Part shown: positions 1 through 64,000 of the stretch, piece after piece
Numbering within the stretch: the stretch's first letter is position 1
How the letters are laid out: every line of letters begins with the position of its first letter
Assembly: GCF_003721435.2 (NCBI RefSeq)
Contig: NZ_CP054585.1
Location: forward strand, 1,922,001 to 1,986,000
From: Halorubrum sp. CBA1229
Lineage (GTDB): Archaea; Halobacteriota; Halobacteria; Halobacteriales; Haloferacaceae
Length of the DNA stretch: 64,000 bases
Direction of reading: 5' to 3'
Notes under the pieces: model-generated
The model's database searches: none
Seen by the model: the letters and a program-made list of their open reading frames with translations, nothing else
What the model was told of the DNA's origin: nothing
Translations under genes and position numbers: made by a program

Positions 1-311
1 CGATGGGGTACGCCCTCCGCGACTGCGACCGCGTCCTCCTCGGGATCACCTGTATCACCGGCGGCACCTACTACAACCGGATCGGTACCTTCCCGCTGGT
101 CGTCACCGCGCGCGACCTCGGGGTCCCGGTGACCGCGGTCGGCTCGGGCGCGAAGACGATCGAGGAGTTCCGCTTCGAGAACGAGTTCCGCGACGCCGTC
201 GAGGTGATGCGCGAGCCCGTCGAGGACGTCGAGATCGAGAACCCGAGCTACGACGCGACCCCGATCGGGATGATCGACACCGTGATCACCGACGACGGCG
301 TCGTCGAGTAG
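1..311 (+). CDS. eIF-2B alpha/beta/delta family protein, C-terminal part
   Basis: The reading frame is open from the window edge, so only the last 103 codons or so are present and the start lies outside. The visible part has the signature of the eIF-2B alpha/beta/delta and ribose-1,5-bisphosphate isomerase fold: the segment NRIGTFPLVVTARDLGVPV and the closing motif NPSYDATP followed by IDTVITDDG. In haloarchaea such proteins are either the AMP-pathway ribose-1,5-bisphosphate isomerase or an uncharacterised homologue, sometimes fused to a NUDIX domain. The missing N-terminus prevents a choice. A 22-base tandem duplication lies 78 bases past the stop. Confidence 0.75.
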   Translation, partial: MGYALRDCDRVLLGITCITGGTYYNRIGTFPLVVTARDLGVPVTAVGSGAKTIEEFRFENEFRDAVEVMREPVEDVEIENPSYDATPIGMIDTVITDDGVVE

Positions 312-388
312 CCGCCCGGCCCCGTCGGCCGCCTCGCGGAGGCGTCGTCGCGAACCCCCTGACCACCGGACGGAGTCGCCAGCACCCT

Positions 389-432
389 CCGCCGAACTCG
401 ACCGCAACCCCCGCCGAACTCGGCCGCGCGGT
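389..432. repeat. 22-base tandem duplication downstream of eIF-2B-like gene
   Basis: Two head-to-tail units start with CCGCCGAACTCG at 389 and 411 and diverge at their 3' ends. The repeat sits in the 170-base gap after the eIF-2B-like gene. It is one of about ten such 3'-flank duplications in this window. Nothing else was seen in the gap. Confidence 0.7.
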
Positions 433-517
433 CGATCGCCTTCTCCTGCGGGATATCTTTCTTTACGCCGAAAAACGGACGTAAGTGCTTTGTGTATGTA
501 CCGTGTTAACGGATGTA

Positions 518-1477
518 ATGAGTATGTATTCGAGCTCCGCCAACGCCTTCCGGATCCCCGGCACGGATCCGGTGGCGATGGAGGAGTGCACGGCCCTATC
601 GTGTGAGGTCGGAACGGCGGCGACCGAACCGACCGTCGTCGTCGCGGCGGTCGTTGTCGGCCTCGCGGCGTTCCTCGCGTTCGCACACGTCCGGGACGCG
701 GTCGACGCCGGGCGGGGCGAGCGGCGGCGCGTCCTCGCCGAGCGCGACGCGTTCGAGGAGTTCGCCGACCGCGTCGACGCGCTCGATCCGGCGCCGACCG
801 GGTCGACGGCGGGGGGATTCGACGGGTCGATGGTCGCGATCCGCGCGGTCGACAGCGTCGGGAGCGACGGCGACGTCAGGCTCAGGCGCGTGTTGGCGGC
901 GTACCGCGACACCGTGATGTCGGTCCCCCACTACCGGGAGGAGTACGACGAGACGATCCCGGAGAGCCTCGCCGCCGAGCTCGGACCCGACACGGCGGCC
1001 GCGCTGGCGTCGAACGGCACCCTTTCCGCCGCGGCGCAGTCGGCGCTCGTCGGCCGGAGCCGACAGGCGGCCGAGGCGCGCTCGTCGCTCGCCGACGCGA
1101 TCGGCGAGGAGATCGACGCGCTGCGGGCGTTCGAAAGCGACCTCTCGGGCGTCGACCGGCGGCGGCGACGGCTCCTCGAACACCTCGACGGCGTCTCCGG
1201 GAGCGGGGCCGACGCGGCGATCGACGTCTGGGAGCGACTCGAGGACCTCGAACGCGAATGCGACGAGATCGCGGCGGAGCGGCAGGAGTCGCTCGCCGAC
1301 CCGCCGATGACGCCGGGTCCCGCGGTGGACGTCGAGGGGGACCGCGCCTTCTACGACTACCTGTACGCCCCGACGGACGGCCCCCGGCACCCCGTGTTGG
1401 CGCAGGTGTCGGAGCTCGCGGAGCGGATACGCGCCGACCGCGACCGCGTCGCGAGCCGTCTGGCCGGCGGCCGGTAG
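518..1477 (+). CDS. DUF7260-like membrane-anchored coiled-coil protein
   Basis: About 319 residues if the ATG at 518 is used; a GTG at 485 and an ATG at 524 are alternatives in the same frame. A single hydrophobic helix (TVVVAAVVVGLAAFLAFA, about residues 37-55) is followed by a long Arg/Glu/Asp/Ala-rich part that is probably helical. The segment AAYRDTVMSVPHYREEY followed by a LAAELGP block is what I recall from haloarchaeal DUF7260 proteins. The function of that family is unknown. The topology suggests a membrane-tethered cytoplasmic coiled coil. It is monocistronic and converges on the next gene. Confidence 0.65.
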   Translation: MSMYSSSANAFRIPGTDPVAMEECTALSCEVGTAATEPTVVVAAVVVGLAAFLAFAHVRDAVDAGRGERRRVLAERDAFEEFADRVDALDPAPTGSTAGGFDGSMVAIRAVDSVGSDGDVRLRRVLAAYRDTVMSVPHYREEYDETIPESLAAELGPDTAAALASNGTLSAAAQSALVGRSRQAAEARSSLADAIGEEIDALRAFESDLSGVDRRRRRLLEHLDGVSGSGADAAIDVWERLEDLERECDEIAAERQESLADPPMTPGPAVDVEGDRAFYDYLYAPTDGPRHPVLAQVSELAERIRADRDRVASRLAGGR

Positions 1478-1487
1478 TCACGGGAGG

Positions 1488-1495
1488 TTTATAAG
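1488..1495 (+). promoter_or_regulatory. TATA-like element TTTATAAG
   Basis: The element lies in the gap between two converging genes and does not precede any recognised gene. The ATG at 1516 is about 24 bases downstream, the usual spacing for a leaderless haloarchaeal transcript. Confidence 0.45.
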
Positions 1496-1515
1496 TGCAG
1501 GCGGCCACGCTCGTG

Positions 1516-1569
1516 ATGGTGGCCATGACGACGTGTTACCCCCACTGAGCCCCTTGTGACGAGGGTTTT
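1516..1569 (+). ncRNA. Possible tiny transcription unit: 10-codon ORF plus terminator-like hairpin
   Basis: The ATG at 1516 opens the peptide MVAMTTCYPH and stops at 1546-1548. Right after it, CCCTTG (1551-1556) and CGAGGG (1560-1565) can pair across a 3-base loop, with TTTT following at 1566-1569. Promoter, mini-ORF and hairpin-T run together look like a roughly 55-base transcript. Expression and function are unknown. Apart from an 18-base tandem duplication, the rest of the gap 1478-1813 shows nothing. Confidence 0.3.
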
Positions 1570-1623
1570 CCACCGAGCCACCACTTCCGCCCGCCGAGCC
1601 GCGGCTCCGTCTCGCGACCGGTC

Positions 1624-1659
1624 GGGCCGGTCGTCTCGGCCGGGCCGGTCGTCTCGGCC
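1624..1659. repeat. 18-base tandem duplication between converging genes
   Basis: Two identical 18-base units (GGGCCGGTCGTCTCGGCC) lie head to tail between the 3' ends of the DUF7260-like gene and the aldo/keto reductase gene. Confidence 0.85.
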
Positions 1660-1813
1660 GGGATCGGAACCGCGGTGAAAGTGTTCATACGGGACCGGTT
1701 CCCTCCGCAGTCGTGCGGTCTCGACGCGAAAAAGGCGGGTTCCGACGCGGGGACGGTCCCCTCTGGAGGACAACCGAAAGCGGTCGGTTCGAGACGACCG
1801 GGATCGGGGCGGC

Positions 1814-2884
1814 TCAGTACGACGCGGCGCGCTTGTCGAGGCCGGCGGCCTCGATGTCCTCGCCGTCGACGGAGGTCCGGAGGACGTCCATCCCGTCGTC
1901 GCGGTCGATGTCGAAGTTCCGCGCGTACAGCTCGTCGACGCGCTCGTACTCGGTCTCGGAGAGCGGCGGCACGCCCGCCGCGCTCCACTCCGCGATGTCG
2001 TCGGCGTCGCGGAAGGTGGGGGTCACCGAGGCGACCTCGTCGTGCGCGAGCAGCCAGCGGATCGCCGCCTGCGCCATCGTCCGGGTCCCCTCGGCGTGAT
2101 CGGGCTCCTCGAGGAAGCGGATCGCCTCCACCTTCTCCCAGCCGGTCTCGTACCACTCCGTCGGGCGGTGCGAGCGGTGGTCGCCGTCCTCGAGCACCGT
2201 GTCGGGCGTCACCTGCTCGTTGAGCAGGCCGGAGGAGTGCGGGACGCGGGCGATGACCGAGGTGTCCGAGCCGGTCTCGCGGATCGTGTCGACGAAATGG
2301 CGGCCGGGCTCCTGCTCGAAGCAGTTGAAGACGGTCTGGACCGCGTCGAACTCCTCGTACTCGACGGCGGCGTCGCCCTCGGCGAGCCAGCCGATCGAGG
2401 GGCCGAGCGCCCAGCCGAGCGCGCGGACGCGGCCGTCCGCCTTCCACTCGGCGAGGAGGTCGCGCACCTCGGGGGTGACCTCGTCGACGTTCGCGTTGTG
2501 GAGCTGGAGCAGGTCGACGTGGTCGGTGTCGAGCCGGTCGAGCGAGCGCTCGAACGCGGTCTCGAGGTACTCGCGGTCGAGCTCCTTCGGGAGCTCGCCG
2601 TGGCCCGCCTGCGGATTATTATAAAAGTCGTACCCGATCTTCGTCGCGAGCGTCACCTCGTCGCGGCGGCCGTCGATCGCGCGGCCGATGATCTCCTCGC
2701 TGTCGCCGTGGCCGTACACGTCGCCGGTGTCGACGTAGGTGACGCCGGCGTCGAGCGCCGTCTCGACCATCTCGACCGCCTGTTCGTCCGAGCGGTCGCC
2801 CCACCAGTCGGTGCCGACGACCCACGCGCCGAAGCCGATCTCAGAGACCTCGACGCCGGAGTTCCCGAGTTCGCGGTGCTGCAT
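1814..2884 (-). CDS. Aldo/keto reductase
   Basis: 356 residues starting MQHRELGNSG, the normal N-terminus of the family; the frame is open further upstream but lacks family sequence. It is an NAD(P)H-dependent oxidoreductase with a TIM-barrel fold. The catalytic tetrad is visible: Asp and Tyr in VDTGDVYGHG, Lys in LATKIGYDF and His in LLQLHNANV. The cofactor end has VTPTFRDADDIAEW. The substrate cannot be read from sequence. It is single-gene and transcribed away from the small membrane protein at 3033. Two further aldo/keto reductases lie at 17005 and 40078. Confidence 0.9.
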   Translation of the reverse strand: MQHRELGNSGVEVSEIGFGAWVVGTDWWGDRSDEQAVEMVETALDAGVTYVDTGDVYGHGDSEEIIGRAIDGRRDEVTLATKIGYDFYNNPQAGHGELPKELDREYLETAFERSLDRLDTDHVDLLQLHNANVDEVTPEVRDLLAEWKADGRVRALGWALGPSIGWLAEGDAAVEYEEFDAVQTVFNCFEQEPGRHFVDTIRETGSDTSVIARVPHSSGLLNEQVTPDTVLEDGDHRSHRPTEWYETGWEKVEAIRFLEEPDHAEGTRTMAQAAIRWLLAHDEVASVTPTFRDADDIAEWSAAGVPPLSETEYERVDELYARNFDIDRDDGMDVLRTSVDGEDIEAAGLDKRAASY

Positions 2885-3032
2885 ACCCTCCGGTTGGCGG
2901 TCGGGACACTTATCGGGCGCGGTCGGTCTCGGGCCGGGGGAACGACCGAACCCCGCCCGCCGGTCCGATCGCGACCCCGCGATCCCCTCGCACACCGTTG
3001 GAACTTACTCGCTCGCGGCCAGTCGGTCGCCT

Positions 3033-3209
3033 ATGGATCACGCCCTCCGCCGTCGACTCGACGCCGTCGTCGCCCTGCTCGCGGTTATCGCGGTCGTCGC
3101 GGTCGCCGCACTGCTGCTCTCGTTCGGCGCCGCCGGGATCGTCGCGATGGTCACGGTCGCCTTCGTTGGCTTCCTCGTCGGGTTGTTTGTCAACGCGGAG
3201 TTCTACTGA
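3033..3209 (+). CDS. Small two-helix membrane protein, unknown function
   Basis: 58 residues starting MDHALRRRLDAVV. Two hydrophobic helices (about residues 11-30 and 34-53) are separated by FGAAG, and the protein ends FVNAEFY. The positive N-terminus (RRR) before helix 1 predicts a cytoplasmic N-terminus. It lies divergent to the aldo/keto reductase at 2884 and 63 bases before the acyltransferase. I recognise only the general type, small haloarchaeal membrane proteins without assigned roles. Confidence 0.65.
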   Translation: MDHALRRRLDAVVALLAVIAVVAVAALLLSFGAAGIVAMVTVAFVGFLVGLFVNAEFY

Positions 3210-3272
3210 CCGGGGGAACACCGCGGGCCGCACAACCGAATCCCTTTGAAGGCCGGCGACGAAGGGGACCCG

Positions 3273-4175
3273 ATGACAAAGCGACACGTGTCCCTGCCCG
3301 ACGGCGCGGAGGCCGGGGTCCGAGGGTTTATCGACGAGGTGGACGAGCGCCTCTCCTCGGACGAGGACACCTGTAACGTGGTTCGGGACGTGCTGATCGA
3401 CCTCCACGGGGACCGCGAGCGGTGGGAGGCGTGGCAGGACGGGGAGTCGGTGTCGCGGGCCGAGCGCGTCCGCCTCCAGGGATACGACCCGTGTAACGCG
3501 ACGCTGGAATCGGAGTACTACGCCGAGAAGGACGAAGAGCGGTTCCAGCGGTCGAAACACCTCCAGTGGCTCTGGCGCCAGTTCGACGCCACGCCGATGG
3601 CCGACAACGTCGAGTTCGCCCTCCGGTTCCGGCAGATGCTCGGGAACCACCTGTTCGCCGAGTGCGGGGACGACTGCCGCTTCTTCAAAGGGATCTCCGT
3701 CACCTACGGCCACAACATCGAGGTCGGCGACAACGTCGTGATACACGACGACGTCCACCTCGACGACCGCGGGAAGCTGACGATCGGCGACCGCGCGTCC
3801 ATCTCCGACGGCGTCCACCTCTACAGCCACGACCACGACCTCGTCGACCAGACTGAGGTCCGCAACTTCCACACGGTCGTCGAGGACGACGCCCGCGTCA
3901 CCTACGACGCGATGGTGCGCGCCGGTTGCCGGGTCGGCGAGAACAGCGTCGTCGGCGCCCGCTCGGTCGTGCAGGGCGACGTCCCGGCCCACCACGTGGT
4001 GGTCGGCTCCCCCGCCCGGAGCGTCCGCGTGAAGCCGGGGTGGGAGGAGGTCGCCGACGAGCTGGAGGACGGCCGGCTCCCGGACCGGCAGGACGAGCGC
4101 GAGATCGAGTACGAGCTCCCGGACGACCTCGACCAGTTCGACGAGTTCCAGCGCGACCTCACGCCGCCGAAATAA
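3273..4175 (+). CDS. Hexapeptide-repeat acyltransferase (maltose/galactoside acetyltransferase-like)
   Basis: 300 residues from the ATG at 3273 (MTKRHVSLPDG). The first 130 residues are a helical region with HLQWLWRQFDATPM. Residues about 130-260 form left-handed beta-helix hexapeptide repeats: ISVTYGHNIEVGDNVVIHDDVHLDD, then VHLYSHDHDL with the His residues expected in the acetyl-CoA site. It should transfer an acetyl or other acyl group to a sugar or small alcohol. The acidic tail past residue 265 is family-atypical and probably a halophilic extension. The gene is followed directly by repeat R1. Confidence 0.85.
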   Translation: MTKRHVSLPDGAEAGVRGFIDEVDERLSSDEDTCNVVRDVLIDLHGDRERWEAWQDGESVSRAERVRLQGYDPCNATLESEYYAEKDEERFQRSKHLQWLWRQFDATPMADNVEFALRFRQMLGNHLFAECGDDCRFFKGISVTYGHNIEVGDNVVIHDDVHLDDRGKLTIGDRASISDGVHLYSHDHDLVDQTEVRNFHTVVEDDARVTYDAMVRAGCRVGENSVVGARSVVQGDVPAHHVVVGSPARSVRVKPGWEEVADELEDGRLPDRQDEREIEYELPDDLDQFDEFQRDLTPPK

Positions 4176-4244
4176 GACGTGTCGTGCGCGGACGTCGGAG
4201 ATGCGTTGCCAGTGACTTTCAGCTCTACCGCTCTGATCGATCGC

Positions 4245-4638
4245 TTATAAATAGTTGACTGGAGGTCGTCAGAGAACACCTCCAAAGCCCCAGCCGCTCG
4301 GTTGTAAGCGACTGACCGCGAATCGACGGGGGACACACCTCCAAAGCCCCAGCCGCGAGGCGGCCGCACGCTCGCTGTGCTCCTCAGTCGCTCACTTCGT
4401 TCGCTCCCTGCGGTGCTTACGTCGCCTGCGGCCGCCTCGCGGCTGCCCCTTTGAGTCCCGCCCGACCGCACCGCAACCGCACCTCACACCTCCCCAGCCT
4501 CGCGGTTCGTTCGGGGCTCCCTGCGGTCGCCCCTCACTCACCGCTTCCCTCGCACGTGCCGTTCGCGGCCTGTCGGCCGCTCACGGGCGCGCGCCACCGC
4601 GACAGTAACGCGTCGCCGCGATCTGTATTTATAAATAA
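4245..4638 (+). repeat. Dispersed structured intergenic element, copy R1
   Basis: This fills most of the 570-base gap between the acyltransferase and DJ-1 genes. Reading 5' to 3': TTATAAATA at 4245; box CCTCCAAAGCCCCAGCCG twice (about 4279 and 4339); stem H1 with perfect 18-base arms at 4350-4367 and 4428-4445; the conserved string GGCTGCCCCTTTGAGTCCC from 4441; CCGCAACCGCACCTCA and CTCCCCAGCC; a weak variable hairpin; a GCGGCC/GGCCGC hairpin near 4566; and ATTTATAAAT at 4627-4636. The same order occurs in three other intergenic places (22466, 44791, 51427). It has no conserved reading frame. It could be a structured RNA family or a non-autonomous mobile element. Confidence 0.85.
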
Positions 4639-4745
4639 CAGCCGGCACTCCGTCGTCCTCCTCCCCCGAGCTGATCTGTAGTGTGCTACCGCTCACCAGT
4701 ATCATTATTTGACAGTAGCGCGTATCTCGATGTGGTGTTGTACAC

Positions 4746-5339
4746 ATGACAGGAAAACAGATATTGATGATCGTCGGCGACTTCGGGGAGGACTACGAGA
4801 TCATGGTGCCCTTCCAGGCCCTACAGGCGGTCGGCCACGAGGTCCACGCCGTCTGCCCGGAGCGGGAGGAGGGCGACAGCGTCAAGACCGCGATACACGA
4901 CTTCCGCGGCGACCAGACCTACCTCGAGACCCGCGGCCACGACTTCGCGCTCACGCACGGGTTCGACGCGGTCGACCCGGCCGACTACGACGCGCTGGTC
5001 GTCCCCGGCGGGCGCGCGCCCGAGTACCTCCGCGGGTACGACGAGGTGCTCGACGCGGTGCGCCACTTCTTCGAGGCCGACAAGCCCGTCGCGTCGATCT
5101 GCCACGGCCCGCAGATCCTCGCGGCCGCGGGCGTGCTCGACGGCTACGAGATGACCGCCTACCCCGCGGTCAGGCCCGAGGTCGAGGCCGCCGGCTGCTC
5201 GTGGGTCGACGGCGTGACGACCGACGGGAACCTCGTCACCGGGCAGGCGTGGCCCGACCACCCCGAGTGGATCGCGCAGTTCCTCGACCTGCTCGGCACC
5301 GAAATCGACCACGACGCGCCCGCCGCGACGGCGGACTGA
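4746..5339 (+). CDS. DJ-1/PfpI family protein
   Basis: 197 residues. The nucleophile elbow ASICHGPQILAAAG carries the family Cys followed by His, and the conserved Glu/Asp-bearing N-terminal segment is GDFGEDYE. The family includes PfpI-type cysteine peptidases, deglycases and glyoxalase III-like enzymes that act on damaged or glycated molecules in the cytoplasm. The block GRAPEYLRGYDEVLDAVRHF is typical of the PfpI branch. A TATA-like ATTATTTG lies about 35 bases upstream. The next gene follows after 22 bases, so the two may be co-transcribed. Confidence 0.9.
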   Translation: MTGKQILMIVGDFGEDYEIMVPFQALQAVGHEVHAVCPEREEGDSVKTAIHDFRGDQTYLETRGHDFALTHGFDAVDPADYDALVVPGGRAPEYLRGYDEVLDAVRHFFEADKPVASICHGPQILAAAGVLDGYEMTAYPAVRPEVEAAGCSWVDGVTTDGNLVTGQAWPDHPEWIAQFLDLLGTEIDHDAPAATAD

Positions 5340-5361
5340 CTCCCTCGGAGCCCTATTTTTA

Positions 5362-6192
5362 ATGGCCGACCCCCGAGCCGTCGCCGTCAACGTCGCCGCC
5401 AACACGAACCAGCCCGGCTTCCGCGGGCCCGTCTACCCGGACGGCTCGTTCGCGTACGTGCCGATCCCCGAGTCGGCGGCGACGCTCCCGCGGGGGCGAT
5501 TCCCGGTCGACGAGCCGCTCCCGACCTACGGCGACCTCGACCTCCCATTCGCGGTGCCGGCCGACCTACGCGAGACGCCGGTCCACATGGACCCGGAGTT
5601 CCCCGGCGTCCACGGTCGCGACCGCACGAGCTACGGCGACCCCCACGGCGTGAAGGCCGGCCGGATCGCCGACCTCGGCCCGGGCGACTGGCTGCTCTTC
5701 TACGCGACGCTGTCGCTGCGCCCGCACGGCTGGGGCGGGCCGAGCGGGACGGCGGCAGGCGGGGCCACCGACGAACTCCGACCGGACGACGACCTCGCGC
5801 CCGATTGGGGCGCGTACCTCTTCGCGGGGCTCCGCGTCGAGCGCGTGCTCGCGGTCGGCGACGGCGGGAGCGGAGGCGGCGGGTCCGGTGACGGCGGCGG
5901 CACCGGCGACGGTTCGACCGTCGACCGCGACGCGGCGGCCGCCCTCGCTCCGACCAACGCCCACCTGAAGCGCGATCCCTTCGACGCGCGGGTCGTCGTC
6001 GCCGGCGACCCGACGGCCTCCGGGCTCTTCGAGCGCGTCGTCCCCCTGAGCACCTCGGAGACCGGCGCGGAGGCGAACCGCCTCGTCACGGCGCTCTCCA
6101 GCGACTCGGGGAAGGGGCCGTGGTGGCGGCGACCGTTGGCGTTCGACGCCGACGCGGCGGCGACCCTCCTCGAACGCATCGAGCGGGCTTGA
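5362..6192 (+). CDS. Nmad3-like protein (nucleotide-modification-associated domain 3)
   Basis: 276 residues. The N-terminal pattern NQPGFRGPVYPDGSFAYVPIPES, the DPEFPG...SYGDP motif and the segment LGPGDWLLFYATL match what I recall of Nmad3, a domain predicted from gene context to take part in DNA base modification. Residues about 170-195 are a Gly/Ser/Asp-rich linker. The second half (NAHLKRDPFDARVVVAGDPTASGLFERVVPLS) fits the end of the domain. No other modification genes are adjacent; the only neighbour is the DJ-1/PfpI gene upstream. The biochemical role is not known. Confidence 0.6.
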   Translation: MADPRAVAVNVAANTNQPGFRGPVYPDGSFAYVPIPESAATLPRGRFPVDEPLPTYGDLDLPFAVPADLRETPVHMDPEFPGVHGRDRTSYGDPHGVKAGRIADLGPGDWLLFYATLSLRPHGWGGPSGTAAGGATDELRPDDDLAPDWGAYLFAGLRVERVLAVGDGGSGGGGSGDGGGTGDGSTVDRDAAAALAPTNAHLKRDPFDARVVVAGDPTASGLFERVVPLSTSETGAEANRLVTALSSDSGKGPWWRRPLAFDADAAATLLERIERA

Positions 6193-6401
6193 GACGGCGA
6201 TCCGGCGGTCCGACGGAGAAACGAACAAATGTTGTGGCTATCTCGGATGCGATCTGTTCGCACATGCTTCCGGAACCGGCCGTAAGAACGGATCTCGCGG
6301 CGACTTACGAATGCTTCCCGCCGAATCAGCGGCCGAACGGGTTCGGCCGTCGCAATACTTGCGCGAAAACGGTTGCACCGCTCATGCTTGTCGGTTTCCG
6401 G

Positions 6402-6408
6402 AGTTATA
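6402..6408 (+). promoter_or_regulatory. TATA-like element and ribosome-binding site of the ABC operon
   Basis: TTATACC at 6402 lies about 28 bases before the ATG at 6436. GAGGT at 6425-6429, seven bases before the ATG, is a plausible Shine-Dalgarno site. The rest of the 243-base gap 6193-6435 shows no thiamine-riboswitch motif or other clear structure. Confidence 0.5.
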
Positions 6409-6435
6409 CCTTACAATAAAACCAAGAGGTATTCG

Positions 6436-7389
6436 ATGTCAGATCTGAATGTCTCCCACGAATACTTCACGTGGAGACTCGTGCAGGACGTCGCGGAGGA
6501 GAACGGGTACTTCGAGGACGAGGGCGTCGACGCCGACCTCTCGTACTTCGCGCCGGGAACGCAGGACTTCGAGGGCGAGAACGCCTTCGACGCCGACTGG
6601 TGGGACGACATGGACGAGGACGGCGGCACCCACGGCGTCTGCGAGTGGAACGCGGTCCAGGAGGTCTCCGAGACCGACCGCGACATCGTCGGCTCCTACA
6701 GCGAGTGGGACCGCGTCGTCTTCGTCGACGCCGACGACGACGCCGAGACGATCGACGACCTGCGCGGCCGCTCCGTCGGGATCAACAAGTACGCCACCTC
6801 CTTCTACTCGATGCGCGAGATGCTCGAGAACGAGGGGTTCGAGGACGACGAGATCGTCTTAGAGCACGTCGGCGAGGCCGAGGACCGCTTCGACGCGGTG
6901 AAAGAGGGCGAGGTCGACTCCATCGCAGTGTTGGAGCCGTTCGTCACGCTCGGCCGCTACGACGAGGAGCTGAAAGAGGTGTTCGACGGCCCGTGCCGCG
7001 CCGCCATCACCACGCGCGAGCAGCCCGAGCCGGAGAAGCTGGAGGGGTTCCTCGCGGCGCTGAACCGCGCGGTCGCCGACATCAACGACGACCTCGCGGG
7101 GTACACCGACCGCTACGTCGAGCTGCTGGAGGACGAGGCCGCCGACAAGCCCGCATTCGACGACGTGAACTTCGAGCGGCTCCGCGAGGAGTTCGAGCTC
7201 CGCGAGTTCCTCCCCGTGCGCGCCCCCGACGAGAAGCGGATCGACGCGACTACGGACTGGATGCGCGACAAGGGGTTCGTCCCGGACGACGCCGACATCG
7301 GGACCGCCGAGGAGCTCGATAACGAGGGCGTGCTCCCGGACGACGAGGCCGAGTCCGAGGAGGACGAGCCCGAGGCGACGGCGGACTGA
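6436..7389 (+). CDS. Cytoplasmic substrate-binding-like protein (NMT1/THI5-like) of ABC operon
   Basis: 317 residues starting MSDLNVSHEYFTW. The fold resembles the periplasmic-binding proteins of nitrate/taurine/sulfonate importers: RGRSVGINKYATSFYSMREML and EGEVDSIAVLEPFVTLGRYDEEL. There is no Tat or Sec signal and no lipobox, so the protein should stay in the cytoplasm. The tail is almost purely acidic (DDEAESEEDEPEA). It is first in a four-gene operon and lies three bases from the ATPase gene. It lacks the CCCFC cluster of yeast THI5, so a pyrimidine synthase role is unlikely. It may be an intracellular sensor or enzyme using the transported compound; this is inference. Confidence 0.75.
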   Translation: MSDLNVSHEYFTWRLVQDVAEENGYFEDEGVDADLSYFAPGTQDFEGENAFDADWWDDMDEDGGTHGVCEWNAVQEVSETDRDIVGSYSEWDRVVFVDADDDAETIDDLRGRSVGINKYATSFYSMREMLENEGFEDDEIVLEHVGEAEDRFDAVKEGEVDSIAVLEPFVTLGRYDEELKEVFDGPCRAAITTREQPEPEKLEGFLAALNRAVADINDDLAGYTDRYVELLEDEAADKPAFDDVNFERLREEFELREFLPVRAPDEKRIDATTDWMRDKGFVPDDADIGTAEELDNEGVLPDDEAESEEDEPEATAD

Positions 7390-7392
7390 TCG

Positions 7393-8259
7393 ATGTCCCT
7401 CGAGTCCCGCCCGGCGACGGCCGACGACGACGGTGAGGAGTCCGACGTCCGGTCCGACACCCGGTCCGACTCCGCGTCCGCGGTCGGCGCCGACGCCGTC
7501 GGCACCGACCGTCACGCCGCCGACGCGGCGCCGATCGTCGCCAGCGACCTCACGAAGCGGTACGACGACACCCTCGTCTTCGACGGGCTCGACCTGTCGG
7601 TCGACCCCGGCGAGGTCTGCTGTCTCCTCGGCCCGTCCGGCTGCGGGAAGACGACCCTGCTCCACCTGCTCGCGGGACTCGAGGAGTCGACCGACGGCCG
7701 CGTCGAGATCGACGGCGAGGCGGTGACGGGCCCGGACTACCGGTGGGGCGTCGTCTTTCAGGACCCCCTGCTGTACCCGTGGCTCTCCGTGCGCGAGAAC
7801 GTCGAGATCGGGCCGCGGCTCCGGGGCGAGGAGCCCGATCCCGACCGCATCGACGACCTGCTCGACCTGGTCGGGCTCGACGGGTTCGCCGACGCCGACA
7901 CCGCGGACCTGTCGGGCGGGATGGCGCAGCGCGCGTCGCTCGCGCGGACGCTGGCGAACGAGCCCGAGGTGCTCCTCCTCGACGAGCCGTTCTCCGCGCT
8001 CGACCAGCTGACGAAGATGGAGCTGCAAGACGAGCTGTTGCGGATCGTCGACGAGCTCGGCGTCACCGCCGTGTTCGTCACGCACGACATCGACGAGGCG
8101 GTGTACCTCGGCGACCGCGTCGCGGTCATGGGACCGGTCCCCGCGGGCATCGAACACGTCGAGTCGATCGGCAGCGAGACGCGTTCGCGGGACGACGAGG
8201 CGTTCCTCGCGGAGCGGGCGGCGGTCTTCGAACGCCTGGAGGCGGTGGGACTCGAATGA
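7393..8259 (+). CDS. ABC transporter ATP-binding protein (NitT/TauT type)
   Basis: 288 residues. The first 48 residues are an acidic, probably disordered extension. Then come Walker A GPSGCGKTT (about 80-88), Q-loop VVFQDPLLYPWLSV, signature LSGGMAQRASLAR, Walker B EVLLLDEPFSALD and the switch His in VFVTHDIDEAV. This is the ATPase subunit that powers uptake by the permease at 9535. Its stop overlaps the ATG of the lipoprotein gene (ATGA), which indicates coupled translation. Confidence 0.93.
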   Translation: MSLESRPATADDDGEESDVRSDTRSDSASAVGADAVGTDRHAADAAPIVASDLTKRYDDTLVFDGLDLSVDPGEVCCLLGPSGCGKTTLLHLLAGLEESTDGRVEIDGEAVTGPDYRWGVVFQDPLLYPWLSVRENVEIGPRLRGEEPDPDRIDDLLDLVGLDGFADADTADLSGGMAQRASLARTLANEPEVLLLDEPFSALDQLTKMELQDELLRIVDELGVTAVFVTHDIDEAVYLGDRVAVMGPVPAGIEHVESIGSETRSRDDEAFLAERAAVFERLEAVGLE

Positions 8260-9569
8260 CGCACGATCACACGAACCACGACGACGACGTCGACCCCGAC
8301 GTCGCCGCGAGCGCGCGAGAGCTCGTCGGCGGCGCCGGCTGGCGGAACCCCTCCGAGAAGGCCCGCACGAGCGGGCTCTCGCGGCGCGAGTTCATGAAGG
8401 AGTCGGGACTGGCCTCGCTCGCAGCGGCCGGCGTCGGCGCGACGGCCGGCTGCCTCGGCGGTGGCGGCGACGGCGGCGACGGCCCGCCGACCGCGGAGAT
8501 CGGTTACCTCCCGATCACGGACGCGGCGCCCCTGCTGACGGGGTACGCCAACGACCACTTCGCCGACCACGGCGTCGACGCCGCGGAGCCGACCCTGTTC
8601 CGCGGCTGGTCGGATCTCGCGGAGGCGTTCCTCTCCGGCGCGGTCAACGTCGCGCACTTCCTGATGCCGATGACGGTGTGGATGCGCTACGGCGACGAGC
8701 TGGACGCGAACGTGCGGGTCGTCGCGTGGGACCACACGGACGGCTCCGCGCTGACGGTCCAGCAGGACGTCGACGAGTGGTCGGACCTGGGCGGCGGTAC
8801 CGTCGCGGTCCCGTTCTGGTACTCGATCCACAACGTCATCCTCCAGATGGGGCTCCGCGAGCACGGGCTCACGCCCCGGACGGACTCCTCCGCCGACGAG
8901 GTGGCGGACGACGAGGTCAACCTCGTCGTGACGCCCCCGCCGGACATGCCCGCGGCGCTGGAGAACGGCTCCATCGAGGGGTACATCGTCGCCGAGCCGT
9001 TCAACGCGATCGGCGAGCTCGACGCCGGCGGGAAGATCCTGCGGTTCACCGGCGACGTCTGGCGCGAGCACGCCTGCTGCGTCGTCGTGATGCGCGAGGA
9101 GTTAGTGGAGTCGCGGCCCGAGTGGACGACCGACGTGATGAGCGGGCTCGTCGACGCCCAGCAGTACCTCCGCGAGAATCGGTCGGAGGCAGCGCAGCTG
9201 CTCTCCTCCGAGGGGAGCGGCCTGCTCCCGCAGGGGCCGGCGCCGATCGACCGCGCGCTCACCCACTACGACGACCACGAGCCGTACATAGAGTCGGGCG
9301 CGATCCAGAACGCCGACTGGGACATCGACCGGATCGGCTTCTACCCGTACCCGTACCCGTCGTACACGGAGGAGCTGGTGCGTCGCATGCGCGAGACGCG
9401 CGTGGAGGGCGAGGACACCTTCCTCGACGAGCTCGACCCCGCCGAGGTCGCCGACGACCTCGTCGCGTACGACCCCGTTCGCACAGCGCTGGAAGAGGCC
9501 GGCGGCCCGCCGGCGTTCGACGTTTCGGAGGACAATGGCTACGAGAGACAGGAGACGATACGGTTCTGA
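8256..9569 (+). CDS. ABC transporter substrate-binding lipoprotein (Tat-exported)
   Basis: 437 residues. The twin-arginine motif SRREFMKES (RR at 43-44) and the lipobox TAGC with Cys at 66 show Tat export and lipid anchoring, usual for haloarchaeal binding proteins. The mature part is CmpA/NrtA/SsuA-like: EIGYLPITDAAPLL, FLSGAVNVAHFLMPM and YIVAEPFNAIGEL. Candidate ligands for the family are nitrate, cyanate, bicarbonate, sulfonates and thiamine precursors; the ligand cannot be fixed here. It overlaps the ATPase gene by 4 bases and the permease gene by 35 bases. Confidence 0.9.
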   Translation: MTHDHTNHDDDVDPDVAASARELVGGAGWRNPSEKARTSGLSRREFMKESGLASLAAAGVGATAGCLGGGGDGGDGPPTAEIGYLPITDAAPLLTGYANDHFADHGVDAAEPTLFRGWSDLAEAFLSGAVNVAHFLMPMTVWMRYGDELDANVRVVAWDHTDGSALTVQQDVDEWSDLGGGTVAVPFWYSIHNVILQMGLREHGLTPRTDSSADEVADDEVNLVVTPPPDMPAALENGSIEGYIVAEPFNAIGELDAGGKILRFTGDVWREHACCVVVMREELVESRPEWTTDVMSGLVDAQQYLRENRSEAAQLLSSEGSGLLPQGPAPIDRALTHYDDHEPYIESGAIQNADWDIDRIGFYPYPYPSYTEELVRRMRETRVEGEDTFLDELDPAEVADDLVAYDPVRTALEEAGGPPAFDVSEDNGYERQETIRF

Positions 9570-10314
9570 GCTGATCGGGGAGCGCGGCCGCCTGCTGCCG
9601 GCGGTCGGGCTCCTCGGCGGGCTCGCCGTCTGGTGGGCGGTGACGGCGCTCGGCAGCGGCATCATCACGAACTTCGCGCCGGCGGCGACGTTCGCGGTCC
9701 TCGCGGAGCTCGTCGTCTCGCCGGCGTTCTACGACCACGTGTTCGTCAGCGTCTACCGGTTCGGGATCGCGCTCGGCCTCTGCCTGACGGTCGGGCTCCC
9801 GATCGGGATCGTGGTCGGCTACTTCAAGGCGGCCGAGCGCGCGACGACCGTCCTGTTCCAGTTCATGCGGATGATCTCGCCGCTGGCGTGGTTCCCGATC
9901 GCCATCATCGTCTTCGGCGTCGGGACGCAGTCGGCGGTGTTCGTGATGTTCATGGCCGGCCTCTGGCCGATCGTGTTGAACACCGCCCACGGGATCGCGA
10001 CCATCGACGACGACTGGCTCACGGTCGGCGAGTCGCTCGGCGGCGACACGCGCGCGCTGCTCCGCCGGGTCGTCGTCCCCGCGGTGGTCCCGGACATGCT
10101 CACGGGGATCCGCCTCTCGATCGGCATCCTCTGGATCATCCTCGTCCCCGCGGAGATGCTCGGGGTCAACACCGGGCTGGGCTACCTCATCCTCGACGCC
10201 CGCGACCGGTTCTCCTACGCGGAGATCCCCGCGATCATGCTGGTGATCGGCTTCATCGGCTTCTGGCTCGACTTCTCCGTCCGCCGGCTCCACGCCCGGT
10301 GGAACTGGGGGTAA
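9535..10314 (+). CDS. ABC transporter permease (NitT/TauT type)
   Basis: 259 residues with about six membrane helices, beginning near LLPAVGLLGGLAVWWAVTALG. The EAA-type loop that docks on the ATPase is SLGGDTRALLRRVVVPAVVPDMLTG. The family is BPD_transp_1 (SsuC/TauC/NrtB). It ends the operon and starts inside the 3' end of the lipoprotein gene, which supports one polycistronic transcript from 6436 to 10314. Confidence 0.93.
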   Translation: MATRDRRRYGSELIGERGRLLPAVGLLGGLAVWWAVTALGSGIITNFAPAATFAVLAELVVSPAFYDHVFVSVYRFGIALGLCLTVGLPIGIVVGYFKAAERATTVLFQFMRMISPLAWFPIAIIVFGVGTQSAVFVMFMAGLWPIVLNTAHGIATIDDDWLTVGESLGGDTRALLRRVVVPAVVPDMLTGIRLSIGILWIILVPAEMLGVNTGLGYLILDARDRFSYAEIPAIMLVIGFIGFWLDFSVRRLHARWNWG

Positions 10315-10347
10315 TCGGTCGCCTCCCTCCCGCGGCGGTCGCGCACG

Positions 10348-10357
10348 GCTATTTATG
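10348..10357 (+). promoter_or_regulatory. TATA-like element of the DoxX gene at 10382
   Basis: CTATTTATGT is centred about 28 bases before the ATG at 10382. This spacing supports that start over the in-frame ATG at 10355, which lies inside the TATA element. Confidence 0.5.
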
Positions 10358-10381
10358 TATCGTGCCACCGTACTGACAGGC

Positions 10382-10816
10382 ATGACCGACGACGATACCG
10401 ACGACGCGAAGGCGGCCGAGACGACGGCCGACGCCGAGACGGGAACCGACCGCGACGCCCCCTCCCGGCTCGGCCGCGTCCTGCTCGGGGTCGGCCTGGC
10501 GGCGCAGGCCTCGGAGGACTTCCGCGAGATGGACGAGACGATCGAGTACGCGGAGTCGGCCGGCGTCCCCGCCCCCGATCTCGCGGCCCCGTTCGCGTCG
10601 GGGATGATGCTCGTCTCGGGGGTCGGGATCGCGCTGTGGCGAGCCCCCCGGATCACGACGGGCGCGGCCGTGACGTTCCTCACGGTCGTGACCGCGACGA
10701 TGCACGACTTCTGGAACGCCGACGAGGACGACAGGAGCGGCGAGCGGCTGGCCTTCTTCGGCAACCTCGCGATGCTGGGCGGGGCCCTGGTGTTCCTGCG
10801 GGAGGCGTTCGAGTAG
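10382..10816 (+). CDS. DoxX-like small membrane protein
   Basis: 144 residues. An acidic 32-residue lead is followed by LGRVLLGVGLAAQASEDFREM and three or four membrane helices (FASGMMLVSGVGIALW, GAAVTFLTVVTATMHDFWNA, FFGNLAMLGGALVFL). The HDFWN motif in the third helix is typical of the DoxX/SURF4 group, which is linked to quinone or thiol oxidation but poorly defined in archaea. It has its own promoter and stands alone between the ABC operon and a converging gene. Confidence 0.75.
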   Translation: MTDDDTDDAKAAETTADAETGTDRDAPSRLGRVLLGVGLAAQASEDFREMDETIEYAESAGVPAPDLAAPFASGMMLVSGVGIALWRAPRITTGAAVTFLTVVTATMHDFWNADEDDRSGERLAFFGNLAMLGGALVFLREAFE

Positions 10817-10890
10817 CGCGTCGCCGTCCGCCGCGGCCGCGACGGGAGCGCTCCTGCGTCGCCGCCGCGGTCGACGCCGACGCCGACCGC

Positions 10891-11967
10891 CTACAGATCG
10901 CCCGCGTCGAGCGGGTCCTCGAGCTGTCCCATCACCGCCTCCAGCGCGTCGGTCGCGGTGAGGAGCCCGACGATCTCGCCGTCCTCGATGACGAGCGCGA
11001 GCTCTTGAGACTCGGCCTGAAACTGGTCGTAGGCGTCGCTGATGTTCGTCTCCGGCGAGACCGTCACCGGCGGGGCGGCGATCTCCTCGAACGTCGTCTC
11101 CCCCGACCGGAGCTCCTCGAAGCGGCTCACGATCGAGGGCGCGTACACGATCCCCTCGAAGTCGTTCGGACCGTCCCCCACGAGCGGGAACCGTGTGTGC
11201 GGCGTGTCGCGAATCCGGTCGAGGTTCTCCTCGATCGACGCCTCGGTCGACAGCGAGACGACCTCGTCGGCCGGCGTCATCAGGTCCGCCACGCCGAGCT
11301 CGTCGACGGCGAGCGCGTTGAGGACCTCCTCGCGGCGCTCCTCGGGGAGCTCGACCTCCTCCATCATCGACCCGAGGCGGTTGCGGAGCTCCGCGCGCGT
11401 CTCCAACACCTCGCTTTCGGTCTCGGTCCACGACCCGGTCATCTCGACGCCGAACAGCCCGAGGGTGGCCTTCGCGACCCAGTCGCCGAACTTGATCAGC
11501 GGCGAGATGAGCCACGCGAACCAGTACAGCGGTCGCGCGCCGTACTCGGCGACCTGCTTCGAGCGCTCGACGCCGAGGTACGTCGGGGTCTGCTCGCCGT
11601 GCGTCAGGTGCACCATGTTGATGATGAAAAAGCCCAGCAGCGACCCGGCGCCGGCGGACGCGAGCGCCGTGTTCTCGAACAGGGGCGCGAACAGCGCCGC
11701 GAGCCCGGGCTCGGCGACGATACCGAGGGCGATACTCGTCCCGGAGATCCACACCTGACAGGTGGTGAGGTAGAACTCCAGGTCGTCCGTCATCTCCCAC
11801 GCGCGCCGCAGTCCGGGGGTGTCGATCTCGGACTCCGGATACTGCCGGAGCCGCGTGAGGGCGAACTCGACCGCCACGAAGTACGCGTTGATCAGGATGA
11901 GGGCGACGCCGGCCGCCACGCGAAGGCCGATCTCGCCGGGAGTCATCGCTGTCGCGAGCGGGATCAT
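10891..11967 (-). CDS. CNNM-domain/CBS-pair membrane protein (Mg2+ transport-related)
   Basis: 358 residues from the ATG at 11967 (MIPLATAMTPGEIG). The N-terminal half is a DUF21/CNNM membrane domain with the small-residue helix ALILINAYFVAVEFALTR and THGEQTPTYLGVER. Two CBS motifs follow at about 205-330, with VADLMTPADEVVSLS, HTRFPLVGDGPNDFEGIVY and ALVIEDGEIVGLLTATDALEAVMG. It ends soon after the CBS pair, without the C-terminal CorC_HlyC domain of bacterial hemolysin-like relatives. CNNM proteins move or sense Mg2+ and bind ATP on the CBS pair. Confidence 0.88.
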   Translation of the reverse strand: MIPLATAMTPGEIGLRVAAGVALILINAYFVAVEFALTRLRQYPESEIDTPGLRRAWEMTDDLEFYLTTCQVWISGTSIALGIVAEPGLAALFAPLFENTALASAGAGSLLGFFIINMVHLTHGEQTPTYLGVERSKQVAEYGARPLYWFAWLISPLIKFGDWVAKATLGLFGVEMTGSWTETESEVLETRAELRNRLGSMMEEVELPEERREEVLNALAVDELGVADLMTPADEVVSLSTEASIEENLDRIRDTPHTRFPLVGDGPNDFEGIVYAPSIVSRFEELRSGETTFEEIAAPPVTVSPETNISDAYDQFQAESQELALVIEDGEIVGLLTATDALEAVMGQLEDPLDAGDL

Positions 11968-12057
11968 CGTCCCCACGGTCCCGGCGCGCGATTGAAAAGC
12001 GTTGAGGGACCGAGCGGGCAAGCGCCGGTCTGGGGCGCGGACGGGCGCGCCGAGGCG

Positions 12058-13386
12058 CTACTCGTAGTCCTCGTACGTCGGGAGCCCCGACCCCTCCTCG
12101 GGCGGGAACTCCTCGACCGGCACGGTCGTCTCGTCGCCGCTCGCCATGTCCTTCACCGTGTACTCGCCGTTCTCGAGGTCGCGCTCGCCGACGACCACGA
12201 CCGTCTCCGCGTTGATCGAGTCGGCGTAGCCGAGTTGGGCGCCGAACGAGCGACCGGAGACGTCGCTCTCGACGACGACGCCGTCGTCGAGCGCGCGGAG
12301 GTCGCGGGCGAGCGCGGCCGCCTCGCCGCGCGTGTCGCCCACGCTGAGCACGTAGTAGTCGGTCGAAAGCTCCTCGTCGGGCCAGACGCCGGCGCGCTGA
12401 CAGAGGAGCTTGAGGGTGGCGTGGCCGGGGGCGACGCCGACCGCGGGGGTGGGTTGGCCGCCGAAGCTCTCGATCAGGTCGTCGTAGCGCCCGCCGCCGA
12501 AGACGGAGCGGGACACCTCGCCGGTGGAGTCGAAGCACTCGAAGACGACGCCGGTGTAGTAGTCGAGCCCGCGGGCGGTCGTCAGCGAGACCTCGCAGAA
12601 CTCGCCCGCGCCGAAGTCGTCGGCCGCGGCGAGCACGTTCCGCAGGTTCTCGACCGCCGACTCGACCTCCTCGCCGCCGGCGTCGGCGACCGCGTCGAGG
12701 TCCGCGGGGCTGTCGACGTCCGAGATGAGATCGTCGAACTCGCGGGCGGTCGCGCGGTCGAGCCCGGCGTCGGAGAGGAGCCCGAGGTACTCGCCGTCGT
12801 CGACCTTCGCGCGCTTGTCGACCGCGCGGATCGCGGCCTCGGCGTCGACCGCGTCGGGGTCGTCGGCGAGCGCCCGGACGAGCCCGCCGAGGATGTCGCG
12901 GTGCGAGACGCGGAACTCGAAGTCGTCGCCGGTCAGCCCGAGGTCGGTGAGCGCGTCGGCGGCGACCGCCAGCACCTCGGCGTCGGCCTCGGGCGCCGAC
13001 GAGCCGAACACGTCGATGTTCGTCTGGTAGAACTCGCGGAAGCGGCCCTGCTGGACCTGCTCGTAGCGCCAGAACGGGCGGGTGGAGACCCACTTGATCG
13101 GCTTCGACAGCTCCTGGCCCTTCGCGACGACCATCCGGGCGACGGTGGGCGTGAGCTCGGGGGTCATGGCGACGCCGCGGCCGCCCTTGTCCTCGAAGGC
13201 GTACAGCTCCTCGACGATCTCCTCGCCGGACTTGTCGACGTACATCTCCGTCCGCTCCAAGGCGGGGGTGGCGATCTCGCGGAAGCCGTACCGGCTCGCG
13301 GCGTCCTCGATCGCGTCGGTCACCTCGCGGCGGGCGGACTGCTCGCCGGGGTAGAAGTCGCGGAATCCCTTGAGACCGTCGTACAT
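12058..13386 (-). CDS. hisS: Histidyl-tRNA synthetase
   Basis: 442 residues starting MYDGLKGFRDFYPGEQSARR. Class II core motifs are clear: motif 2 RPFWRYEQVQQGRFREFYQ, the histidine-specific ARGLDYYTGVVFE and motif 3 FGGGRYDDLIESFGG with PAVGVAPGHA. The C-terminal anticodon-binding domain begins near STDYYVLSVGD. The enzyme charges tRNA-His in the cytoplasm. It lies 97 bases downstream of the NOG1-type GTPase gene on the same strand. Confidence 0.97.
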   Translation of the reverse strand: MYDGLKGFRDFYPGEQSARREVTDAIEDAASRYGFREIATPALERTEMYVDKSGEEIVEELYAFEDKGGRGVAMTPELTPTVARMVVAKGQELSKPIKWVSTRPFWRYEQVQQGRFREFYQTNIDVFGSSAPEADAEVLAVAADALTDLGLTGDDFEFRVSHRDILGGLVRALADDPDAVDAEAAIRAVDKRAKVDDGEYLGLLSDAGLDRATAREFDDLISDVDSPADLDAVADAGGEEVESAVENLRNVLAAADDFGAGEFCEVSLTTARGLDYYTGVVFECFDSTGEVSRSVFGGGRYDDLIESFGGQPTPAVGVAPGHATLKLLCQRAGVWPDEELSTDYYVLSVGDTRGEAAALARDLRALDDGVVVESDVSGRSFGAQLGYADSINAETVVVVGERDLENGEYTVKDMASGDETTVPVEEFPPEEGSGLPTYEDYE

Positions 13387-13483
13387 GCACGTCGCTTCGG
13401 CGAGCGCCCGCTTGAAAGCATCCTTTCGGGGCCGCCGGGCGGGCCGCGGTGCCGACCGCTCGCCGCTCCCGTCTCCTTCCCGC

Positions 13484-14470
13484 CTACTCCTCGCCGTCGC
13501 GCGTCGGCAAGTCCGGCTCGAACGCGGCCGCCTCGACCGCCATGTCGAGCACGTCCTCGACGTTCTCGTCCTCGGTGACGCTCATCGTCGCGTCGACCGA
13601 CTCCGCCCGCACCGCCTCGAAGCGGTCGTGTTTGTTCGCCACGGTGAGGAACGGAATCGCGTCGCCGAACAGCTCGCGGACCTCCTCGCGCAGCTCCAAC
13701 TGGACGTCGAGCGGGTAGCCGCAGTCGCCGGAGGGGTCGAGCACGAAGACGACGACGTCCGCGAGGTGTTCGAGGGCGCTGACCGCCTGCCGCTCGATGT
13801 CGTTTCGGTCCTCCTCGGGGCGATCGAGCAGCCCGGGGGTGTCGACGATCTGGTACCGGACGTGGTCCCGCTCGAAGTGGCCGATCTGGACGCCGCGGGT
13901 CGTGAACGGGTACTCCGCGATCTCGTTGGAGGCGCGGGTGACCCGGTTGACGAACGACGACTTCCCGACGTTCGGGTAGCCGGCGATCACGATGGCCGGC
14001 TCGTCGGGCCGGATGTCCGGGAGCACCTTCAGCTGGTCGCGGGAGTCGCCGATGTAGCGCAGGTCGTCTTCGATCTGGTCCATCACGTCGGCCATGCGCG
14101 CGAACGCCTGCTTCCGGTGTTTGCGCGCGGTGTCGACGTCCGAGTTGCGGATCTTCGTCGTGTACTCGTCGCGCAGGTCCTCGATCTGCCGGCTGGCCCA
14201 CATCACCTGCGAGAGCGCCTGCCGGAGGCGGTCGACGTCGACGATGGCGTCGGCGAGCTCGTAGTAGAACGGATCGACGTCGAAGCCGAAGTCCGGCCAC
14301 GAGACGACGACGTTCTCTAAGTTGTCCGAGAGCACGTTGCCCGCGGTCCGCAGCATCGACTCCTGCGCCTCGTGGCCGCGCTTCGCGCGTCCCGCGCGGG
14401 CCGCCCGCGAGAACGCCTTGTCGACGAGTTCCTCCGATCGGGGAGTCGTCGGGAGGCCCTCAAATATCAT
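13484..14470 (-). CDS. NOG1-family GTPase
   Basis: 328 residues from the ATG at 14470 (MIFEGLPTTPRSEELVDKAF). About 155 helical N-terminal residues of the NOG1 type precede the GTPase core: G1 GYPNVGKSS (about 164-172), switch PFTTRGVQIG, G3 DTPGLLDRPEEDRN and G4 NKHD. NOG1 acts in late assembly of the large ribosomal subunit. A TATA-like TCTTATACG about 28 bases upstream on the minus strand supports this start. Confidence 0.92.
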   Translation of the reverse strand: MIFEGLPTTPRSEELVDKAFSRAARAGRAKRGHEAQESMLRTAGNVLSDNLENVVVSWPDFGFDVDPFYYELADAIVDVDRLRQALSQVMWASRQIEDLRDEYTTKIRNSDVDTARKHRKQAFARMADVMDQIEDDLRYIGDSRDQLKVLPDIRPDEPAIVIAGYPNVGKSSFVNRVTRASNEIAEYPFTTRGVQIGHFERDHVRYQIVDTPGLLDRPEEDRNDIERQAVSALEHLADVVVFVLDPSGDCGYPLDVQLELREEVRELFGDAIPFLTVANKHDRFEAVRAESVDATMSVTEDENVEDVLDMAVEAAAFEPDLPTRDGEE

Positions 14471-14653
14471 GTTGGCCCCTCTTGCCCACCGACGCGTATA
14501 AGACCGTCCGTTCGGCGACCGGCGCGACACGGCGGCACACGGTCGGACGCGGCGAGGTTCGGTAGCGGTGGCCGCGCCGATCGCGGGCGCCGCCGACCGA
14601 CGCCGCGGGCAACGGCGATGAACGATCGTTATCTTCCTTGTGCATATTCCGAG

Positions 14654-14663
14654 TCATATTTAT
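14654..14663 (+). promoter_or_regulatory. TATA-like element of nhaC
   Basis: TCATATTTAT lies about 27 bases before the ATG at 14687, the leaderless spacing. The oppositely oriented promoter of the NOG1-type gene lies at about 14495-14503 in the same gap. Confidence 0.5.
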
Positions 14664-14686
14664 GCCTCAAAGGAATACAACCGCTC

Positions 14687-16162
14687 ATGGCACGCTCGTT
14701 CACGCCCACGACGTTCGAGGACATCGACCCGGATCGCCGCCCGAGCCTGGCGGCGGCGCTGGTCCCGGTCCTCGCCGTCGTGGCGTTCCTCGGCATCGGC
14801 TCGGCCGTCCTCGGCCTCGACCCGCACGCGCCGCTCCTCTGGAGCATCGCCTTCGTCGGCGCCTTCGGCCTCTGGCTCGGCTACGACTGGGACGCCCTGT
14901 ACGACGGCATCGCCAACGGGCTCGTGATGGGCCTGCAGGCGCTGCTCATCATCTTCACCATCTACGGGCTCATCGCGACGTGGGTGAGCGCCGGGACGAT
15001 TCCGGGGCTCATGTACTTCGGCTTAGAGATCCTCACGCCGACGACGTTCCTCCCGGCCGCCGCGGTCGTCGCCGCGGTCGTGGCGTTCGCCATCGGCTCC
15101 TCGTGGACCACCGTCGGGACGCTCGGCGTCGCCTTCGTCGGCATCGGCGCGGGGCTCGGTATCCCGGACCCGATGACGGTCGGAGCCGTCCTCTCGGGGG
15201 CGTACGCCGGCGACAAGCAGTCGCCGCTCTCCGATACGACGAACCTCGCCGCCGGGGTGACAAACACCGACCTGTACGCGCACATCCGGCGGATGCGGAC
15301 CGGCACCCTCCTCGCGTTCGGGCTCGCGGTGCTCGGCTTCCTCGCGCTCGGCCTCCGCGCCAGCGGCGCCATCCCCGCGGGCCGGATCGCGGAGATCCAG
15401 GGCGCGCTCGGCGGCACCTACGCGGTCACGCTGCTCGCTTTTATTCCGCTCCTCGTCACCTTCGGACTGGCGCTGCGCGGGCACGCGCCGCTCCCGACCC
15501 TCGTCGCCGGCGTCTTCGCCGGCGTGCTCACGACAATCGTTGTGCAGGGCGTCGGCTTCGTCGCCGCGTGGGACACCTTCATGTACGGGACCGCGCCCGA
15601 GTCCGGCTCCGAGCTCGTGAACGACCTGCTCGCGACCGGCGGGCTCACCGGCTCGGCGTGGACGATCACGGTCGTCGTCGCCGCGCTCGCGCTCGGCGGG
15701 ATCTTGGAGCGCACCGGCGTGCTGGCCGTGATCGCCCACGCGTTCACCTCCTCCGTGCGCAGCCCCGGGGCGCTCGTCGCCGGGACCGGCGTCTCGGCGA
15801 TCGTCATCAACGCGCTCACCGCCCAGCAGTACATGAGCATCGTGCTGCCGAGCGTCACGCTCCGGAACACCTACGAGGAGTTCGGCCTCGACACCGACCA
15901 GCTCTCCCGCGCGGTCGAGGCCGCGGGGACGCCGACCGGCGCGCTGTTCCCGTGGCACGCCGGCGCCGTCTACATGGCGGGGGTCACCGGCGTGCCGACG
16001 CTGGAGTACGCGCCGTACTACCTGTTCGCGTTCCTCTCGCCGCTCGTGTTGTTCGCCATGGCCGCGACCGGCTACTCGCTGAACGCGACGCCGACCGATG
16101 CGGGCGGTGTCGGCGCGGCGCCGGCGGCGACCGCTGACTCCGCCGCGACCGATGACGACTGA
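14687..16162 (+). CDS. nhaC: NhaC-family Na+/H+ antiporter
   Basis: 491 residues with about 11-12 membrane helices. Family segments are visible: AIGSSWTTVGTLGVAFVGIG, VLSGAYAGDKQSPLSDTTNLA, and in the second half NALTAQQYMSIVLPSVT and EAAGTPTGALFPWHAGAVYM. The protein exchanges Na+ for H+ across the membrane, a core need in a salt-loving cell. The C-terminal 25 residues are a soluble Ala/Asp tail. The ATG at 14687 fits the TATA spacing and starts MARSFTPTTFED. Confidence 0.92.
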   Translation: MARSFTPTTFEDIDPDRRPSLAAALVPVLAVVAFLGIGSAVLGLDPHAPLLWSIAFVGAFGLWLGYDWDALYDGIANGLVMGLQALLIIFTIYGLIATWVSAGTIPGLMYFGLEILTPTTFLPAAAVVAAVVAFAIGSSWTTVGTLGVAFVGIGAGLGIPDPMTVGAVLSGAYAGDKQSPLSDTTNLAAGVTNTDLYAHIRRMRTGTLLAFGLAVLGFLALGLRASGAIPAGRIAEIQGALGGTYAVTLLAFIPLLVTFGLALRGHAPLPTLVAGVFAGVLTTIVVQGVGFVAAWDTFMYGTAPESGSELVNDLLATGGLTGSAWTITVVVAALALGGILERTGVLAVIAHAFTSSVRSPGALVAGTGVSAIVINALTAQQYMSIVLPSVTLRNTYEEFGLDTDQLSRAVEAAGTPTGALFPWHAGAVYMAGVTGVPTLEYAPYYLFAFLSPLVLFAMAATGYSLNATPTDAGGVGAAPAATADSAATDDD

Positions 16163-16233
16163 CAGGACGGCGCCGGTGGCCGACTGACGGATCGACCCTT
16201 GTTTACGACGCGTTCTGCCCACTTTCGATGTCT

Positions 16234-16995
16234 TCAGTCCGGAAGCCGAAACGCGAGCCCGTACATCCGCCCGACGGATTCGGACCCGATCTCGCTCGCG
16301 AGGCGGCGAGCGGTCGCGGCCAGCGCGTCGCCCGCTTCACCCGGGTACTCCTCGGCCAGGGAGACGGCCTCGTCGGCGTGCGCGGAGACGTGGCTCTCGG
16401 TCCAGGGTACCGGCTCCAGGAGCGTCCGCTCCCGCTCGAACGCCCAGCCGTGCCCCGCGAGGAACCGCCGCAGGAACGCCGCCGGGTAGAAGGTGAGCGC
16501 CGGGCGGCCGCGGGCCAGCGCCGACGCCGCGTTCTCGACGGCGAACAGCTCGCGGATCGCGGCGTCGTCCGGGAGCGGGTCGTAGTCGTCGACGACGAGA
16601 GCCGCGCCCGGGGCGGCGACCCGCGAGAGCTCCTGGGCGACCGCCGACAGCGCCGCGGGGTCGAGGACGTTGCAGAGCCCGTGCGCGGTGATCAGGTCGA
16701 CGGAGCCGTCCGGGAGCGGGACCGCCCGGAGGTCAGCCTCCAGCACCGTCAGTCGGTCGCCGCTATCGTCGCCGCCGTCGCTACTGTTATCGCCGCCGCT
16801 AACGTCTCCGCCGCCGACGCGCCGACGCGTCGTCCGCGCGTGGTCCCGGTCGTTCGTCACGGCGTACACCCGGGCGGCGCCGTTCGCGAGCAGGCCGGCG
16901 CTCGCGTTCCCGACGCCCGCACCGGCCTCCAGACAGCGCTTTCCGGCGACCGATCGGTCCTCGAGCGCGGCCGCGACCGTGTGCGGGACGTCCAT
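16234..16995 (-). CDS. Class I SAM-dependent methyltransferase
   Basis: 253 residues. The SAM-binding Rossmann motifs are CLEAGAGVGNASAGLL (motif I), VYAVTNDRD and DGSVDLITAHGLCNVL. It ends with YGLAFRLPD. A Gly/Asp/Ser-rich insert near residue 75-85 is probably a disordered loop. The substrate is unknown. It runs nine bases downstream of the aldo/keto reductase on the same strand, so the two are probably co-transcribed. Confidence 0.82.
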   Translation of the reverse strand: MDVPHTVAAALEDRSVAGKRCLEAGAGVGNASAGLLANGAARVYAVTNDRDHARTTRRRVGGGDVSGGDNSSDGGDDSGDRLTVLEADLRAVPLPDGSVDLITAHGLCNVLDPAALSAVAQELSRVAAPGAALVVDDYDPLPDDAAIRELFAVENAASALARGRPALTFYPAAFLRRFLAGHGWAFERERTLLEPVPWTESHVSAHADEAVSLAEEYPGEAGDALAATARRLASEIGSESVGRMYGLAFRLPD

Positions 16996-17004
16996 CCGCC
17001 TCCC

Positions 17005-17889
17005 TCAGTGGTGCAGCTGCTCGGGGACCGGGCTGTCGTCGTGGCGCACGCGCTCGACCAGCGACCGCTGCGCGGTCGCGTCCATCCCGTCGTAGTCGTC
17101 GGCGGCCTCGAGGATCATGGTGACGAGCTTCGGGTCGCCGGCGCTGACGACGCTGGTGAGCCCCTGCGCGGCGGCGAAGTCGAACCGCTCGCTGATCTCG
17201 CCGGGCGCGGCGACCGGCCGGTACCAGTTCGCGAACGGCCGGTCCGCCTCGGGGAGCTCGTCCGTCGACGGCCACGAGCCGGCCGCGAACGCCTTGATCC
17301 CCAGCGTGCCCACGTTCTCCTCGTCGGCGCGAGCGAGGACCGCCTCGTAGTCGTACTCGTCGTCGTCCTTCCCGGCGACGACGGGATTCAGCGGAAACAT
17401 CACCGACTCGAGGTCGTCGATGCGGTCGAGCGCGTCGAGGATGAGGTCGGGGTCGCCGTGGCTCGTCAGCCCGATGTGGTCGATCAGCCCCTGCTCCTTC
17501 GCCTCGCGGAACGCCGCGAGCGCGCCGTCGTCGCCCGTGAGCGCGTCGAGCTCCTCGTCGTACTCGAGCCCGTGCACCTGATACAGGTCGATCGTGTCGA
17601 CGCCGAGGCGGTTCAGCGAGCGGTCGAGCTTGCGCCACGCGCCCTCGTACGTTCGCTCCTGTGTCTTGCAGCCGAGGAAGATCTCCTCGCGGTGCTGGCG
17701 GAGCTTCGGGCCGAGCTTCAGCTCCGCGTCGCCGTACGTCGGGGCCACGTCGAAGTGGTTGACGCCGTAGTCGAGGACGTGTTCGACCAGCTGGTTCGCG
17801 CCCTCCTGTTCGAGCCAGTTGAGCGCGATCGCCCCGAACGTCATGACGGTGCTGTCGTGACCGGTGTCGCCGAGCGGGCGGGTCTCCAT
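17005..17889 (-). CDS. Aldo/keto reductase
   Basis: 294 residues starting METRPLGDTGHDSTVM. The tetrad is present: Asp and Tyr in FDVAPTYGDAE, Lys in FLGCKTQERT and His in LYQVHGLEYD. The C-terminus is shorter than in the other two aldo/keto reductases here and lacks an obvious full NADP-loop signature (LTSVVSAGDPKLV instead), resembling the iron-sulfur-free COG1453/COG0667 branch. It is first in a likely two-gene unit with the methyltransferase at 16234. Confidence 0.88.
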   Translation of the reverse strand: METRPLGDTGHDSTVMTFGAIALNWLEQEGANQLVEHVLDYGVNHFDVAPTYGDAELKLGPKLRQHREEIFLGCKTQERTYEGAWRKLDRSLNRLGVDTIDLYQVHGLEYDEELDALTGDDGALAAFREAKEQGLIDHIGLTSHGDPDLILDALDRIDDLESVMFPLNPVVAGKDDDEYDYEAVLARADEENVGTLGIKAFAAGSWPSTDELPEADRPFANWYRPVAAPGEISERFDFAAAQGLTSVVSAGDPKLVTMILEAADDYDGMDATAQRSLVERVRHDDSPVPEQLHH

Positions 17890-18034
17890 ACGTGGGCCAT
17901 CACGCCCGCGCAGCATAACGGTTGCCGGCCGCTCCCCGGCCGCGAGTCGACCGGGGCGAGCGCCGCGCACGGCCCGGCCGGGGACGGTTCGCAGTTCGGT
18001 AGGTTTACCGCCGTCGACCCCCCGCCGTTCGAAC

Positions 18035-18556
18035 ATGAGCCTCGAGGTCGCCGTCGCCGTCCCGTTCAAACACCGCGCGAAGGAGCGGCTGGGCGAGGGC
18101 GAGTTCGTCGTCGCGCTGTCGCTCGACCGCGACTGGTTCTCGCCGGACCAGGCGAAGCGGCTCGTCGACGTCGCGGTCGGTCGCGGGCTGGTGGACGAGG
18201 AGGACGGCGACCTCGTCGCGCGGTTTGACCCCGACGACGTGCTCGTTCCGGAGGGGTTCACGCCGGACGAGTCGATCCTCCGCGAGCAGTCCACCTTCGA
18301 GACCGCCCTCGACGCCATCGTCGCGGCCGGGGTGGAGAAGCAGCGCGCCGTCGCCGCGATCAACGAGCGGCAGCGCGCGCTCGCGGTCACCATCGAGGCG
18401 GCCGCGGTCCTCGTCGCGAAGGAGCACGGCGCCGCGGTCGACCACCTCGCGCCCGACGTGCGCGAGGAGCTCGCTGCCGCCGGCGGCGACAGCGGCGACG
18501 AGAGCGAAGGAGGCGCGGACGACGACGCGGCGGCCGACGCCGCGGGTGACGCCTGA
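18035..18556 (+). CDS. DUF2240 family protein
   Basis: 173 residues starting MSLEVAVAVPFKHRAKERL. The conserved stretch FVVALSLDRDWFSPDQAKRL and the segment PEGFTPDESILREQSTFE are diagnostic for this haloarchaeal family. It resembles a small winged-helix fold followed by a helical part that ends in an acidic tail. The role is unknown. The stop overlaps the next start by one base (TGATG), so the two genes form an operon. Confidence 0.88.
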   Translation: MSLEVAVAVPFKHRAKERLGEGEFVVALSLDRDWFSPDQAKRLVDVAVGRGLVDEEDGDLVARFDPDDVLVPEGFTPDESILREQSTFETALDAIVAAGVEKQRAVAAINERQRALAVTIEAAAVLVAKEHGAAVDHLAPDVREELAAAGGDSGDESEGGADDDAAADAAGDA

Positions 18557-18990
18557 TGGTCGCGGACCGCCTGACCGACGGCGTCCGGATCGGCCAGCTG
18601 CTCGCCTCGGAGGTGTCCGGCAACGAGGGACGCCTGCGCGACCTCGCGCTGGCCGACGCCGACCCCGACGTGGAGCCGACGGCCGACGGCGCGCTCGCGT
18701 ACCGGATCGTCCGCGCGGTCGACGGCGACGTCGCCGAGGACGAGGCGGCCACCGCCGACGAGCGCGACGTCGCCGAGGTGTACGTCCAGCCCGACCGCGT
18801 CCGGATCGAGTTCGTCGGCGGGGGCGACGGAGCCGCGCTCCCCGAGGTCGCCGCCGACGCGGCCGACGAGGCGGGGCTCCGCGTCAGGCCGAAGGCGGTC
18901 CGGCCGCCGCGGACGCTGGTCTTCGTCGAGGACGGCGCGCAGGTGAAGCGCGCGCTGCCGGTGCTGGCGGCCGTCGTCGACACGATTTAA
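18556..18990 (+). CDS. Conserved haloarchaeal protein paired with DUF2240
   Basis: 144 residues starting MVADRLTDGVRIGQLLASEV. It is acidic, with no membrane helix. The C-terminal part LRVRPKAVRPPRTLVFVEDGAQVKRALPVL looks like an alpha/beta fold. I recognise it only as a habitual neighbour of DUF2240. The overlapping start codon suggests translation depends on the upstream gene. Function unknown. Confidence 0.75.
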   Translation: MVADRLTDGVRIGQLLASEVSGNEGRLRDLALADADPDVEPTADGALAYRIVRAVDGDVAEDEAATADERDVAEVYVQPDRVRIEFVGGGDGAALPEVAADAADEAGLRVRPKAVRPPRTLVFVEDGAQVKRALPVLAAVVDTI

Positions 18991-19022
18991 AAGGACTCCG
19001 CCGAATCGCGGCGACCGACGCC

Positions 19023-20939
19023 TCAGTCCGACCGCCCGCCGTCGCCCATCGCGACGTTGCGCGTTCCCGACGCCGACGGGTCGTCGGGCGACTCCCCGCC
19101 GACCTCGAACTTCCGGAGCAGCGCCCGGAGCCGCTCGGCCTGGTCCGCGAGCGAGCCGGCCTCGGCGGTCGCCTGCGACATCGCGGCGAGCTGCTCGTCG
19201 GCCGCCTCGCCGACCTCGTCGGCCTCGTCGGCGGTCGACCGGCTGATCCCCGCGACCTCCTCGGCCATCGACACCGTCTCCTCCGTGCTCGCGGCCTGGT
19301 CGTCGGTCGCCTTGCTGATCTCGCGGATGCCGTCGTCCGTCTCGGCGGCGTTGTCCGCCACCTCGGCGAACGCGTCGGCGGCGTCCCGCACCGCCTCGGC
19401 GCCCTCCTCCATGTGCTCCTCGGCGGTCCGGACCTCCGCGACCGTCGCCTGCGTCTGCGCCTGCGTGCCGGCGATGAGCTCCTCGATCTCCTGGGCCGCC
19501 TCCTGCGTCTCCTCGGCCAGCTGCTTGACCTCGTCGGCGACGACCGCGAACCCGTCGCTCCCCCCGCCGCCGCCGCCGGCCCGCGCGGCCTCGATGTTGG
19601 CGTTGAGCGCGAGCAGGTTCGTCTGCTCCGCGATGTCGCTTATCAGGTCGACGATCTCGCCGATGTCTTCCATCCGCTCGTCGAGGACCCTGACCTTCTC
19701 CGCCGTCTCGCCGATCGCGTCCCGCGACTCTTGGACGCTGTCGATCGCCTCGCCCGCGGTGTCCTGTCCCTCGTCGGCGATCGACGCGGTCTGTTGGGCC
19801 GCGTCGGCGACCGTCTCCGTCGAGGAGGCGACCTCCTCGATCGTCGCCGAGAGGTTGTTCATCTCGCCGGAGACCTGTTCGAGCATCTCGCGCTGGTCGT
19901 CCGCCCCCTCGGCGATCTCCTCGATCGACCGGCGCACGTCCTCGCTGCGCGCCTCGGCGGTGTCGACGCCCTCGACCGTCTTCTCGCTGGCCGCGGACAC
20001 CTCGCCGGCGAACGACTGGACGTCCCGCATCGTCGCCTCGATGTCGTCCATCATCTCGTTGAACGCGGCGCCGATCTGCTCCATCGCCTCGCTCTCGCTG
20101 TCGGCGTCCAGCCGGACCGTGAGGTCGCCGTCGGCCGCGCGGTCCATCGTCGCGCTGTAGTCGTCGGCCTTCGTCTCGAGGTGCTGGTTCAGCCACTCGA
20201 CCTCCTCGCGGCGCTGCTCGACCTCCGCCTTCGCCTCCTCGACGTCCTGGATCTCCGCCTTCTGCTCGGCGACGAGGTCGAGCTGGCGCTGCGCCTCCTC
20301 GCGCGACTTCTCGATCGAGTACCAGTTGACGATCAGCGCGCCGACGAGCCCGAGGACGAAGAACGCGTGAATACCCCCCCAGACGATCGGGTTCTCGATC
20401 GCCGCGGCGTGGTTGTAGACGAGGCTCGAATCGATCAGGCTGAACGCGCCGTGGCCGACCGCGACGTACCCGACGCCGACGGCGAACGGGACCCAGTCCT
20501 CGTACAGCGCGAGCACCGCGACGAACACGAAGAAGCTGAAGTGCGCCTCGATGTACCCGCCCGACAGCTTCACCAGCGCCATCGAGACGGTCATGAGGCT
20601 GAACGCCGCGAGCACCGTCCGCTGGCGGCGGCCGAGTCGAGACACGTTCGCCAGCGCCGCGGTGCCGAGGATGACGGCGGTGAAGCCGCCGAGCATCCAC
20701 ATCGGTGCCGCGGGGATCTGCGCCCCGGTGAACGACTCGGTCCCGCTGTACAGCCCCAACGCGATCAGGAACGGCACCTGCACCGCGATCGAGATCAGGA
20801 TGTTCCGGTGGCGCGGCCGCCACATCTCCGTCGGCATCGAGGTGCCGTCCGGGATGTACCTGACGACCTCCCTGAGTTTCTCGCCTCTCCCTCGCGATTG
20901 GCCGGTCGTCGTTCCCGACGTGACCCCTGACTCTGCCAT
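19023..20939 (-). CDS. Methyl-accepting chemotaxis transducer with six-helix membrane sensor
   Basis: 638 residues. Six membrane helices (about 45-225) include the motif [20 protein letters not shown], a His-containing membrane sensor also seen in bacterial GGDEF proteins and transducers. A coiled coil and one HAMP-like region follow ([22 protein letters not shown]). The signalling hairpin tip is visible as [20 protein letters not shown] with GGGGGG inserted directly after it, then [16 protein letters not shown]. It passes signals to CheA/CheW and the archaellum. A strong ribosome-binding site, GGAGGTGAC, lies just before the ATG at 20939. Confidence 0.92.
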
Positions 20940-21140
20940 AGCGTCACCTCCACTAATTCCGGCAAAGAAGGTTCTCCCCCGAATATCCGTTCTGATACTC
21001 CGGCGCGCCCCGTTCGGTGAAAGGCGGCGGACTCGGCGGCCCTCGGGACGCGGCGGCACGGTCGATCGCGGCGTCGACGTCTCCGGTGACGCCACCCCTC
21101 GGGCGAACGGGTTTAAGACCGGCCGGGCCGCAGTACGGCC

Positions 21141-22442
21141 GTGACGCTCGATCCGATCCACGTCGAGAACATCGCGCGGCTCGCGTACGGGATCGCGGGC
21201 GACGTGGACACGACCGACCACGACGACCTCGCGGGGCGCGTGTGGCGCGACTGGCTCCCCGAGCTCCGCCGCGACGGCCGCGTCGTGATCGAGCCCGTCG
21301 GCGACCACGAGCGCCGGCTGGCCCCCGTCGACGACGCCGCCCTCGCCGAGCGCCCGTTCGAGACCGTCCACGGGCTCGATTCGGGCACGATCAACCCGAC
21401 CACATTTAAAAACGGGCTCGTCGTCGACGTGGCCCACGCCGCGATGGCGAGCGAGCCGACGGACCTGGACCTGCACCGCGACCGAACCATCGTCGCGACC
21501 GTCCACGCCGGCGACTCCACCGCTGACTTCGACGACGACTGGCGCAAGCGCGACGACGGCCACACCCGCCAGCGCGTGCTCCACGCGCCGCGGGTGAACC
21601 GGTACGCCGAGGGGGTCGTCCACGCGCTTGCGCTGTACCTCGCCGAGGGGACCCACGCGCTCGACCACGCCGACGAGGTCGACGACCTGCTCGTCCTCGA
21701 CGGCCCGATCTATCCCAAGGAGCTGTTCACGTGGGACGACCGCAACCCCGAGTTGGGCGCGCTCGCGCGCGAGGCGAAGCCCCGCGCGGTCGTCGAGAAG
21801 TACGTCCGGCTGGTCGAGCGGTTCGTCGAGCGCGACGTGCCGCTCGCCGGCTTCGTGAAGAACCCCTCCAGCGGCACCATCGTCCGCGCGCTGGGCCGGA
21901 AGGGCGTCGAGCCGCCGTGGCCCGACGACACCGCGCTGTTCACCCGGCTGCTGGAGCGCCGGGAGGCGGGAAGTCGTGCGGGCGGCGCCGCCGGCGGCGA
22001 CGGCGACGATGCGGCCGGCAGCGCCCGCGGCGACCGCCTCGACGACGCGCTCACGTTCACCACGTGGTTCCACAGCCGCGGGGGCGCCGACGCGACGATG
22101 GCGGCCGACGGCGACGCGCTCGGGATCGACCGCGAGCTCGACCCCGAGCTGTACGAGCCGACGTTCACCGTCGTGTACGACCCCCGAACCGACGTGACCT
22201 ACAAGCTGGAGGCGCCGTACGCGTTCACTCGCGACGCGGCGACCCGCGACCGGCTCACCCGACAGGTGCTCGCCGACGTGGCGACGACCCGGGGGCCGCC
22301 CGAGGCCGTCGCGAAGGCCGACGAGCTGGCGCGGATCGACGCCACGGAGAAGGCCGCGCTCCGCCGGAAGTTCGAGGAGCGGTTCGACAGCGACCAGCAG
22401 GCGACGTACGACGACCTGCGGTGGGGGAAGGAGCGCTTCTAA
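21141..22442 (+). CDS. nurA: DNA repair nuclease NurA
   Basis: 433 residues from a GTG at 21141 ([17 protein letters not shown]). The NurA core is recognisable in [27 protein letters not shown], with catalytic-type Asp in GLDSG, and in [11 protein letters not shown] and [12 protein letters not shown]. NurA is a 5'-3' exonuclease that normally partners with the HerA translocase and Mre11-Rad50 for end resection; herA is not next to it here. TTTAAGAC at about 21112 gives leaderless spacing to the GTG. An acidic Gly/Ala insert lies near residue 275-300. The 3' end abuts repeat R2. Confidence 0.85.
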
Positions 22443-22465
22443 CGCCGACCCGCTGACCGCGACTT

Positions 22466-22799
22466 ATTTATAAATGAACGAGGCGGTCGGCGCGTGCCTC
22501 CGAGGCCGCCCCGCGGCCGAGGAGCGCGCGCGAGGGACGCGGCGACCGGAGGGAGCCGCGAGGCTGGGGAGGGGTGAGGCGCGGTTGCGGTGCGGGGTGG
22601 GACTCAAAGGGGCAGCCCGAGGCGGGCGCAGGCGACGAAAGCAGCGTGTCGCTACGCGCCACGGGCAGCCGGCGGCGGAGCCGCCGGCGACACCGCAGCG
22701 AAGGGGCGATAGCGACTGAGCGAGGAGCGCAGCAAGCGTGCGCCCGCCTCGCGGCTGGGGCTTTGGGAGTGTTCGCCGCCGTCTCGTTCTCAACTATCT
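22466..22799 (-). repeat. Dispersed structured intergenic element, copy R2 (interrupted)
   Basis: Read on the minus strand it matches R1: H1 arms at 22739-22757 and 22613-22630, the CCTTTGAGTCCC string, CACCCCTCCCCAGCCTCG and the GC-rich terminal hairpin, ending at ATTTATAAAT (22466-22475). The H1 loop carries an extra perfect hairpin, GCCGGCGGC/GCCGCCGGC, at about 22668-22688. The copy breaks off at 22799, where the AT-rich island starts, and resumes at 25449 with TTATAAG and the second box. It is therefore split by an insertion. Confidence 0.8.
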
Positions 22800-22982
22800 G
22801 GCTCTGTTGAAATTCTCAATCGGTGATGTGTTCTTGGAGACGTGCTGAATACAGAGCGCGAGTCGATTAACACTTCTATCTAACACGACACCTCTTCGAA
22901 CATATTTCGACAAAGTCTAAGAATTGGAACATACTTATCCTTACCAGCATGGCGTAAAATTAGTTCTAATCCCCAAAATGAA

Positions 22983-24986
22983 TTAGAATCTCTCTCGATT
23001 GCTGAAAATATATCCTAGTGTAATGAGTGAGAGCGTCCCAAGAAATGCTTGGAGCATCACTACTATTTGAAGCAACATCCCAGTTGGTCGGAATGGGGGA
23101 GTCGTAGTGAAAGTAACCACACTATACGAGATCGTACGGACAAAACTATCCTCGATTCCTACTAACAAATAAATAACAGTTGGGAGAAAAAACAAACCTG
23201 CCATCCATTTACCGAGTTGGCTGGGTCGAACACCATAACCAGTGAGTTTCTCTGAGGCAAGACTCCCCATGTGGTCTTTACTGAACCGACCTTTAGTTTC
23301 TCTTAATTCGATACGACGTAAACGACGCTCATGGACATGGAACCTCCGAGCCTTGCTGACTAATCCATGATTGGCAAACGCGGATTTGAGATCGTGGTAT
23401 GCCCGCGCGGTCGCATCCAGAGCGCTAGGCAAAAAGTTAGAACTCTCAAAGAGCCGCGTGCATTCTGTAGATCCGTCAACTGCGACGTTCGACAGTTTTG
23501 CATTTTGTAAATTAGCTTTTGATAGTCTAGCGCCCCTGAGATTTGCCTCATTCAGGTTAGCGTTCCTGAGATTCGCTCCGATTAGATTGGCGGCTTTGAG
23601 ATTTGTGCGAGTCAGATCAGCACCTCTAAGATTTGTCTTGATCAGATCAGAACCACTTAGATTCACATCGGATAGTTTAGATTTACTGAGGTCCTTGCCA
23701 CTCAGGTCGGCATCTCCGAGATTTGCTCCGGTCAAGTCGGTGTTTTTGAGGTCCAAGTTTGACAAATCGAAACTATCAATAAATTCGTCGGAGGGTCCCG
23801 ATAGATCAACAGATGTTTCCTCCAGTTCAGCCCCGCTGAGATTCACCTCTGATAAATTAACACCGTCGAACGATGCTTCTGTTAGGTTTGAGTCACTAAG
23901 ATCTGCCCCCGCCATCTCGGAACCGTTGAGGCATGCTCCGGTCAGATCGGATTCACAAAGATTCACATCGGTCAGGTCTGCGTCGGATAAATCTGCTTCT
24001 GTTAGATTGGTTCTGTAGAGGGACGCGCTGGTTAGCTCAGCAAATGTAAGATCCGAGTTAGATAGATTGGAATACCGGAGATCAGCTTTTGACAGATCAG
24101 CGTGATTGAGTTTTGCTTCTGAAATATCAGCACCTCTGAGATCTACACCAGACATATCTGCGTAGTCAAGGTCAGCTCCGGATAGGTTGACACCTCTTAG
24201 ATCCTCGCCGGCTAGGTCAACGACATCGAGATCTGCTCCCGATAGATCAGCATCCTTGAGCTCTACTTCCGACAGGTTGACCCCGTCAAGCGACGCTTTA
24301 GATAGGTTTGATTTGCTGAGATTTGTTTCTGATACCTCGGCTTCGTTGAGGGATGCTTTAGTTAGATTAGAGTCAGTTAGGTTCGTATCTGTTAGATCAG
24401 TATGAGATAGATCAGCCTGTGACAGATTAGCTTTATACAGCGACGCGTCAACTAAGACGGCCTCACTTAGATTCGCACCACCTAGGTTGGCATATCGGAG
24501 GTCTACACCTGTCAGGTCTGTATTTCTCAAGTCCGCTCCTGACAGGTCAGCACCCCTCAAATCCGCATTATACAAGTCGCCTTTTCTGAGACTTCCATTT
24601 GATAGATTGGCGCCTCTGAGGTCTGCGTCGCGCAAGTTAGCAGTTGAGAGATCCGAATCAGTCAAATCAGCGTTTCGGAGAGATGCCTGATAAAATGAGA
24701 TAGAATCCTGAAGTTCATTTCCAGCCAATATAGCTCCATCAAGTAATTCACCTCCTAAACGAATCTTGTCTTGTACTTCAGGGATGATTTTTGACTGTTT
24801 GAATTCCTCAATTGTTTTTGAATCAACTGCTTCAGGCTGTAAGTGCCACACACATCTCTCCGTATTCCCAACTGTATCACGGTAACAGCAGCTCTGATTT
24901 TTTGGGTCGTCACCGACTTCATATTCCTCAGGCCAAGTATAGCCACACTTATTTTCAGATTCTTCCCCCATACGTAGCTGATACAC
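22983..24986 (-). CDS. Pentapeptide-repeat protein with Cys-rich N-terminus and channel-like C-terminus
   Basis: 667 residues from the ATG at 24986; the ATG at 24971 is an equal candidate. Residues 14-48 hold CGYTWPEEY, a CC pair and CVWH, a possible metal site (C14, C33, C34, C45, H48) that I associate with haloarchaeal pentapeptide proteins. Residues about 95-495 are continuous A(D/N)Lxx repeats forming a right-handed beta-helix. The end has two membrane helices (about 585-605 and 635-660) around SYSVVTFTTTPPFRPTG, laid out like a two-helix K+ channel pore, but with TPPFRP in place of the GYGD filter. Codon use is AT-rich, unlike all neighbours, which indicates transfer. Function unknown. 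Confidence 0.85.
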   Translation of the reverse strand: MYQLRMGEESENKCGYTWPEEYEVGDDPKNQSCCYRDTVGNTERCVWHLQPEAVDSKTIEEFKQSKIIPEVQDKIRLGGELLDGAILAGNELQDSISFYQASLRNADLTDSDLSTANLRDADLRGANLSNGSLRKGDLYNADLRGADLSGADLRNTDLTGVDLRYANLGGANLSEAVLVDASLYKANLSQADLSHTDLTDTNLTDSNLTKASLNEAEVSETNLSKSNLSKASLDGVNLSEVELKDADLSGADLDVVDLAGEDLRGVNLSGADLDYADMSGVDLRGADISEAKLNHADLSKADLRYSNLSNSDLTFAELTSASLYRTNLTEADLSDADLTDVNLCESDLTGACLNGSEMAGADLSDSNLTEASFDGVNLSEVNLSGAELEETSVDLSGPSDEFIDSFDLSNLDLKNTDLTGANLGDADLSGKDLSKSKLSDVNLSGSDLIKTNLRGADLTRTNLKAANLIGANLRNANLNEANLRGARLSKANLQNAKLSNVAVDGSTECTRLFESSNFLPSALDATARAYHDLKSAFANHGLVSKARRFHVHERRLRRIELRETKGRFSKDHMGSLASEKLTGYGVRPSQLGKWMAGLFFLPTVIYLLVGIEDSFVRTISYSVVTFTTTPPFRPTGMLLQIVVMLQAFLGTLSLITLGYIFSNRERF

Positions 24987-25195
24987 ATCTAATTACATGA
25001 ATTATACTGTCACGAATTTTTGACTTAAATTCATACCATTCGTAGCTGTTGCCCTGAAGCTCTCAACGGCTGTAATCACAAGGGTGCTGACAAGCTGATT
25101 TATCCGTAATGCTGTGAATTCATTAGTGATCGAATACTGTGTGGATCCTCTCTATCTCGCACCGCATCACTGACAGAGATCTAGAAGATATCGGA

Positions 25196-25232
25196 GGCGC
25201 TGCTGCATACAGCGCGCGAGTCGGTCGCGCAG
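25196..25232. repeat. Internal remnant of the island's end motif
   Basis: GCTGCATACAGCGCGCGAG followed by TCGG near 25199 repeats the subterminal motif seen at 22840-22866 and, inverted, at 25385-25415. It suggests an older nested copy of the same kind of end inside the island, upstream of the pentapeptide gene. Confidence 0.5.
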
Positions 25233-25233
25233 T

Positions 25234-25362
25234 TCAAACGATTCCAGCGAACCAGAGAACCGTATAGGTCAACGCCAGAATAGACAGGACGATGCCGACG
25301 ATACCGAGGAGACGCCCTTGCCGTTCGCTTATACCTATCTTTGGAACTGGTACGTAATCATT
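25234..25362 (-). pseudogene. Remnant C-terminal membrane helix of a lost protein
   Basis: This frame encodes 42 residues closed by stops at both ends and without a start codon. It reads PKIGISERQGRLLGIVGIV and then a hydrophobic helix ending LWFAGIV. It looks like the tail of a small membrane protein truncated when the island was assembled. The rest of 24987-25433 has the likely promoter of the pentapeptide gene (AGTATAATTC on the minus strand near 25003) and no other gene. Confidence 0.35.
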
Positions 25363-25448
25363 CTACTGCCGACACAGTCACCCTGCTGCATACACGCTCT
25401 GTATCTCGCACGTCGATTCTATCAGTTCTTAAGGATTTCAACAGAGCC

Positions 25449-25490
25449 AACTAATTATAAGTGAGCGGCTGGGACTTCGGGAGCCTTCTC
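25449..25490 (-). repeat. Resumed part of repeat copy R2
   Basis: After the island, TTATAAGTGAGCGGCTGGG continues the pattern of copy R3 (TTTATAAACGAGCGGCTGGG at 45081). Joining 22799 to about 25457 restores the R3-type layout. Confidence 0.6.
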
Positions 25491-25493
25491 GTC

Positions 25494-26222
25494 TCATATC
25501 GACTGCGCGAGCAGCACCACGTAGATGACGGCATTATAAACGCCGTGCGCGAGCCCGGGCACCACCACGTTCTCGGTGTGCTCGTAGAGGGCGCCGAGCA
25601 CCGCGCCGAGCACGACGACGACGGCGACGTACGCCCACCGCTCGCCGAGCGACCCCGAGACCGAGGGGAGGTGGACCAGCCCGAACACGAGGCTCGCGAG
25701 CAGGATCGCCGGAACGGCGTCGAACGCGCGCCGCAGCCCGCCCTGAACGACCCCGCGGAACAGCGCCTCCTCCACCGGGCCGACCACGAACAGCGACACG
25801 GCGACCATGACGAGGTAGTACGTCACCGGGTCGCCGTCGGGCACGACCGCCTGGTTCTGCCCGGTCGTGAGCCCGATCTCCCCCAGCACGAATAAGGCGC
25901 CGTACTGGAACACGAACAGGGCCACCCCGCCGCCGAGGACGAGCCCGGCGTCACGGAGCGTCGGCCGCGAGACGCCGACGAGCCCCCACTGGTCGGTGAT
26001 CGCGAGGTAGCCGACGACCGCGACGAGGAAGCCGGCGAACTGGAGCAGGGTCCGGAGCACCTGCAGCCCGGTCGTCCCCTCGCCCACGAGCCCGAGCGAG
26101 ACGGCGAACTCGGAGACGGGCGTCGTCACCGCGCTGGCGACGAACAGCGCGAGGAGGACCGCGAACGCCGCGCTGGCGACGCGGAGGATCCGGTTCAGCG
26201 GTTCGGACTGCGTCTCACTCAT
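25494..26222 (-). CDS. CPBP-family intramembrane metalloprotease (CAAX-protease-like)
   Basis: 242 residues with about seven membrane helices. The active-site motifs are EEALFRGVVQGGLRR (EExxxR) and FGLVHLP (FxxxH), with a final LAHGVYNAV (HxxxN-type). CPBP proteases cut within membranes; in archaea the substrates are unknown. It converges on the island and R2 and is downstream of pgi on the same strand, separated by about 120 bases of GC-rich repetitive sequence. Confidence 0.9.
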   Translation of the reverse strand: MSETQSEPLNRILRVASAAFAVLLALFVASAVTTPVSEFAVSLGLVGEGTTGLQVLRTLLQFAGFLVAVVGYLAITDQWGLVGVSRPTLRDAGLVLGGGVALFVFQYGALFVLGEIGLTTGQNQAVVPDGDPVTYYLVMVAVSLFVVGPVEEALFRGVVQGGLRRAFDAVPAILLASLVFGLVHLPSVSGSLGERWAYVAVVVVLGAVLGALYEHTENVVVPGLAHGVYNAVIYVVLLAQSI

Positions 26223-26280
26223 CGGCGGGCGTACGGCTCGCGGCGGTTTATCGCCACCGGAAGGCGACGCTCATCGCGCC

Positions 26281-26343
26281 GGGACTCGCGCATGGATCGC
26301 CGACGGGACTCGCGCCAGGGCTCGCGCGCGGTTCGCCGACGGC
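26281..26343. repeat. Degenerate tandem repeat downstream of pgi
   Basis: GGGACTCGCG occurs at 26281 and 26305, and TCGCCGAC at 26297 and 26333, giving two imperfect units that end at the stop of pgi. It belongs to the recurrent 3'-flank pattern but is less clear than the others. Confidence 0.45.
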
Positions 26344-27633
26344 TCACCGCTCGACGCGCAGCTCGCGCTTGTCGGCCACGGCGTCCGCCTCGGGGAAGTC
26401 GCCGCCGCCGAGCAGCCCGCGCGCCGCCTTCTTCCCCCACTCGACCGCGGGCTGGGTGAACGTCGAGACGCTCGCCAGCTCGCCGTACAGCACGCAGGCG
26501 GCCTCCATCGCGTAGAGGAGCTCCCCGAGGCTGCGCTCGTCGACGCGGTCGATCTCGACGCGCAGGTTCGGCACGTCGGCGGCCGCGAGGCTCGCCTCGG
26601 TCGCCTCGAACTCGGCGTCCAGTAAGTCGCCGAGCGACGAGCCGCCGAGGTACGCGAGCCCGTCGAGGTCGGTCTCGGGGATCGGCGTCTCCGCGCGCTC
26701 GGTCGGGCGGATCAGCGAGACGAGCTTGTCCGGCGGGCCGGCGCGGTACAACTGCAGCTGCGAGTGCTGGTCGGTCGCGCCGAGCGCCCGCGCCGGGGTC
26801 TGGCCGAGCCCGTCCTTGCCGAGGCTCTCGGCCCACAGCTGCGCGAACCACTCCGCGAACGTCTCCAGCGACTCCGCGTACGGCATCACGGCGTTCGTGA
26901 GCGCGCCGCGCTCCGCGAGCGCGTACGTCGCCGCGCCGTAGGCGTACGCGGGCGACTCGAACAGCGACCCCGAGAGGCTCTCCATTCCGTCGCGGCCCCC
27001 CGCGAGCACGGCCTCGATGTCGTGGCCCTGCAGCGCCGGCACCGCGAGCCCGACCGTCGAGAGCGCGGTGAACCGCCCCGGCACCCCGGCCGGCACGTCG
27101 AGCGCGGGGAGGTCGTGGTCGTCGGCGAGCGCCCGGAGGTTCCCCGCCTCGCCGGTCGTCACGAGGGTGCGCTCGGTCCAGTCGACGCCCGCCTCGGCCA
27201 TCGCCTCGCGGACGACGAGGAAGTTCGCGAGCGTCTCCGCGGTCGTCCCGGACCGCGAGACGACGTTGACGACGGTGTCGGCGAGCGGGAGGTCGTCGAG
27301 CAAGGCGTCGACCGCGTCGGGGTCGACGTTGTCGAGGAAGTACGCGTCCACGTCGCTCTCGAGGGCGTTCGAGAGCGTCGCCGCGCCGAGCGCGCTCCCG
27401 CCGATCCCCACGGTGAGGACGGCCTCCGGGCGGTCGAACCGGTCGGTCGCCGCGCGGATCGCCTCCGCGTCGGTCGTCTCCGGCAGGGTCAGCGCGGCGT
27501 AGCCGAACTCCTCGTCGGCCATGCCGGCGGCGATCCGGTCGTGCGCGTCCGCCACGCGCTCGTCGAGCCGCTCCAGCGTCTCGTCGGTGAGTCCGGGCGT
27601 CGTCTCCAGTGCGTTGCCGAGGTCGACGTTCAT
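26344..27633 (-). CDS. pgi: Glucose-6-phosphate isomerase
   Basis: 429 residues starting MNVDLGNALETTPGL. The sugar-isomerase core shows VGIGGSALGAATLSNAL, NVVSRSGTTAETLANFLVVREAM and GKDGLGQTPARALGATDQHSQLQL, with the catalytic Glu region GVPGRFTALSTVGL. The enzyme converts glucose-6-phosphate and fructose-6-phosphate, in haloarchaea mainly for gluconeogenesis. It is a typical-length archaeal form. The ATG at 27633 follows TTTAAGCC on the minus strand at leaderless spacing. Confidence 0.95.
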   Translation of the reverse strand: MNVDLGNALETTPGLTDETLERLDERVADAHDRIAAGMADEEFGYAALTLPETTDAEAIRAATDRFDRPEAVLTVGIGGSALGAATLSNALESDVDAYFLDNVDPDAVDALLDDLPLADTVVNVVSRSGTTAETLANFLVVREAMAEAGVDWTERTLVTTGEAGNLRALADDHDLPALDVPAGVPGRFTALSTVGLAVPALQGHDIEAVLAGGRDGMESLSGSLFESPAYAYGAATYALAERGALTNAVMPYAESLETFAEWFAQLWAESLGKDGLGQTPARALGATDQHSQLQLYRAGPPDKLVSLIRPTERAETPIPETDLDGLAYLGGSSLGDLLDAEFEATEASLAAADVPNLRVEIDRVDERSLGELLYAMEAACVLYGELASVSTFTQPAVEWGKKAARGLLGGGDFPEADAVADKRELRVER

Positions 27634-27680
27634 ACCTCCCTACGCGGGCGACCGAGGCTTAAAACCGGTCGTCTGCTCTC

Positions 27681-28778
27681 TCAATCCGCCGGAATCACCG
27701 ACTCGTCGTCGCCGAGCGCGGGCCGACCGAACCACCGGTCGAACGCGAGCGGGCCGGAGCCGAGCGTGAAGACCGCCGAGGCCATCCCGAACAGCGCCAC
27801 GTGGGCGAGGACGGGGTCGTCCGGGAGCCCGAACAGCGTCGTCGTGAACAGCACGAACGAGAGCGCTGCCGCGCCGCGGGTGAAGAAGCCGGCGATCAGC
27901 GCCAGCCCGACCGCGATCTCGGTCACCCCGGCGCCGACGACCCACAGCCCGGGGTCGACGGGGACGACCGACGTGAGGTCGTACTTCTCGACGACGAGCA
28001 GCGCGCTGCCGGGGTCCGCGAGCTTCTGGACGAGCCCGAGGTAGACGAACGTGACGCCCATCCCGACCCGGAGGACCGTCGGGACGTACCGCCGGAGGGG
28101 GGCCGCCGCGTCGAGGAACGACTTCAGGTGATGGACGGGGTCGATCCGGCCGTAGTACGACCCGGGCGTGCTCGCGACCGCGAGCAGCATGTCGTCCGCG
28201 CTCGGCCGGCCGCCGCCGAGGATCGCCAGCGCGACCAACACCGGGACGTACTCCATCGCGAGGACGACGCCGGGGTCGACCGCGAGGAGGACCCACGCGT
28301 ACGCCAGCAGGCCGATCGCCGAGGCGATCCGGGTCGCGAGCCCGAAGAGGACGCAGAAGCCGAGCCCGATGAACAGCACGCGGAGGAGCGGGCTCGACCC
28401 GGTGTCGAACGAGAGCGTCGGCGCGAACAGGTACCCCTGGAAGCCGGCGCCGACGAGGGGAAGCCCGACGGAGAGCCGCAGCATCCACGGCACGAGGTCG
28501 CCGTAGCCGGCGAGCGTCTCGCGCAGGACGACGACGTCGACGATCGTCGGGCGCACCCACAGATACGCGGCGATCCCGACGACGGCGAGGAGGCCGGAGC
28601 CGCCGAACACCGCCGCGTTGAGCGGGTCCGACAGCACCTCGGCGGTGAACGCGATCGCGTCGAGCGGATCGCCCGACCCCTCGGTGACGTAGTCGACGTG
28701 GGCCGCCGCCGGCCGCGCGGCGAGCGTCGCGACCAGGGCGAACGCGGCGGCGGCGATCGACCGGGAGCGAAGGGACAT
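27681..28778 (-). CDS. DoxX-family membrane protein, long form
   Basis: 365 residues starting MSLRSRSIAAAAFALV, a cleavable-type signal with ARPAAAHVDYV after it. About nine helices follow. The region MGVTFVYLGLVQKLADPGSALLVVEKY and the segment VGLALIAGFFTRGAAAL are DoxX-like and are preceded by a similar half (RLSVGLPLVGAGFQGYLF), suggesting a duplicated DoxX unit. The AAHVDYV start is seen in haloarchaeal DoxX proteins that may interact with thiols or quinones. Monocistronic. Confidence 0.8.
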   Translation of the reverse strand: MSLRSRSIAAAAFALVATLAARPAAAHVDYVTEGSGDPLDAIAFTAEVLSDPLNAAVFGGSGLLAVVGIAAYLWVRPTIVDVVVLRETLAGYGDLVPWMLRLSVGLPLVGAGFQGYLFAPTLSFDTGSSPLLRVLFIGLGFCVLFGLATRIASAIGLLAYAWVLLAVDPGVVLAMEYVPVLVALAILGGGRPSADDMLLAVASTPGSYYGRIDPVHHLKSFLDAAAPLRRYVPTVLRVGMGVTFVYLGLVQKLADPGSALLVVEKYDLTSVVPVDPGLWVVGAGVTEIAVGLALIAGFFTRGAAALSFVLFTTTLFGLPDDPVLAHVALFGMASAVFTLGSGPLAFDRWFGRPALGDDESVIPAD

Positions 28779-28876
28779 ACTCTGTTTAGGGACCGGACGC
28801 ACCTAACGGTATTTCTTCACGAACGTTCGAAAGCGACCGCAGGACGGCCGAGTCCGCGGAGACCGACGCGATCCGC

Positions 28877-29434
28877 CTACGGCGCGCGAGCGACGACGCC
28901 GAACGTCTCCGTCCGCGTCGATTCGGAGACGACCTCGAAGCCGGCCGCCTCCAGCGCTTCGACCGCGTCGGCGGCGGCGAACCGCTCGTCGACCGGCGGG
29001 CCGTGTTCGCCGTCGCCGTCGGCGGTCCAGTCGAAGACCACGAGGAGCCCGCCGGAGCGGATCGTTCGCGCAAGCTCCGCGATCGACGCGTCGCTCGCGA
29101 ACTCGTGGTACGTCATCGTCGACACGGCACCGTCGAGCTCGTCGTCGGCAAACGGGAGGTCAGCCACGTCGCTCGCGACGAGGTCGACGTTCTCCGGCAC
29201 GCCCTTCTCGCGGTACAAGTCGTGCATCTCTGCCTGCACGTCGACGCCGTACACCGTCTCGACGTGCGGGGCGACGCTGTCGGTATAAAAGCCGGTGCCG
29301 CTCCCCAAGTCGGCGACGACGTCGAGGCCGGCCGAGACGAGCGGCCCGATCAGCTCTTCGGCCGACACCCATCGGTATCGGTCGGGACGCTCCAGCCGCT
29401 CCGCCTGCTCGGCGTCGAACGTGTGGAAACCCAT
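28877..29434 (-). CDS. Class I SAM-dependent methyltransferase (UbiE-like)
   Basis: 185 residues starting MGFHTFDAEQAERLERPDRY. Motif I is VADLGSGTGFYTDSVAP, motif II YGVDVQAEM, motif III LPFADDELDGAVSTMTYHEF and motif IV IRSGGLLVVFDWTADG. The short form with N-terminal DAEQAERLERPDRYRW is common in haloarchaea and of unknown substrate. It is downstream of the aminotransferase on the same strand, separated by 180 bases of tandem-repeat-rich DNA, so probably independent. Confidence 0.85.
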   Translation of the reverse strand: MGFHTFDAEQAERLERPDRYRWVSAEELIGPLVSAGLDVVADLGSGTGFYTDSVAPHVETVYGVDVQAEMHDLYREKGVPENVDLVASDVADLPFADDELDGAVSTMTYHEFASDASIAELARTIRSGGLLVVFDWTADGDGEHGPPVDERFAAADAVEALEAAGFEVVSESTRTETFGVVARAP

Positions 29435-29471
29435 ATCCAGTATTGCACGCCGAACGCTAAAACGCGTCCGA

Positions 29472-29600
29472 TCGAGCGACGGCGGGTCGGCCCGCGGCCG
29501 CGCGGTTCGTCGCGCCGACGGGTCGGTCTGCCGCCGCGGGACTCGTCGCGCCGGCGGGCCGGTCCGGTGTCGCGAGACCCGTCGCGCCGGCGGCGCTCAC
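29472..29600. repeat. 36-base tandem repeat downstream of class V aminotransferase
   Basis: Units beginning CGTCGCGCCGRCGG start at 29508, 29544 and 29580 (36-base steps), with a more diverged unit before them at 29472. The array fills most of the gap between the aminotransferase stop at 29615 and the methyltransferase start. Confidence 0.75.
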
Positions 29601-29614
29601 AATCGCCGCGGGCC

Positions 29615-30769
29615 TCACCACTCCGCGTCGAGCGCGTCGATCAGTCGGTCGACCTCGGCCTCGGTGGAGACGGCGTGGACGGAGGCGCGGATCGCGTTCG
29701 GATGCGGCAGCGACCGCACGACGATGTCCCGCTCCGCGAGGCGCTCCACGGTCGCGTCGGGGTCGTCGACGTCGATCGTGACGAGCCCGCTCTCGAACTC
29801 GCGGGGGCTCAGGAGTCGGTCCGCGGGGACGCCCGCCTTGAGCCGGTCGGTGAGCGACGCGATCCGGGACTCGATCGCGTCGAGGCCGACCGCGTCGATC
29901 GCGTCGAGCGCCTCGGCGAGGCCGACGTGGGCGGCGGCGGTCGTCGAGCCGATCTCGAAGCGCTTCGCGCCCTCCTTGAACTCGATCTCAGACGCGCTCG
30001 GGTCGTCGACGCTGCGGTAGCCGACGGCGCGCGGCGCCAGGTCCGCGGCGGCGTCGCGGTCGACGTAGAGGAAGCCGGCGCCCCACGGGCCGAGGACCCA
30101 CTTGTGGCCCGCGGCGGCGACCGCGTCGGCGCCCCACGCCGACACGTCCATAGGGCCCTGTCCGGGCGACTGGACGGCGTCGACGAGGGTGAACGCGCCG
30201 GCCTCGTTCGCGACCTCGACGAGGTCGGCGACCGGGAGCCGCGTCCCGTGCGTCCACGTGATCGCGCTGAAGCAGACGAGCCGCGCGTCGGCGACCGCCT
30301 CGGCGTACTCCTCGCGGTCGACGCGACCGTCTTCGGTCTCCAGGACGCGGACCTCGACGCCCTCGCGTTCGAGCCGCTTCCACGGGAGGATCCCGGCCGG
30401 GTGCTCCAGGTCGGTCCGGACGACGACGTCGCCGGGCTCCCAGTCGATCGCGCCCGCGATGCGATTGATCCCGTCGGTCGTGCTCTCCGTGAGGGCGATC
30501 TCGGCCGGCTCGGCCCCGACGAACGCGGCGATCCGCTCGCGCACCGACTCGTACGTCTCGAAGGCGTGACCGTACGGGTCGGTCGCCGCGGAGCCGTACT
30601 CGTGGTCGGCGATGAACCCGGACGCGGCCTCGACGACGTACTTCGGGCTCGGCCCGTGCGCGCCGAAGTTGAAGTACGCCGCCTCCCCGAGCGCCGGCAC
30701 GTCGGCGCGCAGCTCTCGGGGCGTCATCCCGTCGTCTCGGGTCAGCATCTCGCCGTCGGGTTCGGCCAT
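29615..30769 (-). CDS. Class V aminotransferase (cysteine desulfurase-like)
   Basis: 384 residues. The PLP Lys lies in AAAGHKWVLGPWGAGFLY; other family features are AYFNFGAHGPSP, TESTTDGINRIAGAIDW, DLEHPAGILPW and VDAVQSPGQGPMDVSAWGAD. It belongs to the SufS/NifS-like fold, but no mobile Cys loop typical of true desulfurases is obvious, so the substrate is open. Its ATG directly follows the TGA of thioredoxin, so the two are co-transcribed and coupled. Confidence 0.88.
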   Translation of the reverse strand: MAEPDGEMLTRDDGMTPRELRADVPALGEAAYFNFGAHGPSPKYVVEAASGFIADHEYGSAATDPYGHAFETYESVRERIAAFVGAEPAEIALTESTTDGINRIAGAIDWEPGDVVVRTDLEHPAGILPWKRLEREGVEVRVLETEDGRVDREEYAEAVADARLVCFSAITWTHGTRLPVADLVEVANEAGAFTLVDAVQSPGQGPMDVSAWGADAVAAAGHKWVLGPWGAGFLYVDRDAAADLAPRAVGYRSVDDPSASEIEFKEGAKRFEIGSTTAAAHVGLAEALDAIDAVGLDAIESRIASLTDRLKAGVPADRLLSPREFESGLVTIDVDDPDATVERLAERDIVVRSLPHPNAIRASVHAVSTEAEVDRLIDALDAEW

Positions 30770-31111
30770 TCAGGCGGTGTGCTCCGTGATCGCGTCGGTC
30801 AGGGCGTCCTCGTTTTGCGCGCCGACCATGCGGTCGGCGAGCTCGCCGCCGGCGAACACGAGCAGCGTCGGGATGCCCTGCACGCCGTACTCGGCCGCGA
30901 GCGACTGGTGGACGTCGACGTCGACCTTCACGACGGCGGCGTCGGTCTCCGCGGCGACCGACTCCACGGCGGGCTCCATCATCCGACACGGACCGCACCA
31001 GTCGGCGTAGAAGTCGACGAGGACCACGTCGTGGTCGGCGACCAGGTCGTCGAACTCGTCGGGACTGGACAGCTGAATCGGTTCCGCGGGAACGGACTCG
31101 GTTGAACTCAT
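30770..31111 (-). CDS. trx: Thioredoxin
   Basis: 113 residues starting MSSTESVPAEPIQL. The active site is WCGPC (38-42) in LVDFYADWCGPCRMMEP, with cis-Pro in GIPTLLVFAGG. It is a cytoplasmic dithiol reductant. The start at 31111 is set by a TATA-like CTATTATC about 28 bases upstream that is part of a 30-base box also found before the TauE operon. The stop and the next start are contiguous (TGAATG) with the class V aminotransferase. Confidence 0.95.
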   Translation of the reverse strand: MSSTESVPAEPIQLSSPDEFDDLVADHDVVLVDFYADWCGPCRMMEPAVESVAAETDAAVVKVDVDVHQSLAAEYGVQGIPTLLVFAGGELADRMVGAQNEDALTDAITEHTA

Positions 31112-31134
31112 ACTCTCCAGTACGCCGCCAGCGG

Positions 31135-31164
31135 TGATAATAGTTTTGGGTATTCCGTACAATA
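31135..31164 (-). promoter_or_regulatory. Promoter box of thioredoxin, shared with the TauE operon
   Basis: On the minus strand the box reads TATTGTAC, six bases, CCCAAAAC, one base, ATTATCA. It matches 33844-33873 at 25 of 30 positions. The ATTATC part sits at TATA position for a leaderless start at 31111, so TATTGTAC is in activator position and CCCAAAAC at BRE position. Confidence 0.65.
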
Positions 31165-31251
31165 TCGTGTGGGCGAGTGTCACCGGGCGGACCGGTCCGG
31201 AGGCGCGACGGTCGACAGCCATTAGGCGGTGACGCGTCCTCGTTGCACTCG

Positions 31252-32508
31252 ATGACCGACGCGAGCCCGACCGACGCGACGTCAACCGACGCCGAGCGCC
31301 GGGCGCGGCCGCACCGCGCGCGGCTGCTCGCGACGCTGCGCGTCCAGTACCCCGACGCGCTCGCCGACCGCGGCTACCGGCTCCTCCACCCGGAGACGGG
31401 GGATCGCTACACCGGCGACCGGCGACACCTGGTCGCGGCCTGCCGGTCGGTCGCCAATTTCGCGCTCGGCGCCCTCGCGGACGGCCCGGACTGGTGCGTC
31501 CCGGCGGCCGAACACGGTCTGGCGTTCCTGCGCGAGGCTCACCGAAGCGACGACGGCGGCTACCGGCTCGTCGTCACGGCCGACGGCGACCCGATCGACC
31601 GCACGCGGTCGGCGTACGGCCACGCGTTCGTCCTGCTGGCGTACGCCCGCGCCGCGGACGCCGGGATCGACGGCGCCCGCGAGGGGATCGCGGCGACGCA
31701 CGCGCTGATCGAGGAACGGTTCCGCGACGACGCCGGGCTGCTCCGGAGCGACTGCGACGCCGAGTGGACCGAGGTAGAGCCGTACCGCGGCCAGAACGCG
31801 AACATGCACGCCTGCGAGGCGTACCTCGCCGCGTACGAGGCGACGGGCGAGGACCGGTACCTCGATCGAGCGCGCCGCATCGCCGAGGCGATCGCGGTCG
31901 ATCTCGCGAGCGAGACGAGAGGCCTTCTCTGGGAGCATTACACCCCCGAGTGGGAGCACGATTTCGGGTACAACGCCGACGAGCCCCGCCATCAGTTCCG
32001 CCCGCCGGGGTATCAGCCGGGCCACCACGCTGAGTGGGCGAAGCTCCTCGCGCTCCTCGACCGGTACGACGCGGAGGAGCCCGCGGCATCGATCGACGGC
32101 GCCGACATCGACTGGTACGACCGCGCCCGCGAGCTGTTCGACGTCGCCGTCGACCGCGGCTGGGCGGAGAACGGGTTCGTCTACACGCACGCGGCCGACG
32201 GCTCCCCGCTCGTCGAGGACCGGTACGGCTGGGCGCTCGCGGAGGCGATCGGGGCGGCCGCGGCGCTCGCGGAGCGGGCGGCGACGCGCGGCGACGCCGA
32301 CGCGGCCGAGCGGTTCCGACGCTGGCACCGCCGATTCGCGGTTCGGACGGACCTGTACCGCGGGCCGGCCGGCGTCTGGTACGAGAAGCGGCTCCCGTCG
32401 GACGCCGAGGGGGACCTCGTCGCGCCGGAGCCGCCGGGCGTCGAGCCCGACTACCACCCCGCGGGCGCGTTCTTCGAGAGCTGGCGGTCGGTGCGACGGA
32501 CGCCGTAA
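31252..32508 (+). CDS. AGE-family epimerase/isomerase
   Basis: 418 residues starting MTDASPTDATSTDAERR. It has an (alpha/alpha)6-barrel signature of N-acylglucosamine 2-epimerase and mannose isomerase relatives: RSAYGHAFVLLAYARAADAG, YRGQNANMHACEAYLAAYEATG, HQFRPPGYQPGHHAEWAKLLALL and YGWALAEAIGAAAALAE, with the expected His residues. It should isomerise an aldose and ketose or epimerise a sugar. It is divergent from thioredoxin and monocistronic. Confidence 0.88.
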   Translation: MTDASPTDATSTDAERRARPHRARLLATLRVQYPDALADRGYRLLHPETGDRYTGDRRHLVAACRSVANFALGALADGPDWCVPAAEHGLAFLREAHRSDDGGYRLVVTADGDPIDRTRSAYGHAFVLLAYARAADAGIDGAREGIAATHALIEERFRDDAGLLRSDCDAEWTEVEPYRGQNANMHACEAYLAAYEATGEDRYLDRARRIAEAIAVDLASETRGLLWEHYTPEWEHDFGYNADEPRHQFRPPGYQPGHHAEWAKLLALLDRYDAEEPAASIDGADIDWYDRARELFDVAVDRGWAENGFVYTHAADGSPLVEDRYGWALAEAIGAAAALAERAATRGDADAAERFRRWHRRFAVRTDLYRGPAGVWYEKRLPSDAEGDLVAPEPPGVEPDYHPAGAFFESWRSVRRTP

Positions 32509-32542
32509 GGCGTCGGTCCCGAGCGTTCGCGCGTCGGTTCCG

Positions 32543-33586
32543 TTACGCCGACGGCGCGGCGTCGCGGCCCCCGCGGACCGCGACCGCGCCGTGGTAGAGG
32601 ATGATGGCGCAGACGAACAGCGCCGAGCCGACCAGCAGGACGAAGCTGACTCGGTCGAGGACCGGCATCGCCAGCCACGCCGAGACCTCGCCGAGCGCGA
32701 CGGCGAGGCTCGCGATCAGGAGCATGAGCCCGAAGTAGATCGTCACGTCGTCCTCGTCCACGTACGCGGTCGCGCCGGAGCCGATCCGCGCGCCGAGCGC
32801 GCTCCCGAGCAGCAGCGCGGTGACGATGCCGAGGTCGATGACCCCCGCCCGCCCGTAGGTGAACGCGCCGACGCCCCCCGACATCAGCCCGCCGAACAGG
32901 CTGGTCCCGACCGCCGCCGCCAGCGAGGTGCCGATCAGGTAGTAGATGGCCGGCATCCGGACGAAGCCGCCGCCGACCCCGAGGAATCCGGAGATCAGGC
33001 CGACGCCGCCGCCGACGCCGGAGATTGTCCACAGCGACGCCTCGCTCCCGTCCGCGAGCGTCATCATCGGCGGGATGTTGTACGACTTGATCTTCCGGGC
33101 GATCTCGGGGACGTCGTCCTCGGGCGCGTCGTCGGCCGGGGTCCCGCTTTCTCCGTCCGGCTCGTCTCCCGCCGCGTCCGGCTCGTCGCTCAGCGCGCTC
33201 CGCGTGAAGAGGATCCCGATGGCCGCGAGCAGGATGACGTACGCGACGCCGACGACGACGCCCGCGATCCCGAGCACCTCCAGCCCGAACACCAGGCGAC
33301 TGCCGAGCTCGATGCCGACCGTGATCCCGACGAACATCAGCGCGCCGAGCCGGTAGTCCACCTGCCCGGCGTCGTGGTGTTTCAGCGTCGCTATCACCGC
33401 CGTCCCGAACACGAACGCCATCGAGCTCCCGATGGCGACCGGCGCGGGGTATCCGAGGATGAGCAGCGCGGGCGTCACGAGGAACGACCCGCCCATCCCG
33501 AAGAAGCCGAAGAACACCCCGACCATGAACCCGAAGACGACGAACAGCGCGAAGAGGTCGGCGCTCAGTCCGAGAAGCTCGAACAT
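32543..33586 (-). CDS. TauE/SafE-family sulfite/sulfonate exporter
   Basis: 347 residues with about eight membrane helices in two halves. Each half has a Gly-rich motif: FFGFFGMGGSFLVTPALLILG and SGFLGVGGGFVRMPAIYYLIG. The halves are joined by a long acidic cytoplasmic loop (about 135-170, SDEPDAAGDEPDGES). The family moves sulfite, sulfonates or other sulfur anions. The upstream small membrane gene ends one base before this start, so the two are an operon under the shared 30-base box. Confidence 0.92.
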   Translation of the reverse strand: MFELLGLSADLFALFVVFGFMVGVFFGFFGMGGSFLVTPALLILGYPAPVAIGSSMAFVFGTAVIATLKHHDAGQVDYRLGALMFVGITVGIELGSRLVFGLEVLGIAGVVVGVAYVILLAAIGILFTRSALSDEPDAAGDEPDGESGTPADDAPEDDVPEIARKIKSYNIPPMMTLADGSEASLWTISGVGGGVGLISGFLGVGGGFVRMPAIYYLIGTSLAAAVGTSLFGGLMSGGVGAFTYGRAGVIDLGIVTALLLGSALGARIGSGATAYVDEDDVTIYFGLMLLIASLAVALGEVSAWLAMPVLDRVSFVLLVGSALFVCAIILYHGAVAVRGGRDAAPSA

Positions 33587-33745
33587 CTATATCCGCCGTA
33601 TCCGTTTAAATACGGTCGACGCAAGCTTGTCCTCGAGCACCCCGTAGACGGCGTACAGAAGTGCCGCCTCGACGAGGACGAGACCGATCACGGCGAGCGC
33701 TGCGATCGTGGGGGACGCGCCGGGGAGCAGCTCCGTGCCCGTCAT
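33587..33745 (-). CDS. Small membrane protein (DUF7512-like) paired with TauE/SafE
   Basis: 52 residues starting MTGTELLPGASPTIAAL. One hydrophobic helix (AALAVIGLVLVEAALLYAVYG) is followed by a basic tail ending KRIRRI. The one-helix plan with VLVEAALLYAVYG resembles DUF7512, small proteins I recall next to TauE/SafE genes in haloarchaea. The stop TAG abuts the exporter ATG. It may be an accessory subunit of the exporter. Its own start overlaps the stop of a 25-codon leader ORF (ATGA). Confidence 0.7.
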   Translation of the reverse strand: MTGTELLPGASPTIAALAVIGLVLVEAALLYAVYGVLEDKLASTVFKRIRRI

Positions 33746-33819
33746 CGGCTCTCCGCTCCGCGTCCGGCGTCTGCGCCCGGCGATCGCGTCGGATACGTCT
33801 CTGTGTACGTCTCTTTCAT
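33742..33819 (-). CDS. 25-codon leader ORF ATGA-coupled to the DUF7512-TauE operon
   Basis: The ATG at 33819 lies about 28 bases from the ATTATC of the shared box, at the leaderless start position. It opens a 25-residue peptide beginning MKETYTETYP and ending GAESR. Its TGA overlaps the ATG of the small membrane gene in the form ATGA. The short polar peptide may serve to couple or attenuate translation of the exporter operon. No match is claimed. Confidence 0.4.
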   Translation of the reverse strand: MKETYTETYPTRSPGADAGRGAESR

Positions 33820-33843
33820 ATACCGTCCGTAGCGTGCGTGTGC

Positions 33844-33873
33844 TGATAATGGTTTTGGGATTGACGTACAATA
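33844..33873 (-). promoter_or_regulatory. Promoter box of the DUF7512-TauE operon, shared with thioredoxin
   Basis: On the minus strand the box reads TATTGTAC, six bases, CCCAAAAC, one base, ATTATCA, nearly as upstream of thioredoxin. The ATTATC element is at leaderless distance from the leader ORF at 33819. The remaining gap up to 34138 holds a 30-base tandem repeat and no credible gene. Confidence 0.65.
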
Positions 33874-34050
33874 CTATATCCGCATGACGGACGGAACACT
33901 GCCGATAACTTCCGCGTACGTTATGCCGCCCGACGACTCGGATCTCGCATCGGCGGAAGACGACCGCAGTCGAACCCCTCGCGACGCGTGCACACCGGTC
34001 AGTCAGTGTCGTCAGTGCGTCTCCAGTAGACACGGTGATCCGGCAGCAAA

Positions 34051-34125
34051 GGCGATGTCGCGGCGGTCGCGAGGGAAACGGGCGATGTTGCGGCGGTCGC
34101 GAGGGAAACGGGCGATGTCGCGGCG
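34051..34125. repeat. 30-base tandem repeat at the 3' end of the membrane hydrolase gene
   Basis: Units GGCGATGTCGCGGCGGTCGC plus GAGGGAAACG occur at 34051 and 34081 (one base differs) with a half unit at 34111. They lie 14 bases past the stop of the minus-strand gene at 34139. Confidence 0.9.
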
Positions 34126-34138
34126 CGCGGGTGACGGG

Positions 34139-34756
34139 CTACTCGGTCGGCTCCGTGTCCGTGTACCGGTCCGGCAGATACGGGGTCAGCGCCGCCGGCA
34201 CCAGCGGGATCACGAGCGCGGCGAGCTCCGCGAGGTGCCGCCGGAGGAGGGTGTACACGGCGGCGACGAGCAGGGTCCCGGCCACGATCAGCCGGAGGGG
34301 CCCGTTGAGCAGGTAGAGGAGCGGGAGCGCCAGCCCGACGGAGAGCGCGAGGTCCTCTGCGGCGCCGTCGTACCTGATCCCGCGACGCGGCGCGACCCAG
34401 CGCTTCCGGTAGTGGTCGTACACCGCGCGGTCGGAGTTCCCCTCCCAGGGACGCAGCTCCAGCCCGCCGCCGTACATGTCGGAGACGCTGTGGAGCGCCG
34501 CCCCGAGGAAGAACAGGGCCGCGGCGACGGTCACCGCGGAGGGGGTCACGAGGGCGGCGACGAGTGAGACGCCGGCGAACGCGGAGTAGTAGTTGGGGTA
34601 GTGGAGGGTCTTCCGGTGGCCGACGTACATGTCGAGGTCGGGGAAGAGCCCGCCGAGGAACCCCGCGACGAACCCGACGGTCGCCAGTTCCGGCGCCACG
34701 CGCACGAGCGGCGCGGCGAGCAGCATCCCGGCGAGCACATGGGTCGGGAGCATCAT
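34139..34756 (-). CDS. Membrane-bound metal-dependent hydrolase (YdjM/DUF457 type)
   Basis: 205 residues; start MMLPTHVLAGMLLA at 34756 (34753 also possible). Family motifs: PTHVLAG at the N-terminus, GLFPDLDMYVGHRKTLHYP with Asp and His ligands, and LHSVSDMYGGG. About five membrane helices. The family is predicted to hydrolyse phospholipid-like or other substrates at the membrane; the exact reaction is unknown. Monocistronic, ending near a 30-base tandem repeat. Confidence 0.85.
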   Translation of the reverse strand: MMLPTHVLAGMLLAAPLVRVAPELATVGFVAGFLGGLFPDLDMYVGHRKTLHYPNYYSAFAGVSLVAALVTPSAVTVAAALFFLGAALHSVSDMYGGGLELRPWEGNSDRAVYDHYRKRWVAPRRGIRYDGAAEDLALSVGLALPLLYLLNGPLRLIVAGTLLVAAVYTLLRRHLAELAALVIPLVPAALTPYLPDRYTDTEPTE

Positions 34757-34864
34757 CGTGGTGGAACGAAAGCGACAGAAATATTTGAACGTGTCGGCCG
34801 GACCGGCGGCGATCGGTCGAGCGATCCGCCCGGAGGGGGCCCGAAACCCCCGAAACACTCCGTA

Positions 34865-35650
34865 TCAGATGTCTCGACGCTCGAACAGCGCCTGCGAGAG
34901 GATGAGCAGGCCGACGAACGCGACGAGCAGGATCGCCGAGTCGATCGGCTCGAACGACCCGTCGATCAGGATCGGCGTCGGCTCGTAGTACTGCGTCGGG
35001 CTCAGGTACTGTATCCAGTCGTATCCCTCGGCACCGCCGACGACGGACTCGACGAGGTAGAGGACGAACACGGTGCCGACGGCGCCCCGCTCGGCGACCG
35101 CCGCCCGGTCGACGGCGACCGAGAACGCGAGGCCGACCCCTGCACAGACGAGGAGGTACGGGACCGAAAGCAGGTGCGTGAGCAACAGGTGATCGAGTGG
35201 GACCGTCTCCCCGACGGCGACGACGAACAGGTAGATGATCGGGCCGCCGAGGGCGTTGACGGCGATCATGGGGACGAGCAGCGCGGCGAACTTCTCGACG
35301 AGCAGCCGGGACCGCGAGACGGGGAACGACAGGAGGAGGTCCATCCGCTCCGTCTCGACGTCTCGCGCGACGACGCCGCCGGCGACGTACGCGAAGTACA
35401 GCCCCAGCCCGAGCAGCCAGACGAAGTTGAACACCTGCGCGCCGAGGAACCCCTCGATCGTCGACAGGCTCTCGATGCCGAACGCCTCCAGCATCGCCGG
35501 CGGCAGGTCCTCGAAGACGTCCTCGTAGTCGACCCCTTCCAGCACGGTGAAGTACCAGACGATGAACCCGGCGTACGCCCCGACGCCGGCCGTGAGGACC
35601 GCGGCGCCGCGGAGCCGCCGTCTCCCCTCGTACCGAGCCGTCTCAAGCAT
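34865..35650 (-). CDS. ABC-2 type transporter permease
   Basis: 261 residues with about six membrane helices. It begins MLETARYEGRRRLRGAAVLTAG, a usual start for haloarchaeal ABC-2 permeases, and contains RMDLLLSFPVSRSRLLVEKFAALL, the conserved cytoplasmic loop between helices 2 and 3. It partners with the ATPase at 35643, overlapping it by 8 bases, and ends the three-gene unit 38211-34865. The exported substrate is unknown. Confidence 0.9.
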   Translation of the reverse strand: MLETARYEGRRRLRGAAVLTAGVGAYAGFIVWYFTVLEGVDYEDVFEDLPPAMLEAFGIESLSTIEGFLGAQVFNFVWLLGLGLYFAYVAGGVVARDVETERMDLLLSFPVSRSRLLVEKFAALLVPMIAVNALGGPIIYLFVVAVGETVPLDHLLLTHLLSVPYLLVCAGVGLAFSVAVDRAAVAERGAVGTVFVLYLVESVVGGAEGYDWIQYLSPTQYYEPTPILIDGSFEPIDSAILLVAFVGLLILSQALFERRDI

Positions 35651-36623
35651 TCGACGCCCCCGCTCCGTCGCTCACGTTGACTCCGCTTTCGTTTGCCGTC
35701 TCCTCGCTTCCGTCCCCCTCGTCTCCCGTCTCCTCGCTTCCGTAGTAGTGCGCGAACACGTCCTCGATCGGGGGTTCGCCGATCTCCACGTCGCGGACGT
35801 CGTGGGCTGCGAGCTCGCGGAGGAGCGCGTTGACGTCGCCGGCGTAGATGAACTGGACGCCCTCGACGAATCGCTCCGGGTCGACGACGCCGTCGAGGTC
35901 GGCTATCGCCGCGACCGCCGCGTCGCTCGCGTGAACGCGCACGTGCTTCCCGCTCCGGTGGAGGAGCGCCTCGACGTCCTCGAGCTCCACGAGCGACCCG
36001 GCGCGGAGGATGCCGACGCGGTCGCAGACGCGTCGGACCTCGCTCAACACGTGTGAGGAGAAGAACACGGTCGTGCCGCGCTCGCGCTCGTCGCGGACGA
36101 ACTCGTTGAACGCCTCCTGTTTGAGCGGGTCGAGCCCGCCGGTCGGCTCGTCCATGATCACGAGGTCGGGGTCGTGCATGAACGCCTGCACCAGTCCGAG
36201 CATCCGCTTGTTCCCGGTCGAGTACTCGCGTACCGGTCGCTCTATCGGCGGGGTGAAAAGATCTAGCAGCTCCTCGCGGCGACGCTCGCCCTTCATCGCG
36301 CCGTGGTAGTCGAGCACCGCCTCGCCGGTCGCCTCCTCGTCGAACCCGAGGTGCGCCGGGAGGTACCCGATCCGGCCCTTGACACCGGTCAGCGCGTCCT
36401 CGTCGCGGATGTCGGCGCCGAGCACCCTCGCCGTCCCCGAAGTGGGCTTCAACAGCCCGAGCAGCAACCGTATCGTCGTCGACTTCCCCGCGCCGTTGGG
36501 CCCGAGGAACCCGAACACCTCGCCCTCGTCGACGGCGAACGACACGTCGTCGTTCGCGACCACGCTTCCGAACTCCTTCGTGAGCCCCTCGACGACGAGG
36601 GGGCGGTCGGTCTCACCGGACAT
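35643..36623 (-). CDS. ABC-2 type transporter ATP-binding protein
   Basis: 326 residues. Walker A is LGPNGAGKST (about 39-48), the signature region EYSTGNKRMLGLVQAF has a slightly unusual TGNKR in place of SGGxx, and Walker B is LVIMDEPTGGLDPLKQEAF with switch His in FFSSHVLSEV. The C-terminal 90 residues (about 220-310) are the usual DrrA-like regulatory part followed by an acidic tail. It powers the permease at 34865. The start overlaps the end of the membrane-anchored protein gene by 11 bases. Confidence 0.92.
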   Translation of the reverse strand: MSGETDRPLVVEGLTKEFGSVVANDDVSFAVDEGEVFGFLGPNGAGKSTTIRLLLGLLKPTSGTARVLGADIRDEDALTGVKGRIGYLPAHLGFDEEATGEAVLDYHGAMKGERRREELLDLFTPPIERPVREYSTGNKRMLGLVQAFMHDPDLVIMDEPTGGLDPLKQEAFNEFVRDERERGTTVFFSSHVLSEVRRVCDRVGILRAGSLVELEDVEALLHRSGKHVRVHASDAAVAAIADLDGVVDPERFVEGVQFIYAGDVNALLRELAAHDVRDVEIGEPPIEDVFAHYYGSEETGDEGDGSEETANESGVNVSDGAGASNA

Positions 36624-38211
36624 AGAACCACCACGCCCCGGCGGCGACGAGGAGCAGGAGGACGATCAGCACGGCGGACTCGATGGGGACCTCGCCGCCG
36701 GACGACTCGACGACCGAGGCGGCGACCGTCGCGGTGTCGCCGGTGACGCGGACCCCGTCGGGATCGGTGTAGCTGATCTCGACGCTGGCCGGATACCGGC
36801 TCGCCGGCGCCTCGCCGTCGACCGCGAGGTCGAACGCGACCCGCCCCGTCTCTCCGGGCGCCAGCGACGGGACCACGGTGGTTCGGAACTCGCTCTCCAG
36901 CGGCTGGTCGACGGCGAGACGCAGCTCGACGTCGCGGAGCTCGACGTCGCGGCGGTTCGTCACGTCGAGCCGCAACACGCCGTCCTCGCCGGCCGCGAAT
37001 TCGGCGTCGACCGGGGACACCGTCACCGCGTCCCGGCGCTCGGCGACGGGAACGCGAACCGCCTCGCGGGTCGTGCGGACGGTGTCGGCGGCGCTCCGGT
37101 AGCTCGTCGAGAGGACCACCTGCTGGGGGACCGAGTCGGCGCCCGCCGGGACCTCGCCGCGGAACCGGAAGGCGGCGCTCTCGCCGGCGTCGAGGTCGCC
37201 GACGGCGTACCGCGGACTGCGGGGGGCGAACGCCCCATCGCCGACCGCGAGGACGACCCCGTCGACGTCGCTCGGCCCGTCGTTGCGGATCGTCCCGCTG
37301 ACGGTCCCGTTCTCGCCGACGCGGAGCGTGGAGTCGTCGACCGCGACCGAGAAGGACTGCTCCGCGCGCGGTCGGAGCCCGACCGGGATCCCCTCGTGAA
37401 CGCCGCGGATGCCGTCGACGTCCGTGTACCGAACGCTGCCGGTGAGGCCGAACGACTCCGCGGCGGCGTCCGCGTCGACGCTCGCCGGGAACCTGACCGT
37501 CGCGTTCTCGCCGGGGTCGAGCCGGTCGATCCGCGCGGTGTTCCGCTCAGTCTCGCCGAGCGCGACGTCGGGACTGTTCGCGGCGAGTTCGACGGAAAGG
37601 TCGCGTGCGGGCTCCCCGCCGACGTTGGTCACGTTCGCGGCGAGCGTCCCGGAGTCGCCGACTTGGACGTCCGTGTCGACCGTCCGCATCGCGAACCGGG
37701 GCGCGTCGTCCACGGTCACCCCGATCGACTCGGTCAGCGTCCGCGATCGGTCCTGGACGACCCCGCTCCGCGGCGCCGAGAGGAACGTGTGCGAGTACTC
37801 GAGCCGCACGTCGAGCGAGTACCGTCCCGGCTTCGCGTCGGCCGGGACCCTGACCGAGACGGGGACTTCCCGGACCGCGCCCTCGCCGATCGATCCGACG
37901 GCGAACCGGCCCGTCTCGACGACGAGGGGCGAGCCGTCGTTTCGAACGTCGATCACGACGCTCCGGGCGGTCGTGACGGTGGCTCGCCGGGCGTCCGACC
38001 CCGCTTCCACGTCGCCGTCGTTCGCGATCTGCACCGTGAGGTCCGTCGTCGTCCCCGGGGACACCGTCGAGTCCGGGACGTACACGTCCAGTTCGGGCTC
38101 GCCGCGCACGAACGGCGGCTCCTCTTGGGCGACGGCGAGGCCGGCGAGCGTCCCGACGAGGAGGGCGACGACGGCGACGACGGCGAGGACCCGGAGGGGT
38201 TGTCGGGACAT
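36613..38211 (-). CDS. Exported membrane-anchored protein with NEW3/CARDB-type repeats, ABC-2 cluster
   Basis: 532 residues. The N-terminal helix VLAVVAVVALLVGTLAGLAVAQ is a Sec-type signal. Four or five beta-sandwich units of about 100 residues follow, each with a TVSPGTTTDLTVQIANDGD-like start (COG1361/NEW3 type). A C-terminal helix (SAVLIVLLLLVAAGAWWFYVR) anchors it with the body outside the cell. In haloarchaea such proteins often precede ABC-2 ATPase and permease genes, as here. It may present or receive the exported material; this is inference from context. Divergent from the aminotransferase at 38399. Confidence 0.85.
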   Translation of the reverse strand: MSRQPLRVLAVVAVVALLVGTLAGLAVAQEEPPFVRGEPELDVYVPDSTVSPGTTTDLTVQIANDGDVEAGSDARRATVTTARSVVIDVRNDGSPLVVETGRFAVGSIGEGAVREVPVSVRVPADAKPGRYSLDVRLEYSHTFLSAPRSGVVQDRSRTLTESIGVTVDDAPRFAMRTVDTDVQVGDSGTLAANVTNVGGEPARDLSVELAANSPDVALGETERNTARIDRLDPGENATVRFPASVDADAAAESFGLTGSVRYTDVDGIRGVHEGIPVGLRPRAEQSFSVAVDDSTLRVGENGTVSGTIRNDGPSDVDGVVLAVGDGAFAPRSPRYAVGDLDAGESAAFRFRGEVPAGADSVPQQVVLSTSYRSAADTVRTTREAVRVPVAERRDAVTVSPVDAEFAAGEDGVLRLDVTNRRDVELRDVELRLAVDQPLESEFRTTVVPSLAPGETGRVAFDLAVDGEAPASRYPASVEISYTDPDGVRVTGDTATVAASVVESSGGEVPIESAVLIVLLLLVAAGAWWFYVR

Positions 38212-38398
38212 TCACGCCCCCGACCCGGCGGCCGCAGTGCGTCTGTCGGCCGACCGCACCGACCACGCGCGGGAGTGATGGTCGCGTGTCATGTGTGGAA
38301 CTCCGCTCGCCGATCATATATGTTTACGTGTGGCGGTGGTATCGGCCCGGCGGCGGCCGGTACGGGGGGCTTATTTCGCTGGAACAGCGTGTCGAGGT

Positions 38399-39496
38399 AT
38401 GCTCATGACGCCGGGACCGACCGCGGTCCCCGAACCCGTCCGCGACGCGATGAGCCGCGAGCTGATCAACCCCGACGTGGACCCGGAGTTCCAGCGGATA
38501 TACGACCGGCTCACGGACCGGCTGGAGACCGTGTACGGTGTCGAGTCGAGCGCAACGAGCGAGGCCGACGGAACTCCGGAGGCGCTCTCCCGCGACGTCG
38601 TCGTCCCCGGCGGGGAGGGGATCCTCGGGTTGGAGGCCGCGATCGCCTCGCTCGTCGAGCCCGGCACCGAAGTGCTCTGCCTGTCGAACGGGCTCTACGG
38701 CGACGGGTTCGCCGACTTCGTCGAGTCGTACGGCGGCGAGGCGACGCTGGTCTCGGCAGAGTACGACGAGCCGCTCCCGCTCGCGGAGCTGGAGTCGACC
38801 CTCGCCGACGGCGACTTCGACGTCGCGACGCTGGTCCACTGCGAGACCCCCACGGGGACGCTCAACGACCTCGGCCCCGCGCTGGACCTGCTGGAGGGGG
38901 CCGACGGCGAGATCGTCACCGTCGTCGACGCGGTCTCCTCGCTCGGCGGGGTCCGAGTACCTACCGAGCGGATCGACGTCTGTCTGGGCGCGTCCCAGAA
39001 GTGCTTCAGCGCGCCGCCGGGACTCACCACGGCCGCGATCAGCGAGCGCGCGTGGGCGGCGATGGACGAGCGCGACCCGCACTCGCTGTACACGAACTTC
39101 CTCCCGTGGCGCGACACGTCGGAGGGATTCCCGTACACCCACCTCACGACCGAGATCGTCGCGCTCGACGCGGCGCTGGAGATGTGGCTGGAGGAGGGGC
39201 TCGACGCGGTTCGGGACCGACACCGGGCGGCCGCGGCGCGGTGTCGCGAGCGCGGGGCGGAACTGGGGTTAGAGCCGTATCCGGAGCCGGAACGCAGCTC
39301 GCCGACGGTGACCGCCTTTTATACGCCCGGACGGGCCGCGGAGCTGCAGGAGCGACTGCGCGAGGAGCGCGACGTGCTCGTCGCGACGGGGTTGGGCGAG
39401 TTGGCCGGAGACGTTCTCCGCGTCGGGCACATGGGACACAACGCGCGGGTCGAGCGCGTGGACGAGACGATGGACGCGCTGGAAGACGTCTTATAA
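38399..39496 (+). CDS. Class V aminotransferase (alanine-glyoxylate/serine-pyruvate type)
   Basis: 365 residues starting MLMTPGPTAVPEPVRDAMSR. PLP Lys is in LGASQKCFSAPPGL; other landmarks are GGEGILGLEAAIASLVEPG, VDAVSSLGGVRVPTERI and VGHMGHNARVERV. It transfers an amino group, probably between alanine or serine and glyoxylate or pyruvate. TATA-like GCTTATTTCG at about 38369 gives leaderless spacing. The 187-base gap 38212-38398 carries promoters for both divergent genes, and CATATATG at about 38316 is a candidate for the other side. Confidence 0.9.
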   Translation: MLMTPGPTAVPEPVRDAMSRELINPDVDPEFQRIYDRLTDRLETVYGVESSATSEADGTPEALSRDVVVPGGEGILGLEAAIASLVEPGTEVLCLSNGLYGDGFADFVESYGGEATLVSAEYDEPLPLAELESTLADGDFDVATLVHCETPTGTLNDLGPALDLLEGADGEIVTVVDAVSSLGGVRVPTERIDVCLGASQKCFSAPPGLTTAAISERAWAAMDERDPHSLYTNFLPWRDTSEGFPYTHLTTEIVALDAALEMWLEEGLDAVRDRHRAAAARCRERGAELGLEPYPEPERSSPTVTAFYTPGRAAELQERLREERDVLVATGLGELAGDVLRVGHMGHNARVERVDETMDALEDVL

Positions 39497-39639
39497 ACCG
39501 GACGCGGAGTAGTCGAGGGAATCTCCGGGAATTCGGTGAGCCGGCATCGTTGACGCTCTTCGAAGGCGTCACGCTCTGGTCCGATTCCAATCAGCACGGC
39601 CAAAATATATGCCAGTGCACCTGTCAGTGCAGATCGAAC

Positions 39640-39930
39640 ATGCAGCGAGTAGCCCTCCTCGGCGGCGGTTTGCTTATCGTCGGCCTCAGTATCGTCCTCG
39701 CGCAACTGGTTACCTTCCCCGCCATGCTGTTCGGGGGGTGTACAGACGTCGGTGTTCCGGATGGTGAGGGGCAGGGAATCGGCGTCCTCGGCGTGGCGGA
39801 CGGGAACCTCCTGTACACGCCCGACGGGGTGAACGAATGCAGTATTCCGCTCCCAGCGGTCGGTATCCCGGCCGGACTGATCGCCGTCGGAATCGGCTCG
39901 ATCCTATCCCAGAGGGTGACAAGGAACTGA
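39640..39930 (+). CDS. Small two-helix membrane protein, unknown
   Basis: 96 residues starting MQRVALLGGGLLIVGLSIVL. Helix 1 spans about 4-31 and helix 2 about 70-90. The loop between them contains two Cys (CTDVGV and NECSIP) that could form a disulfide outside the cell. AAAATATATG at 39602 lies about 30 bases before the ATG, a TATA at leaderless spacing. A palindromic GACGC/GCGTC hairpin around TTCGAA at 39551 may end the upstream transcript. I do not recognise the family. Confidence 0.6.
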   Translation: MQRVALLGGGLLIVGLSIVLAQLVTFPAMLFGGCTDVGVPDGEGQGIGVLGVADGNLLYTPDGVNECSIPLPAVGIPAGLIAVGIGSILSQRVTRN

Positions 39931-40077
39931 GCGGGACTTCGATTAAAAGGGATCGCGTGCTTTCCGGACGGAGTAGCGCCCTTATTTATATAGCGTCCCC
40001 GCCGGTCGCTCCGTCGTTCCTCCGCGGTTCCGCCTCCGGAACGCCCTTGCCGCCGCCCCGACCAGTTGGGAGTGAAC

Positions 40078-41097
40078 ATGAATCATCGCACGCTCGGGAG
40101 CGTCGGCGAGGTCAGCGAGGTCGGCTACGGCTCCTGGCAGATCGGGAGCGACTGGGGCGACGTGAGCGAGTCTGAGGCCGTCGCGGCCGTCGAGACCGCC
40201 CGCGACGCCGGGATCGACTTCTTCGACACCGCGGACGTCTACGGCGACGGGCGCTCGGAGCAGCTCCTCGGCGACGTGCTCGGAGACGACATCGCGCGCG
40301 GCGACGTCACGGTCGCGACGAAGGCCGGCCGCCGGCTCGACCCCCACGTCGCCGACGGGTACACCGAGGCGAACCTCCGTCGGTTCGTGAACCGATCGCG
40401 CGAGAACCTCGGCGTCGAGACGCTCGATCTGGTCCAGCTCCACTGCCCGCCCACGGACGTCTACTACCGGCCGGAGACGTTCGACGCGCTCGCGACCCTC
40501 GCGGACGAGGGGCGGATCGCGGCGTACGGCGTCAGCGTCGAGCGCGTCGAGGAGGGACTGAAGGCGATCGAATATCCGGGCGTCGAGTCGGTCCAGATCA
40601 TCTTCAACCCCTTCCGCCAGCGCCCGGCGGAGCTGTTCCTCGACGAGGCCGCCGCCCGCGACGTGGGCGTGATCTGCCGGGTACCGCTCGCGTCCGGCCT
40701 GCTGACCGGCGCGCTCTCGCGCGACGACGAGTTCCCGGAGAACGACCACCGCAACTACAACCGCGACGGCGACGCCTTCGACGTGGGCGAGACGTTCGCG
40801 GGCGTCCCCTTCGAGGCCGGCCTCGACGCGGCCGACGCGCTCGCGGACCGCGTCGACGCGGTCGCCGACGACCCGACCGACGCGACCGGCGACGACCTCT
40901 CGCTCGCGGGGTTCTCGCTCCGATGGATCCTCGACCACGACGCCGTTTCGGCCGTCATTCCGGGGTCGACGACGCCCGAGCACATCCGGTCGAACGCGGC
41001 CGTCAGCGACCGTCCGCCGCTCGGCGACGACGCGCACGAGGCGGCCCGCGAGGTGTACGACGAGTTCGTCCGCGAGCACGTCCACCACCGCTGGTAG
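40078..41097 (+). CDS. Aldo/keto reductase
   Basis: 339 residues from the ATG at 40078 (MNHRTLGSVGEVSEVGYG). The tetrad is intact: Asp and Tyr in FFDTADVYGDG, Lys in VATKAGRRL and His in LVQLHCPPTD. The NADP end is VSAVIPGSTTPEHIRSN, a clear AKR signature. TTATTTATATAG near 39981 is a likely promoter, giving a leader of about 70 bases. Substrate unknown. Confidence 0.9.
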   Translation: MNHRTLGSVGEVSEVGYGSWQIGSDWGDVSESEAVAAVETARDAGIDFFDTADVYGDGRSEQLLGDVLGDDIARGDVTVATKAGRRLDPHVADGYTEANLRRFVNRSRENLGVETLDLVQLHCPPTDVYYRPETFDALATLADEGRIAAYGVSVERVEEGLKAIEYPGVESVQIIFNPFRQRPAELFLDEAAARDVGVICRVPLASGLLTGALSRDDEFPENDHRNYNRDGDAFDVGETFAGVPFEAGLDAADALADRVDAVADDPTDATGDDLSLAGFSLRWILDHDAVSAVIPGSTTPEHIRSNAAVSDRPPLGDDAHEAAREVYDEFVREHVHHRW

Positions 41098-41159
41098 CGA
41101 TCGAGCCGGCGACGGAACGTGCCGCTTTTCTCCCGAGCCGGGCCAGGTCGAGGTAACCC

Positions 41160-42731
41160 GTGAACGCCGACCCCGGAGCCGGCGGCGAGGACGAGCGCGA
41201 GACGCCGAGCGACGACTCCGTCCCCGACGAGGAGCGCGAGGCGCTCGTGACGATCGCTCACGGCGCGGTGGTCACGTCCGGGGGCGTCTCCGGCCAGCGG
41301 GCGCTGACGGCGGCGACCGAGTTCGTCCTCGCGCGGGGGCTCGGCCCGACGGCGTACGGCGTCTACGCGCTCGCGTGGCGGATCGCGCAGCTCCTGTCGC
41401 GGCTCGTCACCTTCGGGAGCGTGCCGACGCTCCAGCGGTACCTCCCCGAGTACGCGGACGACCCGGCCCGGCGGGGGACCGTCGCCGGGCTCGCGTACGC
41501 GACGACGCTCGGCTTCGGCGCCGCCATCGCCGCGGGGGTCTGGCTCGCGGCCCCGCGTATCAACGACCTCACCGTCGAGGAGGCGGCCTTCCCGGGCGCG
41601 ATGCGGGCGTTCGGCTTCCTCGTCGGGCTCCTCGGCGTCGTGATGGTCGCGTCGGCGATCTTCCGCGCCGTCGGCTCCGCCCGCGGTGAGATCGCTTTCA
41701 ACAAGCTCCTCCGGCCGGGGGTCCGGCTCGTCGCCGCGGTCGCTGCGCTCGCTGCCGGCTACTCTATCGGCGGCGTCGCCGTCGGGATCGTCGCCGCGAC
41801 CGCGCTGCTCGCGGCGGTCGCCGTCCCGCTCTCGGCGCGAGTGACCGGCGTCGTCCCGTCGCTACGCGGCGCCCGCCGCGAGGCGCGGCGCTTCTACGAC
41901 CACGCGGCGCCGGTCGCGATGAGCAGCCTCGGGAAAGTCTTCCAGAACCGCGTTGACGTGCTGCTCGTGGGGGCGCTCCTGACCGCGACGGCCGCGGGGG
42001 TGTACAACGTCGTGCTCGTGCTGATCGCGATCGCGTGGATCCCGCTCATGTCCTTCAACCAGCTCCTCCCGCCCGTCGCCTCCGACCTGTACGCGAACGA
42101 CCGGACCGCGACGCTGAACGCGGTGTACTCCTCGGTGACGCGCCAGATCGTCACGGCGGTCGTCCCGATCCTCGTCGTCCTCGCCGTCTACGGCCGGGAG
42201 CTGCTCGGGCTGTTCGGCGACCCGTACGTCGCGGGGTACCTCCCGCTCGTCGTCTACCTCGGCGGGGTGTTCGTCGGCAGCGCGGTCGGCGCGACCGGCT
42301 GGCTCCTGATGATGACCGACCACCAGTACGCCCGGATGGCGCTCGACTGGCTGCTCGCGGTCCTCAACGTCGCGCTGACGTACGCGTTCGTCGTCCGCTT
42401 CGGGCTCGTCGGCGCCGCGCTCGGCACGTCGCTCGCGATCGCCGGCCAGAACGGGATACAGGTGCTGCTGCTGCGTCGGTTCGAGGGGCTGTGGCCGTTC
42501 GACCGCACCTTCCTCACCCCGCTCGCGGCTGGGGTTGCGGCCCTCCTCGTCGCGCGGGCGGTCCGCGCGGTCGTCCCAGGTCTGGCCGCGGTCGTCGTCG
42601 GGGGCGTATTGGGGCTCGCGACGTACGCGGCGGCGCTCCGCCGCCTCGGCGTCGACCCCCGAGACCGGCTCGTCGCGAGCCACCTGGCGGGCCGGTACCG
42701 CGCGGCGCTCGCGCGACGGCTCGACCGGTAG
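41160..42731 (+). CDS. Polysaccharide flippase (Wzx/MOP superfamily)
   Basis: 523 residues from a GTG at 41160, with about 14 membrane helices after an acidic 40-residue N-terminus. MOP-type features: TSGGVSGQRALTAATEFVLARGLGPTAYGVYALAWR at the start of the membrane part, and FQNRVDVLLVGALLTATAAGVYN. Such proteins flip lipid-linked glycans across the membrane for surface polysaccharide or N-glycan assembly. No glycosyltransferases are adjacent. It is 62 bases upstream of the deacylase gene. Confidence 0.88.
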   Translation: MNADPGAGGEDERETPSDDSVPDEEREALVTIAHGAVVTSGGVSGQRALTAATEFVLARGLGPTAYGVYALAWRIAQLLSRLVTFGSVPTLQRYLPEYADDPARRGTVAGLAYATTLGFGAAIAAGVWLAAPRINDLTVEEAAFPGAMRAFGFLVGLLGVVMVASAIFRAVGSARGEIAFNKLLRPGVRLVAAVAALAAGYSIGGVAVGIVAATALLAAVAVPLSARVTGVVPSLRGARREARRFYDHAAPVAMSSLGKVFQNRVDVLLVGALLTATAAGVYNVVLVLIAIAWIPLMSFNQLLPPVASDLYANDRTATLNAVYSSVTRQIVTAVVPILVVLAVYGRELLGLFGDPYVAGYLPLVVYLGGVFVGSAVGATGWLLMMTDHQYARMALDWLLAVLNVALTYAFVVRFGLVGAALGTSLAIAGQNGIQVLLLRRFEGLWPFDRTFLTPLAAGVAALLVARAVRAVVPGLAAVVVGGVLGLATYAAALRRLGVDPRDRLVASHLAGRYRAALARRLDR

Positions 42732-42793
42732 GCCGGTTTCGCGCACCACCGAACGTCGACCGTTTAATATTCGACCGGCGTGTACGGCCTTCC

Positions 42794-43672
42794 ATGGAAA
42801 CGATCGAGCGCGGGTCGGCCGGCTCGGCCCGCGTCGCGATCGTCGGCGGGATCCACGGCGACGAGCCCGCCGGCGAGCGGATCGTCAGGCGGCTCGCCGA
42901 CGAACTTGACGAGGACGGGCCCGGGAGCGGGAGCGTTCGGCTGATCGTCGCCAACGAGCGAGCGCTGGCGGCCGGGACGCGGTACACGGACGCAGACCTG
43001 AACCGCGTCTTCCCGGGCGACCCCGACAGCGACGACTACGAGCGGACGCTCGCGCCGCGGCTCGCGGCCGAACTGGAGGGGATGGACGCGGTGCTCGCGC
43101 TCCACACCTCCCACAGCGCCCCGCCGCCGTTCGCCATCTACAGCGACCCGACCGAGTCGGTTCGCCGCAGCGTGACCGGGATGCCCGTGGAGTACGTCGT
43201 CGACTCCAGCGAGCTGCGGTCGACGACGCTCGACTCCGTCGTCCCCCACACCGTCTCGATAGAGGTCGGCAGACAGGGGAGCGAGGAGGCGGTCAAGTTC
43301 GGCCACGAGGCCTGTCTGGCGTTCCTCCGGGCGCACGGCGCTATTGACGACGAGCCGCCGACGTTCACCGAGACGACGGTCGTCGCGGGCGACGAGGAGG
43401 TGCCGAAGGGCGGCGGCGAGCCGCACGTCCACTTCGCGAACTTCGAGGCGATCCCGCCGGGGTCGGTGTTCGCTGAGGACGACGTGTACACCCACCGCGT
43501 CGAGGAGGAAGGGCTCGTCCCGATCCTCGCGAGCGAGGAGGGATACGAGGAGATATTCGGCATCTACGGCCGCGTACAAGGGGTCATGGAGCCGCCGGCG
43601 TCGGCGGGTGACGGGGCTGTCGGCGGGGAAGAGCCGGCGGAGGAGGAGTCAGCAGAGGAGACGGCGGAGTAG
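42794..43672 (+). CDS. Succinylglutamate desuccinylase/aspartoacylase family zinc hydrolase
   Basis: 292 residues starting METIERGSAGSARVAIVGG. The zinc motif GGIHGDEPAGE supplies His and Glu, the third ligand is His in ALHTSHSAPPPFAIY, and DLNRVFPGDP is the conserved substrate loop. Residues past about 255 are a Glu/Ala-rich tail. The family removes acyl groups from amino acids or related amides; haloarchaeal members are often called AstE/AspA-like without a proven substrate. Confidence 0.88.
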   Translation: METIERGSAGSARVAIVGGIHGDEPAGERIVRRLADELDEDGPGSGSVRLIVANERALAAGTRYTDADLNRVFPGDPDSDDYERTLAPRLAAELEGMDAVLALHTSHSAPPPFAIYSDPTESVRRSVTGMPVEYVVDSSELRSTTLDSVVPHTVSIEVGRQGSEEAVKFGHEACLAFLRAHGAIDDEPPTFTETTVVAGDEEVPKGGGEPHVHFANFEAIPPGSVFAEDDVYTHRVEEEGLVPILASEEGYEEIFGIYGRVQGVMEPPASAGDGAVGGEEPAEEESAEETAE

Positions 43673-43679
43673 CCCGAAC

Positions 43680-44057
43680 TCACTTCGCGGTCGGCGTGAC
43701 GTCGCCGACGGCGTCCATCACCTGCATCGCGGCGCTGGCGGCCAGCCCGCGGGCGACCTCGTCGGTGTCGGCGTCGGCGATCCCGGCCTCGAGCTCGTCG
43801 GGGTCCGGCGTGAAGCCGGCCGAGACGGGGTGCCCGGCGGGCGGATTGACCGCGACGGTCGCCTGCGGGCCGTTAGCGCCGACCGACAGCTCCGAGCCGA
43901 CGGCGTAGCTGTTCGGAAGATACGATTCGGTTCGAGAGACGATTCCGGCGACCGCGCGCCGGAGGCGCCGTTCCTGGTCGGGGGAGAGGTCGACGGCCGC
44001 GGGCTCGCCCGCGTTCGTCACACCCGGTGCCCCGGCGTACGGGTTGTTGCCGTTCAT
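43680..44057 (-). CDS. DUF5811-like haloarchaeal protein
   Basis: 125 residues starting MNGNNPYAGAPGVTNAGEP. The segments VDLSPDQERRLRRAVAGIVSRTESYLPNSYAVGSEL and PPAGHPVSAGFTPDPDELE match the haloarchaeal DUF5811 pattern. It is soluble and acidic with a helix-strand plan. Function unknown. It converges on the deacylase gene with only 7 bases between the stops, and lies downstream of the arginine decarboxylase gene. Confidence 0.75.
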   Translation of the reverse strand: MNGNNPYAGAPGVTNAGEPAAVDLSPDQERRLRRAVAGIVSRTESYLPNSYAVGSELSVGANGPQATVAVNPPAGHPVSAGFTPDPDELEAGIADADTDEVARGLAASAAMQVMDAVGDVTPTAK

Positions 44058-44170
44058 CGAAGACACGTTGGGTACGCGGAGACGGTTCAAAAAGGCGTCG
44101 GCGGGGGCGATCCACGGTCGGGACCCGTCGCTGCGGTCCGCGGATCCCGGTTCGCAGCGAGCCTCGACGG

Positions 44171-44716
44171 CTACAGTATCGGCTCCGACTCGCCGTACGC
44201 GGCGATCACGACCGCGGTCGTGTACCGGTCCGGCGCCGAGGCCGTCGTCTCAACGTGCACCTCGCGGTCGGGCAGGTCCCAGTCGCGCAGCTCCCCGCCG
44301 GCGTCGAGCCCGGCCTCGATGCGCTCGCGGACGTCCTCGGGGTCCTCGCCGGTCACCTCGTAGAAGAGGCCGGGACCGGGACCGGTCGCCCAGCCGAGAC
44401 CGGCGGCCACGTCCGGGCGGCGTCGGGGTGCGCGCTTCGACTCGGCGTCCTCCGCGCCGGCGCGGCCGCCCTCGCGGAAGTCCACCTCGTCGTCCGGGCC
44501 GACAGTGCGACGCGCCTCGACCACGGTGAGCCGGTTGCCGGCGGGGCCGAGGTCGGGGACCACCTCGACCGCCTCGACGGTCGCCTCTGCGGGGACCACG
44601 GAGGAGACCGCGACGAGGTTGTAGTTGTGGAGGTTCGCGTCCGCGAGCGCGGCGTCGTAGGAGGCCATCGCCGTGTCGGCGACCCCGACGCCGCCGGCGA
44701 CGTGGATGGTGTTCAT
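44171..44716 (-). CDS. pdaD: Pyruvoyl-dependent arginine decarboxylase
   Basis: 181 residues. The self-cleavage site is in LHNYNLVAVSSVVPAEA: cutting between the two Ser residues gives the pyruvoyl group. The start IHVAGGVGVADTAMASYDAAL and end YTTAVVIAAYGES fit the family. It makes agmatine, which archaea need for agmatidine in tRNA-Ile2 and for polyamines. Repeat R3 lies immediately upstream of its promoter region. An Arg-rich insert (SKRAPRRRPD) is seen at about 113-122. Confidence 0.9.
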   Translation of the reverse strand: MNTIHVAGGVGVADTAMASYDAALADANLHNYNLVAVSSVVPAEATVEAVEVVPDLGPAGNRLTVVEARRTVGPDDEVDFREGGRAGAEDAESKRAPRRRPDVAAGLGWATGPGPGLFYEVTGEDPEDVRERIEAGLDAGGELRDWDLPDREVHVETTASAPDRYTTAVVIAAYGESEPIL

Positions 44717-44790
44717 TACGTCCGGATCGTCGGCCCCCGCGCTAAGGGGTTACGAAGCAGTCGTCTCCTGACCCGCCGTCAACGTGGATG

Positions 44791-45115
44791 TTTATAAATA
44801 ACAGCGGTGGCGCGCCTGCGAGCGGCCGCCACCGGCGGCCGCGAGCCAGCCCGCGAGGGAGTCGGACCGGCGCAGCCGCGCCGGTCCGACGAGGCTGGGG
44901 AGGGGTGAGGTGCGGTGCTGTGCGGTCGGGTGGGATTCAAAGGGGCAGTCGCGAGGACGGCGCAGGCGACCCAAGCACTGGAGGGAGTGAGCGAAGCGAA
45001 CGACCGAAGCGCGCAGCGAGCGTGCGCCGTCCTCGCGGCTGGGGCTTTGGAGGTGTTTGCCGTCGAGTCGGTATCGGTCGTTTATAAACGAGCGGCTGGG
45101 GCGTTAGAGGCGTTT
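44791..45115 (-). repeat. Dispersed structured intergenic element, copy R3
   Basis: This fills the gap 44717-45174. Read on the minus strand it follows R1: second box AGCGGCTGGGGC at 45091, TTTATAAA at 45081-45088, H1 arms at 45023-45041 and 44946-44964, then TTTGAATCCC and CACCCCTCCCCAGCC, a perfect 13-base hairpin with a 4-base loop at 44861-44890 (H2), a GCGGCCGCC/GGCGGCCGC hairpin at 44823-44843 (H3), and GCGCGCCACCGCTGTTATTTATAAA ending at 44791 in two parts. It is upstream of pdaD and downstream of pan. Confidence 0.85.
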
Positions 45116-45174
45116 AACACCGCTCAACCGCCAGAAATCCCGCAGAACTCGAAACCGACTGCCGGTCCGTAGTC

Positions 45175-46398
45175 TCAGTACTGGTAGTTGATGACCTGCT
45201 CTTCGGTCTGCTCCGCGTCCTGGAGCTTGTCGCGGGCCGCCTCGAAGTCCTCGAGCGTGACCTCCGTGCGGCCGTCGCGGATCGCGAACATGCCGGCCTC
45301 GGTCGCCAGCGAGGCGATGTCGGCCCCGCTGTACCCCTCTAAGTCCGACGCGACCTCGGAGAGGTCCGTCCCCTCGGCGACGTTCATCTCCTGCGTGTGG
45401 ATCTCGAGGATGCGGGCGCGCCCCTCGGCGTCGGGCTCGGGCACCTCGATGAGGCGGTCGAACCGGCCGGGGCGGAGGATCGCCTCGTCGAGCATGTCGA
45501 AGCGGTTGGTCGCGGCCATGATCCGGACCTCGCCGCGGTCGTCGAAGCCGTCCATCTCGGAGAGCAGCTGCATCATCGTCCGCTGGACCTCGGCGTCGCC
45601 CGAGGTCTTCGAGTCCGTCCGCTTGGCGGCGACGGCGTCGATCTCGTCGATGAAGATGACGGCGGGCTCGCGCTCGGCGGCGAGCTCGAACAGGTCGCGG
45701 ACGAGCCGCGACCCCTCGCCGATGAACTTCCGGACGAGCTCGGAGCCGGCCATCTTGATGAACGTCGCGTCGGACTCGTTGGCGACGGCCTTCGCGAGCA
45801 TCGTCTTCCCCGTTCCCGGCGGGCCGTGGAGCAGGACGCCGCTCGGCGGTTCGACGCCGACGGCCTCGAACTGCTCGGGGTTCTCTAGGGGGTCCTCGAC
45901 GGCCTCGCGGACCTCGCGGATCTGGTCGTCGATGCCGCCGATGTCGGCGTACTCGACGTCGGGCGACTCCGTGACCTCCATCGCCTGCGCCCGTGAGTCG
46001 GTCTCGTCGTCGAGCACCTGCTGGACCGCGAAGGAGTCGTTGATCGCGACGCGGTCGCCGGGGCGGAGGTCCTCGTCGAGCCGGGTGGCCGCCTGCGTCA
46101 GCACCTCCTGGTTGTTGCCGTGCTGTTTGATGACGACGCCGTCGTCGGTGATCTCCTCGACCGACGCGATGTACAGCGAGGAGGTCTTCAGCACCTCGTT
46201 CTCGCGTTTCAGCTCGTCGACGTCGGCCTTCAGCTCGCCGCGGCGACCCTGCGCGTCGTCGAGCCGCTGCTCCAGCTCTTCGTTCACCTGCAGGATCCGT
46301 CGGTAGTGCTGGCGGATCGCTTCGAGCCGCTCCGTCTCGCTCATCTCCGGATCGAGCTCCAGACGGGGGCGGTCGGGCAGTGAGGGGCTATGAGACAT
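45175..46398 (-). CDS. pan: Proteasome-activating nucleotidase (PAN/Rpt-like AAA ATPase)
   Basis: 407 residues. An N-terminal coiled coil (about 20-72) and OB domain precede the AAA module: Walker [11 protein letters not shown] (about 191-200), Walker [15 protein letters not shown], sensor [23 protein letters not shown]. It unfolds proteins and feeds them to the 20S proteasome. The C-terminus is INYQY, with Tyr last rather than next to last as in a strict HbYX gate-opening motif. It is divergent from the HalX regulator, and R3 follows its 3' end. Confidence 0.95.
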
Positions 46399-46550
46399 TC
46401 GTTGCTGGTTGGTATGGAGCGCGCGTAAATGTGCCTTTGGGTCACGGTGGTCTGCCGGCCCGACCGCGGGAACTGACCCCCGATCCCCGTTCGAGGCGGT
46501 CGGTCGCCCCGCCGCCGCGAGAGTATCATCTGTGATACTCGCGGGTCAAC

Positions 46551-46559
46551 GTTTTAACA
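46551..46559 (+). promoter_or_regulatory. TATA-like element of the HalX regulator unit
   Basis: GTTTTAACA at 46551 is about 27 bases before the ATG of a 26-codon ORF at 46582, consistent with a leaderless start there and not at the regulator's own ATG at 46659. Confidence 0.45.
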
Positions 46560-46581
46560 GAAGGCGTGCGTATTCCCCGTT

Positions 46582-46662
46582 ATGAGCGCACGAGCGGCGG
46601 TCGAACGCGTCGGTTCGGTGTCCCCGACGGACGACTCGCGGACCGCGGGTGTCCGACCATGA
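46582..46662 (+). CDS. 26-codon leader ORF ATGA-coupled to the HalX regulator
   Basis: The ATG at 46582 opens a 26-residue frame beginning MSARAAVERVGSV and ending AGVRP. Its TGA overlaps the ATG of the response regulator as ATGA. It has the same layout as the leader before the DUF7512-TauE operon at 33742-33819 but no sequence similarity. It could set the translation rate of the regulator. Confidence 0.4.
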   Translation: MSARAAVERVGSVSPTDDSRTAGVRP

Positions 46663-47219
46663 CCGACGGTGCGACCGAGCCGACGGTCCTCGCCGTCGAC
46701 GACGAGCCCGACCTCGCCGAGCTGTACCGGGTGTACCTCAGCTCGGCGTACGACGTGCGGATCGCGACCGGCGGCGAGGCGGCGATGGAGGAGATGGACG
46801 AGTCGGTCGACGTCGTCCTCCTCGACCGTCGGATGCCGGATATGTCCGGTCACGAGGTGCTCACCGCCATGCGCGCGGCCGGCTACGACGCCCGGGTCGC
46901 GATGCTCACCGCGGTCGAGCCCGACGTCGACATCGTCGACATGCCGTTCGACGACTACAAGACGAAGCCGGTGACGAAGGAGGACCTCCTCACGCTCGTG
47001 GAGGTGCTCCTCTACCGCGCGGAGTTCGACGAGCACAGCCAGGAGTTCTTCGCGCTGGCCTCGAAGAAGGCCGCGCTGGAGGCGGCCGACGCGACGGGCG
47101 GCGACGAGTACGAGGAGCTCGTCGAGCGGATGGAGACGATCCGCGACCGCGTCGACGACACGCTCGACCGGCTCTCAGCGCGCGACGCGTTCGTCGAGGT
47201 CCCGGGGAGCGTCCCGTAG
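46659..47219 (+). CDS. HalX-domain response regulator
   Basis: 186 residues starting MTDGATEPTVLAVDDEPDL. The receiver domain (about 8-120) has the acidic pair DDEPD, the phospho-acceptor Asp in VVLLDRRMPDMSG and Lys in DYKTKPVTKEDL. The HalX helical domain follows (about 125-175, FFALASKKAALEAAD). HalX regulators are haloarchaeal; outputs are poorly known. No histidine kinase gene is adjacent. The alternative start upstream in frame (GTG at 46566) is less likely because ATG 46659 gives the standard N-terminus. Confidence 0.93.
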   Translation: MTDGATEPTVLAVDDEPDLAELYRVYLSSAYDVRIATGGEAAMEEMDESVDVVLLDRRMPDMSGHEVLTAMRAAGYDARVAMLTAVEPDVDIVDMPFDDYKTKPVTKEDLLTLVEVLLYRAEFDEHSQEFFALASKKAALEAADATGGDEYEELVERMETIRDRVDDTLDRLSARDAFVEVPGSVP

Positions 47220-47238
47220 AGGGGGCCGCCCCGAACGC

Positions 47239-47523
47239 TCACTCGATCGTCAGGTCCCCGTCGGCGTCGCCGCCCCCGCCGTCCTCGTCCCACTCCAGCT
47301 CGAACTCGACGCTCAGCTCGCCGGGGCCGTCGGCGGGTCCCTCGCGCTCCGCTTTCACCTCGAACGTCGGCCGGGCCGGCGGAGCCATCGTCACCGACTC
47401 GCCGCCCCGACTGAGCGTGATCTCGCTGCCGGACTCCAGCGAGTCGGCGACGGTCCGGAGGTACGCGGCGATCTCCTCGCGGCTTCGATTGCTCTCGGAT
47501 TTGAAGAGGACTTCTTCTGGCAT
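47239..47523 (-). CDS. Amphi-Trp domain protein
   Basis: 94 residues starting MPEEVLFKSESNRSREEIAAYLR. The pattern of FKSESNRSREEIAAYLRTVADSLESG and ending FEVKAERE...SVEFELEWDE is that of the amphi-Trp domain, a small two-layer fold found widely in archaea and some bacteria with an unassigned role. The acidic Gly tail (GGGGDADGD) is halophilic. It converges on the HalX regulator. Confidence 0.8.
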   Translation of the reverse strand: MPEEVLFKSESNRSREEIAAYLRTVADSLESGSEITLSRGGESVTMAPPARPTFEVKAEREGPADGPGELSVEFELEWDEDGGGGDADGDLTIE

Positions 47524-47600
47524 GGGCGGGTGTACGTCGTGTCGGCGTATAAATCCGTACGCCGAAACGAGGCCCGGCCGGGACCCCGCCAGACGACACC

Positions 47601-47636
47601 CTCAGAACCCGTCCTCGCCTCAGAACCCGTCCTCGA
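47601..47636. repeat. 18-base tandem duplication containing the aminopeptidase stop codon
   Basis: CTCAGAACCCGTCCTCG occurs at 47601 and again at 47619. The second copy holds the last codons and the stop (TCA at 47620) of the minus-strand M29 gene, so the gene's 3' end is duplicated just beyond it. Confidence 0.9.
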
Positions 47637-48699
47637 AGACGAACGTCCCGTCGCGCTGGACGACCTCGCCGTCGACCTCGATGACGGAGTCCTCGCTCAT
47701 GTCGACGATCATGTCGACGTGCTCGGCGGACTCGTTGACCTCGTTGGCCTCGCCCACCGTCTCGGGGTACGCGGAGCCGACCGCCATGTGGACCGTGTCG
47801 CCCATCTTCTCGTCGAACAGCATGTTGTAGGTGAACCGGTCGATCTGGCGGTTCATCCCGATGCCGAGCTCGCCGAGCCGCCGCGACCCCTCGTCGGTGT
47901 CGAGGATCCCCGTCAAGAGGTCCTCGTTGCGCTCGGCGGAGTGCGAGACGACCTCCCCGTCCTCGAACCGGAGCCGGACCCCCTCGATCTCGCGGCCGTA
48001 GCGGTACAGCGGGAGGTCGAAGTGGACCTCGCCGTCGACGCCGTCGCGCACGGGCGCCGTGAACACCTCGCCGCCGGGGAGGTTCGCCTCGCCGTTGTCG
48101 TTGAGCGTCGAATTCCCGGAGACGTCGAGCGTGAGGTCCGTCTCCTCGCCCGAGCGGATCCGCACCTCGTCGGCGTCGTCCAAAATCTCGACCATCTCCG
48201 CTTGGAACGCGCGCTGCTCGTCCCAGTCGAGCGAGACCGCGTCCCAGACGAAGTCCTCGTACGCCTCGGTGCTCATCCCGGCGAGCTGGGCGTGGCTCGC
48301 GGTCGGGTACTGCGTGAGACACCACGTCTTCGAGAGGCGCGTCCGCTTGACGTCCTCCATCGCGCGGTTGTAGGCGGCGTTCGTCTCGGGGTCGACGTCG
48401 GCGTCCTCGGTGGCGTTCGACCCGCCGCGCGCGATGACGAACACGTCGGCCTCCCGGTACAGCGCGAGCCGGTGGTCCGGCTCGGTGAACTCCTCGGACG
48501 AGCGCTTGAACGCGCGCTGGGCGCGCTTCGAGTAGTTGAGGTACACCGGATTGGCGCCGCGGTCTCCGCAGACCTCGTGGAGGGCGACCGCGAGGTCCTC
48601 GGCCTCGGCCGGCAGCTGGATGACGACGTCGTCGCCCGACTCGATGCCGGTCGAGTGGTCGGCGATGATCTCGGCGTGCTCGCGGATGCGTGCGTCCAT
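47620..48699 (-). CDS. M29-family aminopeptidase
   Basis: 359 residues starting MDARIREHAEIIADHSTGI. M29 landmarks: GDDVVIQLPAEAEDLAVALHE near the start, PTASHAQLAGMSTEAYEDFVW, NLPGGEVFTAPV with a metal-binding Glu, and RRLGELGIGMNRQIDRFTYNMLFDEKMGDTVHMAVG with the catalytic Glu, His and Tyr region. It ends DMIVDMSEDSVIEVDGEVVQ. It cleaves N-terminal residues from peptides using two metals. Monocistronic. Confidence 0.92.
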   Translation of the reverse strand: MDARIREHAEIIADHSTGIESGDDVVIQLPAEAEDLAVALHEVCGDRGANPVYLNYSKRAQRAFKRSSEEFTEPDHRLALYREADVFVIARGGSNATEDADVDPETNAAYNRAMEDVKRTRLSKTWCLTQYPTASHAQLAGMSTEAYEDFVWDAVSLDWDEQRAFQAEMVEILDDADEVRIRSGEETDLTLDVSGNSTLNDNGEANLPGGEVFTAPVRDGVDGEVHFDLPLYRYGREIEGVRLRFEDGEVVSHSAERNEDLLTGILDTDEGSRRLGELGIGMNRQIDRFTYNMLFDEKMGDTVHMAVGSAYPETVGEANEVNESAEHVDMIVDMSEDSVIEVDGEVVQRDGTFVFEDGF

Positions 48700-48813
48700 A
48701 CGGTACCCTCTCGCCGCGGGGAATTACCCGTTTTGGAAGCGGTCGGCGGCGCGGCGGCGCTACTCGCTTGCGCTCCCAGGGCGACGCGACTCGCCCGCGC
48801 GCTCGCGGCGCTG

Positions 48814-49545
48814 CTACTCCCCGTCGGTTCCGCGGGAAACGAGCGCGTCGGCCAGCGCCTCGGTGTCGGCGACGGTGAGGTCCGGCCGGTGGATCCACCC
48901 GCCGTACGGGTTCCCGTGTCTGTTGAGGAACGCGCCGCGCATGCCGACCGCCTTCGCGCCGACGAGGTCGAACGTGTGCGCGGTCACGAACGCGACCTCG
49001 TGGGGCGCGACGTCGAACGCCTCGCAGGTCAGCTCGTACGACGCCGGGTGGGGCTTGTACGCGCCCGCGTCGGCGACCGACACCACGCCGTCCAGTTCGG
49101 TCTCGAAGTTGGGGCGGACCGCGTCGAGCATGTCGGGGTCGCCGTTCGAGAGGCCGACCAGCTCGTACTCCTCGCTCAGTCGATCCAGCGCCGCGTCGAC
49201 GTCCGGGTACGGCTGAAGGGTCTTCCACTGCCGGATGACGGCGCGGACCGCCTCGTCCGGAACGTCGAGGCCGATCTGTTCGAGCCGGTACGCGAGGGCG
49301 CGCCGGCTGATCTCTTTAAAAGGCGTGTGGGGGCCCGGTATCAGCGAGTCGATCATCGAGTCCCGGAAGTGCATGGCGAGGTACCGCCGGAGCAGTATCT
49401 CGGGGTCGTAGTCGCTCCCGTGGTCGTCGAGCAGGGCCCGTAGCGCGGGGACCAGAGTCGCCTCTCGGTCGAGCAGCGTGTCCCACAGGTCGAACGCGAG
49501 CACCTCCGTCTCCTCGCGGAGCGTCTCGGCGGCGATTTCGGACAT
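48814..49545 (-). CDS. HAD-family dehalogenase (type II-like)
   Basis: 243 residues. Motif I is LAFDLWDTLLDR with the nucleophile Asp, motif II is VGLSNGDPDML, motif III AGAYKPHPASYEL with Lys and motif IV VAFVTAHTFDLVGAKAVG. The order and helix-bundle cap (about 40-105) fit 2-haloacid dehalogenase relatives; a phosphatase role is possible. Divergent from nothing immediate; it lies between the M29 and LysE genes on the same strand. Confidence 0.88.
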   Translation of the reverse strand: MSEIAAETLREETEVLAFDLWDTLLDREATLVPALRALLDDHGSDYDPEILLRRYLAMHFRDSMIDSLIPGPHTPFKEISRRALAYRLEQIGLDVPDEAVRAVIRQWKTLQPYPDVDAALDRLSEEYELVGLSNGDPDMLDAVRPNFETELDGVVSVADAGAYKPHPASYELTCEAFDVAPHEVAFVTAHTFDLVGAKAVGMRGAFLNRHGNPYGGWIHRPDLTVADTEALADALVSRGTDGE

Positions 49546-49634
49546 GTGACAGGTATCACACCGACGGTACGCGTTATCAATCTACGCGTCCCGGAACGGT
49601 CGTGTCCCGTCCCGCGACGCCGGACGACGACCGC

Positions 49635-50255
49635 TCACCCGGTCAGCACCCACGCGCCGATCAGGAGCAGGATCCCGCCGGCGACCCGGTCCAGCCAGCG
49701 GCCGGTCCGCTCGGACCGGAGCGCGTCGGCGGCCCCGTCGGCGACGACCGCCACGACGCCGAGGTAGCAGGCCGTGAGCGCGGCGTAGGTGGCGCCGAGG
49801 ACCGCGATCGACGTGCCGCCGGCGCCTCCGCCGGCGCTCCCTGCCGCGAACCCGGGGAGGAACGCGAGGAAGAACAGCGCGACCTGCGGGTTGAGGGCGT
49901 TGACGAGGAACCCCTCGCGCACGCCGCCCCCCGCCGGCGACGACCGGTCGCCCCCGGCCGACCGCAGGGCGTCGACGCCGAGGTAGAGGAGGAAGAGCCC
50001 GCCGACGAGTTGGACGACTCGTTCGGCGCCCGGCACAGTTCGATAGACCGCCGCGACGCCGACCGCGACGAGCGCGGTGTGGAACAGGATTCCCGTCGTG
50101 ACGCCGAGCGCGGCGCGGAGGCCGTCCCTCCGGTCCTCGATCCCGCGGGAGAGCACGAACAGCGTGTCGGGGCCCGGCGTCACGATCAGCGTCGCCGCCG
50201 CCAGCACGAACAGGGCGTACGTCGAGGGGTCGACGGCGAGCGCCGCGCCGGTCAT
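49635..50255 (-). CDS. LysE-family exporter
   Basis: 206 residues from the ATG at 50255 (MTGAALAVDPSTYALFV). About six membrane helices. The family motif is LIVTPGPDTLFVLSRGIEDRRDGLRAALGVTTG, and GFLVNALNPQVALFFLAFLPGF is the second conserved region. It should export an amino acid or a homoserine-lactone-like compound. A Gly/Ser-rich acidic loop lies at about 100-112. Confidence 0.92.
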   Translation of the reverse strand: MTGAALAVDPSTYALFVLAAATLIVTPGPDTLFVLSRGIEDRRDGLRAALGVTTGILFHTALVAVGVAAVYRTVPGAERVVQLVGGLFLLYLGVDALRSAGGDRSSPAGGGVREGFLVNALNPQVALFFLAFLPGFAAGSAGGGAGGTSIAVLGATYAALTACYLGVVAVVADGAADALRSERTGRWLDRVAGGILLLIGAWVLTG

Positions 50256-50317
50256 TACCTCGGAGCGCGGGCCCCGCGGAGAAAAATCGACCGGCCCGTC
50301 GCGCTCCCGAGACTCCG

Positions 50318-50327
50318 TCTTTTTATA
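50318..50327 (+). promoter_or_regulatory. TATA-like element of the HFX_2341-type gene
   Basis: CTTTTTATAAG ends about 24 bases before the ATG at 50351, the leaderless spacing. Confidence 0.55.
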
Positions 50328-50350
50328 AGCGCCGCCCTCACGTCCCACGT

Positions 50351-51385
50351 ATGCAGACGCACATCGTGCCGGTCGGCTTCGACTACGACCGCATGATCGC
50401 CCCGCTCATCCGGGACCAGTTCGACGTCGACCGGGTGATCCTCTTGGAGGGGACGGTCGGCAGCGAGGCCAACGTCGAGTACTCGCGGAACATCGCTCGG
50501 AAGCTCGAACAGGACTTCCAGAACCTGCTCGGCGCCGAGACCGTTCGCGAGCAGCTCACCGACGTGTACGACTACGACGCCGCCTTCGAGCGCGCCTTCG
50601 ACCTCATCAACGCGGAGCTCGACCGGGACGAACGTCGGGGGGCCGATGCGGGAGGCGAAGCGGGAGGCGAGGATCGCGGCGACCCGGACGACGACGAGGC
50701 GGAGCGCGAGGTGTGGGTGAACCTCTGTTCGATGCCGCGCCCGGTCTCGTTCGCGTTCGCGACCGCCGCCCACTCGATCATGGTGGAGCGGCAGGACGAC
50801 CGCGACCGCATTCACACCTACTACACCGCCCCCGAGAAGTACCTCGAGACCGAGCTCGCCGAGGAGCTCCGGGCCAACCGCGACCTCCTGCGCGAGCTGG
50901 TCGAGAGCGACGCGCTCGCGGGCGGGGGCTCGGGAGACGATGACGGCGATGGCGACGGAAGCGTCGTCGACCCCGACCGCGTCGCCGACCGCCTCGAGAC
51001 GACCACCGACCTGCTCGCGGAGTTCGACGAGCGCGGCACCACCATCGGCGCGAAGCGCATCGGCGACAGCCACGTGATCGAGCTGCCCGTCGCCTCCTTC
51101 CAGAACGTCAAGCCGTTCGAGGAGCTCGTCTTATTCACGCTGGGCGAGCACGGCGAGTTCGCCTCCGTCTCCGAGCTCGCGGAGACGCTCGCGGCCGACC
51201 TCAACGAGGAGTACACCGACTCGTTCCGCTCGAAGGTGATCTACAACGTCGACCGGCTCGGCCCCGGCGGGAAAGGGTACATCGAGCAGGAGGAACACGG
51301 GAAGTCCTACCGGACGACGCTCTCGCGAATCGGCCAGCTGTGGGTCCGAGCGCACGCCGACGAGGACCGGGAACTGGCGCGATAA
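50351..51385 (+). CDS. HFX_2341/DUF6293-type regulator (Rossmann-like N-domain plus winged helix)
   Basis: 344 residues starting MQTHIVPVGFDYDRMIAPLI. The N-terminal 170 residues look like a Rossmann/CARF-like fold (FDVDRVILLEGTVGSE, WVNLCSMPRPVSFAFATAAHSIMVE). An acidic linker is at about 196-208. The C-terminal third holds a winged-helix segment, VLFTLGEHGEFASVSELAETLA to GYIEQEEHGKSYRTTLSRIG. I recall it as HFX_2341 or DUF6293. The layout resembles the CRISPR-linked regulator Csa3, but no CRISPR genes are present. It may bind a nucleotide and control transcription. Confidence 0.8.
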   Translation: MQTHIVPVGFDYDRMIAPLIRDQFDVDRVILLEGTVGSEANVEYSRNIARKLEQDFQNLLGAETVREQLTDVYDYDAAFERAFDLINAELDRDERRGADAGGEAGGEDRGDPDDDEAEREVWVNLCSMPRPVSFAFATAAHSIMVERQDDRDRIHTYYTAPEKYLETELAEELRANRDLLRELVESDALAGGGSGDDDGDGDGSVVDPDRVADRLETTTDLLAEFDERGTTIGAKRIGDSHVIELPVASFQNVKPFEELVLFTLGEHGEFASVSELAETLAADLNEEYTDSFRSKVIYNVDRLGPGGKGYIEQEEHGKSYRTTLSRIGQLWVRAHADEDRELAR

Positions 51386-51426
51386 ATAGGGAGTACTGCG
51401 ATCGTCCTACGGATTGTGCCCGTTTG

Positions 51427-51776
51427 TTTATAAATCGGTGACGCGGTGAACTCTTCCAAAGCTCCAGCCGTGAGGCTATGCGTCGTTGTCGGCGAAGTGA
51501 CGGCGAACACCTCCAAAGCCCCAGCCGTGAGGCGGGCGCACGCTCGCTGCGCTCCTCGGTCGCTCGCGCTGCTCGCTCCCTACGGTGCTTGCGTCGCCTG
51601 CGCCCGCCTCACGGCTGCCCCTTTGAGTCCCGCCCCACACAGCACCGCAACCGCACCTCAGACCTCCCCAGCCTCGTCGGCCGGCCTCCGCTTCGCTCCG
51701 ACCGGCCGACTCCCTCGCGCGCGCTGCTCGCGGCCGATGGCCGCTCGCAGGCACGCGCCACCGCAGTTATTTAAAT
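51427..51776 (+). repeat. Dispersed structured intergenic element, copy R4
   Basis: This fills most of the gap 51386-51935. TTTATAAAT at 51427; box CTTCCAAAGCTCCAGCCG then CCTCCAAAGCCCCAGCCG (about 51453 and 51511); H1 with perfect 19-base arms at 51522-51540 and 51599-51617; CCCCTTTGAGTCCC; CCGCAACCGCACCTCA; H2 arms GTCGGCCGG (51676-51684) and CCGGCCGAC (51702-51710); H3 GCGGCC-GAT-GGCCGC near 51729; GCGCCACCGC and TTATTTAAAT at 51767. A further TTTATAAAT lies at 51802-51810. It sits between two genes on the plus strand. Confidence 0.85.
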
Positions 51777-51902
51777 GAGAAACCGAGTCACTCCTCGTGG
51801 GTTTATAAATCATGTCGACATCGGCGGTTCGAAGCCCTGCTTCCGCACACCTCGCGCGTGCGGCCCGCATCACGGTTCTGAGAGGGGGTGCCGTGACCGT
51901 CC

Positions 51903-51912
51903 CGTTTTTATT
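51903..51912 (+). promoter_or_regulatory. TATA-like element of cofH
   Basis: GTTTTTATTC lies about 28 bases before the ATG at 51936, consistent with a leaderless cofH transcript starting after repeat R4. Confidence 0.5.
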
Positions 51913-51935
51913 CGTGGGGCGGGGACGGTTACTGG

Positions 51936-53366
51936 ATGACTTCGGCGCGGGATCCCGACGCTGACGCCGCCGACGCGGACGCGCTCGACCGGGGCGACTT
52001 CGACTTCGCCGAGCCCGCCACCGACCAGTCGTTCGAGAACGCGCTGGCGAAGGCCCGCGACGGCGTCCGATTGACGGTCGACGACGCGACGGAACTCCTC
52101 GCGACCGGCACGGACGCGGCGGGGATCGACCCGGTCCGGAAGGAGGCCGTCCTCGAGGCGGCCGACCGCCGGCGCCGCGAGGAGGTCGGCGACGAGGTGA
52201 CGTTCGTCGCCAACCTCAACAACAACGTCACGACCGCCTGCAACACGGGCTGCCTGTTCTGCAACTTCAAGGACTCGGCGCACGCGTTCGAGGCCGACAG
52301 CGACGCCGACCACGCCGGATTCACGAAGACTCCCGCGGAGTCCCGACGCGTCGTCGACGACGCCCTCGACATGGGGATCTACGAGGTGTGCTCGGTGTCG
52401 GGGCTCCACCCCGCGCTCGCGCTGAACGAGGAGCACCACGAGATCCTCGCCGGCTACGACGACGCCGCGAGCGCGGTGAACTACAAGCCGCCCGAGCGGT
52501 ACGCCACCGACCCGGGCACCTACGTCGACCAGCTCGAGGCGATGTCCGTCGGCGGGGTCCACCTGCACTCGATGACCCCGGAGGAGGCGTACCACGCCGC
52601 CCGCGGCACCGACTGGGAGTACGAGACCGTCTACCGCGAGCTGGCGGCCGCGGGACTCGACTCCGCGCCCGGCACCGCCGCGGAGATCCTCGTCGACGAG
52701 GTCCGCGACGTGATCTGCCCGGGGAAGATCCGCACCGACGACTGGGTCGCGGCGATGGAGGGCGCGACCGCCGCCGGCCTCGACGTCACCTCGACGATGA
52801 TGTACGGCCACGTCGAGACGGTCGCGCACCGCGCGGAGCACCTGAAGGTGATCCGCGACCTCCAGGACCGGACCGGCGGAATCACGGAGTTCGTCCCGCT
52901 CTCCTTTATCCACCAGAACACGCCCCTCTACCGCCACGGCGTCGTCGACTCCGGTCCCTCGCGCGACGAGGACGAGCTCGTGGTGGCGGTCGCGCGCCTC
53001 TTCTTAGACAACGTCGACCACGTGCAGGCCTCGTGGGTGAAGTCGGGCGACGCCCACGGCCTGAAGCTGCTCAACTGCGGCGCCGACGACTTCATGGGCA
53101 CCATCCTCTCGGAGGAGATCACGAAGCGCGCCGGCGGCGAGTACGGCGAGTACCGGTCGTTCGACGACTACGTCGAGATGATTACGGCGATCGGCCGCAC
53201 CCCGGTCGAGCGCTCCACCGACTACCGCACCCGCCGCCGGATCGACCCCGACAACGGCCCACACGGCCCGCGGCTCGGACCCCGGGCCGACGGCTCGCCC
53301 ATGCTCCCGGACCGGTCGCCGAACGGCTCCGGCCCGGACGGCGAGTCGGCCGGCGCCGACGACTGA
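51936..53366 (+). CDS. cofH: FO synthase subunit 2 (CofH)
   Basis: 476 residues. The radical-SAM cluster motif is CNTGCLFC (Cys at 102, 106, 109). Other CofH features: TKTPAESRRVVDDALDMGIYEVCSVSGLHPAL, AMSVGGVHLHSMTPEEAYHAARGTDW and TSTMMYGHVETVAHRAEHL. With CofG it makes the F420 chromophore precursor FO from tyrosine and a pyrimidine. cofG is not adjacent. The C-terminal 55 residues are a Pro/Gly/Asp-rich extension (RRRIDPDNGPHGPRLG). Confidence 0.95.
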   Translation: MTSARDPDADAADADALDRGDFDFAEPATDQSFENALAKARDGVRLTVDDATELLATGTDAAGIDPVRKEAVLEAADRRRREEVGDEVTFVANLNNNVTTACNTGCLFCNFKDSAHAFEADSDADHAGFTKTPAESRRVVDDALDMGIYEVCSVSGLHPALALNEEHHEILAGYDDAASAVNYKPPERYATDPGTYVDQLEAMSVGGVHLHSMTPEEAYHAARGTDWEYETVYRELAAAGLDSAPGTAAEILVDEVRDVICPGKIRTDDWVAAMEGATAAGLDVTSTMMYGHVETVAHRAEHLKVIRDLQDRTGGITEFVPLSFIHQNTPLYRHGVVDSGPSRDEDELVVAVARLFLDNVDHVQASWVKSGDAHGLKLLNCGADDFMGTILSEEITKRAGGEYGEYRSFDDYVEMITAIGRTPVERSTDYRTRRRIDPDNGPHGPRLGPRADGSPMLPDRSPNGSGPDGESAGADD

Positions 53367-53428
53367 GGCGACGGCCGAATCGACTCCCCCTCGTCGTGTC
53401 TCTCAGCGCGCGGGAAACACCCAATACT

Positions 53429-53438
53429 CTTTATATTG
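53429..53438 (+). promoter_or_regulatory. TATA-like element of the wHTH gene
   Basis: CTTTATATTG lies about 27 bases before the ATG at 53460. GTAACA occurs twice just downstream (GTAACAAGTAACAC), a possible operator for self-control. Confidence 0.5.
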
Positions 53439-53459
53439 GTAACAAGTAACACACGTAGG

Positions 53460-53777
53460 ATGCCAGCGTCAGACGCACCGCCCGCCGGCTCGGAGAGGGA
53501 CGCGCCGGCCGAGGAGGGCGACGGCGACCCGGACGGCCCGGGCCCCTCGCTCACACGGACCGACGAGCGGGTGCTCGCGTACCTCGCCGACGCCGGGACC
53601 GACTATCCCGCGTTCGTCGCGAGCAACACGGGGCTGTACCTCGACCACGTCGAGTCGCGGCTGGACGCGCTCGACGCGGCGGGGCTCGCGGAGCGGGTCA
53701 CCGGCGAGGCGGTGTACCGGATCACCGACGCCGGCCGCGACGCGCTCCGAGAGGACCGGGCGGCGTGGTCCGACTGA
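53460..53777 (+). CDS. Small winged-helix DNA-binding protein (DUF2250-like)
   Basis: 105 residues. After an acidic, Pro-rich lead of about 30 residues comes a MarR/DUF2250-type winged helix: LTRTDERVLAYLADAGTDYPAFVASNTGLYLDHVESRLDALDAAGLAERVTGEAVYRITDAGRDAL, reading as helix-turn-helix plus wing. It probably acts as a transcription regulator. The TATA element and GTAACA repeats suggest autoregulation. Its 3' end converges on hmgA with TTTTATAAAATAG between. Confidence 0.8.
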   Translation: MPASDAPPAGSERDAPAEEGDGDPDGPGPSLTRTDERVLAYLADAGTDYPAFVASNTGLYLDHVESRLDALDAAGLAERVTGEAVYRITDAGRDALREDRAAWSD

Positions 53778-53811
53778 GCGTCCTTTTATAAAATAGACGG
53801 CGTGCGCCGCC

Positions 53812-53873
53812 GCCGATCTACCGCCCGAGGTCCGCGTGTGTCGCCGACCTACCGTCCGAGGTCCGCGTGCGCC
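53812..53873. repeat. 31-base tandem duplication containing the hmgA stop codon
   Basis: GCCGAYCTACCGYCCGAGG plus TCCGCGTG occurs at 53812 and 53843. The second copy carries the last codons and stop of hmgA (CTA at 53849). The first repeats that 3' end in the flank. Confidence 0.85.
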
Positions 53874-55072
53874 GAGGAGAGGTGTCGAGAGCCGAGCGCG
53901 GCGAGCAGCGAGAGCTCGCCCGCGAGCGCGCCGACCGCGATCGCCTCCGCGAGCGCGTCGCCGTTGCTGCCGGCGGGGTCGCCGCCGCCGCGGACGCCGA
54001 GCACGTCGAGCCCGGCGGCCTGCGTCGGGAGCTTCGTCCCGCCGCCGACGGTCCCGACTTCGAGGCTCGCCAGCGACACGGAGCAGTAAAGGTCGCCGTC
54101 GGGCGTCGCCTCCGCGGTCGTGATCGCGTTCGCGCCCTCGACGACCTGCGCCTCGTCCTGCCCGGTCGCGAGGAACATCGCGGCGACCGCGTTGGCGACG
54201 TGGGCGTTGAAGCCGAGGCCGCCCGCCTTCGCCGAGCCGACGAGGTTCTTCCGGGTGTTGATCTCGGCGATCGCCTCGGGGGTCGTGTGGAGCCGCTCCT
54301 CGACGACCTCGCGCGGGATCTCGACGTCGGCGCTCACGGAGCGGCCGCGCCCCTCGACCGCGTTGATCGCGGCGGGCTTCTTGTCGGAGCAGAGGTTCCC
54401 GGAGAGCGCCACGAGCGAGGCGTCCGTCTCCGCCTCGATGGCGTCGCAGGCCTCCCGCGTCGCGATGGTGGCCATGTTCATCCCCATCGCGTCCTTCGTG
54501 TCGTAGCGGAACCGCAGGAAGACGTTGTTGCCGACGACGTACGGCGTCACGTCGAGCAGCTCGCCGTGACTCGTCGTCGACTCCGCGGCCTCGCGCAGCG
54601 CGTCCTCGCTGTCGCGGACCCACGCGACGAGCGCCTCCGCCTCGGCGACGTCGGTGACCCGAAACACCGGCGCGCGGGTCATCCCGCTCTTCGTCACCCG
54701 CGCGGTCGCCCCGCCGGCGTCGTTCACCACGGAGCAGCCGCGGTTGATCGAGGCGACCAGCGCGCCCTCCGTGGTCGCCAGCGGGAGGTACCGATCGCCG
54801 GCGAACGCGCCGCCGTCGACCGAGATCGGGCCGGCGACGCCGAGCGGCACCTGCACGGCGCCGATCATGTTCTCGATGTTCGACCCGTGCGCGTCGGCGG
54901 CGTCGAACGCGTACTCGCCGAGGACGTCGACGTCGGCGTCCGCGGTCTCGCTCACGAGGCGTCGGCGGGCCGCCGCGGCGGTGTCGGCGTCGGCGTGATC
55001 TTCGAGCTCGTGGAACCGGATCTCGCCGTCGCGGACGCGCTCCGCGAGCGACGCGGGGGTGGCGTCGGTCAT
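53849..55072 (-). CDS. hmgA: Hydroxymethylglutaryl-CoA reductase (NADPH)
   Basis: 407 residues starting MTDATPASLAERVRDGEIRF. Class I landmarks: ENMIGAVQVPLGVAGP (catalytic Glu), MGMNMATIATREACDAIE, SDKKPAAINAVEGRGRSV (catalytic Lys), GQDEAQVVEGANAITTAE (Asp region) and the closing RHLSSAHADLGR (catalytic His region). It makes mevalonate for isoprenoid membrane lipids. This is the target of statin-type inhibitors in haloarchaea. Length is normal for the group. Confidence 0.97.
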   Translation of the reverse strand: MTDATPASLAERVRDGEIRFHELEDHADADTAAAARRRLVSETADADVDVLGEYAFDAADAHGSNIENMIGAVQVPLGVAGPISVDGGAFAGDRYLPLATTEGALVASINRGCSVVNDAGGATARVTKSGMTRAPVFRVTDVAEAEALVAWVRDSEDALREAAESTTSHGELLDVTPYVVGNNVFLRFRYDTKDAMGMNMATIATREACDAIEAETDASLVALSGNLCSDKKPAAINAVEGRGRSVSADVEIPREVVEERLHTTPEAIAEINTRKNLVGSAKAGGLGFNAHVANAVAAMFLATGQDEAQVVEGANAITTAEATPDGDLYCSVSLASLEVGTVGGGTKLPTQAAGLDVLGVRGGGDPAGSNGDALAEAIAVGALAGELSLLAALGSRHLSSAHADLGR

Positions 55073-55151
55073 GCCCGCGTCTCCTCGCGGCGCGTGCTAA
55101 TGGTTGTCGATTCCGCGGGGGCGACGGCGAGAGGGGCCTCGGCCGGACCGC

Positions 55152-55625
55152 CTACCGCCCGACGATACCGGAGAGCCGCTCGCGGAGCGACTCGCCGCCG
55201 AGCTTGAGGTAGTAGGCGTCGCCGCCGTCCTCGTAGTAGTTGTCGATCCGCCGGACGACCTCGAAGCCGAGGTGCTCGTAGAAGCCCAGCGCCCGCTCGT
55301 TCGTCGTTCGGGCGTGACAGGTGACGGACCGGTACTCGCCGGCGACGTCGGCGATGAGCCGCTCCGCGTGGCCGCGTCCCCGGTGGTCGGGGTGGACGGC
55401 GAGGAAGAGGATGTACCCGTCGCGGCGGACCGAGGCGAACGCGACGAGCGCGTCGTTCTCGACGAGCAGGTGCGTCGTGGAGCGGCGGTAGGCGTCGGTG
55501 AAGAAGCCGCGGCGCTGTCGGAGGACGCCCTCCTCGGCCTGAATCCGCTCCTTGAGTTCCCACGCCGCCGCGGCGTGGTCGGACTCTCCGGGCGGATCCG
55601 TCCGTTTCTCCACGTTGACGCTCAC
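55152..55625 (-). CDS. GNAT-family N-acetyltransferase
   Basis: 157 residues from a GTG at 55625 (read as M, then SVNVEKRTDPPGES); the frame upstream lacks family sequence. The acetyl-CoA site is ILFLAVHPDHRGRGHAERLI, and the end TTNERALGFYEHLGFEVVRRIDNYYEDGGDAYYLKLG matches the RimI-like haloarchaeal group closely. It may acetylate protein N-termini or small molecules. Divergent from the DUF502 gene. Confidence 0.88.
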   Translation of the reverse strand: MSVNVEKRTDPPGESDHAAAAWELKERIQAEEGVLRQRRGFFTDAYRRSTTHLLVENDALVAFASVRRDGYILFLAVHPDHRGRGHAERLIADVAGEYRSVTCHARTTNERALGFYEHLGFEVVRRIDNYYEDGGDAYYLKLGGESLRERLSGIVGR

Positions 55626-55790
55626 TAAAGGAGGGTAACACGCCAGCGGAATATAACTCCACCGCCACCGGGGAGGGTTGCGGTCGGACCATCCGGGGGA
55701 GTCGCGGTCGAACCGTTTCTCCCCTCCGGGCGCGCCCACGCCGCTTTCGACGACGGAAGCGTTTTGGTCGGCTCGGCCGTTGTGCCGATA

Positions 55791-56702
55791 ATGGCCGCCG
55801 AGTCGCCGCCGGACAGAGGGCGTCTCAGACGCGCGCTCCTAACCGGCGTCGCCGTTATCGTCCCGTCCGTCATCACCCTCGCGGTGCTGGGGTTCGCGTT
55901 CAACGCCGTTTACAACTACCTCGACGCATTCTCCACGGCGATCGTCCCGCTGTTGCCGGAGTCGACGCTCCCGGTCGGGCGCGAGGTCGCCATCGAGGTC
56001 GCGACGCCGCTCGTGTTCGTCGGGTCGATCCTCCTCATCGGTGCCGCCGTCGAGTCGACGCGGTACGGCGAGCTCGCGGTCGACTACGCCGACTACGCGA
56101 TCGAGCAGGTCCCGGGCGTCGGCTCCGTCTACCAGGGGTTCCGGCAGATGAGCGACGCCATGCTGGAGTCGGACGGCGGGAACTTCCAGGAGGTTGTTCT
56201 GGTCGAGTTCCCGACAGAGGACGTCTACACCCTCGCGTTCGTCACGAGCGAGACGCCGGACGCGGTCGCCCGCCCCGCCGACGGCGGCGAGATGCGGACG
56301 CTGTTCATGCCGATGGCGCCGAACCCGGTGATGGGCGGGCACGTCCTGTTCGTCCCCGAGCGCCGGATCGTCGACGTCGGCCTGAGCGTCGAGGAGGGGA
56401 TCCGGGCGCTGGTGACGAGCGGCGTCGCGCTCGAACGCGCCGCGGCCGAGACCGACGGCGTGTCGCCGACGCAGGTCCGCGACGCCGGCCCCGACGGACG
56501 GATCGGCTCGTACCACTCCCCGACGTCGGACGCCGGGAAGCGCTCAGGCGCCGAGAAGCGCTCGGCCGCCGAGGATCGCCCGGACGACGACCGCACCGGC
56601 CGCCCCGGCCACGCCAACCGAGGCGGTGAGCGGATCGCGCCGGACGACGAGTCGAGCGGCGAGCGGAACGCGGACGACACGGATCCGGGTGGCAGGCCGT
56701 GA
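55791..56702 (+). CDS. DUF502-family membrane protein
   Basis: 303 residues from the ATG at 55791. Two membrane helices (about 10-35 and 70-95: ALLTGVAVIVPSVITLAVLGF and PLVFVGSILLIGAAVES). The DUF502 core continues with IEQVPGVGSVYQGFRQMSDAML and MPMAPNPVMGGHVLFVPERRIVDVGLSVEEGIRALVTSG. The last 85 residues are Asp/Arg/Gly-rich and likely disordered. Function unknown. Its stop overlaps the GTG start of archease, so the two are co-transcribed. Confidence 0.9.
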   Translation: MAAESPPDRGRLRRALLTGVAVIVPSVITLAVLGFAFNAVYNYLDAFSTAIVPLLPESTLPVGREVAIEVATPLVFVGSILLIGAAVESTRYGELAVDYADYAIEQVPGVGSVYQGFRQMSDAMLESDGGNFQEVVLVEFPTEDVYTLAFVTSETPDAVARPADGGEMRTLFMPMAPNPVMGGHVLFVPERRIVDVGLSVEEGIRALVTSGVALERAAAETDGVSPTQVRDAGPDGRIGSYHSPTSDAGKRSGAEKRSAAEDRPDDDRTGRPGHANRGGERIAPDDESSGERNADDTDPGGRP

Positions 56703-57148
56703 GCTTCGAGCTCCGCGACCACACCGCCGACGTGGCGGTCGAGGCGACCGCGCCGACCCTCGCTGCGCTGTTCGAGTCGGTCGCCGACGGGCTCACCGCC
56801 GCGAGCTGCGAGACCGTCCCGGAGAGCGGCGACCGGTTCGGGCTCACCGTGACCGCCGAGGGCCGCGAGGCGCTGCTGTTCGACTACCTCGACCGGCTGA
56901 TCTACGAGCGCGACGTGCGGCTCGTCCTCCCCGCCGACCACCGGTGCGCGGTCTCCGGCCCGGAGGACCCGCCGATCGACGGAGACGGAGGGCCGGACGA
57001 CTCCGAGGCGTGGACCGTCGAGGCGACGGCCCGAGGTGTCCCCCTCGACGACGTGGCGGCCCGCGAGATCAAGGCCGTCACCTACTCCGAGATGTCCCTC
57101 GACCGGCGCGACGACGGGTGGTACGCGTACGTCGTCTTCGACGTGTGA
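56699..57148 (+). CDS. Archease
   Basis: 149 residues from a GTG at 56699. Family pattern: FELRDHTADVAVEATAPTLAALFESVADGLT, LFDYLDRLIYERD and the closing IKAVTYSEMSLDRR...YAYVVFDV, with the metal-binding Asp residues in DHTADV and at the C-terminus. Archease speeds up RtcB ligation and GTP-guanylylation. rtcB lies about 700 bases downstream, with one membrane protein gene between. The acidic insert at about 85-105 is halophilic. Confidence 0.93.
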   Translation: MSFELRDHTADVAVEATAPTLAALFESVADGLTAASCETVPESGDRFGLTVTAEGREALLFDYLDRLIYERDVRLVLPADHRCAVSGPEDPPIDGDGGPDDSEAWTVEATARGVPLDDVAAREIKAVTYSEMSLDRRDDGWYAYVVFDV

Positions 57149-57217
57149 GTGGGAATAGAACCCCGGTACGCGCCGATCCGTGAAAACGATTATCCGGATC
57201 GAGTTCGTTGTTACCGT

Positions 57218-57745
57218 ATGGCACAGACGAACGACGCGGAACGGGAGGACCGGCGCTGGCGCGCGGGCGCGCTCGGCGGCCTCGTCGCCGGCGTGGCGAT
57301 GGGCGTCGTGTTGCACGGAGCGTTGGGACTCATGCCGACTATCGGCGCGCTCGTCGGCGTCGAGACGGTCCTCGCCGGCTGGGCGGTCCACCTGTTCAAC
57401 AGCGCCCTCTTCGGGGCCCTGTTCGTCGCGGTCTTCGACCGCTCGTTCTTCGACGACCTGCGCGCCGACGTCGGGGGCTGCCTCTCGCTCGGTGTCGTCC
57501 ACTCGGCGCTGCTCGGGGTGATCACGGGCGGGCTGCTGTTGCCGGCCGCGATCGCGCTGGAGGGGGCGACGTCGCTACCGGTCCCGACGCTGCCGGTCCC
57601 GGGGCTCACGGCGAGCTTCGAGTTCGGCGCCGTGATCGCCGTCGCGCATCTGATCTACGGCCTCGTGCTCGGTCGCGTCTTCGCCGCGCTCACCCTCGCC
57701 GAGGGCGCGATCGGCTGGCTGCCGTTCGACCCGGTCGACCGGTAG
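57218..57745 (+). CDS. Four-helix membrane protein between archease and rtcB
   Basis: 175 residues starting MAQTNDAEREDRRWRAGALG. About four helices: ALGGLVAGVAMGVVLHGALG, AVHLFNSALFGALFVAVF, LGVVHSALLGVITGGLLLPA and FEFGAVIAVAHLIYGLVLG. His residues recur in helices (VLHGA, VHLFNS, VVHSALL, VAHLIYG), which could bind metal or heme. I do not recognise a named family. Its position in a likely RNA-repair operon is notable but may be chance. Confidence 0.7.
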   Translation: MAQTNDAEREDRRWRAGALGGLVAGVAMGVVLHGALGLMPTIGALVGVETVLAGWAVHLFNSALFGALFVAVFDRSFFDDLRADVGGCLSLGVVHSALLGVITGGLLLPAAIALEGATSLPVPTLPVPGLTASFEFGAVIAVAHLIYGLVLGRVFAALTLAEGAIGWLPFDPVDR

Positions 57746-57749
57746 AGCG

Positions 57750-57809
57750 GCGGCGGCCGCGAGCGTCCGGCGACGGCCGCGAACGACTCGCGACGGCCGG
57801 CCGCCTCTC
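57750..57809. repeat. 20-base tandem repeat just after the membrane protein gene
   Basis: Three units beginning GCGRCGGCCG start at 57750, 57770 and 57790, five bases after the stop at 57745. The third diverges at its end. Confidence 0.7.
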
Positions 57810-57844
57810 GCAACGCCCTTGCCCCCCCGCGCCGAAGCCCGGGT

Positions 57845-59353
57845 ATGACCACGCGCGAGTTCGACGGGATCCGACTGGAGAAGGTGCGCGACCACGTCTG
57901 GGAGATCCCCCGCGAGGGCGAGATGAACGTCCCCGCGCGGGTGCTCGCCAGCGAGTCGCTACTGGAGGAGATCGGCGACGACGACTCGCTCCAGCAGCTG
58001 AAGAACGCGACGCACCTCCCCGGAATGGTCGAGCCCGCGATCTGCATGCCCGACGGCCACCAGGGGTACGGCTTCCCCGTCGGCGGCGTCGGAGCCATCG
58101 ACGCCCGTACTGGCTGTATTTCGCCCGGAGCGGTCGGCTACGACATAAATTGCGGCGTAAGAATGATAAAAACAAATCTAAAATATAATGATATAAAAGG
58201 CCGCGAGTCCGAACTCGTCGACGCGCTCTTCGAGGCGGTCCCCTCCGGGCTCGGCGGCGGCGGCGTGATCGACGGCGACGCCGACGCGATCGAGGGCGCC
58301 TTAGAGCGCGGCGTCGAGTGGGCGGTCGAGGAGGGATACGGGATCGAGAGCGACCTCGCGCGCTGCGAGGACGAGGGGCGCCGGCCCGACGCGCGGCCGG
58401 AGTACGTCTCCCAGAAGGCGATGGACCGCGGGCGCAACCAGATGGGCTCGCTCGGCTCGGGGAACCACTTCCTCGAGGTCCAGCGCGTCACCGACGTGTT
58501 CCTGCCCGAGGTCGCCGAGGCGTACGGACTCGAGGAGGACGGGATCGTCGTCCTGATCCACTGCGGGAGCCGCGGGCTCGGCCACCAGACCTGCAACGAC
58601 TACCTGCGACGGATCGAGAAGGAGCACGGCGACCTCCTCGACTCGCTGCCGGACAAGGAGCTCGCGGCCGCGCCCGCCGGCTCGGAGCTGGCCGACGAGT
58701 ACTACGGCGCGATGGGCGCGTGCATCAACTTCGCGTGGGTGAACCGCCAGCTGATCACCCACCAGGCCCGCGAGACGTTCGGTGAGGTGTTCGACGCCGA
58801 TCCGATCGAGGACCTCGGGATGGAGCTGCTGTACGACGTGGCGCACAACATCGCGAAGAAGGAGACCCACGAGGTCGGCGTCGACGCCGACGGGCGCCCC
58901 GCGGTCGGCGACGAGGCCGTGGACCGCGCCGAGCGGGAGCTGTACGTCCACCGCAAGGGTGCCACCCGCGCGTTCCCCGCGGGCCACGAGGACGTGCCCG
59001 CGACGTACCGCGACGTCGGCCAGCCCGTGATCATCCCCGGGAGCATGGGCGCGGGCTCGTACGTGCTCCGCGGCGGGGCGGAGTCGCTGTCGGTGTCGTT
59101 CGGTTCGACCGCCCACGGCGCCGGTCGGCTGATGAGCCGGACGCAGGCGAAACAGGAGTTCTGGGGCGGCGACGTGCAGGACGACCTCGAGGACGGCCAG
59201 CAGATCTACGTGAAGGCGCAGTCGGGCGCGACCATCGCCGAGGAGGCCCCCGGCGTCTACAAGGACATCGACGAGGTGATCCGCGTCAGCGACGAACTGG
59301 GAATCGGCGACAAGGTGGCGCGGACGTTCCCCGTCTGCAATATTAAGGGATAG
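57845..59353 (+). CDS. rtcB: RtcB RNA-splicing ligase
   Basis: 502 residues. RtcB motifs: AICMPDGHQGYGFPVGGVGAIDA, GAVGYDINCGVRMIKTNL with Mn-binding Asp100 and Cys103, GSLGSGNHFLEVQ, VLIHCGSRGLGHQTCNDYL with His, and GSMGAGSYVLRG with the guanylated His downstream region SFGSTAHGAGRLMSRTQAK. It joins 2',3'-cyclic phosphate and 5'-OH RNA ends in tRNA splicing. Codons 101-118 are all AT-rich (about 23% GC), starting exactly at the DIN/CG motif where inteins occur in other RtcB genes. The protein is otherwise intact, with no intein present. Confidence 0.96.
   Translation: MTTREFDGIRLEKVRDHVWEIPREGEMNVPARVLASESLLEEIGDDDSLQQLKNATHLPGMVEPAICMPDGHQGYGFPVGGVGAIDARTGCISPGAVGYDINCGVRMIKTNLKYNDIKGRESELVDALFEAVPSGLGGGGVIDGDADAIEGALERGVEWAVEEGYGIESDLARCEDEGRRPDARPEYVSQKAMDRGRNQMGSLGSGNHFLEVQRVTDVFLPEVAEAYGLEEDGIVVLIHCGSRGLGHQTCNDYLRRIEKEHGDLLDSLPDKELAAAPAGSELADEYYGAMGACINFAWVNRQLITHQARETFGEVFDADPIEDLGMELLYDVAHNIAKKETHEVGVDADGRPAVGDEAVDRAERELYVHRKGATRAFPAGHEDVPATYRDVGQPVIIPGSMGAGSYVLRGGAESLSVSFGSTAHGAGRLMSRTQAKQEFWGGDVQDDLEDGQQIYVKAQSGATIAEEAPGVYKDIDEVIRVSDELGIGDKVARTFPVCNIKG
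58145..58200 (+). other. AT-rich codon tract in rtcB at the DIN/CG motif
   Basis: By my count 13 of 56 bases are G or C in a gene that is otherwise nearly all G/C at third positions. Rare codons include ATA three times, AGA and repeated AAA. A milder tract precedes it at 58104-58122 (CGT ACT GGC TGT ATT). The protein stays family-typical (INCGVRMIKTNLKYNDIKG). Confidence 0.9.
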
Positions 59354-59376
59354 CGGCGGTCGCTCGCCTCTCCGGC

Positions 59377-59410
59377 GCCGACCTCCTCTCCACGCCGACC
59401 TCCTCCCCAC
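59377..59410. repeat. 17-base tandem duplication after rtcB
   Basis: GCCGACCTCCTCTCCAC at 59377 is repeated at 59394 with one base changed, 24 bases past the rtcB stop. Confidence 0.85.
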
Positions 59411-59468
59411 GCGAGCGCTTTCCGCCCCCGAGTGCTTATCCCGGATGCCGCGGCCACGTCGCACCGAG

Positions 59469-60161
59469 ATGCGCGACCACTCGCGGAACGGTAGCTCGTC
59501 CGACGCGGTCTCCAGACGATCCCTGCTCGGCGGCGTCGCCGCCGTCGCCGGCGGGGGCCTCGCCGGGCTCGGCGCCCTCACGGCGTCGAGCGAGCCGGCG
59601 GCCGCGGTCGAGGGGGACCCCGCCGCCTTCGAGGCGGGCGACGCGCCGACCGTCACCAGCAACGACGGCCGGATCGAGTCGGTCTACCTCTCGCCCGTCC
59701 TCGACATCTCATGGACCGACTTCTCCGACGGCGTCGAGCGCGTGACGCTCGTGCTCGCGGTCGGGAGCGACGCCGGCGTCGACGAGGTGTACCGGGAGAC
59801 GCTGACCGCGTCCGACCCGGACGCGACGCCCGGCGACGTCGCGGCGGTGGGAGCAGCCGCCGACGGGAACCCGGACGAGACGGCGCCCGACTTCTCGGCG
59901 GTCGACGGCGGCCTCACGGCACGGTTCGAGCGCGCCGACGCGACCGCCCGCGGCGACGCGGTGACGAGCGAGTCGCTCGGCGATCCGGACCTCGCCGGCG
60001 GCGAGACCGCGACGACGACCCTTGACGTCGTGTTCCGCGCCGACGTCGCCGGCGGCGGCGACGAGGCCACCGTCGTGCGCACGACGACGGTCGACGTGAC
60101 GGTCGAGAACCCCGCCGGCGACGCGACCGCGGGCGGCGAGGTGGACGTGGACGCGACGTAG
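59469..60161 (+). CDS. Tat-exported protein of unknown function
   Basis: 230 residues from the ATG at 59469 (MRDHSRNGSSSDAVSRRSLLGG); an in-frame ATG at 59445 is possible. The twin-arginine signal is SRRSLLGGVAAVAGGGLAGLGAL with cleavage after AAA near residue 46. The mature part is acidic and beta-rich (RIESVYLSPVLDISWTDFSDGVERVTLVLAVGS) and lacks a lipobox. It is secreted to the cell exterior. No family recognised. Confidence 0.75.
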   Translation: MRDHSRNGSSSDAVSRRSLLGGVAAVAGGGLAGLGALTASSEPAAAVEGDPAAFEAGDAPTVTSNDGRIESVYLSPVLDISWTDFSDGVERVTLVLAVGSDAGVDEVYRETLTASDPDATPGDVAAVGAAADGNPDETAPDFSAVDGGLTARFERADATARGDAVTSESLGDPDLAGGETATTTLDVVFRADVAGGGDEATVVRTTTVDVTVENPAGDATAGGEVDVDAT

Positions 60162-60182
60162 GGCGGACCGTCTCCGGCCCGC

Positions 60183-60911
60183 TCAGAGGTGCATCCCGCC
60201 GTCGACCTCGAGCACCTCTCCGTGGACGTACTCGTTGTCGATCAGGTACCGGACGGAGTCGGCGACGTCCGCGGGTTCGCAGGCGTACTCGGGGAGGTGC
60301 GTGTCGACGTTCTCGTGGCCGTGAAACTCGATCCCCTCGAGGTAGTCGAGGATGACGTCGTTGAGGTCGGTCTCGACGGGGCCGGGCGCGACGGCGTTGA
60401 CCTGCACGCCGTCCGGACCGAGCTCTCGGGCGAGCGCGCGCGTCAGCCCGTGGAGCCCGGCCTTGCTCGCGGCGTAGCTCGCGTCGACCGTCCCGAGCGT
60501 GCCACCGACGCTGGAGAGGAAGACGACGTTGCCGCCGCTCTCCCGGAGGTGCGGGGCCGCCGCGCGGGTGACGCGGAACGCCCCCGAGAGGTTGGTGTCG
60601 ATCACCGACTCCCACTCCGCGTCGGTCGTCTCCTCCAGTCGGTTCGGCCGCGTGATCCCGGCGTTGTTGACGACCGCGTCAAGCGAGTCGAACGCGTCGA
60701 CCGCCCGCTCGACCAGCCGATCTACCGCCGCGGACTCAGAGACGTCGGCCCGCACGGTGACGGCGTCGCCGCCGGCCTCGCGGATCCGATCTGCCGTCTC
60801 CGCCGCGGCGGCCTCGTCCGACCGGTAGTTGACGACGATGTCGCGCTCCGCGAGCTCGACCGCGACCGCTCGTCCGATGCCGCGACTGCTTCCGGTGACC
60901 AGTATCGCCAT
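60183..60911 (-). CDS. SDR-family oxidoreductase (FabG/PhaB-like)
   Basis: 242 residues. Cofactor motif TGSSRGIGRAVAVELAE, NNAG in VVNNAGITRPN, catalytic Ser-Tyr-Lys in LSSVGGTLG and YAASKAGLHGLTRALA. It ends VHGEVLEVDGGMHL, usual for 3-oxoacyl-carrier reductases. The substrate may be an acetoacetyl-CoA or other 3-oxo compound. A 13-base direct repeat lies just upstream of the start and may be an operator. Confidence 0.9.
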   Translation of the reverse strand: MAILVTGSSRGIGRAVAVELAERDIVVNYRSDEAAAAETADRIREAGGDAVTVRADVSESAAVDRLVERAVDAFDSLDAVVNNAGITRPNRLEETTDAEWESVIDTNLSGAFRVTRAAAPHLRESGGNVVFLSSVGGTLGTVDASYAASKAGLHGLTRALARELGPDGVQVNAVAPGPVETDLNDVILDYLEGIEFHGHENVDTHLPEYACEPADVADSVRYLIDNEYVHGEVLEVDGGMHL

Positions 60912-60929
60912 ACCCGCCCGTGTGATTAC

Positions 60930-60955
60930 TAACTAATACCACTAACGAATACCAC
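60930..60955 (-). promoter_or_regulatory. 13-base direct repeat in the promoter of the SDR gene
   Basis: On the minus strand GTGGTATTCGTTA is followed directly by GTGGTATTAGTTA, ending 19 bases before the ATG at 60911. The second unit overlaps the likely TATA (TATTAGTTAG). Tandem half-sites over a promoter suggest a regulator binding site. Confidence 0.5.
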
Positions 60956-61024
60956 GTCGGTTCCGAACACTGCTCGGCCGCGGTCGGACCCGAGGTCCCG
61001 TCAGCGCTCCTGCCCCGGCTCCAG

Positions 61025-61336
61025 TCAGCGCTCCCGCTTCGCCTCCCGCCCGAGCTCCTCCTCGACGGCCTCCACCTTTCGGTCGGCGGTCGTCGCCGCG
61101 GCCCGCTTGTCGTCGATCTTCAGCACCGTCGAGACCCGGTCGCCGTCGACGGCGGCGTGGGCGGCCGCGGCGGCGGCGAACACCGTCTCGGCGTCGTCGG
61201 CCTCGATCACGGTGCCCATCGGGTTCGTCTCGTAGCTCACGTCGAACTCGTCGAGCGCGGCGACGGCCTTCGCGACCTCCCCGGCCATGCTCCCCTCGAT
61301 CGCCGGTGCGACGCTCAGCAGCGCGACTGTGGTCAT
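61025..61336 (-). CDS. MTH1187-type thiamine-binding protein
   Basis: 103 residues starting MTTVALLSVAPAIEGSMAGEVAKAV. The MTH1187/YkoF fold appears as FDVSYETNPMGTVIEADDAETVFAAAAAAHAAV and DRVSTVLKIDDKR. Members bind thiamine or related hydroxymethylpyrimidine in the cytoplasm. TATA-like TTTTTAAATA about 25 bases upstream on the minus strand supports the start at 61336. Alone in its orientation run, upstream of nothing obvious in thiamine synthesis. Confidence 0.88.
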   Translation of the reverse strand: MTTVALLSVAPAIEGSMAGEVAKAVAALDEFDVSYETNPMGTVIEADDAETVFAAAAAAHAAVDGDRVSTVLKIDDKRAAATTADRKVEAVEEELGREAKRER

Positions 61337-61377
61337 GGCCGAGGATTCGCACCGACGTTATTTAAAAACGGCCGAGC

Positions 61378-61439
61378 GGTGCCAGCTACCGGTCGAGGGC
61401 GTCCACTCTCCCGGTGTCAGCTACCGGTCGAGGGCGTCC
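61378..61439. repeat. 35-base tandem duplication containing the alpha/beta hydrolase stop codon
   Basis: GGTGYCAGCTACCGGTCGAG plus GGCGTCC occurs at 61378 and 61413. The second copy includes the last codons and stop of the minus-strand gene at 61421. Confidence 0.88.
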
Positions 61440-62359
61440 CGCAAGAACGAGAGCTGATGCCCCACCGCCGGCTCGAAGTCCTCGCCGAACGGGGAGAAAT
61501 GGTCCGCGGGCATGGTGACGACGGTCCCGCGCGAGAGCCGTTCGCCGGCGTCCACGACCGCCTCGCTGTCGACGATGGCGTCGTCGGTCCCCGCCAACAG
61601 AAGCGTCGGCGCCCGGATCTCGTCGATCCGTCCGACCGGCCGGTAGTTCGCGACGCGCAGCAGCGACCGCGCCGGCGTCTCGTTACGCCACGTCGAGTCG
61701 CGGTCGACCAGATCGAGGTACTTCCGCTTCGTCCCCGGCTCCGTGATCGCCGCGAGCTCCTCGGTGCCGCCGACGATCGGGACGGTCCGCCCCCGACCGA
61801 ACCGATGCCCGATCAGATCGCGGAGCCCGGCCGCTCCGGAGCGCGCGAGGTACTTGGCACCGCGACGCCGGGCGATCGCCCGGCCGTCGAGCATCGGGAC
61901 GGCGCCGATCGCGGCGTCGACATCGCGGCGCTCCGCGGCGAGCGTGAGGACGTGCGCCGCCGACAGCGACGCGCCCCAGAGGACGAGGTCGCGGCCAACG
62001 GCGTCGACGCGGCGGACGCGGTCGATCGCGGCCGCGTAGTCGGCGCGCTGGTCCGCGGGGTGGACCGCCTGCGAGTCGCCGTCGGAGGCGCCGAACTCGC
62101 GGTAGTCGAACAGGAACGCGGCGTAGCCGGCGTCGGCGAACCGCTCCGCGACGGCCGGATAGCCGAAGCTCCGCTCCGCGCCGAGGCCGGGCGCCATCAC
62201 GACCACCGGCGGATCGGCGGCGTCGCCGCCCGGGAGGTAGAGTGTCCCCCGACAGGTGTCGCCGTCGACCTCGAACGCGAGCGCCCGCGTGGCAAACCGC
62301 TCGCGAGGCGGCCGGTCGAGTCGCCGCTGCGCGCGGTTCACCGGGTTCCGACGGGTCAC
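61421..62359 (-). CDS. Alpha/beta hydrolase
   Basis: 312 residues. The nucleophile elbow is LWGASLSAAHVL with Ser, the oxyanion region is VVVMAPGLGAERSFGYP, the acid is in LLLAGTDDAIVDSEAV and the catalytic His in MPADHFSPFG. It resembles dienelactone-hydrolase or dipeptidyl-peptidase-like serine hydrolases. The start overlaps the upstream gene's stop by four bases (ATGA). Confidence 0.88.
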   Translation of the reverse strand: MTRRNPVNRAQRRLDRPPRERFATRALAFEVDGDTCRGTLYLPGGDAADPPVVVMAPGLGAERSFGYPAVAERFADAGYAAFLFDYREFGASDGDSQAVHPADQRADYAAAIDRVRRVDAVGRDLVLWGASLSAAHVLTLAAERRDVDAAIGAVPMLDGRAIARRRGAKYLARSGAAGLRDLIGHRFGRGRTVPIVGGTEELAAITEPGTKRKYLDLVDRDSTWRNETPARSLLRVANYRPVGRIDEIRAPTLLLAGTDDAIVDSEAVVDAGERLSRGTVVTMPADHFSPFGEDFEPAVGHQLSFLRDALDR

Positions 62360-62817
62360 GCTCGGTCCTCGGAAGCTGCTCGGTCGTCGCCCCGGGCGGG
62401 CCCGCCGTCGTCGGGCTCCGCGTCCCCGGTATCGGGGTCAGCGCCCCCGTCTTCGGGCTCGGCACTTCCGTCGGCGTGCGTCAGCGTCTCCAGCACGCGC
62501 GTCGAGAACTCCGTCTCCGAGATCTCGTACGCGGCCAGCGCCTCGAACCACTCCGCCTCGGCGCGCCACGTCCCGAGGACGTCGCCGGGCGAGCGGACGA
62601 CGGTCGCCTCGACCCGGACGGGGTCCCACTCGTCCGCCTCGGCGCGGTCGATGAGCGCGTTGAGCGCGCGCCCGATCTCGCCGCGGTGCACCTCGCGCCC
62701 GGGAAACGCCGTCATGTACGTGAGGTTCAGGGGGCCGCCGCCGTCGATCTCCTCGACGCTGATCCCGTAGCTGCGGAGCGCCGGCTCCACGTCGGCCGTC
62801 TGCTCGTCGCCGGTCAT
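62356..62817 (-). CDS. Conserved haloarchaeal protein, unknown function
   Basis: 153 residues starting MTGDEQTADVEPALRSYG. The core, SVEEIDGGGPLNLTYMTAFPGREVHRGEIGRALNALIDRAEADEWDPVRVEATVVRSPGDVLGTWRAEAEWFEAL, is well ordered and looks like a conserved haloarchaeal family. The last 50 residues are Asp/Glu/Gly-rich. It is first in a two-gene unit with the alpha/beta hydrolase. Confidence 0.7.
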   Translation of the reverse strand: MTGDEQTADVEPALRSYGISVEEIDGGGPLNLTYMTAFPGREVHRGEIGRALNALIDRAEADEWDPVRVEATVVRSPGDVLGTWRAEAEWFEALAAYEISETEFSTRVLETLTHADGSAEPEDGGADPDTGDAEPDDGGPARGDDRAASEDRA

Positions 62818-62992
62818 ACGGGACGGTCGACCGGGCGGAATAAATCGCTACCGGCGTGGGCGTCGCTCGACGGGTGAGAACGTATCGGTCCGTCGAAAGC
62901 CGCGGACGGGGGTGACCGCCGCAGAGGGCGGTCGGTCGGAGTTGTCAGAGGCACACGATTGTCCCGCGCGGCCAACTGGTTGTACTCCCCGA

Positions 62993-63003
62993 AATCATAT
63001 AAA
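62993..63003 (+). promoter_or_regulatory. Unassigned TATA-like element
   Basis: ATCATATAAAC is a strong TATA match in the divergent gap 62818-63126, but it lies 130 bases before the DUF4013 start, and no clear gene begins 25-30 bases after it. It could serve a long leader or an RNA. Nothing else was seen in this gap. Confidence 0.35.
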
Positions 63004-63089
63004 CGCTCGGGAGGCGGCCGTTCGGGAGCCCGTGGCTCGGATTCTCCCCGCTCCGAGTCCCCGACCGCCACGACCCTGTCCGCCCGACC

Positions 63090-63099
63090 GGGCATCCTT
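63090..63099 (+). promoter_or_regulatory. TATA-like element of the DUF4013 gene
   Basis: TCCTTTATCA lies about 30 bases before the ATG at 63127, leaderless spacing. Confidence 0.45.
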
Positions 63100-63126
63100 T
63101 ATCACCGTCGCGGAACAGGATCCGGT

Positions 63127-64000
63127 ATGCTCCGGGGTGCGTCGTCGGCGCTGTCGCGATCCGCCGACGCCGTCGGCGTCCTCGTCGTCGGCGGCCTCCT
63201 GACCCTGCTGACGTGGGTGATCACGCCGGTCTGGGTCGGCAGCGTCGTCGCGTTCCCCCCGCTCGTCATCCTCGCGCCGCTCGCGCTCGCGCCGGCGTTC
63301 GTCCGTCGCGGGTACCTCGTCCGCGTCGTCGCCGGCGCGGGCGCGACCGGGAACCGCGACGGCGCGCCCCCCTTCGTCGCGTGGAACGAGCTGTACCGCG
63401 ACGGGCTCAAGTCGGCCCTGCTGAGCGCGCTGCTCCTCGCGCCGCTGGCGCTGCTGTTCGCGGGCGTCGCCCTCGCGGGCGTCGCCGTCGGAACCGGCTC
63501 CGTCGACCTCGCTCCCGCGGTCGGACTCGTCGAGCGCGCGCTCGGAGGGAGCGGCGTCCCCGCCGTCGTCGCCGCCGGGGCCGGGCTCCTGACCGTCGTC
63601 ACCGCGGGGTACCTCCTCGCGTTCGCGTACGTCCGGCCGGCCGCGCTGGCCGCGTTCGCCGCGTCCGGCCGGCTCCGCGACGCCCTCCGACCGGGGCGGG
63701 TCGCCGCCGTCGCCGGGGCGGGTACGTACGCGACCGCGTGGGCCGTCGCGGTCGCGACGCTCGGTGCGGGGTACGCGCTCGCCGCGCCGTTCGTCCCGCT
63801 CGTCGTCGGCGTCGCGTTCGTCTTCGTCGTCCGGGTCATCGCGCACGCCCTCTACGGCCGCGGCACCGCGGAAACGATCGAGTTCGGCGGCGCGGAGCCG
63901 ACCGCGTCGACCGACCTCGGGGCGTCGCCGGCGACGGGAAAGCGGGTCCACGGCTCGCCTTCGGACCGGTCCGAACCGGCTCTGGGTCGATCCGAGTCAC
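63127..64000 (+). CDS. DUF4013-like membrane protein, cut by window edge
   Basis: The frame is open from the ATG at 63127 to the window end (291 codons). It begins MLRGASSALSRSADAVG. Features of DUF4013: VGGLLTLLTWVITPVWVG, then RRGYLVRVVAGAG and PPFVAWNELYRDGLKSALLSALL, followed by further helices (about five or six in all) and a soluble Ser/Gly tail from about residue 255. DUF4013 proteins are haloarchaeal membrane proteins of unknown role. The end is missing. Confidence 0.85.
   Translation, partial: MLRGASSALSRSADAVGVLVVGGLLTLLTWVITPVWVGSVVAFPPLVILAPLALAPAFVRRGYLVRVVAGAGATGNRDGAPPFVAWNELYRDGLKSALLSALLLAPLALLFAGVALAGVAVGTGSVDLAPAVGLVERALGGSGVPAVVAAGAGLLTVVTAGYLLAFAYVRPAALAAFAASGRLRDALRPGRVAAVAGAGTYATAWAVAVATLGAGYALAAPFVPLVVGVAFVFVVRVIAHALYGRGTAETIEFGGAEPTASTDLGASPATGKRVHGSPSDRSEPALGRSES

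Follow-up and report, generated by a model that had tools for sequence, protein, structure and literature searches.

What kind of element keeps its hairpins in place and changes their sequence from copy to copy? The question is raised by a repeat present four times (R1 to R4) in a 64,000-nt stretch of Halorubrum sp. CBA1229 (the window), which lies on a 3.22-Mb contig of a 3.58-Mb genome. The original prediction held that the hairpins are fixed in position and variable in sequence, as in structured RNA or hairpin-recognised DNA. We describe the element from R3, which is encoded on the + strand. Its 258-nt core (44804..45061; best-fold RNA energy -155.2 kcal/mol, z -4.8) is preceded by a TTTATAAAT box (44791..44799). 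The first hairpin, H1 (H3 of the original prediction), reads GCGGCCGCC-loop-GGCGGCCGC (44822..44842) and has GA/GA and a covarying 4-bp step alongside. An invariant linker, CGAGGGA (44854..44860), lies 5' of H2 (44861..44890), which is, exactly as described before, a perfect 13-bp stem with a 4-nt loop (AGCC); the sequence of this stem differs among copies and orthologues. H2 is followed by a near-invariant linker that is the signature of the family (GAGGCTGGGGAGGGGTGAGG; 44891..44910) and by a long third hairpin (CAAAG-GGG-CAGTCGCGAGG... / ...CCTCGCGGCTG-GGG-CTTTG; 44938..45049). In the apical hairpin of the latter, GG-GA-GT-GA-GC-(GAA)-GC-GA-AC-GA-CC (44983..45005), GA/GA alternates with 2-bp steps. 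Downstream is a 3' tail unit (TTTATAA...GCGGCTGGGGC...; 45081..45121), a repeat spaced at 57 bp in many copies; the tail of R3 includes one additional, degraded unit. Tail units of this kind, which contain TTTATAA or CGTATA, are found in tandem elsewhere too (e.g., G000:C1:1261901, 1261958, and 1262015), up to six of them within 800 nt of a copy start, and some tails lack a core.

The other cores in the window are R1 (L027; 4328..4600, - strand), R2 (22483..22777, + strand), and R4 (L013; 51502..51764, - strand), and 42 extracted cores range from 240 to 341 nt. The H2 of R4 is GTCGGCCGG/CCGGCCGAC, in agreement with the original prediction. The GCGGC/GCCGC stem reported for R2 is present but, contrary to the original prediction, is not really weak: a GA/GA step and then CC/GG extend it, and R1 shows a similar alternation (GCGGT, GA, GT, GA, GGGGC). 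At H1, the motif GCGGCC-loop-GGCCGC, claimed for all four copies, occurs in three; in R2 its position is taken by GGCCGC-loop-GCGGCC, with the GA flanks retained.

The third hairpin of R2 also holds a nested hairpin insert. Double hairpins of ~50 bp (...TCTGGCAGCCGGC... and relatives) are nested in R2 and in other copies (e.g., L060, L062, L067, L091, L163, L164), often between CGAGG and GA before H2. Element neighbourhoods hold 335 of 430 double-hairpin matches (duplicates retained), yet they account for only 4.8% of the scanned sequence. A third nested unit (like GAGCACGGAAGTCGCAGCCCGCG...GAGCAGGAACGTCTTCCG), with conserved parts, was seen inside L033, L164, L178, and L209.

Covariation among 23 copies bears out the claim of fixed positions and variable sequences, far beyond the four copies on which it had been based. 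The alignment (A2) comprises 23 of the 42 extracted cores, since copies with nested inserts, copies with a second H2 register, and a few others were left out before counting; the structure was named by the analyst. Within it, 97.7% of 610 cells are paired, a proportion that falls to 81.2% when the 3' letters are re-dealt and to at most 49.0% when partners are slid by 1–3 columns. Double changes affect 17 of 27 pairs, and the covariation score is 0.406 versus 0.125 after shuffling; none of 500 shuffles matched the observed alignment on any of five measures. Linkers are near-invariant across copies, and stems are variable yet paired. Compensatory changes in conserved helices, the membership test for structured non-coding RNA, are thus present. 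Selection would hold pairing rather than sequence.

The same holds for larger sets. A wider sample comprised 139 unique copies drawn from Halorubrum sp. CBA1229 and its congeners. Good H2 pairing, defined as at least 6 Watson-Crick pairs out of 8 with both H2 registers allowed (the second class starts one base later), is seen in 127 of them, with 25 distinct 8-nt 5' arms. Conservation of the hairpin's position therefore survives this sample, and the outcome that would have refuted the original prediction, copies devoid of a hairpin at this place, is not what it shows; the copies that fail the parser number twelve, several of them with inserts or odd registers. H2 arms fit their own partners better than those of other copies (0.688 versus 0.532 shuffled, over 10 nt), a value that understates pairing because a single register was used throughout. 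The GA/GA apical frame of the third hairpin is present in 118 of 139 copies, with all six pairs Watson-Crick or G.U in 95 of these (683 of 708 pair cells). Its 76 distinct versions are paired at 0.958 versus 0.730 for shuffles on the same frames, the observed value being somewhat raised because the parser picks the best-scoring frame per copy. The inner 2-bp steps of this hairpin are mostly GC, GT, or AC. GA/GA also occurs beneath H1 and within many versions of H2, so that fixed GA/GA steps are interspersed with covarying 2-bp steps. The GA pairs of such steps would be sheared. GCGAAGC forms a very stable hairpin in DNA, where GA/GA with GAA loops is stable too. In L038 and L040, CCC replaces GGG in CAAAGGGGCAG, and the 3x3 GGG/GGG internal loop becomes a perfect stem.

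Which strand is folded? In each of the 42 copies, the + strand of the element folds more stably than the opposite strand, whether RNA or DNA parameters are used (for R3, -155.2 versus -126.2 kcal/mol). Taken together, H1, H2, and the stem beneath H1 contain 20 G.T cells and a single A.C cell, although some of the former are shared among related copies, so that they represent fewer than 20 events. The outer helix of the third hairpin counts against a single-strand reading, with 15 G.T and 28 A.C cells; a single position contributes 19 of the A.C cells, and without it the counts are 15 and 9. Given the excess of G.T over A.C and the consistently greater stability of the + strand, one single strand (RNA or ssDNA), and not a cruciform, seems to be selected. 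The suggestion of structured RNA or hairpin-recognised DNA is thereby supported and can be narrowed to the + strand of the element, on the basis of the 42 folds, the GA/GA steps, and the ratio of 20 to 1.

The element is abundant. In this genome the linker pattern GAGGYTGGGGAGGNNTGAGG occurs 94 times without a mismatch (the reversed control, never), always on the chromosome and not once on the second contig (G000:C2, 364 kb, a tenth of the genome), and BLAST of R3 against its own genome returned at least 40 strong copies. In two relatives, 55 of 55 and 53 of 53 core matches are on the largest replicon. All 52 Halorubrum genomes carry the pattern, with 7 to 184 copies each and no matches for any control. 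Beyond the genus its distribution is patchy: in a class-wide draw, exact matches were found in 57 of 292 genomes and 11 of 77 genera, 22 of the 57 matching genomes falling outside Halorubrum. With E ≤1e-4 as the criterion, a covariance model gave candidate hits in 58 of the 195 genomes sampled from the order. At 13 non-Halorubrum loci inspected by eye, the H2-side linkers recur, some of them altered, the stem sequences are unrelated, and a part resembling the third hairpin (AAAGGGG...GGGGCTTT) is present in only some. One haloarchaeon of another family has a small tandem array of the linker pattern, with six overlapping matches at a spacing of 16 bp (G151:C3:123163-123262). A search of named records with the second linker gave at least 120 stretches, which among the matches listed belong to Halorubrum or uncultured archaea, and named cultured Halorubrum strains are among the carriers. 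Among 72,556 plasmid records, 4 match R3; phage records yielded no match. Rfam gave no match in the window (best E in the element, 3), and thus no family above the gathering threshold. We found no description of the element in the searchable literature, in which subscription papers are mostly out of reach, nor in the accessible portions of PMC5018182, PMC12306157, and PMC3119063.

Comparison of orthologous sites indicates how the element evolves. R3 lies beside a gene for the proteasome-activating nucleotidase (NCBIfam Pan2, above cut-off); its other neighbour has a weak likeness, below cut-off, to pyruvoyl-dependent arginine decarboxylase. The element at this site is common to many species: 22 same-genus loci comprise 11 full copies, 3 truncated copies, 5 loci where a short gap lacks the element, and 3 unreadable cases. 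In two of the truncated copies (L171 and L179), the segment between repeated TGGGG strings is lost. The H2 sequence is different in all 11 full copies. Of its 9 outer positions, 7 to 9 are paired in ten of these copies and 6 in the remaining one, which carries a nested insert. A syntenic stretch in another genome (G004) has both R2 and R4, the latter cut, together with a 3' remnant of R1; it lacks R3 and carries one additional copy that is missing from Halorubrum sp. CBA1229. Sites that are present or absent and remnants that are 3'-only or 3'-truncated were thus both seen; in the one clear present/absent pair, where ends and target duplication were examined, the right flank differs. Within this genome, H1 is about as similar between copies of the same H2 type (0.710) as otherwise (0.702). 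Among 138 copies from many species the values are 0.694 and 0.654, so reassortment is incomplete. We conclude from these sequence comparisons that hairpins appear to be exchanged as modules between copies, which could occur where the identical linkers allow recombination or gene conversion.

The data describe a non-coding, dispersed element of ~260 nt that is greatly amplified in Halorubrum and nearly always intergenic (5 of 134 cores lie inside a called gene, counted over other Halorubrum loci and G003, G004, and G006). On balance, we favor reading it as an ancient mobile element, non-autonomous and passed on mostly by vertical inheritance. Its fold as a single strand would be recognised in trans, and its hairpins would be exchanged from one copy to another. 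The present/absent sites, the dispersal, the remnants, and the nested small hairpins fit a non-autonomous mobile origin. The covariation and the strand asymmetry agree with a single-strand fold as the form that is recognised. Such an element would have spread by way of a single strand (RNA or ssDNA) whose fold is bound by a trans-acting protein, and would at present be mainly decaying and inherited vertically. No mobilising protein was identified, and the 12 of 16 TnpB loci of this genome that were compared share no ends with the element, both of which count against a mobile reading.

The confinement of the element to the main replicon and its presence at shared positions would also suit a host function, in which domesticated copies would serve as a functional chromosomal RNA or DNA site, for example by forming a barrier where genes converge or by helping to organise the chromosome. 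This we regard as unlikely, even though all core matches of the three genomes above (94, 55, and 53) are on the largest replicon and every Halorubrum genome carries the element. Gene context also speaks in its favor. Using gap classes from a simple gene caller (GC by codon position) rather than annotation, we found that 47 of 98 gaps with an element are convergent versus 83 of 511 without, a strong enrichment, and that 12 of 98 are divergent versus 139 of 511. Within tandem gaps, however, the element runs along the genes in 19 cases and against them in 21, showing no orientation preference, and neither the range of 7 to 184 copies among relatives nor the lack of R3 at 5 of 22 same-genus loci sits well with a host role. 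Nor does the chromosome show strand domains: the strands of 91 copies gave p 0.54 in both tests (segment borders chosen via a Cdc6/Orc1 search), which leaves replication-linked orientation and targeting of the lagging strand unsupported.

Two more specific roles in transcription were also considered. The hairpins had been proposed as possible processing sites or terminators; a terminator role is unlikely, because no T-run follows H2 (GAGGCTGGGG) or the third hairpin (GAGGTGTTTG), because orientation in tandem gaps is indifferent, and because no Rfam family is matched. In 80 of 156 copies the upstream 70 nt contain the motif TTWAWA, compared with 4 of 156 in a control segment. The spacing of this TTWAWA/TTTATAA box is variable (2 to 61 nt, most commonly about 8-11 nt), and at the commonest spacing the usual TATA-to-start distance would put the RNA start inside the first stem; a simple promoter at the box therefore fits poorly.

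It is similarly doubtful that the element is an ssDNA element of the IS200/IS605 kind (a PATE-like or REP-like derivative), for which a Y1 transposase would supply mobility and the hairpins would act as DNA recognition signals. Its non-coding nature, its internal palindromes, the lack of visible terminal inverted repeats, and the stability in DNA of GA/GA with GAA loops would all suit such an element. So would the small hairpin elements nested in palindromes, as in the PATEs and SMR-A of the accessible parts of PMC3119063. Parentage by TnpB/IS605 elements was rejected, however, since the matches in the 12 TnpB loci compared (of 16) proved to be a tail remnant and an ordinary copy that happens to lie close by, and the lack of strand domains is a further point against it. 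Finally, a purely mutational pattern, in which template switching at hairpins makes and homogenises GC-rich palindromes in the absence of selection on folding, is very improbable. Many stems are indeed perfect and GC-rich, and the CCC of L038 and L040 makes a perfect stem of an internal loop, but the strand asymmetry argues otherwise and strand-blind repair would erase the GA/GA mismatches that persist between covarying steps.

Returning to the mobile-element reading, we tentatively raise the possibility of an undescribed haloarchaeal class of mobile elements, which would move as a strand-specifically folded nucleic acid of 2-bp steps and GA/GA pairs and in which helices would be interchangeable cassettes. 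A pool of hairpins might then be shuffled among about a hundred chromosomal sites, with orthologues sharing linkers and not stems. Its thousands of copies, with fixed linkers and replaced helices, amount to a natural experiment in which the maintenance of structure without sequence can be measured. The element would also account for the GAGCGAAGCGAACGA-like strings that are common in these genomes, at least within its own copies, as GA/GA hairpins, and the cultured Halorubrum carriers make transcription, folding, and mobility open to experiment.

How does the element compare with known systems? REP, BIME, and REPIN sequences are high-copy intergenic palindromes of Bacteria, with REPs of 20-40 bp. 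The high copy number and intergenic palindromes are shared, but the element is ~260 nt long with multi-helix covariation, and its size and architecture differ from a REP/BIME palindromic unit. The omega-RNAs associated with IS200/IS605 elements in Archaea are likewise structured RNAs linked to mobile DNA, whereas the copies described here generally do not adjoin tnpB and share no ends with the 12 TnpB loci compared. A MITE was rejected, as the element is without terminal inverted repeats: the inverted repeats of the region are internal hairpins, and TTTATAA near both ends is self-palindromic and not an inverted repeat of the element.

The nearest known kind is the palindrome-associated transposable elements (PATEs) of Haloquadratum walsbyi. 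According to the accessible parts of their description, these are non-coding, occur in many divergent copies without terminal inverted repeats, undergo internal deletions, and have palindromes that are near-terminal, resemble IS605-type ends, and are targeted by small repeats (PMC3119063). As far as that text goes, the element shares with PATEs a haloarchaeal host, divergent multicopy non-coding sequences, palindromes, the lack of terminal inverted repeats, internal deletions, and palindrome-targeting small repeats; at its core lengths it is too short to code and has no transposase. It differs in that covarying helices span the whole element and in that no likeness to TnpB-element ends was found. 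We do not file it with the PATEs, because likeness to IS605-type ends, their testable defining feature, is absent among the 12 of 16 TnpB loci compared. A parallel extends to the nested units. The SMR-A repeats of Haloquadratum, about 110 bp long with inverted termini, insert into the palindromes of another mobile element (PMC3119063, accessible parts), and the double hairpins described here, though about half that length, also sit in the palindromes of what is probably a mobile element.

Follow-up and report, generated by a model that had tools for sequence, protein, structure and literature searches.

The compensating changes among copies of a haloarchaeal repeat exceed phylogenetic expectation, and the fold of one of its strands, the G-rich one, is what is under selection. 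The repeat lies in the window, a stretch of 64,000 nucleotides of Halorubrum sp. CBA1229 (contig NZ_CP054585.1, positions 1,922,001 to 1,986,000) with four copies, R1 to R4 (Table 1). In our reading, each would be a copy of a structured element of Halobacteriales that is old, multicopy and intergenic and in which the selected trait is the fold of the single G-rich strand, and the element is probably an unrecognised RNA or mobile element. Selection for pairing had been proposed from the four window copies, and the proposal held up, with covariation significant against a tree-based null both in Halorubrum and in other genera.

The window copies and the anatomy of the element

Direct reading bore out the original prediction for R4, whose arms in the large hairpin H1 are perfectly complementary over 19 bp; for R1 (4338-4460), which has the C/G change and the CGGCCGC/GCGGCCG pairing; and for R3 (minus strand, about 45051-44932), in which GAGGACGG pairs with CCGTCCTC. 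R2 (minus strand, 22767-22656) is a copy, as claimed, but its right arm (CCTCGGGCTG) has a 2-base deletion. The single C-A opposition in R3 (CAGCC vs GACTG), on the strand originally read, is a U-G wobble on the opposite strand. Since the left-end motif occurs six times in the window and not once in 100 dinucleotide shuffles, chance origin of these repeats is excluded. Folded as RNA, R4 beat 200 of 200 shuffles on both strands (z of -5.4 for minus and -3.6 for plus), and as single-stranded DNA it also folded beyond all shuffles on both strands. The same pairing pattern holds across 312 copies, almost all of them in Halorubrum, and across 47 distinct H1 domains of other genera.

Table 1. Features of the repeat copies in the window; strand is that of the G-rich sequence.
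Feature	Position	Strand	Evidence or remark
R4 H1 domain; its G-rich strand carries GGGACT, the CAAAG/CTTTG outer helix, the GGG/GGG internal loop, a helix of 19 bp and an apical part rich in GA	51512..51631	- (G-rich)	Covariance model 117.5 bits, E 2.1e-21; fold
R4 H1 arm CAGCCGTGAGGCGGGCGCA	51522..51540		Read directly; arm of inverted repeat I2
R4 opposite H1 arm TGCGCCCGCCTCACGGCTG	51599..51617		Read directly; arm of inverted repeat I2
R4 outer H1 arm CAAAG with one side of the internal loop (CCC, plus strand)	51514..51521		Outer-arm conservation across copies
R4 other side of the internal loop (CCC) with outer arm CTTTG	51618..51625		Outer-arm conservation across copies
R4 H2 hairpin, GTCGGCCGGYC arms	51676..51710	-	One minus-strand G-U wobble, 51685 opposite 51701
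R4 H3 hairpin, CGAG/CGAG tandem G-A internal loop	51717..51758	-	Minus-strand U-G wobble, 51722 opposite 51753
R4 AT box TTATTTAAAT beside H3	51767..51776		Counted as part of the element by its fixed spacing
R4 left flank	51427..51508		AT box TTTATAAAT at 51427-51435, plus a degenerate unit of 57 bp
Partial copy of the H1 end in the 57-bp unit of the R4 left flank	51453..51476		Tandem repeats of such units in other copies
R1 H1 domain	4340..4459	-	Covariance model 121 bits, E 4.4e-22
R2 H1 domain; partial degradation, with a further hairpin in its loop	22656..22767	+	Covariance model 44.7 bits, E 4.5e-7
R3 H1 domain	44932..45051	+	Covariance model 107 bits, E 2.5e-19
R3 site			PAN gene on one side, pyruvoyl-dependent arginine decarboxylase gene on the other; 27 species compared at the orthologous site

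The Halorubrum element is about 260 nt long and, read 5' to 3' on the G-rich strand, consists of two hairpins, H3 and H2, an unpaired linker and H1 (in detail: H3, GAGGGAGTC, H2, GAGGCTGGGGAGG with a variable linker, GGGACT, H1). In H1 itself, an outer 5-bp helix is followed by a GGG/GGG internal loop and a helix of about 19 bp; in the apical part, G-A oppositions are interspersed among short helices. The outer helix is CAAAG/CTTTG in 273 of 312 copies and CGAAG/CTTCG in 20 of 312; outside Halorubrum it is GAAAG/CTTTC, such that the outermost pair is G-C there and C-G in Halorubrum. AT boxes (TTTATAAA-like), where present, stand at a constant distance from the element on either side: on the H3 side, 124 of 283 copies have one, 83 of these at 5-8 nt from GCGGTGGCGC, and on the H1 side 142 copies have one, 94 at 31 nt from CTTTG. 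Many copies also carry, on the H1 side, tandem 57-bp units that repeat the H1 end. GGAGGTG, conserved on the G-rich strand and read as CACCTCC on the opposite one, is identical in sequence to the Shine-Dalgarno/anti-Shine-Dalgarno motif; it is present at 51508-51514 of the window and in every 57-bp unit.

Some copies contain further hairpins. Four loci (L230, L317, L338 and L461) contain a nested two-hairpin module, GTGGTTCGAGA...TCTCGTCATCACGAAA...TTTCGAACGAC, found in Halorubrum and in another family; in L461, and in variant form in L087, it sits in the apical part of H1. Other nested GC-rich hairpins, for example CAGCGAGGCGC...GCGCCTCTGGCAGCCGGCGGC...GCCGCCGGCGACTG, have been inserted either within H1 or next to H2 (L058, L092, L098, L099 and the loop of R2 at about 22656-22690).

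Covariation in the stems

We aligned the stems by anchoring them at their base, since RNAalifold on a plain MAFFT alignment misaligned H2. The tree-based null was our own short implementation after the idea of R-scape, rather than R-scape itself, and lets columns evolve independently along the tree. Among 273 unique Halorubrum H1 hairpins, 13 of the 15 informative columns shared more mutual information with their true partner than with any other column. Against the tree-based null, five H1 pairs were significant at E 0.05, alongside one false pair. For the 44 distinct H1 domains taken from outside Halorubrum, the same null yielded 11 significant base pairs, all 11 of them true stem pairs. Across genera, 98.5% of cells were paired in a 37-sequence alignment, compared to 77.7% in shuffles, and both sides had changed in 8 of 11 pairs of this alignment. 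Moreover, inner pairs 1 to 12 each showed three or four Watson-Crick types, with 83-100% pairing, in the 47 distinct domains from outside Halorubrum. H1 stem sequences in other genera are quite different yet paired, while linkers and internal loop are constant.

Between Halorubrum hairpins at most 4 nt apart, 18 stem changes were compensated and 12 went from Watson-Crick to G-U, with none to A-C and none of any other kind. The helices drift through compensating changes and G-U intermediates, with the linkers, the GGG/GGG loop and the GA-rich apical part held constant. The original prediction had looked to the other two hairpins as well; covariation extended to H2, in which the true partner had the highest mutual information in 7 of 8 informative columns, but only weakly to H3, in which the outer pairs are nearly invariant and one pair clearly covaries. 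Copies within the Halorubrum sp. CBA1229 genome are about 80% alike, yet each is nearly perfectly paired, a pattern more in keeping with constraint on every copy than with insertions in decay.

The structured strand

The structured strand is the G-rich one (minus at R4), because G-U oppositions outnumber A-C on it and two pairs switch between Watson-Crick and tandem G-A. In the H1 and H2 stems of the 312 copies, the G-rich strand has 88 wobble cells and 28 A-C cells; in a separate count by hairpin, wobble to A-C stands at 35 to 6 in H1, 15 to 3 in H2 and 38 to 20 in H3, a count affected by register slips. At H1 pair 3 alone, U-G occurs 23 times and C-A three times, and R4 has minus-strand G-U pairs in both H2 and H3. 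The neighbouring pairs 13 and 14 switch between Watson-Crick and tandem G-A/A-G in 52 and 51 of 273 hairpins, and the G-rich strand folds as RNA with an energy 25-37 kcal/mol better than that of the C-rich strand. The wobble excess may be partly mutational, since C-to-T is commoner than G-to-A in the linkers of the G-rich strand, though those G's look constrained; the G-A pattern and the fold energies are independent of this bias. With the constraint lying on the G-rich strand, a symmetric cruciform is insufficient by itself.

Distribution and genomic context

In the Halorubrum sp. CBA1229 genome, a cut-off of E below 1e-50 gives at least 40 copies and a strict pattern gives 35; one congener has 75, and copy number ranges from a few to 75 per genome. 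All 52 Halorubrum congeners searched have the repeat. The matches listed for the core motif were in public contigs all named Halorubrum and in one unclassified haloarchaeal MAG. Restriction to this genus was nevertheless ruled out, since BLAST recovered diverged relatives in 17 further genera of the family and a covariance model of the H1 domain matched 303 of 391 Halobacteria genomes, in 71 of 86 genera; the strict pattern looked genus-restricted because it captured Halorubrum-specific stem sequence. In a phylum-wide sample, the matches listed all fell within the order of the window's genome. The element matched no family in Rfam 15 beyond chance matches, and its core sequences were not found in the openly accessible haloarchaeal papers searched; a prior description elsewhere is possible.

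Neighbouring genes, called heuristically from codon-position GC, were ordinary genes among those read. Of 106 flanks in Halorubrum, 70 have the 3' end of a gene towards the element (P = 0.0006), and outside this genus the orientations of flanking genes are even. Relative to tandem neighbours, the G-rich strand is sense in 9 cases and antisense in 15 in Halorubrum (10 and 9 in other genera); with no orientation preference, a sense-strand UTR element was rejected. Outside Halorubrum, H1 domains are often found in twos, and close H1 pairs are head-to-head in 15 of 15 cases. In these pairs the outer tips match (6.75 of 9 positions, compared to 4.83 when shuffled; 0 of 5000), forming a terminal inverted repeat, and the stems do not. 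Many such pairs have a spacer of 26-34 bp of the form ACCC...GGGT, and within a pair the 9-nt tips beyond both CTTTC ends match where the H1 stems differ (loci L403, L455, L457, L464, L466, L467, L470 and L471; genomes G172, G225, G255, G296 and G349).

Arm conversion, module exchange and turnover

Arm-to-arm gene conversion, which the original prediction had named as its alternative, or template switching would match the arms with no selection on pairing. Such events do happen on occasion: the internal loop of L028 has been converted to full pairing, and the H1 interior is inverted relative to the family in L114 and in G005:C31:158, G006:C63:97711, G007:C2:324498 and G010:C47:108542, so the arms do recombine with each other. 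As the main cause, however, conversion is very unlikely. The GGG/GGG loop survives in 306 of 312 copies, as it does outside Halorubrum, the tandem G-A oppositions are kept too, and single steps between near-identical hairpins are to G-U only. Because these non-complementary parts are retained, the arms are not routinely copied onto each other, and the retained internal loop already largely refutes this reading.

Exchange of whole hairpins between copies, by ectopic gene conversion, would spread matched arms and thereby mimic covariation. Orthologous copies with flanks 88-94% identical have hairpins no more alike than random copies, so that hairpins turn over faster than the flanking genes, and L117 and L118, whose flanks are 96-97% identical, have much of the outer H1 arms in common but not H2. 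Under exchange of this kind, every position in a hairpin would be linked to the rest, but the mutual information clusters on the true pairs and minimal pairs show single compensated pairs; it accounts for the spread of matched arms and not for their origin, and as the explanation of the covariation we consider it highly improbable. Probably, block exchange and compensated drift both contribute.

Whole modules, and whole elements, also come and go. Several copies show modular composition, with H1 lost, H2 exchanged or extra hairpins nested. Between the PAN and arginine decarboxylase genes, the element is present in 20 of 27 species (in two of them without H1) and the site is empty in the other 7, a state that can be clean among close relatives; at the cofG site, 15 of 18 resolvable species have the element or a remnant. 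Two loci, L097 and L105, are deletion derivatives without H1 that apparently arose by recombination between two CCCCAGCC direct repeats.

Structured RNA, mobile element or DNA site

What the data establish is selection for the fold of a single strand; they do not distinguish RNA from single-stranded DNA. We favour a structured RNA over a mobile element of the REPIN or PATE kind, based on diverged but individually intact copies, the lack of recent bursts and the G-A loops. In the favoured reading, to which as a whole we give an even chance from sequence comparison, the G-rich strand would act as RNA, from its own or read-through transcription, its constant unpaired parts might be recognised by a protein or ribonucleoprotein, and copies would spread rarely, swap hairpin modules by recombination and sometimes be lost. 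The covariation, the strand polarity and the better RNA fold of the G-rich strand all point this way, and the lack of an Rfam match is consistent with a new family. Against it, no promoter seems well placed for the G-rich strand: the H3-side AT box would start an RNA inside H3, and the H1-side box would be better placed for the C-rich strand. The absence of a preferred orientation with respect to neighbours in tandem argues against a role as a sense UTR element, the wide variation in copy number and the cleanly empty orthologous sites are as expected of mobile elements, and the C-to-T excess in linkers leaves part of the G-U preference open to a mutational account. The stronger proposal, a previously undescribed family of large structured RNAs, present throughout most of Halobacteriales as tens of diverged copies in each genome, each copy selected for its fold and acting through the GGG/GGG loop and the GA-rich apical domain, we put forward tentatively.

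A non-autonomous mobile element, whose single-stranded DNA hairpin is recognised by a transposase in trans (as REPINs are by RAYT, or PATEs by IS200/IS605 enzymes), would retain its fold because only foldable copies move. We regard this as a real but lesser possibility. It would account for the single-strand polarity, the multicopy intergenic positions enriched by gene 3' ends and between convergent genes, the presence and absence at one site among close relatives, the range of copy number, and the head-to-head pairs with their terminal inverted repeat, which resemble REP doublets. However, the IS200-type transposase (Pfam Y1_Tnp) was undetected in 11 of the 52 Halorubrum genomes, all of which bear the repeat, and a Y1 transposase was thus rejected as an obligate partner. 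Furthermore, no transposase adjoins the copies in three annotated plasmid regions, two genomes show no replichore strand bias, and near-identical recent copies are absent, with H1 inner parts more than 95% alike in only about 1% of own-genome pairs. A site acting in double-stranded DNA, as a cruciform or a protein-binding landmark for chromosome folding or transcription insulation, for example, seems improbable to us: the long inverted repeats, the AT boxes at fixed spacing, the position between convergent genes and the single-stranded DNA fold of R4, which beats all shuffles on both strands, would suit it, but a cruciform constrains both strands equally, and here G-U exceeds A-C, the G-A oppositions are all on the same strand and the internal loop sets GGG opposite GGG.

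Several known systems resemble the element in part. BOX elements of Streptococcus pneumoniae are likewise modular, multicopy, intergenic, strongly folded when transcribed and enriched between convergent genes (PMC3049150); compared by description, they differ in being bacterial and built of boxA, boxB and boxC modules, whereas the haloarchaeal H1 has a fixed GGG/GGG loop and covaries strongly, pair by pair, across genera. REPINs of the REP-RAYT system are inverted doublets that form hairpins, with compensating changes in the hairpin spacer, and are dispersed in extragenic DNA (PMC3116915), as the element is. Their REP ends, however, are nearly identical and tied to RAYT, whereas the arms of the element are highly diverse and a Y1 transposase is not consistently present; head-to-head pairs, which recall their doublets, occur outside Halorubrum, and Halorubrum copies instead have a single H1 with H2 and H3. 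The PATEs, MITEs and SMRs of Haloquadratum walsbyi are, like the element, transposase-free, palindromic, multicopy and haloarchaeal, but by description they are defined by transposon-related ends or near-terminal palindromes (PMC3119063). MITEs are marked by transposon-related terminal inverted repeats and a target-site duplication; the head-to-head pairs have a terminal inverted repeat, and empty and filled sites are too diverged for a duplication to be read. The IS200/IS605-associated omegaRNAs of Halobacteria are structured RNAs linked to mobile elements (RF02656, RF02657; PMC12558985), and the element, for which a structured RNA is also proposed, differs in matching neither family and in having no tnpB among the neighbours read.

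Halovirus HF2, a virus of Halorubrum, has intergenic repeats of 56-58 bp with AT boxes (PMC8707807), comparable in length to the 57-bp units. We rejected these as relatives, since the reported motifs (e.g., TCTTTAAGTC) differ, and no phage match to the element was found.

Should the fold be that of a functional RNA, most haloarchaea would have an unannotated structured RNA family with copy numbers that rival those of tRNA genes, whereas a mobile DNA hairpin would be an archaeal counterpart of REP and BOX repeats. In both cases, the polarity of the strand, the constancy of the internal loop and a ready covariance model make the choice between RNA and mobile element directly testable.

Apart from the repeats, the minus strand of the window at 22983-24986 encodes what, judged by eye, is a long pentapeptide-repeat-like protein with a C-terminal membrane segment.
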